A program made the position numbers and the translations under genes. Below, piece after piece: positions 1 to 20,713 of a stretch of DNA of 20,713 nt; position 1 is the first letter of the stretch; each line of letters begins with the position of its first letter. Location of the stretch: the IMG/VR virus record IMGVR_UViG_3300037246_000918, positions 1 to 20,713 of that record, one strand, 5' to 3'. The DNA comes from a virus. A model generated the notes under the pieces. That model was given only the letters and a program-made list of their open reading frames with translations, did no database searches and was not told where the DNA came from.

Positions 1-29
1 CCTAAGAGTCCAAGGGAAAGGAAAAAGAA

Positions 30-449
30 ATGGAACAAGATCTTCATTCTGAAATGAAAGTTGTTTTTGCAATCGAGCCGGTGATTCACACCGCGCACGC
101 AGTTGGGGCAGAGATTGATACCATTGGGTTTGAGTCTTGCGAGTTTGTTGTCGTGATCGGCGATGCTCTCGACGGTTCATTCACTGCGGGTATTGATCAA
201 TCGCCTGACGATGGTAGTGGTTCGCCGACTGGAGTTTGGACAGCGGTTCCCGCTGCCGAAGTCCTTGGCACAGCCCTCGTCATCGCCATTGCGGATACTG
301 ATAAGGTATACCGAATTGGTACGATTGGCAAGGAGCGCCATCAGAGATTGACGTTGACGGAAGTCGATGCCAATAGTACTGGAATCATGGGTGCTGTTGC
401 AATTCTTAGTCATCCGGTGATTAAGCCGGTTGCCGAACAGTTCACCTAG
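30..449 (+). CDS. Putative capsid decoration / head-stabilising protein
   Basis: A 139-residue protein rich in Val, Ile, Thr and Asp, with no membrane segment, compatible with an all-beta virion protein. The pattern near its N-terminus (P-V-I-H-T-A-x-A-V-G-A-E-I-D-T-x-G-F-E-S, residues 18-36) followed by a stretch of beta-type residues resembles small structural proteins encoded beside the major capsid gene in many tailed phages, where they sit on the capsid surface or stabilise it. AAAGGA at 17-22 lies 7 bases before the ATG at 30. A second ATG at 54 would begin nearer the conserved part but has no visible ribosome site. It is the first full gene and is followed by a strong hairpin. A TAA at 3-5 could end the upstream gene (perhaps the major capsid gene), but this cannot be tested here. 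The role is inferred from pattern and position; another minor head protein is possible. Confidence 0.55.
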   Translation: MEQDLHSEMKVVFAIEPVIHTAHAVGAEIDTIGFESCEFVVVIGDALDGSFTAGIDQSPDDGSGSPTGVWTAVPAAEVLGTALVIAIADTDKVYRIGTIGKERHQRLTLTEVDANSTGIMGAVAILSHPVIKPVAEQFT

Positions 450-455
450 AAAATA

Positions 456-501
456 GGGGGTGGGGCGTGCTGCGTAGTGATTCGTGGTACGCTCCGCCTT
501 C
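456..501 (+). promoter_or_regulatory. Strong plus-strand RNA hairpin in the intergenic gap
   Basis: Bases 456-474 pair with 483-501 in 19 uninterrupted pairs: 12 Watson-Crick and 7 G-U, around an 8-base loop (475-482). It begins 7 bases after the stop of the decoration-like gene and ends 31 bases before the next start. Every wobble is a G-T on the plus strand, so the structure would form well in the plus-strand transcript but not in its complement. No run of T follows, so it does not look like a standard intrinsic terminator. It may be a transcript-stabilising, processing or attenuating element. Confidence 0.6.
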
Positions 502-532
502 CAAACCCGCAATTTCAAAACAGAGGTACGGA

Positions 533-781
533 ATGAAAGTTAAATTTCTGAGAAGCGGCACCGAAGCTCATAGCGAACCTGAGCGTGGTAATTTCGTATT
601 CAAAGAAGGCGAGGAAATGTCTGGGCTTTCTGAAAAAACCGCGTTACAAATGGCAAGCGACGGTAACGCTGAGATTATTAACGAAGGTTCTCAAAAAGTT
701 GAAGCCGAAGAAGTGGAAGACGAAGAAGTTGAGACTTCCGACGATGATGAACCCAAAAAGAAAATGCCTTGGAGTAAGTAA
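533..781 (+). CDS. Small acidic phage head-region protein, unknown function
   Basis: An 82-residue protein with two parts. Residues 1-52 (starting MKVKFLRSGT) resemble the short conserved proteins that often lie just before the head-tail connector gene in phages. Residues 55-82 are a highly charged tail, first Glu/Asp-rich, then K-K-K, ending PWSK. The ATG at 533 has AGAGG at 522-526, 6 bases upstream. A longer reading from a GTG at 467 would run through the hairpin and is not preferred. It lies 3 bases before the connector gene, so the two are probably translationally coupled. Its product may be a minor virion or assembly protein, but I do not recognise a biochemical function. Confidence 0.6.
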   Translation: MKVKFLRSGTEAHSEPERGNFVFKEGEEMSGLSEKTALQMASDGNAEIINEGSQKVEAEEVEDEEVETSDDDEPKKKMPWSK

Positions 782-784
782 GCG

Positions 785-1348
785 ATGCCTTTGAACTATC
801 GGTATGAACTTTCTAGCAATGGAACTCTGCCAATTACTTTGGAAAGCGCCAAGAAATATCTCAAAATTGAAAATAGCGCTGATAATGAAGTAATCCAAGA
901 CATGATTGCTGCGGTAGTCCAATTTGCTGAGCGTTATACTGGTAGAGACATGAGGGCCAAGACTTGGAAGCTAGTCACAGATTGCTTTGAAGATAGGATT
1001 TTATTGAGGAAAAGTGAAGTTGCAACTGTGACTAGCGTCAAGTATCTCGTCGATGATTCTCTTTCTACCATCGCAGATACCGTTTATTATCTAAAGAAGG
1101 GCCACCAATTCAGCGAAGTTGTACTTAGAAGCGATCAAGTTTGGCCTACTGATCTTGATGCAATCGAGTCAGGAATAGAAATCATTTTTGTTACGCAAAC
1201 GCCACGTTACATAGAAGAAACCAAAGTTGGTACGTTTGAGCATCTGGCTTTTCTATATGCTAATCGTGGTGACTGCGATGTCAATTCTGCGGCGCTAAAG
1301 TCTGGCGCCACCGAAAAGTACGACCAAGGTAGGATCCCAAGAATATAG
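785..1348 (+). CDS. Head-tail connector protein (HK97 gp6-like adaptor)
   Basis: A 187-residue protein of the gp6-like connector family, which forms a ring beneath the portal and starts the head-tail joint. Residues 10-60 show the family signature: L-x-S-A-K-K-Y-L-K-I near the N-terminus, then a D-x-x-I-Q-x-M-I-A-A helix and the A-E-x-Y-T-G-R helix end. This is followed by W-K-L-V-T-D-C-F and a V-x-S-V-K-Y beta segment. Another helix near the C-terminus (F-E-H-L-A-F-L-Y-A-N-R-G-D) fits the usual final helix. The length is somewhat above the usual 100-180 residues. GGAG at 771-774, inside the preceding gene, lies 10 bases before the ATG. The position, ahead of the stopper and gp10-like genes, supports the call. 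Confidence 0.8.
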   Translation: MPLNYRYELSSNGTLPITLESAKKYLKIENSADNEVIQDMIAAVVQFAERYTGRDMRAKTWKLVTDCFEDRILLRKSEVATVTSVKYLVDDSLSTIADTVYYLKKGHQFSEVVLRSDQVWPTDLDAIESGIEIIFVTQTPRYIEETKVGTFEHLAFLYANRGDCDVNSAALKSGATEKYDQGRIPRI

Positions 1349-1358
1349 GAGATAGATC

Positions 1359-1751
1359 ATGGCTGCAATGTCAAACTTTATGGAAACAAAAGTCCTGGAA
1401 CATTTTCTGGACGCAACATCGTTCACCAGTCCATCCAGCGTTTACGTTGCGCTGTTCACCGACGATCCCACGGATGCAGGATCAGGAACGGAAGTTACTG
1501 GCGGCGCGTATGCTCGCGTGCAAATGACTGGTGGTTGGACTGTTGCGGGTGACAACGCAACCAACACCGCTGCCGTCACTTTCCCGACTGCCACAGATGG
1601 AACGTGGGGCACGGCAACTCACTTCGGCATTTTCGACGCTTCAAGTGGTGTCGAACTCCTGATTCATGGTGTCCTAACCGACCCCAAGACGATTGGTGAT
1701 GGCGATACGTTTGAATTCGCAATTGGCAATCTTTCAGTAACGATGGCGTAA
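1359..1751 (+). CDS. Conserved phage virion structural protein, beta-rich
   Basis: A 130-residue protein beginning with a short helix (M-x-x-K-V-L-E-H-F-L) and continuing as a beta-rich domain with the run S-S-V-Y-V-A-L-F-T-D-D-P-T. A later stretch is W-G-T-A-T-H-F-G-I-F-D-A-S-S-G. This pattern (short helix, 'YVALFTDDPTD', 'GGAYARV', 'HFGIFDA', 'GD.FEF..G.L') is a recognisable family of small phage structural proteins, variously labelled tail-fibre or virion proteins. TAGGAG at 1346-1351 is 7 bases before the ATG at 1359; a second ATG at 1368 is also possible. Lying between the connector and the large repeat protein, it could anchor or cap neck appendages. That role is inference. Confidence 0.6.
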   Translation: MAAMSNFMETKVLEHFLDATSFTSPSSVYVALFTDDPTDAGSGTEVTGGAYARVQMTGGWTVAGDNATNTAAVTFPTATDGTWGTATHFGIFDASSGVELLIHGVLTDPKTIGDGDTFEFAIGNLSVTMA

Positions 1752-1762
1752 GAGGCTCCAAG

Positions 1763-4700
1763 TTGAGCTCATCTGAAGACCTACTACCGTTTGGTATATT
1801 CGGGATCGTAAATTATAATCCAACGCCTACTCCGGCGGATTTAGATAATGATCCTGATAGCGTTGATGCTAACTGGGCGTTGGTTGATGACGATGGACTT
1901 GACAACGTTATGGTTGTTAGGTTTGATGATCCAAGCGACGATCCGACTGTGGGAGCGGGTCTTCAGGAAATCAAAATTACTCTTAGGCGTGGTACAACTC
2001 TGGATGGTGCTGCGCCAGACTTTACTCTCACTATTGCTGAAGCCCCTGGCGGTGATAGGGTAACTCTGGTAACTGAAGAGCCAATCACTACAGCTGAAAG
2101 CACCGTCTATAGTTACTTTTGGGATGCTTCTGTTTTAGTTAACTCTACTGGCGTTTTGACAAGACTGCGGATCGACGGTCTTGCTAGTGGTGGCTCTCCA
2201 ACTGGTCGGCGTTGTTTGGAAGTCAACGCTGTTAGATGGATTGCTGAAGTAGGAGAAGCTGGTGGAACAACGCATGATGGTGCAGCCGATGTTGATGGTT
2301 CTGCAACCGTAACGGATGCCACTGCGGAAGTTGACCACCAAGCTGAAGCAGATGTAACTGGAACAGCAGCGGTAACAGATGCCACCGCCGAGGTTGATCA
2401 TCAAGCGATTGCAAATGTAACTGGAACCGCAACAATTACTTTGGCTGACGGTGAGCTGAAGAAGCTTGGTGCGGCAGATGTAACCGGCATCGCGACCATA
2501 ACGACCGCCGATCCAGGACTGATCAAGATTGCCGAGGCTGACGCTGCTGCTTTGGCAACGGTCCTGGCTATTTCCAGGGCAGACTACAGCGCCAACGCGG
2601 GGGTTAGTGGTGCTGCGACGGTCGATGCAAGAGCTCACCTCAATATTATTCTCGACGTGCCATTTGCGCCAAACGGCGAAGCAACAAATAATAATTTTTC
2701 TGGTTCTTACCTTGATATTGACGAAGATCCGTTTAACATAGATGCAAATTGGTTGACTGTTATCGATGAAACTGCCGTTGCTTTCTATATTTCAGATCTA
2801 CCAGATTCGCTTCAACACAAAGTTATTCATGGCGTTGATTTACATAACGCTGCTGTTACCGTTCGCAAAAATGCTTCTGGTGGAACCGATCCAACTGTTA
2901 GCATTCAGATGCTGGATAATGCTGCTCCAAGAGAACTAGTTGTTGATACTGAAACTGTAACTAGTGACGTATCTGAAGTTCACACGGGTACATTTGGCTT
3001 AGTCCCTCCAGGCAATTACATAAATCTTCCATTCCTGCGACTTTTCGTAGTTGGCACTTCATCTGGTGATAGAAATATTGATGTTGCTGCGGTGCGTATC
3101 TACCTCGCGATGGAAGGCACCAGAATCAGGGCTTCAGTTTCTGGAGCCGCAACAATCACCGATGCTACCGGTGGCCTTAGACATATTGGCGCTGCTGATG
3201 TAACAGGCGCGGCGACGATCACTCTTGCCACCGGACAGGTCAAGAAACTCGGCGCTGCCGATGTAACTGGCACAGCCACAGTAACTCTCGCCACTGCCAA
3301 AGTTTTACACATCGCTGCAGCCAACGTTACTGGTGACGCAACTGTAACTTTGGCAACGGCGCAAGTTGATCTCCAAGCAGATGCTTCTGTGACTGGGGTC
3401 GGCGACATTGATGCTGATGCTGATCTTACTTTGCGCGCGCTTGGTTCTGCTGTTGGTATTGCAACAGTAACCTTAGCCACCGCAACTATGGATTATTCTG
3501 CGTCAGCAAGTGTGACTGGGATTGCCACAGTTACTACTGCTGATGCCGGATTGATTCTAGGTACAGCCGATGCTGACGTAACTGGTACTGCCACTATAAC
3601 TTTGGCAACCGCCAAAGTTAACCATAGCGCCATCGCTTCAGTAACTGGCGTTTGTACTATCACCGACGCTACTGGTGACACTGGCGGAATCCAAGACGGC
3701 GCTGCTGATGTTACTGGAGTTGGAACGGTAACTTTGGCAACTGCCGAAGTTGAACACCAAGCCATCGCTTCCGTTACTGGTACTGCTACAATAACTTTAG
3801 CAACTGCTGAAGTTGAACACCAAGCAATAGCAAACGTGACTGGAGTAGCCACAGTCACCACCGCCGATGCTGATAGGATTCTTGGAACCACAGCTATCGT
3901 ATCTGGAACCGCCACTGTTACTGATGCCACAGCCGAGGTTCTTCACATCGCATCAGCGTCAGTAACTGGAGTTTGCACCATAACGCTGGCTACTGGAGAT
4001 GTTGGCGGCGCTCAAGACGGAGCAGCGGATGTAACCGGAATCGCAACCGTCACGCTTGCTACCGCTGCGGTTGATCATCAAGCTGATGCTGCGGTAACTG
4101 GTACCGCATCTATATTGGCAAGTGGTGGTCTAATTAAAATTGCTGATGCCTCGGTAACTGGCGTTGGTGACATAAACGCCGACGCTGATTTGACGCTTAG
4201 GGCACTTGCTTCAGTTACTGGAATTGCTACTGTAACTTTAGCCACTGCTGAAGTAAATCATAGCGCAAGTGCTGGCGTAACTGGAACTGCAACAATAACC
4301 TTGGCAACTGCCGAGGTAAGCCATAGCGCGTTGGCATCAGTAACAGGCGTTGCGATCATAACTCTTGCTACCGGTGACGTTGATGTCGGTGGCGGAATAC
4401 AAGATGGTGCCGCAGATGTAACTGGTTTGGCTACTGTTACTGCTGATGCTCGTGCCGATTATTCTGCTAGCGCTGATGTTACTGGCGTTGGTGATATAAC
4501 TGCCGATGCTGATTTAACTTTGGTGGGAGTAACTTCGGTAACTGGAGTTGCTACCGTCAACGCAAAGCCAGGACTCAAACTGTCAACTGCGGCTGCGTCA
4601 GTAACAGGAGTGGCATCTGTAAATGCTGATGCTGATCGTATTCTTGGAACAACTGTTAGTGTAACTGGAATTGCTACTACATCAGCTGATGGAATCGTAA

Positions 4701-4960
4701 GTTATAGCGGCGCATCTTCAGTAATTGGAATTGCAACGGTTGTTGGCGATGCAGGTGTAATCCGTTCAGCTATCGCTTCAGTTACTGGGGTTGCGTCCGT
4801 TTCCGCCGAACCAGATTTGATAGAAGCTGTCATCCTTGGGCGTATAGTTTTTACCTCCGAGATTTCCAAATCTATTAGAGTCGAAGTTGGAATTCGGAAA
4901 ACGATACGAACATCAAACCGATTAACAAAGAGTATTAATGTTATGGCAGAGGTCGCATAA
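1763..4960 (+). CDS. Giant repeat virion protein with two globular domains and 33 VTG-type repeats
   Basis: A 1065-residue protein with four zones. Residues 8-163 and 299-451 are two related globular domains, each containing L-D-x-D-x-D-P-x-x-x-D-A-N-W near its start and ending with E-V-N-A-V-R or D-V-A-A-V-R. I infer a beta-sandwich fold. Residues 177-292 hold about 6 repeats and residues 457-1018 hold 27 repeats with the consensus V-T-G-x-A-T-x-T, usually every 21 residues. A different, basic 45-residue C-terminus (1020-1065) follows. There is no signal peptide or membrane segment. The start is TTG at 1763 with AAGAGG at 1750-1755; no in-frame ATG occurs until residue 50. The stop overlaps the next ATG (TAATG). 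The location among neck genes suggests a fibrous neck, collar or whisker-like appendage, or a capsid-surface fibre. Function is not established. The composition is strikingly poor in aromatics, Cys, Pro and Met inside the repeats. Confidence 0.75.
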   Translation: MSSSEDLLPFGIFGIVNYNPTPTPADLDNDPDSVDANWALVDDDGLDNVMVVRFDDPSDDPTVGAGLQEIKITLRRGTTLDGAAPDFTLTIAEAPGGDRVTLVTEEPITTAESTVYSYFWDASVLVNSTGVLTRLRIDGLASGGSPTGRRCLEVNAVRWIAEVGEAGGTTHDGAADVDGSATVTDATAEVDHQAEADVTGTAAVTDATAEVDHQAIANVTGTATITLADGELKKLGAADVTGIATITTADPGLIKIAEADAAALATVLAISRADYSANAGVSGAATVDARAHLNIILDVPFAPNGEATNNNFSGSYLDIDEDPFNIDANWLTVIDETAVAFYISDLPDSLQHKVIHGVDLHNAAVTVRKNASGGTDPTVSIQMLDNAAPRELVVDTETVTSDVSEVHTGTFGLVPPGNYINLPFLRLFVVGTSSGDRNIDVAAVRIYLAMEGTRIRASVSGAATITDATGGLRHIGAADVTGAATITLATGQVKKLGAADVTGTATVTLATAKVLHIAAANVTGDATVTLATAQVDLQADASVTGVGDIDADADLTLRALGSAVGIATVTLATATMDYSASASVTGIATVTTADAGLILGTADADVTGTATITLATAKVNHSAIASVTGVCTITDATGDTGGIQDGAADVTGVGTVTLATAEVEHQAIASVTGTATITLATAEVEHQAIANVTGVATVTTADADRILGTTAIVSGTATVTDATAEVLHIASASVTGVCTITLATGDVGGAQDGAADVTGIATVTLATAAVDHQADAAVTGTASILASGGLIKIADASVTGVGDINADADLTLRALASVTGIATVTLATAEVNHSASAGVTGTATITLATAEVSHSALASVTGVAIITLATGDVDVGGGIQDGAADVTGLATVTADARADYSASADVTGVGDITADADLTLVGVTSVTGVATVNAKPGLKLSTAAASVTGVASVNADADRILGTTVSVTGIATTSADGIVSYSGASSVIGIATVVGDAGVIRSAIASVTGVASVSAEPDLIEAVILGRIVFTSEISKSIRVEVGIRKTIRTSNRLTKSINVMAEVA
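1784..2251 (+). other. First globular domain of the repeat protein
   Basis: Residues 8-163 of the 1065-residue protein. Key positions: L-D-N-D-P-D-S-V-D-A-N-W at 27-38, R-R-G at 75-77 and L-E-V-N-A-V-R-W at 152-159. It shares start and end patterns with the domain at 2657-3115, so an internal duplication is likely. The alternation of hydrophobic and polar residues suggests a beta-sandwich; a carbohydrate-binding role is possible but unproven. Confidence 0.5.
2291..2638 (+). repeat. Repeat block A (about 6 degenerate 21-residue units)
   Basis: Units start at residues 177, 198, 219, 240, 259 and 280 of the 1065-residue protein, each with V-x-G-x-A-T/A-x-T/V or a degraded form (the fifth, A-A-A-L-A-T-V, is weakest). 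The protein-level period is 19-21 residues (57-63 bases). This block separates the two globular domains. Confidence 0.75.
2657..3115 (+). other. Second globular domain of the repeat protein
   Basis: Residues 299-451. Key positions: L-D-I-D-E-D-P-F-N-I-D-A-N-W at 317-330 and I-D-V-A-A-V-R-I-Y at 439-447. It aligns by eye with the first domain and lies between repeat blocks A and B. Confidence 0.5.
3131..4816 (+). repeat. Repeat block B (27 units of about 21 residues)
   Basis: Units begin at residues 458, 479, 500, 521, 542, 562, 583, 605, 627, 649, 670, 691, 712, 733, 756, 777, 797, 817, 838, 859, 885, 905, 925, 947, 966, 987 and 1006. The core is S/D/N-V-T-G-x-A-T-V/I-T, commonly followed by L-A-T-A-E-V-x-H. 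Three longer spacings (627-649, 733-756, 859-885) carry a G-G-x-Q-D-G-A-A-D-V insertion. The repeat is much clearer in protein than in DNA because codons differ between copies. Confidence 0.85.
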
Positions 4961-5538
4961 TGGCTAGGAAATTGATTGACAGGTATTCAGATTATGATGT
5001 GGAGAGTATAGCGCCGACGCTCTTCAATTACTCAACTGATGCTAACGAAGTTGTGAACGATGTCGCTAGTGGTGAAGGATCGTTTAAAGTTTACGATCCA
5101 AGTAAAGATGAAGTTATTTCAGTTGACGAAGCAATCGGACAAACTGAACTTAACATTTCCAATGTTGGTGTATTCAATGTTGGTGATTCTGTCGAAATAA
5201 CTCAGAATGACGGAACACTTTTGGCAACAAGCGTTAACTCAGTCGATGCTGTTAATGGGACAGTAACATTTGCTGACGCTTTAACTGTGGCTGCTGATGT
5301 TGGCAACCGAGTCCGAGTTATATTTGGTGCGTCGATTGCCATGACTGAATTTGGAACTGCGGATCTTAATACTAGGAATTGGGGTTACGTTGGCGTAATG
5401 GAAAGCACTCATGCAGCACACTCCGATCCCAGAACGAAAACTTCTATGGATGTAGACATTGAAGTTAAGATTACTAATGGAGTCAAGATCTCTACTGATG
5501 TTATCTGTGCTACAATAAGCGAGGACGATTGTGGCTAA
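4960..5538 (+). CDS. Uncharacterised neck-region phage protein
   Basis: A 192-residue acidic protein, start ATG in a TAATG overlap with the repeat-protein stop, AGAGG at 4948-4952 with a 7-base spacer. Residues 60-124 form a short beta module (V-G-D-S-V-E-I-T-Q-N-D-G-T-L, then V-N-S-V-D-A-V-N-G-T-V-T-F) of a kind seen in various phage structural proteins. Residues 125-192 are another beta-rich part (F-G-A-S-I-A-M-T-E-F-G-T, then N-W-G-Y-V-G-V-M-E). There is no membrane segment. The next gene starts inside its 3' end (GTG at 5531). Neighbours imply a virion or neck role, but I do not recognise the protein as a whole. Confidence 0.55.
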   Translation: MARKLIDRYSDYDVESIAPTLFNYSTDANEVVNDVASGEGSFKVYDPSKDEVISVDEAIGQTELNISNVGVFNVGDSVEITQNDGTLLATSVNSVDAVNGTVTFADALTVAADVGNRVRVIFGASIAMTEFGTADLNTRNWGYVGVMESTHAAHSDPRTKTSMDVDIEVKITNGVKISTDVICATISEDDCG

Positions 5539-5917
5539 AGAAATCATAAAACGAAAGAAGCGAGTATCATGTATCGGGGATTTATCTGAAAGGGTGAAGC
5601 TTCACGATAGGAATATACAGGTTCCTGAATTTGGAAGCGTAGATTTCTCAGAGAATTTTAGTGGTACTAAAACTGTTTGGGCTAATATCAATACTGCCGC
5701 TGGGAAAGTATTTTTCACCGGAGCGAATATTGATGTTGGTCTAACTCACGAAATAATTATCCGTTATGATGATACCGTTACCTCTGAAACTTGGATTGAG
5801 TTTAACGGTAGGAATCTCAAGATTGTCAGCGTAGAGAATCTTGATGAGTATGGCGATTTTCTGAAATTGCGCTGCACAGATCGCGGTGAAAAAGATTTGG
5901 GGGCATCCCAAGCGTGA
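5531..5917 (+). CDS. Head-closure (stopper) protein, head-tail joining family
   Basis: A 128-residue protein matching the phage head-tail joining family (SPP1 gp16-like fold), which closes the connector channel and receives the tail. The usual features are visible: I-G-D-L-S-E-R-V-K-L-H near the N-terminus, a W-A-N-I-N central strand, H-E-I-I-I-R-Y-D-D, F-N-G-R-N-L-K-I-V-S-V-E-N and D-E-Y-G-D-F-L-K-L-R-C-T at the end. The start is GTG at 5531, with GAGGA at 5521-5525, and it overlaps the preceding gene by 8 bases. The N-terminus has an extra basic stretch (K-x-x-K-R-K-K-R) before the conserved part. The following gp10-like gene begins with a 4-base overlap. Length and order are both typical. 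Confidence 0.82.
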   Translation: MAKEIIKRKKRVSCIGDLSERVKLHDRNIQVPEFGSVDFSENFSGTKTVWANINTAAGKVFFTGANIDVGLTHEIIIRYDDTVTSETWIEFNGRNLKIVSVENLDEYGDFLKLRCTDRGEKDLGASQA

Positions 5918-6405
5918 GCGCTGTCGGGTACGAAGCCAACATCAATAATTCCAAAGCCTTTATGAAATTGCAAAGGCTAGTGCCCAAAAGTAAGAAGGTG
6001 ATCCGCGCTTCTTGGTTTGCACTCGGCAGAGATCTGAAAAACGAAGCCAATAAAGAAATTTTGCGGAAGCCAAAGGGTGGTAAGACGTATATCATAAGAA
6101 CAAAGAGTGGACGGCACAAGCGCCATGTAGCTTCTGCTCCTGGTGAAAGTCACGCTAATCTTACTGGTAAACTGCGTCGATCAATTAGCTGGAAGATACA
6201 TGGCTACCAGAGAATGGATTTTGGATATGGATTTGCGACAACATCTGGAAATCGCGCTCCAAAATACGATCACTGGATCGAGGATGGAACTAGGGATGGA
6301 AGAATCAAACCTCGCCCCAGTATTGAGAACGCGGTAAACAAAGTAAAAAATAATACGAATGATCATTTCCAGAAGCAAATGCTGAAGGAATTTAAAAGAG
6401 TATGA
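5914..6405 (+). CDS. Tail completion / neck protein, HK97 gp10-like family
   Basis: A 163-residue basic protein. It has a helix-rich N-terminus (L-Q-R-L-V-P-K-S-K-K-V-I-R-A-S) and a basic middle (residues 49-67). A family-type segment, G-x-L-R-R-S-I-S-W-K-I, follows. It ends with Y-D-H-W-I-E-D-G-T, then R-P-S-I-E-N-A-V, the characteristic 'pRPfl..A' region of gp10-like proteins. These proteins act at the junction of head and tail. GTG at 5914 overlaps the previous stop (GTGA). The ribosome site is weak (a G run at 5899-5903), so coupling is likely. Its 3' end overlaps the terminator gene by 4 bases (ATGA). Confidence 0.8.
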   Translation: MSAVGYEANINNSKAFMKLQRLVPKSKKVIRASWFALGRDLKNEANKEILRKPKGGKTYIIRTKSGRHKRHVASAPGESHANLTGKLRRSISWKIHGYQRMDFGYGFATTSGNRAPKYDHWIEDGTRDGRIKPRPSIENAVNKVKNNTNDHFQKQMLKEFKRV

Positions 6406-7985
6406 GAGCATCGGATATTATCTCACAATTGAGCGTTCTGCTTCCTCAACTCACAGATAAATTTACCACAGACATCAATGTATCTAGTATTTCAAGATCT
6501 GGAACTGAGATGACTGTTGCTTGCAGCGATCAACATGGCCTGTCTGTCGGCCAGGCGTTTGCAGTTACTGGATCTGATGTCCCAATTGCTATCTCATCTT
6601 TGACTAGATCTGGAGCTGTCGGTACTTTGGTTACTGCAACTGATCACGACTTGACGAGCGCCATTGCAACTTCGATCAGGATCACTGGCGCAACCGAATC
6701 TGAATTCAACGGTACGTTCCAACGCATTGATATAGTTAATCGCAAGACTATAACATTCACTATTCTCGATACTTCAGTTTTCACTTACGATAATCAGGCT
6801 TCAAAATTTGAAGGTGTATTTACTGATCTGTCAAATGAATCTGTTGTAGTTTCCTCATCTATCAGATCTACAGGATCTTTGAAAGCTACTTCTATAGGTG
6901 CTTCTGGTATTATGAGTGTGAAGAATCTCAGTGTTGAAGAGTTTGATGCATCTGCTTTGACTAATCTATCACTTTGGATATTTGTTGATGCAAATGTCTT
7001 TGCTAATTTGACTGTAACTGATACATTTAGAATGAGAATAAGCAGTGATGCTTCTCTAGGAACTGATTGGAATGAATACAGATTCGATAAATCAGTTTTT
7101 ACAGCAGACACTTGGGTACAAATATCCATAGACATTGTTAATGATACCCCAGATGATACTGATGGCACTATAGATTTAACTAAAATAATTTCCATGGTTA
7201 AGTTTTTTGTTGGCGCGGCATCATTTACTTTGGGTGATGTAATTTATTTCGATGATATGGATAGGAATATAACCACTGCTAGCGGCTTTCCAATTTTGCG
7301 AGATGCTGAATCTGCTTTGCGTGATTACAATACTACTTATGAAGTCACGGACGTGATCGATTCAGTTACGCTTAAGTTTGAACATGATGTAACTGGGCTT
7401 CCAGATCCAACCGGAACGATTGTACTCAGAACCATGCCGCGTATTTCATCGGGAATAAATATTGATCGCATCGTCGAAGCGTATACTGAAAACAATGTCG
7501 GTGATTACTGGGCCTTCGTAGTTTTGGAGGGAGTCTCCGCTTCGCAGAGTAGGCTGATTGAATCCGATGCGCTTGACAATCAGCAAAGCAACGCAAACTT
7601 CAGGCAGCAGATTATTGAACCGTTCACGGTTTATGTTTTCATTCCGGTAGAAAATGAAATCGCTGCTAGAGAATCACGGGATGAAGCATCTGATTTGTTC
7701 CGTCCGATTTTGAGATCCCTTTTGGCAAGCCGTTTTGATACTGGACTCTATGCAGATGTTCTTAACATGGTTCAGTTTACCGGACATGATTCGTACAATT
7801 ACGATTCTTCAGTATACATTCACGCATACAGCTTCCAACAAGTCGCCGATATTTATGCTGAGGATACTGTTGGTCCTGATCTCGATGTTGCTTTCCGCGA
7901 AATTGATTTCAGTATCTTTAGTGACTTCGGAACGCAAGTAAACTTCATGCAAGGCACTCCAAATCTAGATGACACTCCACTCTAG
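6402..7985 (+). CDS. Tail terminator protein enlarged by Ig-like and globular inserts
   Basis: A 527-residue protein, far longer than ordinary tail terminators (about 130-200 residues). Terminator-like sequence is split: residues 1-22 (A-S-D-I-I-S-Q-L-S-V-L-L-P-Q-L-T-D-K-F-T) and about 350-505 (I-D-R-I-V-E-A-Y, W-A-F-V-V-L-E-G, P-F-T-V-Y-V-F-I-P-V, R-P-I-L-R-S-L-L). Between them lie two Ig-like modules, at 27-62 and 63-125. An AT-rich globular insert follows at about 135-295. The stretch 296-345 looks like the rest of an Ig-like module interrupted by that insert. Terminators cap the tail tube and bind the neck. The next gene is DUF2635-like and then the sheath, exactly as in Mu, which supports the call. 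ATG at 6402 overlaps the gp10 stop (ATGA). Confidence 0.72.
   Translation: MRASDIISQLSVLLPQLTDKFTTDINVSSISRSGTEMTVACSDQHGLSVGQAFAVTGSDVPIAISSLTRSGAVGTLVTATDHDLTSAIATSIRITGATESEFNGTFQRIDIVNRKTITFTILDTSVFTYDNQASKFEGVFTDLSNESVVVSSSIRSTGSLKATSIGASGIMSVKNLSVEEFDASALTNLSLWIFVDANVFANLTVTDTFRMRISSDASLGTDWNEYRFDKSVFTADTWVQISIDIVNDTPDDTDGTIDLTKIISMVKFFVGAASFTLGDVIYFDDMDRNITTASGFPILRDAESALRDYNTTYEVTDVIDSVTLKFEHDVTGLPDPTGTIVLRTMPRISSGINIDRIVEAYTENNVGDYWAFVVLEGVSASQSRLIESDALDNQQSNANFRQQIIEPFTVYVFIPVENEIAARESRDEASDLFRPILRSLLASRFDTGLYADVLNMVQFTGHDSYNYDSSVYIHAYSFQQVADIYAEDTVGPDLDVAFREIDFSIFSDFGTQVNFMQGTPNLDDTPL
6804..7286 (+). other. AT-rich globular insertion inside the terminator gene
   Basis: Residues about 135-295. 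The sequence reads as a beta-sandwich, with L-S-L-W-I-F-V-D-A-N and W-V-Q-I-S-I-D-I-V-N repeating every few strands and Y-F-D-D-M near its end, as in many carbohydrate-binding or laminin-like domains. I counted 19, 20, 19 and 22 G+C per 60 bases in the lines at 6961, 7021, 7141 and 7201, against 32 and 27 in the lines at 7501 and 7561. The boundaries are approximate. Confidence 0.5.
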
Positions 7986-7993
7986 GAGATTTG

Positions 7994-8218
7994 ATGATTA
8001 CCAAGCCGATTGAGATAAGAGTACTCAAAAATTTGGGCAATTATAAAGCGGGCGACTTGGTTAAAGCCACCGTTGATGAAAATGGGAAGCCTCTGGATAA
8101 ATTTTGGAGGCAACGATTGAAGGATGCTAAGAGGGATGGCTGTTGCGAAATTGTCAAGCCAGCGGTAAAGAAAACCGTGAGTAGAAAATCTATTCATGTT
8201 GAAGAGGAGAATAAATAA
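7994..8218 (+). CDS. DUF2635-like small tail protein (Mu gp38 position)
   Basis: A 74-residue basic protein lying between the terminator and the sheath, the position of Mu gp38. The sequence G-K-P-L-D-K-F-W-R-Q-R-L-K-D-A, ending with a C-C-E-I-V strand, matches the typical DUF2635 pattern of a W-R-R-R-L-x-D-G motif before a short valine-rich strand. The N-terminal half (G-N-Y-K-A-G-D-L-V) is longer than in most family members, and a basic Lys/Arg-rich tail follows. AGGAG at 7984-7988 lies 5 bases before the ATG; a TTG at 7991 is less likely. Its stop overlaps the sheath start (TAATG). The exact function of this family is unknown to me. Confidence 0.68.
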   Translation: MITKPIEIRVLKNLGNYKAGDLVKATVDENGKPLDKFWRQRLKDAKRDGCCEIVKPAVKKTVSRKSIHVEEENK

Positions 8219-9780
8219 TGGGCGGAACTCAAATTCTGCAACCTGAAGTAACATTGGCGCTGGCGAACGCAGATCGCGCAGTCAGCAACACTGATCAAAA
8301 AGTTCTGATAGTTGGGCAGAAGGTAGCTGCTGGGAGTGCGACCGAAGGTGATCTTCACGCTAACCTTTCCAGTACCGGCGCACCTGAAAATGCGCTGTTT
8401 GGTGAAGCGTCACAACTTGCTGCAATGGTTCGCGCATTTAAGGTCATTAATCCGATTATCCAGTTGGATGCAATAGCTTTGGACGATGCTGCTGGAACAG
8501 CAAGAGTTGTGAAAGTTACATTTCTTGGTACTGCTACTGAAGCTGGGACTTTGGTTATCGTTGTTGGATCTGAGAAACTGCATCGCTATGAAATTGCGAT
8601 TGCAGATGAGGTTGCCGCTGCTGCCATTCCGGCACTATGCGTGACAGTAATCAATGCTGACACGAAATGCCCATTCACAGCGTCCGACGCAACGAGTGGT
8701 GTTCTTGATCTGACTGCTGATAACCTTGGACTCGTTGCAAATGATCTCGGCGTCGAAACTTCTGGGACGATTGCTGGTATCACCGGCATGGCAGTCACAG
8801 CACCGACTCCTGGTGCAACTGATCCCACTCTTACAACTATTCTGGACAATGCAACCGACAGATATCAGGGAATCGTTTGGCCTTATGGAGTGCAAGCAGC
8901 AATTGATACCTTGCTTCTGTGGTTGGATCCAAGATTCAATCCTGACAATGCTGTGGAGGATGGCGTTGCATTTGTTTCGATTGTTGATACGCACGCGAAT
9001 GGTTTGATTTCTGGTAATGCTGAAAATTCGCCGAGCCTGGTAATTTTCTGTGACAAGGCAGAGACTGAAACAAATTACATTGGGCCAGCGATGAATGAGG
9101 CTTCTTATTCCAAGTCGGCTATGTTCGCAGCTATCAGATCCTTGAGGCTTACGCAAGACGCGTCAATCTCAAGATACCTTACGAGTTCAGCATCGCTGGA
9201 CCAGTTTGGTGGCCCGGCGCTGGCTACGTTGCCTTACTTCAACACTCCAGTCCCGCAGCTGCCCGCCATTACGGCACCGCGTGGTTGGACTAACATTGAA
9301 GTTGAGCAACTTCTTACTTCTGGTGTTTCAGTTATTGGAGCCAACGCAACTGGAACGAGTGCGCTTGTTGGTGAAGTTGTTACGACGTACAAAACTGATT
9401 CGGCAGCAAATCCTGACATTACTTGGAAATTCCTGAACTACATTGACACTGGAAGTAATGTCCGTGAGTATATGTTCAATAATTACAAGTCGCGTTTCGC
9501 ACAGTCCAGGCTGACTGCTGGTAATGTTACCCGTGGTCGTGATGTTGCGAACGATGTGGTGATTCGGGCATATACTGAGCAAATGTACAAAACACTTTCT
9601 GGCCCGAACTTTGTTCTGGTGCAGAGCGGTGAAGATGCGACTGTATATTTCAAGGACAATCTGGATATCACGCTGGATCTTTCTCTTGGCAAGGTTACAA
9701 TCACGATGTTCGTGCCAATCGTAACACAACTTCGCCAAATTATTGCGACCATCAAGATCGCATTTGATACGGAGAGTTAA
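8218..9780 (+). CDS. Contractile tail sheath protein (Mu gpL-like)
   Basis: A 520-residue protein with the length and layout of Mu gpL-type sheaths. The N-terminus (Q-P-E-V-T-L-A-L-A-N-A-D-R-A-V, then Q-K-V-L-I-V-G-Q-K-V) begins with the beta-arm typical of this group. The middle is a protruding domain. Residues 350-520 form the C-terminal core: P-R-G-W-T-N-I-E, L-L-T-S-G-V-S-V-I, R-E-Y-M-F-N-N-Y-K-S-R-F, then D-I-T-L-D-L-S-L-G near the end. A strong AGAGGAGA site at 8203-8210 precedes the ATG. The sheath forms the contractile outer tube around the tail tube that follows. This identifies the virion as myovirus-type. Confidence 0.9.
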   Translation: MGGTQILQPEVTLALANADRAVSNTDQKVLIVGQKVAAGSATEGDLHANLSSTGAPENALFGEASQLAAMVRAFKVINPIIQLDAIALDDAAGTARVVKVTFLGTATEAGTLVIVVGSEKLHRYEIAIADEVAAAAIPALCVTVINADTKCPFTASDATSGVLDLTADNLGLVANDLGVETSGTIAGITGMAVTAPTPGATDPTLTTILDNATDRYQGIVWPYGVQAAIDTLLLWLDPRFNPDNAVEDGVAFVSIVDTHANGLISGNAENSPSLVIFCDKAETETNYIGPAMNEASYSKSAMFAAIRSLRLTQDASISRYLTSSASLDQFGGPALATLPYFNTPVPQLPAITAPRGWTNIEVEQLLTSGVSVIGANATGTSALVGEVVTTYKTDSAANPDITWKFLNYIDTGSNVREYMFNNYKSRFAQSRLTAGNVTRGRDVANDVVIRAYTEQMYKTLSGPNFVLVQSGEDATVYFKDNLDITLDLSLGKVTITMFVPIVTQLRQIIATIKIAFDTES

Positions 9781-9785
9781 ACACT

Positions 9786-10178
9786 ATGCCCATCCAACTA
9801 TCTTCAGCCGCTCTACTCGTCAACGACGAGGTTGTAATGATTGTTCCCAATACTCTGAAGTACACCGAAGGTTTCGGTGAGCAAAGCGTCAGAGCTGCGT
9901 CGGTTGGTGGCGGCGCTGTGGAGCAGATCTTCTCACAGGATGTCGAAACTTCGCTGAGTAAAGTGATGTTCGACATCCACACCACGCCAGACAACGTCAA
10001 GCTTGCGCGAGGCTGGAAGTCCAACGGAAACTTGAACGTGGTACAGATCGCTGGCAAAACTGCCGAAGGTGATGTAACTCGCACGTTTACCCAAGCAGCT
10101 ATGACTGGCGATCCTGAAATTGAAATCGCAACCGAGGGCGTGATTAATATTGAGTTCATGTCCAACGCTGCAATCTAA
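9786..10178 (+). CDS. Tail tube protein (Mu gpM-like)
   Basis: A 130-residue protein immediately after the sheath, as in Mu. It shows the tube-protein pattern of an early L-L-V-N-D-E-V-V-M-I-V-P-N-T-L hairpin, then an internal beta-rich core with the segment S-K-V-M-F-D-I-H-T-T-P-D-N-V-K, and near the end the strand D-P-E-I-E-I-A-T-E-G-V-I-N-I-E-F. Stacked rings of this protein form the DNA channel inside the sheath. GGAGAG at 9771-9776 is 9 bases before the ATG. The line at 9961 is 33/60 G+C, higher than most of the window, as may be expected for a heavily expressed gene. Confidence 0.85.
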   Translation: MPIQLSSAALLVNDEVVMIVPNTLKYTEGFGEQSVRAASVGGGAVEQIFSQDVETSLSKVMFDIHTTPDNVKLARGWKSNGNLNVVQIAGKTAEGDVTRTFTQAAMTGDPEIEIATEGVINIEFMSNAAI

Positions 10179-10194
10179 ATGAGGAAAACCCGCC

Positions 10195-10677
10195 ATGTCA
10201 GAAACGGATATTCAGAAAATTGAGTTCGAGTATATTCTGAAAACAAAGTTTGGTTATGCTAGTAAAGGTGAAACTGCTGAAGCAACATTCATCACGCTCT
10301 TTGCGCCAACATCCAAAACCACTCGCCAATGCGCTGCTCTGAAGCAAGCATTTTTCAGAGCGATGGGTGAACAGGAAGGTGGTGGTGGTGAAGAGCAAAC
10401 CGATTCTAGTTTTGATATTGAGGGATCGGATGTAATGGCTTTGCTTGCCATGTCTAAGAATGTTGATCTGCCTGATGTTATTGATATCAGCAAGCAGTTG
10501 TTCAAAATGCCAGGGATTGCCTTGGTGGATGGGGAAACGAAACTTGGAGAGTCTCTAATTGATCGTATGAGTGTCGATGATATTGAGGATATGCTTGGTG
10601 AATACATGATAAATTTTATTCTAGCATCTTCATTGAAGCGACTGAGGGAGAAATCCTCCAAGGTATCGCAAACCTGA
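10195..10677 (+). CDS. Tail assembly chaperone, zero-frame product (Mu gp41-like)
   Basis: A 160-residue protein at the conserved tail-chaperone position between tube and tape measure. It is acidic and soluble, with a central run (G-S-D-V-M-A-L-L-A-M-S, D-L-P-D-V-I-D-I-S-K) and a later D-R-M-S-V-D-D-I-E-D-M-L-G. A G-G-G-G-E-E linker lies near residues 61-66. Chaperones of this group coat the tape measure during tail assembly. Near its end, A AAT TTT at 10611-10617 lies in the right register for a -1 slip into the 10602-10793 frame, giving a longer product. GAGGA at 10181-10185 lies 9 bases before the ATG. Gene order and the paired frame together support the identification. Confidence 0.75.
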   Translation: MSETDIQKIEFEYILKTKFGYASKGETAEATFITLFAPTSKTTRQCAALKQAFFRAMGEQEGGGGEEQTDSSFDIEGSDVMALLAMSKNVDLPDVIDISKQLFKMPGIALVDGETKLGESLIDRMSVDDIEDMLGEYMINFILASSLKRLREKSSKVSQT

Positions 10678-10793
10678 TGGTATTTTTTGAAGGTGCGATC
10701 AGCTACGATCGCTTGAGGAATATGTCGTTCCCAGAAATTTCCATGTTGCATAAGGAAGCCAAGCGAATCGACGCACTCAGGAGAAAGAAATAG
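10602..10793 (+). CDS. -1 frame extension of the tail assembly chaperone (frameshift product)
   Basis: This frame has a TGA at 10599-10601 and is open from 10602 to a TAG at 10791-10793. The last 38 codons (from an ATG at 10677 in a TGATG overlap) read M-V-F-F-E-G-A-I-S-Y-D-R-L and then M-S-F-P-E-I-S-M-L-H-K-E-A-K-R-I, which has the appearance of the second part of tail-chaperone frameshift products. A slip on 10611-10617 would join it after Phe-141 of the first product to give about 199 residues. An independent start at 10677 is less attractive because AAGG is 13 bases away. Its stop overlaps the tape-measure GTG (TAGTG). Confidence 0.65.
   Translation: MHDKFYSSIFIEATEGEILQGIANLMVFFEGAISYDRLRNMSFPEISMLHKEAKRIDALRRKK
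10611..10617 (+). promoter_or_regulatory. Candidate -1 ribosomal slippery heptamer
   Basis: The bases A AAT TTT sit in zero frame as codons AAT (Asn-140) and TTT (Phe-141), fitting X XXY YYZ. Both tRNAs could re-pair in the -1 frame (AAA, TTT). It is the only such heptamer I see in the 10602-10677 overlap. Short downstream stems are possible (10628-10631 with 10635-10638, and 10647-10650 with 10656-10659) but weak. Confidence 0.55.
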
Positions 10794-12382
10794 TGGCAAC
10801 CAACAGAGTCGTTTGGACATTCTTTGCCAAGGATAAGTTCAGTCGTGTAGCGGCCAAGATCAAAGCCCGAAGTCGTGAGATAAACAAAGAGTTCAGAAAG
10901 ATGCGGACTGATAGTAAGTCTGCGTCCAAGGCTGTTGCTAAACTCTCACAATCTTTGAAGCGAATGGCTATTGTCGGGGTCGCCGCACTTGCTGGATCGT
11001 TAAAAGCGTTTGGCAATATGGAAGCTGGCATCACAAATGTCCTAACTCTGTTGGATGATAAACAGATAGCTAAATTCGGCGGTGCCATACAAGACATGGC
11101 AACGAAGTCCCTCACCGAATTTGGTTTCTCTACTGAAGAAACCACCAAAGCTTTGTTCGATAACGTATCAGCTTTGGGCACAAGTCAGAAATCACTAGAT
11201 GCGTTTGCAGCAGCCCAGAGATTGGCAATTGGTGGCGTTACGAGTCTTGATGTTTCTGTTGACGGCATTACTTCAGTTATGAATGCTTACGCAGATGGGC
11301 TCCAAACATCAGAAGCAGTGGCCAACGCATTCTTCGCATCACAGAAAGCTGGTAAGGTAACTGTGGCGCAGTTGGCAGCTAATGTTGGTAAGGTCGCACC
11401 GATTGCCAAGAGTGCTGGAATTGGTTACAAGGAATTGCTGGCAACAATGTCGCAGCTGACTCTTGGTGGATTGTCGCCAGAAGAAGCAGCAACGTCACTA
11501 AAAGGTGCAATCACAAGTTTGCTCAAGCCATCTGCTGAGTCTGCAAAGATTCTTGCAGCTGAAGGTATTGCTTATGGTGCGAGCGCACTTGGGGCTCAGT
11601 CACTAGTTAAAACTCTTGAGCAAGTTGCCAAACTACGCGAGAAGAATGAGGATCTTCTAATCCAAGCAATTCCAAATATCCGTGGCTTTACTGCTGTGGC
11701 ATCCTTGGAATATGAGGCCCTAAAGAACATCACGAATACTGTTGCAACAATGCAGAAAGATCAGCTTAGCCCGGCATTTGAGATGCAAATGAAAACTTTG
11801 AACGCAGCAACTAGGTTGTTGAAAGGCAACTTCGTTGCAATGGGAATTTCGATTGGTGCTGTTCTGGCTCCGGCGTTTGTTTGGATAGCTGGTAAGCTAA
11901 CTACTATGATAAAATGGTTCAACAGTCTTAGTGCCACAACAAAGAAGTGGATCGTCTACACTTTGGTTGGAGTCGGAGCTTTGATAGCTGTGTTCGTGGC
12001 TGCTGCCGCTATAGTGGCATTTTTTGGAACCGCGTTCGCTGTTGTTGGTGGCGCCATTGCCAGTGCTGCGGCGGCTGTTTTTGGTGCAATCGTAAGTTGG
12101 CCATTCGCAATTATTGCTGCTCTTGTAATTGCTGGTGGTGCTATCTGGGCTTTCTGGGATGACATTAAGGGAGTCGGACGCGCAATTGGAAGTTGGTTTG
12201 GAATGGGTGACGGTGAAACGATGGAGGTGAAGGGGTCCGGTGAATTGGCAACCTCCAGTAAATTTGAAGGCAATCTTGCTGTTGGGCTTGAAAAGGGACT
12301 AACCGGTGATCTTACAACCAAGAGCAGTGGTGATACTAAGACTCTGGATCTTGCTACGAACATGGAAGGTGCAACAGGATGA
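10793..12382 (+). CDS. Tail tape measure protein
   Basis: A 529-residue protein that sets tail length. It starts with a basic, helix-rich segment (residues 1-60), then a domain with the tape-measure pattern: F-G-N-M-E-A-G-I-T-N-V, Y-K-E-L-L-A-T-M-S-Q-L-T-L-G-G-L-S-P-E-E-A-A-T, and L-L-I-Q-A-I-P-N-I-R-G. Residues about 385-455 hold two or three long hydrophobic stretches, as in tape measures that enter the host membrane. The C-terminus is rich in Gly, Ser and Thr. The start is GTG in a TAGTG overlap, with AGGAG at 10779-10783. If the usual rule of about 0.15 nm per residue holds, the tail would be near 80 nm; that is a calculation, not a measurement. Confidence 0.85.
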   Translation: MATNRVVWTFFAKDKFSRVAAKIKARSREINKEFRKMRTDSKSASKAVAKLSQSLKRMAIVGVAALAGSLKAFGNMEAGITNVLTLLDDKQIAKFGGAIQDMATKSLTEFGFSTEETTKALFDNVSALGTSQKSLDAFAAAQRLAIGGVTSLDVSVDGITSVMNAYADGLQTSEAVANAFFASQKAGKVTVAQLAANVGKVAPIAKSAGIGYKELLATMSQLTLGGLSPEEAATSLKGAITSLLKPSAESAKILAAEGIAYGASALGAQSLVKTLEQVAKLREKNEDLLIQAIPNIRGFTAVASLEYEALKNITNTVATMQKDQLSPAFEMQMKTLNAATRLLKGNFVAMGISIGAVLAPAFVWIAGKLTTMIKWFNSLSATTKKWIVYTLVGVGALIAVFVAAAAIVAFFGTAFAVVGGAIASAAAAVFGAIVSWPFAIIAALVIAGGAIWAFWDDIKGVGRAIGSWFGMGDGETMEVKGSGELATSSKFEGNLAVGLEKGLTGDLTTKSSGDTKTLDLATNMEGATG

Positions 12383-13593
12383 ATCTTAGTGATCTGGATG
12401 GAGCTTCGTACCGTGGTGCGTTCTTCTATGTCAAAAGTTCCGAGGTTGCTGGTGGTAGAAAGGATGCCAAGAAGGAATTTATTGATTCCGACTTGCAAAT
12501 TATTGAAGATCTTGGTAAAAAGCAGCGAGCGTTCACAATCAACGGCATTGTATCTGAGAGACGCGACAATTCTGGAAATGTAATCCTATCATATTTCCAA
12601 GTGCGCGATGCTTTACTTGCTGCGCTTGAGAAAGGCAAGACTGGAATTCTAATCCATCCGTGGTACGGCGAAGTTCTGAATGTGGTTTGCAGAACATTCA
12701 CAATGTCTGAAGATGTTACTAGACTTGGTGAATGTAATGTAAATATGTCATTTGAAATATCGAATACAGATGGCGTACCTCTAGCAATCCCATCTGTGCT
12801 GAGCAAAGTGGCAACTGGAACTGCATCAGCCATAGACACTGCCACAGGCATCTTTGCAGAAATTTGGAATATAGCTGAGAAAGCAACTGGAAATTTTCAG
12901 GCTGGCGTCGATAAAGCAAATGGGTATGTCGATTCAGTCAACGAAGCTACTAAGCCAATTGCAAAGTTGGCTAACGAAATAGATCAACATACAAATTTGC
13001 TGAATACTTTCAGTAGTAATGTTGTGACTCTCGTAAGTTCACCGGCGGATCTCTCCAATAGTATTTATGGAATTATGGAGAGTATTGATAATCTTTATGA
13101 ATCTCCAAGCGATTCGCTCTTTGCTTTCAAAGGATTGTTTAATTTTGGCGATAACGATATAAACTCACCGTACAAAACATCTATATCAGTCCAAAAGAAA
13201 ACGAACAATGATGTCTTTAACAATGGGATCCAAAGTGCGGCTCTGAGTTATAGTTACTTGAACGCATCGCAAATTGAATACAAGACTGTTCTTGACATAA
13301 ACGAAACGGAAACTGATCTGGAAGAGCAGTATCAAAAACTATTCCGTAACGAAGATATGTATCCAGAGCTGGTCGATTCGCTTACTGATTTGCGCACCAT
13401 AACTCAAGGATTTTTCAACGAACAGAAGCTAATAGCAAGCCAAATAATTAACGTCAATTCAAATAGAATGTCAACTAGATTGTTGGCATTTAATTATTAT
13501 GGTGAATCTACAGACGGCGAAGCTATCGCTGAATTGAATGGCCTGTACGATCTGGCAAGCATACAAGGTGACATCAGGATCTTTACAGAATGA
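12379..13593 (+). CDS. Baseplate hub protein / DNA circularization-type (Mu gpN-like)
   Basis: A 404-residue protein, positioned where Mu gpN lies. Residues 1-60 contain the clear N-terminal pattern of the DNA-circularization family: L-D-G-A-S-Y-R-G-A-F-F-Y-V, K-K-E-F-I-D-S-D and I-E-D-L-G-K-K. These are followed by a G-I-V-S-E-R-R segment and the H-P-W-Y-G-E-V-L-N-V-V-C motif near residue 95. Residues 140-404 are divergent, with long helical stretches and a later Q-N-based run. In Mu-like phages this protein belongs to the central baseplate hub; the family name comes from an older proposed role. ATG overlaps the tape-measure stop (ATGA), with GGAAGG at 12364-12369. Confidence 0.82.
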   Translation: MNLSDLDGASYRGAFFYVKSSEVAGGRKDAKKEFIDSDLQIIEDLGKKQRAFTINGIVSERRDNSGNVILSYFQVRDALLAALEKGKTGILIHPWYGEVLNVVCRTFTMSEDVTRLGECNVNMSFEISNTDGVPLAIPSVLSKVATGTASAIDTATGIFAEIWNIAEKATGNFQAGVDKANGYVDSVNEATKPIAKLANEIDQHTNLLNTFSSNVVTLVSSPADLSNSIYGIMESIDNLYESPSDSLFAFKGLFNFGDNDINSPYKTSISVQKKTNNDVFNNGIQSAALSYSYLNASQIEYKTVLDINETETDLEEQYQKLFRNEDMYPELVDSLTDLRTITQGFFNEQKLIASQIINVNSNRMSTRLLAFNYYGESTDGEAIAELNGLYDLASIQGDIRIFTE

Positions 13594-14741
13594 AAATTGA
13601 AGTTCGTGGAACTGAGTATAGCGGATGGACTTCGGCAAGTGCCACGATCAATCTCGATACGCTCAGCAATAAATTCAGTTTCAAGGTAACATCGGAAGAA
13701 GGTAAGGCTCTCCCATTCAAAGGTGGTGAGCCATGTACTGTTAGAGTTGATGGTGAACTTGTACTTACTGGCAACATTGAAGTTGTGACTGTGGGTGGAG
13801 ACGGCGACTCCCATACAATTTCAATTACTGGGCGGGATAGAACTGGTGATGTTGTAGATTCAAAAATTGGATCTCTTTCTGATATACGCCCGCCAATAAC
13901 TCTTACGCAAGTCATAGAATTGCTCTTGGTTCATATTAAGAGTCCTCTGAAAGTTGTCGAGCAAACTTGGACCAAAGCTTTTCAAGAAACCGAGGATCTT
14001 GCGTCACCAGAATTTGGGCAATCCGTTTGGGATTTTATTCAGGGATTGGCTAGAAAACGCCAGGTTCTGTTGACTTCAGATGCTTACGGTAACATCGTGA
14101 TTACTAGAGCAGCTGGTGAATTTATTGAGGCCACGATTCAAAATAAAGTTAAGAGTGATAGCAACAACGTGCTTGACTACTCAGTAAGTTACGACACCAC
14201 CGGAATATATTCAATATATCGAGCAGCTGGACAGGAAAGCCCAGTTTCAATTAACGATGGAGCGACAAGATCAAACTACAGTATCGTTGAGCAAATTTCC
14301 GCTATCCAAGATCCAAATATCAGACTTGGACGACAGCTTTGCGTGATGTCTGAGAAATCAGGATCACACGTAGATTTAACTGAGCGAAATAAGTGGGAGT
14401 ACAATATCCGACAAGCCAGAAGCAGAGTTTACTCAGCCACAGTTCACGGATTCAGAAATCAGACTGGCAGTTTGTGGGCAATAAACAAAACTGTCAGTGT
14501 CAATGATGAATTTGCTGGGATAAACGCTAGAATGTTGATAAACTCCGTAAAGTTTTCTATCAGCGATTCTGGAAAGGAAACTGTTTTGTCTTTGGTTAAT
14601 AAAGATTCTTATACTCTGGAACTTCCGACCCAAACTTCGATCGATCAGATTGGACTCAAGTTTGCCGAGACGCCAGAGAAAGGAATCATTTTTGTAGAGA
14701 ATCCTGATGATCCTGAAGATCTGTTTGGTCCTGGCCGATGA
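13590..14741 (+). CDS. Baseplate hub protein (Mu gpP-like)
   Basis: A 383-residue protein with the arrangement of Mu gpP and related hub proteins of the late control D group. The N-terminus (Y-S-G-W-T-S-A-S-A-T-I-N-L-D-T-L-S-N-K-F-S-F) is a typical first beta segment. It is followed by P-F-K-G-G-E-P-C-T-V-R-V-D-G-E-L-V-L-T-G and S-I-T-G-R-D-R-T-G-D-V-V-D, a strongly diagnostic stretch. The rest is beta-rich, with Y-x-V-S-Y-D-T-T-G-I-Y and W-A-I-N-K-T-V-S-V-N-D. ATG at 13590 overlaps the previous stop (ATGA). It should bind the spike encoded next and the tube above. The fold is well matched by eye, although I ran no search. Confidence 0.85.
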   Translation: MKIEVRGTEYSGWTSASATINLDTLSNKFSFKVTSEEGKALPFKGGEPCTVRVDGELVLTGNIEVVTVGGDGDSHTISITGRDRTGDVVDSKIGSLSDIRPPITLTQVIELLLVHIKSPLKVVEQTWTKAFQETEDLASPEFGQSVWDFIQGLARKRQVLLTSDAYGNIVITRAAGEFIEATIQNKVKSDSNNVLDYSVSYDTTGIYSIYRAAGQESPVSINDGATRSNYSIVEQISAIQDPNIRLGRQLCVMSEKSGSHVDLTERNKWEYNIRQARSRVYSATVHGFRNQTGSLWAINKTVSVNDEFAGINARMLINSVKFSISDSGKETVLSLVNKDSYTLELPTQTSIDQIGLKFAETPEKGIIFVENPDDPEDLFGPGR

Positions 14742-15517
14742 ATGTAGTGTCAATGATAAAACGCTTGGTAAGATGGGCAGTAATCACTTCTTGCAGTAGT
14801 GACGATAAGGACTTCCCGATTCACCAAACTACCTACGTTGGGAAAGTTGGTGATGGCCTGGCTTGGTATCCGTATGGGTTCCATGCTAATCCTGGTCCAG
14901 GCGCTCTTGCTTTGATGTTTTCAGTTAATTCCGATCCTGAAAACAGAGTTGTCTTTCCAGGTAGCCCAAAGGAACGCGGTGGAGTTCTGCTTCCAACGCC
15001 GCTTTCCCAAGGTGAAGTTCTGGTATACAATCCCACCACGCAATCTTTTATCCACATGAAAAATAATGGGGAAATTGATATTAAAACTGCTATTAGCGAT
15101 ATCAACATCGAGACAATAGCTGGTGATATCAACATCGAGACAACGTCTGGTGATATAAATGCCAGAACGACTACTGGCAATATGGATCTCAATGCAGTCA
15201 ACGCAACGCTTACTGCTCTTGGGATAGCCCAAGTAAATGCGACAGGACTGGTTGACATCAATGCTTTGGCCGCTGTCGATATTGATGCAGTTGGAGACAT
15301 CACTATTGCAAGCAGCGTTGGGACTGTGGAGATAACTGGCTTAACAGGGATCAGAACAAAGAGTACCAGCACAAGATTCCAAAATGCGGCCGGGACTGAT
15401 GATCTTGGTTTGGTTCTGCGAACATGGTTCAACTATATCGCAACCAGTAGCTTTCACACAGTAGCATTTAGAAACCAAGCTGCAACAGCTCGAAATGCCA
15501 TCGACGCATTGAGGTAA
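14738..15517 (+). CDS. Baseplate central spike protein (Mu gp45-like)
   Basis: A 259-residue protein. Residues about 1-95 look like the OB-fold base of gp45-type spikes (I-K-R-L-V-R-W-A-V-I-T, D-F-P-I-H-Q-T-T, V-V-F-P-G-S-P-K-E-R-G-G). Residues about 110-210 are repetitive, of the kind that folds into a triple-stranded beta-helix: D-I-N-I-E-T-I-A-G, D-I-N-I-E-T-T-S-G, D-I-N-A-R-T-T-T-G. The C-terminus is short and ends without an obvious HxH metal-binding motif of the kind found at the tip of Mu gp45. ATG overlaps the gpP stop (ATGA); a second ATG at 14753 may be the true start because family members often begin at M-I-x-R-L. The spike pierces the outer surface of the host cell. Confidence 0.8.
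   Translation: MNVVSMIKRLVRWAVITSCSSDDKDFPIHQTTYVGKVGDGLAWYPYGFHANPGPGALALMFSVNSDPENRVVFPGSPKERGGVLLPTPLSQGEVLVYNPTTQSFIHMKNNGEIDIKTAISDINIETIAGDINIETTSGDINARTTTGNMDLNAVNATLTALGIAQVNATGLVDINALAAVDIDAVGDITIASSVGTVEITGLTGIRTKSTSTRFQNAAGTDDLGLVLRTWFNYIATSSFHTVAFRNQAATARNAIDALR
15098..15143 (+). repeat. 19-base direct repeat in the spike gene
   Basis: The same 19 bases (gatatcaacatcgagacaa) occur at 15098-15116 and 15125-15143, offset by 27 bases (9 codons). They encode D-I-N-I-E-T in two successive beta-helix repeats. Exact identity of DNA, unlike the scattered codons of the neck protein, suggests a recent tandem duplication. Confidence 0.8.
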
Positions 15518-15519
15518 AA

Positions 15520-16683
15520 ATGACAGTTGGAATTGATGCCTATCTTACTCTCACTAACAATGTCTATGATATTGAACTAGACAATAGTGGTGATATAAAA
15601 TCCGAAGATTTCTTTGACTCTGCAATTCTGGTTAGTCTATTTGCTGAGAGTCGAGCTAGTGAATCCGAAGTTTCAGAATCACATATGCGTCGTGGCTGGA
15701 TAGGGAACGAAAGTACGCCTGGATTTGAAATCGGATCCAAGATATGGATTTACGAACAGGCACGCTTGACCCGAACTGTTCTGAATGGAATCACAACTGC
15801 TGCCAGACAATCTTTGCAGTGGCTTATTGATTCTGGGTACGCAGAGTCAATAGTAACATCGGCAAGCATCACAATCACAGGTGTTAGACTGGATATTAAA
15901 ATCAATCGTCCGAATTCAAAAGTTGAGCATAGGTATTATGATCTCTGGGATAATACTGGCGTGCCTTCCCCAGAGCCACAACTATTTTTTCAGCTAATAA
16001 TTCCAACCGAAGATTTGGACCCGATTGGCGCAACGTCATTTGCTGGGTACAATATCTTTGACAAGATTGGCAATCCAGACTACGCAGTTGATGTACTTGT
16101 ATACGTGGAGAATGAATTCTGTGGTCGTGGCTCTCCAGCAATCACTACTGGTATCGGTTGGCATCCTGATAGCACAATAACGATTCATAATGAGCAGAAT
16201 AATTTTATAGTTGGCAGCGGTGGACGTGGCGGTAGAGGTGGTGAGACTTCTGCTGATGGCGGAGTTGGCTCTGGCGGTAACGGTGGTAACTCGTTTGGGT
16301 TCGGCGGATTGCCAAATGGTAATGATGGTAACTTCGTTGTAACTCCTGATGTCCCACCGGCTGGATCAGCTACTGGCGGTGTTGAAGATAGAATCGCAGG
16401 AGATGGTGAGCAAGGCTTCCCAGGGATCGAAATGTTCCATCCAATAACGCTAATAAATGGTGGTGCGATAGTTGGTGGTTGCGGCGGTGGTGGAGGTGGT
16501 GGCATAGATGGCGGGGATGGCGGTGAAGGTGGAGTACACGGCTTCCAATTCGCTCCTAACTCTGGCGATCCTGGAACTGGAACTGATCCTGGCACTGGTG
16601 GCGGGTGGAACTTTGCGATTATAACCAATGGCTATGATATAACTTATAACCCAATTGGAAATTTACGTGGGGGCGTTTCCTAA
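15520..16683 (+). CDS. Mu gp46-like baseplate protein fused to a glycine-rich adhesin-like tail
   Basis: A 387-residue protein. Residues 1-145 match Mu gp46-type wedge proteins (about 145 residues): Y-L-T-L-T-N-N-V-Y-D-I-E-L-D-N-S-G-D-I, A-I-L-V-S-L-F-A-E-S-R-A, R-R-G-W-I-G-N and Q-S-L-Q-W-L-I-D-S-G. Residues 150-230 are an extra domain of beta type. Residues 231-380 are glycine-rich, with two blocks each introduced by an N-x-x-x-I-V-G-x-G-G-like turn: I-H-N-E-Q-N-N-F-I-V-G-S-G-G and L-I-N-G-G-A-I-V-G-G-C-G-G. This resembles glycine-rich segments in phage receptor-binding proteins such as T4-type gp38 adhesins. GAGG at 15511-15514 precedes the ATG. The C-terminal role is inference. Confidence 0.78.
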   Translation: MTVGIDAYLTLTNNVYDIELDNSGDIKSEDFFDSAILVSLFAESRASESEVSESHMRRGWIGNESTPGFEIGSKIWIYEQARLTRTVLNGITTAARQSLQWLIDSGYAESIVTSASITITGVRLDIKINRPNSKVEHRYYDLWDNTGVPSPEPQLFFQLIIPTEDLDPIGATSFAGYNIFDKIGNPDYAVDVLVYVENEFCGRGSPAITTGIGWHPDSTITIHNEQNNFIVGSGGRGGRGGETSADGGVGSGGNGGNSFGFGGLPNGNDGNFVVTPDVPPAGSATGGVEDRIAGDGEQGFPGIEMFHPITLINGGAIVGGCGGGGGGGIDGGDGGEGGVHGFQFAPNSGDPGTGTDPGTGGGWNFAIITNGYDITYNPIGNLRGGVS

Positions 16684-17999
16684 TGGCAATCGAACTACCG
16701 ACATCAGCAACTGAAGTCGATCAAAGAATGAAGGTTGACGTTAATCGTGAACTTCCCAACGCCAATTCATTTCTAAAGAACAGCTGGCTTGGCGCTTTGG
16801 TTACTGCCTTCGCCAATCGAATCTATGATTTCTATTATGCTTTGCGAAGGGCTGAACTTGAAGCAATTCCTGACACGGCAGTTCTGAATCTCGAACAGTG
16901 GGCTAATATCTGGAACGTAATCAGAAAAGCAGCATCACCGGCAGCCGGTAACTTGGTAGTGACAGGAACTGCTGGTGGAGAGATCGTAGCTGGCGGTGAT
17001 CCTACTATTTGGAGTCTCGGATCTGGAGAAAGATTCCAAGCAACATCGCCTGGAACAATAGTTCTGCAATCACTTTCGATCACATCAATAACAAGATCTG
17101 GAACAGTCGCAACGCTGACTACTGCAAGCGATCACCTTATAGCATCCAATGTTCTGATATCTATAACTGGATCCGACCAATCTGATTATAATGTTACTGA
17201 TTCTGCGTGTACCGTTACTGGCGACAAAACTTTGACATTTACTGTCGCTGGTTCACCGACAACACCAGCAACTGGGACTATGCTTCTTGGTTTTACTTCC
17301 GTATCCATTCCGGTACAGGCTCTTGACTTTGGAGTGGATAGCAACCAGCTTTTTGATACCGAGCTTGTCCTGGTGAGTCCACTTACTGATGTCGATGATA
17401 GTGCAAGCGTTGACTACGGTGCGCTCGGTGGTGGAGCAGATCAGGAAACAGATACTGAAATGCGCGGAAGAATGATCTTTAAGATTCAGAATCCAATCGC
17501 TCACTTTAATTCATCAGAAATAATTACTGTGGCGAAAACTATTCCCGGCGTAACTAGAGTTTGGGTTGAGGAAATTACTCCGCTGGTTGGACAAGTTACA
17601 ATTTATTTCATGCGAGACAATGATGCGGATCCAATCCCTGATGTTTCTGAGGTCGCAGAAGTCAAAGCTGCAATAGATGGCATTATGCCAGGCAACACGG
17701 TCACCACAGACGTAATTGTTGGTGCACCAACTGAAGAATCTACTGACTTCTCGTTCTCTGCGGTTGATCCAGATACTTCAACGATGAAGGAAGCTGTGAC
17801 TGCCAGCCTTCAGCAATTCTTTGCAGAGAGAACTGAAGTTGGAGTTGACGTTGTGGAAGAAGCGTACAACGCAGCAATTTTCAATACGGTAGACTTGGTT
17901 ACTGGAGCAGAGTTGGTTAGCTTTACACTCACTAGCCCGTCGGCTGATATAACTGTCGCCTCTGGTGAGATTGGAACTTTGGGGAATGTGACTTTCTAA
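16683..17999 (+). CDS. Baseplate J-like wedge protein (Mu gp47-like) with an Ig-like insert
   Basis: A 438-residue protein with the Baseplate J pattern. Residues 1-125 include M-K-V-D-V-N-R-E-L-P, S-W-L-G-A-L-V-T-A-F-A-N-R-I-Y-D-F and L-E-Q-W-A-N-I-W-N-V. Residues 205-300 include V-Q-A-L-D-F-G-V-D-S-N, T-D-T-E-M-R-G-R and A-K-T-I-P-G-V-T-R-V-W-V, and the C-terminus follows. Residues about 130-203 form an extra Ig-like module (S-I-T-S-I-T-R-S-G-T-V-A-T-L-T-T-A), absent from the simplest members and matching a module in the terminator gene. ATG overlaps the gp46-like stop (TAATG). The protein forms the wedges that hold the sheath and fibres. Confidence 0.85.
   Translation: MAIELPTSATEVDQRMKVDVNRELPNANSFLKNSWLGALVTAFANRIYDFYYALRRAELEAIPDTAVLNLEQWANIWNVIRKAASPAAGNLVVTGTAGGEIVAGGDPTIWSLGSGERFQATSPGTIVLQSLSITSITRSGTVATLTTASDHLIASNVLISITGSDQSDYNVTDSACTVTGDKTLTFTVAGSPTTPATGTMLLGFTSVSIPVQALDFGVDSNQLFDTELVLVSPLTDVDDSASVDYGALGGGADQETDTEMRGRMIFKIQNPIAHFNSSEIITVAKTIPGVTRVWVEEITPLVGQVTIYFMRDNDADPIPDVSEVAEVKAAIDGIMPGNTVTTDVIVGAPTEESTDFSFSAVDPDTSTMKEAVTASLQQFFAERTEVGVDVVEEAYNAAIFNTVDLVTGAELVSFTLTSPSADITVASGEIGTLGNVTF
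17070..17291 (+). other. Ig-like module inside the baseplate J gene
   Basis: Residues about 130-203. It shares the I-x-S-I/L-T-R-S-G-x-V pattern, a later T-A-x-D-H, and K-T-L-T-F-T near its end with residues 63-125 of the terminator protein. A 9-base identity (agatctgga) recurs at 6495, 6606 and 17094. The matched order of motifs points to common origin. Confidence 0.55.
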
Positions 18000-18604
18000 T
18001 GGCTGAACTTCCGATCGTACTGACGAAACAACAGCAAGCTCAAACATTTGCGAATTATTTGCCAAGCGGCAAAATCTTTGGTGGCAAAAATGTAATTAGC
18101 ACCAAGATACGGAAGCTACTTCTTGGATTCGCAACTGAAGTCCTAAGAGTTGATGAAGTTATAAAATTGTTCAGGCGAGACACTGTTCCTGATACAACGG
18201 AAAATTTCATTGACGAGTGGGAAGCGGCGCTAGGGATTCCAGATAGTTGTCTTACTGGAACCGGAACTTCAGTACAACGTAGAATAGAATTTTTGATAAA
18301 GTTAGCTGGATATGGAGTGCAAACTGCTCAAGATTTTATTGATCTAGCTTTGAGGTTTGGAATTGTTATCGGTGCTGAAGGCGGAGCCAATCGTGGTATT
18401 TATGGCAAGGAGCCAACAATATCTTTTGGAAGCGACAAGGAAGCAAGGTTCACTTTAGTAATTGCCCCAATCGAAAATATTGGTGAGAAATTTACCTATA
18501 CGTTCCCAATAACTTTTGGTACGAAGGATCTTTCCACTTTGGAATGTCTATTTAATAAATTGAAGCCAGCCAACGTACAGCTATTTTATGAGAATGAAAT
18601 CTAG
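17999..18604 (+). CDS. Baseplate protein, Mu gp48-like (DUF2313 / YmfQ family)
   Basis: A 201-residue protein in the gp48 position, directly after baseplate J and before the fibre. Typical features are Y-L-P-S-G-K-I-F near the N-terminus, a helix with L-G-F-A-T-E-V-L-R-V, D-E-W-E-A-A-L-G-I-P-D and the following R-R-x-E-F-L-I-K-L-A-G. It ends in L-E-C-L-F-N-K-L-K-P-A-N-V-Q-L-F-Y, the conserved C-terminal signature. This family links the baseplate wedge to tail fibres. ATG overlaps the J stop (TAATG). Length and sequence are ordinary for the family. Confidence 0.85.
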   Translation: MAELPIVLTKQQQAQTFANYLPSGKIFGGKNVISTKIRKLLLGFATEVLRVDEVIKLFRRDTVPDTTENFIDEWEAALGIPDSCLTGTGTSVQRRIEFLIKLAGYGVQTAQDFIDLALRFGIVIGAEGGANRGIYGKEPTISFGSDKEARFTLVIAPIENIGEKFTYTFPITFGTKDLSTLECLFNKLKPANVQLFYENEI

Positions 18605-18622
18605 CTATTTGGGAGACAAATT

Positions 18623-19870
18623 GTGGAAGACCTAAACGACAAAATTACTGGCCACACGCTCACTGCTGCCGAATGGAATCAGCTTCCTTCCGAAATCCAG
18701 AACGTCATCGAAGCATACGGTCAAGTGCTTTCCAATGCTGATCTAAATCAGCTTGGCAAGTCCATCGCTGGCTACTCTGCAACTGGGGATTGGTATACTG
18801 GGAGTGGTGCCGCTGATGTTTACATCGCAACCAAGATCGCTGGCTTCCAAGCACCGCCAGATTACTTCACAGGAATGTCAGTTCGGTTCCGGCCAAGTGC
18901 AGATAATACTGGCGCGGCAACTGTCAATGTAAATACTCTTGGCGTTAAAAATATCAAGCGTGAAGATGGTTCTGCTCTTAACGCAGATGATATGATTTCT
19001 ACGCGTGATGCTTGGATGCGCTACAATGGAACTGACTTTCTCCTGACTAATTTTACATCTGGGGATATTGTAACTCCAGCGAGCCTATCTCCAACGTTAG
19101 GAGTTGGACATCTGGTTTATGTCGATAATTCTACAGTTGCCATAAAGTCAGGATCAGGTGGCAATATTGAAATAAACATCGACGGAACAAAGCTAACACA
19201 ATCTGGTGATCTAACTTTTATTCTTGGAGATTTCGGAGTTGGAGGTTCCAATCTTGATACTGGATCCGAAAATAACTCAACGCCTTACTATCTTTACGTT
19301 GATAACCTAGCTGGCGTTATGGATCCTGTGATCTCGGCGTTGGCGCCCATCGAAATTGGTTTGGCAAATGCTGGCTATCATCCGACGAGGACTGATGAGC
19401 GTTGCGTTGGTTCCTTCTGGAATGATGTTGGTGAAGACATCGTTAAATTTCACATGGTTAATGACAGGCAAATGTTTATTGAACACGATAACGATCACGA
19501 ACCTGCCACAAATAAAAACCAGTCGTCGTCTTGGAGGAATCTTCCTGTCAACATTCCGTTGTCAGCATCAGCAGTTATGTTTTCTGCGAATGTTTGGGAA
19601 AATGGAGCTGGGGCTGGATTCCTTGGCGCTGATGGTGCTGCTGGCTCGATAAGTACTGGCAGCCGCAATATCTATATTACTGCTGGCGCTTTGTATTGTA
19701 TGTCAGTTTCTGCGGCCAACCAAGCTGGTAGTGGAACTGCTTGCGGTGAAATACCGATTGTTAACAGAGCAGCTCCAGCAATTTCGTATGGCAATAATGT
19801 GAATGGGGATCTTACCGAATTCAATATTCTAATAACTGGTTATACTGACATGTGGGCACTGAAGAATTAA
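18623..19870 (+). CDS. Tail fibre protein
   Basis: A 415-residue protein downstream of gp48. Residues 3-70 (D-K-I-T-G-H-T-L-T-A-A-E-W-N-Q-L-P-S-E-I-Q-N-V-I in parts) form the N-terminal anchoring region seen in a widespread group of phage fibres; residues 75-145 hold the matching V-N-V-N-T-L-G-V-K-N-I-K strand segment. Residues 150-300 are a beta-rich shaft with a segment H-P-T-R-T-D-E-R-C-V-G-S-F found in related fibre bodies. The C-terminal part (about 305-415) is a beta-rich head likely to bind the receptor, with several Gly-Ser-rich turns. GTG at 18623 has GGGAG at 18611-18615 with a 7-base spacer. I see no chaperone gene after it. Confidence 0.78.
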   Translation: MEDLNDKITGHTLTAAEWNQLPSEIQNVIEAYGQVLSNADLNQLGKSIAGYSATGDWYTGSGAADVYIATKIAGFQAPPDYFTGMSVRFRPSADNTGAATVNVNTLGVKNIKREDGSALNADDMISTRDAWMRYNGTDFLLTNFTSGDIVTPASLSPTLGVGHLVYVDNSTVAIKSGSGGNIEINIDGTKLTQSGDLTFILGDFGVGGSNLDTGSENNSTPYYLYVDNLAGVMDPVISALAPIEIGLANAGYHPTRTDERCVGSFWNDVGEDIVKFHMVNDRQMFIEHDNDHEPATNKNQSSSWRNLPVNIPLSASAVMFSANVWENGAGAGFLGADGAAGSISTGSRNIYITAGALYCMSVSAANQAGSGTACGEIPIVNRAAPAISYGNNVNGDLTEFNILITGYTDMWALKN

Positions 19871-19883
19871 GGTGGAGCCTGTT

Positions 19884-20261
19884 ATGGCACATGGAATGGA
19901 AATGCACTTGCCTGCCATTTGGAATTGGGGAGCTGGTATAGTTGCCCTTACTTTAGTTGGCATGGGGATCCAACTTCAAACGCTGCACGCTCTGTTCAAG
20001 CACGGGCTGTCCCGCCAAGCTGATATGATTGAAAAGATCATCGCCCTCGAAACGATGCACCAGCATCCTGATGACTTTCAATTCGGAACGAAAGACACCA
20101 ACGCGATGCTTAATGCGATGACAAAGGAGTGCCGGAAAACCTGCCAGCGTAACCGTGAAGTGGCCGACTCGATCGACAACCTCGCGGCGCTGATCCGCTA
20201 TGATATTAAGCAACGGACGGGACTCAACCCGCCGCCTAACGGAACATTGAGAAAACTATGA
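19884..20261 (+). CDS. Small single-membrane-segment protein of the lysis region (holin-like candidate)
   Basis: A 125-residue protein with one hydrophobic segment near its N-terminus (residues about 10-31: I-W-N-W-G-A-G-I-V-A-L-T-L-V-G-M-G-I), followed by a soluble, charged domain with short helices (M-I-E-K-I-I-A-L, R-N-R-E-V-A-D-S-I-D-N-L-A-A-L). ATG at 19884 has GGTGGAG at 19871-19877, 6 bases upstream; a GTG at 19872 is less likely. G+C is high here (32/60 and 35/60 in the lines at 20101 and 20161), but several structural genes are similar. Its place before the endolysin suggests a holin or other lysis function. I recognise no family. Confidence 0.55.
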   Translation: MAHGMEMHLPAIWNWGAGIVALTLVGMGIQLQTLHALFKHGLSRQADMIEKIIALETMHQHPDDFQFGTKDTNAMLNAMTKECRKTCQRNREVADSIDNLAALIRYDIKQRTGLNPPPNGTLRKL

Positions 20262-20527
20262 CTATCACAAAAATTGCTAGCATTGTTGGTGCTGTCGTCA
20301 CAATTTCTGCTGCTGGATACTTTATATTCGCTCACTATGCCTCTTCACAGGAGACTACCAAGCGTTCTAAGTCAACTGAAGAGATAGTTATTGAGTTAAA
20401 GGAAATTCATCTCAAGCAAGACACCGCTGATGAAGCAAGAGAAAAATTGTTGCTTGAGTTATGTTTATCTGGGAAGATTGAAGATCAGGATGAATGCGCC
20501 AAGGTTGGAGTAAAAATAGATGAGTAG
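20258..20527 (+). CDS. Small membrane-anchored protein, possibly spanin-like
   Basis: An 89-residue protein with a hydrophobic segment at about residues 5-27 and then a charged, probably helical part (S-T-E-E-I-V-I-E-L-K-E-I-H-L-K-Q, A-R-E-K-L-L-L-E-L). Two cysteines, at 69 and 79, lie near the C-terminus. The arrangement (N-terminal anchor plus external coiled coil) is that of an inner-membrane spanin such as Rz, but an alternative holin role cannot be excluded. ATG overlaps the previous stop (ATGA), and the endolysin start lies inside its last codons. No signal peptidase II lipobox is evident. The two-gene arrangement before the endolysin is consistent with a lysis cassette, though the assignment is tentative. 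Confidence 0.45.
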   Translation: MTITKIASIVGAVVTISAAGYFIFAHYASSQETTKRSKSTEEIVIELKEIHLKQDTADEAREKLLLELCLSGKIEDQDECAKVGVKIDE

Positions 20528-20713
20528 ATCCTATGATGATATGGATCCCGCTACAGCCATGCGTTGCCATGCTGTGGAAGCTGCGATGGCAGCTTATGGT
20601 TATCCACTCAAAGTTATTCGCACCTACGATCCACTAAGTAGGCAAATGAAACTTTATAATCAAGGACGGACAACTCCAGGCAAAATCGTTACCAAAGTTA
20701 AACGCGGGTGGCA
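20520..20713 (+). CDS. Endolysin, M15-type peptidase, N-terminal part only
   Basis: A partial protein (64 codons) running past the window end. It starts at ATG 20520, overlapping the preceding gene by 8 bases, with GGAG at 20507-20510 and a 9-base spacer. It contains V-I-R-T-Y-D, then R-Q-M-K-L-Y-N-Q-G-R-T-T-P-G-K-I-V-T-K. This matches the pattern just before the zinc-binding S-x-H site of M15-type L-Ala-D-Glu or D-Ala-D-Ala peptidases used as phage endolysins. The metal residues themselves would lie beyond the end, so catalysis cannot be confirmed here. It would cut peptide cross-links in the cell wall at lysis. Confidence 0.75.
   Translation, partial: MSRSYDDMDPATAMRCHAVEAAMAAYGYPLKVIRTYDPLSRQMKLYNQGRTTPGKIVTKVKRGW

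Follow-up and report, generated by a model that had tools for sequence, protein, structure and literature searches.

The window, meaning the whole stretch of DNA analysed here, is a complete IMG/VR record of 20,713 bases from a phage known only from environmental DNA. A gp6-like head-tail connector gene (785–1348, + strand; PF05135 at 26 bits, phrog_442 at 4e-15) is followed by the gene of a 130-aa protein of family PF23140 (1359–1751, +), which we call the bead, and, 12 bp downstream, by the gene of main interest (1763–4960, +), whose product we call the rope. The rope gene adjoins that of a 192-aa protein (4960–5538, +), directly after which come the head closure (5531–5917) and neck1/tail-completion (5914–6405) genes. 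Further along lie the genes for a 527-aa protein (6402), the sheath (8218) and the tape measure (10793), and Mu-like baseplate genes (12379–18604). A preliminary description had placed the rope gene between connector and stopper genes; this position held, and the bead and 192-aa protein genes were found to lie there as well.

The 192-aa protein gave no convincing Pfam or PHROG family and no structure match. Its gene also follows the rope gene at locus L002 (loci are cited by our own numbers) and is present at L003, where the upstream sequence is cut; as a guess, its product could be a fibre-neck adaptor. The 527-aa protein (6402–7985, +) holds a stretch of about 165 aa that is missing from its 363-aa homologue at L002 and present at L003, and in this sequence comparison the stretch looks like an inserted module. 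A GP46-like baseplate protein (15520–16683, +) has a long, glycine-rich C-terminal half (GGRGGRGGETSADGG...) that resembles glycine-rich phage adhesins.

PF23140 carries the name 'Podophage GP4 fiber I protein gp80', and the bead gene matched it at 144.2 bits against a cutoff of 27, over model positions 1–128 of 128. A phmmer comparison of the bead protein with 8jou_a gave 1.2e-14; there are 10 bead chains in this PDB entry, 8jou, whose title is 'Fiber I and fiber-tail-adaptor of phage GP4'. The model of a related bead (L110) had the same chain as its best Foldseek match (E 3.5e-7), followed by Bas63 9mt4_L (4.7e-5) and Sf14 9c39_K (5.1e-4), both connector/neck beads of contractile phages. When bacterial genomes were scanned with six peptide patterns of the window bead protein, none was found to encode a relative.

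The rope gene is a single open frame of 1065 aa with a TTG start at 1763, preceded about 9 nt upstream by AGAGG, and a stop at 4960. The 33 repeats in two blocks claimed in the preliminary description were borne out by the frame, a motif count and a periodicity test, with a unit of mostly 20–23 residues. A VxG motif occurs in 31 regular copies and two degenerate ones, the latter in two 41-residue gaps, with a spacing of 20–23 residues and once of 26; shuffled rope sequences held 6.3 such motifs on average and 14 at most (500 shuffles). Self-identity peaked at a lag of 21 residues (z 14.0). There were 24 clean units, each 20 or 21 aa long, and those of 21 residues gave the consensus A[DS]VTGxATVTLATAEVxHxAx, in which V3 and G5 are invariant. 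At the DNA level, a single two-copy tandem with a 63-bp unit stands out, so the repeats are old.

Two globular domains of about 165 aa stand before and between the blocks, as had been proposed, and are homologous to each other. The first (1766–2260, +; residues 2–166) is followed by repeat block 1 (2285–2638, +; 6 repeats, residues about 175–292), the second (2639–3127, +; residues 293–455) by repeat block 2 (3131–4837, +; 27 repeats, residues about 457–1025). The C-terminal tail (4838–4957, +) consists of short strand-like units of about 10–11 residues, as read by eye. Inspection of the sequences, with no statistic attached, also indicated that this tail is kept in L002 and L098–L100 and that other ropes likewise end in short units, of different sequence.

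Relatives of the rope retained this architecture. The ropes of L098–L100 (1278 aa, four domains) and L002 (at least 861 aa, two domains, start cut) have the same neighbours as that of the window and keep the repeat period, as the earlier reading would have it, as well as the 165-aa domains; L097 holds a partial relative whose N-terminal part differs. Seven further homologous copies of the domain were found in relatives. With dS near 1.2, the comparison with L098 gave a dN/dS of about 0.31 and that with L002 one of 0.25, which denotes purifying selection and thus a real, constrained gene. In L102 and L103, of the same lineage, the gene after the bead gene begins with unrelated sequence and shows no repeats in the part before the contig ends.

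Searches of the rope against Pfam, PHROGs, the PDB and 50,697 GenBank phage records returned no convincing match. The GP4-like and related ropes were compared with the PDB, in a library excluding chains of unknown residues, and no rope chain was found. A remote-homology search of the globular domains, proposed as a check on the first reading, yielded no family: the domain profile matched nothing in Pfam, and the best of its weak PDB matches, the MS2 coat protein at E 0.015, was not accepted.

Structure prediction of the repeats, likewise suggested earlier, gave beta strands at low confidence. The AF2 monomer of rope residues 290–720 had a pLDDT of 55 and a pTM of 0.39, values too low for the model to be used in fold searching; its repeats were all-beta, mostly one long strand each, with a confidence of about 35–67 per block of 10. 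A whisker of the T4 fibritin type, a long segmented alpha-helical coiled coil, was set aside on this low-confidence all-beta model. In a read-through model of the L110 pair, where the natural in-frame TAA between the genes served as linker, the bead folded and the rope was not ordered in the monomer chain. Low-confidence ropes are what would be expected of a chain that needs its beads; this is weak evidence, since a disordered chain would look alike.

These models bear on the leading alternative, in which the repeats would fold on their own, as a beta-solenoid or a trimeric beta-shaft of the triple beta-spiral type, into a stiff collar fibre, the bead being no more than its adaptor. The alternation of small or hydrophobic with polar residues, the V and G invariant in each clean repeat and the predicted strands all suit such a fold. 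Against it stand the low confidence of the repeats, although only monomers were modelled, and the poor beta-helix predictions reported for spacers that we take as comparable (PMC13243795). Moreover, the 10 bead copies in GP4 fibre I are too many for a mere adaptor. We therefore consider a self-standing fibre improbable; the whisker idea of the preliminary description is retained, with the 1065-residue protein probably acting as a rope for separate bead subunits.

Adjacency of a bead gene and a periodic gene proved to be general. The survey covered 112 loci with a bead gene, taking downstream neighbours (+1 genes) of at least 150 aa and a self-identity z above 5 at lags 16–26. A period of about 20 residues was found in the +1 gene at 89 of 105 loci (median z 13.7, mostly at lag 20); at the other offsets, from -5 to +6, it was found in 4 of 562 genes of at least 150 aa. 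Because a large share of these loci are closely related, the beads were clustered at 60% identity, with a threshold of z >3 at lags 19–22. After this dereplication, the +1 gene was periodic in 6 of 19 clusters and lacked a clear period in 10, compared with 1 of 92 at the other tested offsets; the sole outlier, at +3, fits a displaced rope (L009). An earlier, smaller clustering had given 5 of 11 clusters at 60% and 6 of 13 at 70%. Bead clusters were used because BLAST clustering of the +1 genes put almost every rope in a single family, probably in part owing to composition. The period tests varied in their lag windows, in their z thresholds (5 and 3) and in the use of letters or residue classes. 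Named phages with a periodic +1 gene include BcepIL02 (gp56), MW202462, MEP402 (gp62) and OR003941. We found no description of this wide pairing in the open-access literature searched.

Rope length changes in whole repeats. The 68 complete ropes of one group measure 185, 196, 215/216, 276, 295/296 or 411 aa, and 66 of the 68 lengths equal 15 or 16 modulo 20, which indicates that these ropes differ by complete units. The earlier suggestion that repeat number controls length is supported by these steps of 20 aa. Across groups, the sequences have diverged. A profile of the window repeats scored above all 20 shuffles for MEP402 (32.4 bits), L006 (15.7) and L121 (4.8), compared with -4.9 bits for the GP4-like rope, where 16 of 20 shuffles scored as well, and most other ropes did not surpass all their shuffles either; sequence similarity thus holds only within rope groups.

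Several further features of bead loci were recorded. Many rope C-termini (L017, L025, L029, L110, L105, L122 and others) carry W-x9-W repeats or ExR-type units of about 10 residues, and LD motifs at the start of some ropes are found again in a phage stabilisation-type protein encoded by the same genomes (L006, L007); these are possible docking signals. The 411-aa rope (L052:6389–7624) has about 115 extra aa as a non-repeat insert within its C-terminal W-repeat region, which, judged by its sequence, is another domain placed in a rope protein. PhiCbK is known for its head filament. In this phage, a bead homologue is followed by a 647-aa protein with no clear period (gp072 and gp073, L143:3833–6172).

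Taken together, we consider it quite probable that 1763–4960 encodes the rope, or backbone, of a beaded neck fibre on which gp80-type beads are strung, with the number of repeats setting bead number and length. The collar or whisker fibre proposed at the outset gains support from the adjoining gene of the GP4 gp80 family, the Sf14/Bas63 bead fold and the recurring period. Separate bead subunits from 1359–1751, probably dimers like the beads of GP4 fibre I and of the Sf14 whiskers, would sit along the 20–23-residue repeats. If each repeat bound one subunit, or a fixed multiple, the rope would act as a ruler that determines the number of beads and the length of the fibre. The GP4-like rope has about 11 repeats for the 10 bead chains of 8jou, which suggests about one repeat per subunit; at that stoichiometry, and with one rope per fibre, the window fibre would carry some 33 bead subunits. 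The two 165-aa domains would be side modules borne by the rope and would most likely bind surfaces, a role to be read against their lack of a fold or family match.

Gene order and the solved homologues point to the neck as the probable location: in this phage, whose contractile tail is Mu-like, the fibre would hang at the connector region. A bead-and-rope fibre could instead be attached to the baseplate or tail, and Sporosarcina phage Lietuvens and Psychrobacillus phage PVJ1 (L005 and L136) do have the bead gene amid genes of the baseplate, while mycobacteriophage CELFI has it near minor tail genes, so a bead alone is no proof of a neck site. In the window, however, the pair comes after the connector gene and ahead of head closure, an arrangement shared with the GP4 relatives, and homologues of solved position belong to neck/connector or fibre-tail-adaptor structures; attachment elsewhere is accordingly very improbable for this phage. 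In the two Bacillales phages (L005:7001–8326, L136:3501–4927), the bead gene stands between baseplate J and a DUF2313-type gene whose N-terminal part looks rope-like (in L136, with residue classes, z 4.4 at a period of 20); baseplates, too, may bear bead-rope fibres. That the protein is an elongated decoration of the capsid surface, unrelated in function to the adjoining bead, as the preliminary description had also considered, is scarcely credible: the bead gene falls in PHROG 240, which bears the label 'head protein', but nothing was found in favour of a capsid-surface location, bead homologues of solved position are neck or fibre parts, and the pairing of bead and rope recurs.

Few neck fibres are structurally understood. 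We see about an even chance that the pairing represents a largely unrecognised neck-fibre module of many tailed phages, in which a conserved bead accompanies a fast-diverging rope, repeats of about 20 residues serve as a ruler, binding or enzyme domains can be inserted, and the window is an extreme case. Because ropes diverge so fast, they are missed by ordinary searches. The bead gene together with the 20-residue period offers a simple rule by which ropes could be located and the length of a fibre predicted from sequence, and the pairing makes the molecular-ruler idea testable.

Known systems resemble this one to different degrees. In the Felix O1-type whiskers (Sf14, PDB 9C39; Bas63, 9MT4), beads of the gp80 fold are likewise found at the neck, and Sf14 shares with the window a contractile tail with a Mu-like baseplate. 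In Sf14, gp30 and gp31 each contribute two chains to a whisker set, in which a single gp30 chain is threaded through the up whisker as well as the down whisker (PMC11821841). Felix O1 ORF54 and ORF55 are homologues of Sf14 gp30 and gp31, and ORF55, a gp31-like bead, matched the bead profile. The partner chain differs from the window rope in its length of 166 aa and its lack of a detectable 20-residue period, and a comparison of the window rope with ORF54 showed no similarity (BLAST E 3.8); these whiskers are very short, and their gene order is partner then bead.

The myophage A-1(L) has flexible, bead-chain-like neck fibres made of gp82-gp81-gp80, with many copies of one bead protein (PMC10966104). 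Its beads are trimers of gp81, its neck ring is a 15-mer and no rope was described (PMC10966104). One of its parts, gp80, is numbered like the GP4 bead; the two systems are likened here by description.

The LSH1 gp34–gp36/Slicko01 module also combines a long domain-bearing protein and repeat-like spacers with a nearby gp80-like gene, and its authors noted predictable domains consistently beside 'hallucinatory' sequence (PMC13243795). It differs in its lyase-like beta-helix domains, which are not the 165-aa domain, and in LSH1 lies downstream of the lysis module; its repeats were not recognised by the authors (PMC13243795). In Slicko01, which they cite, we examined a 1843-aa protein (L147:22880–29100) after the idea had formed: it has globular domains and a C-terminal region that looks 20-periodic (z 6.0 at lag 20 and 6.8 at lag 40 over the whole protein), with a weak bead homologue two genes away (E 3e-5, in a small set). 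This region probably explains the poorly predicted spacers, and the bead-rope reading thus offers a likely account of sequence recently termed hallucinatory (PMC13243795).

The closest counterpart is fibre I of GP4, in which the chain 8JOU_g is described as dimeric and as a fibril that links the tail nozzle collar to an adhesin (PMC13243795). A GP4-like IMG/VR record (L127) encodes a bead 100% identical to 8jou_a, followed directly by a 325-aa gene product with a period at lag 20 (z 5.0) and about 11 repeats, as segmented by eye. According to the abstract of the GP4 study, the phage reportedly carries five fibres I, anchored via a 15-fold fibre-tail adaptor; an elongated rope protein is said to link the five gp80 dimers of each. 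Bead family, a repeat gene directly downstream of the bead, a period of about 20 residues and a place after the connector genes are common to both. GP4 is a short-tailed phage with a rope of 325 aa, whereas the window encodes 1065 aa with 33 repeats and two 165-aa domains set in the rope of a contractile-tailed phage, and the two ropes have no sequence similarity (BLAST E 1.0). With no similarity to either the GP4-like rope or ORF54, the links rest on period, gene order and bead; on these grounds the window rope would work like that of GP4, whether or not all ropes share a common descent. GP4 defines the kind, to which the window adds the length of 33 repeats and the domains set within the rope, and the survey the breadth of the bead-rope pairing.
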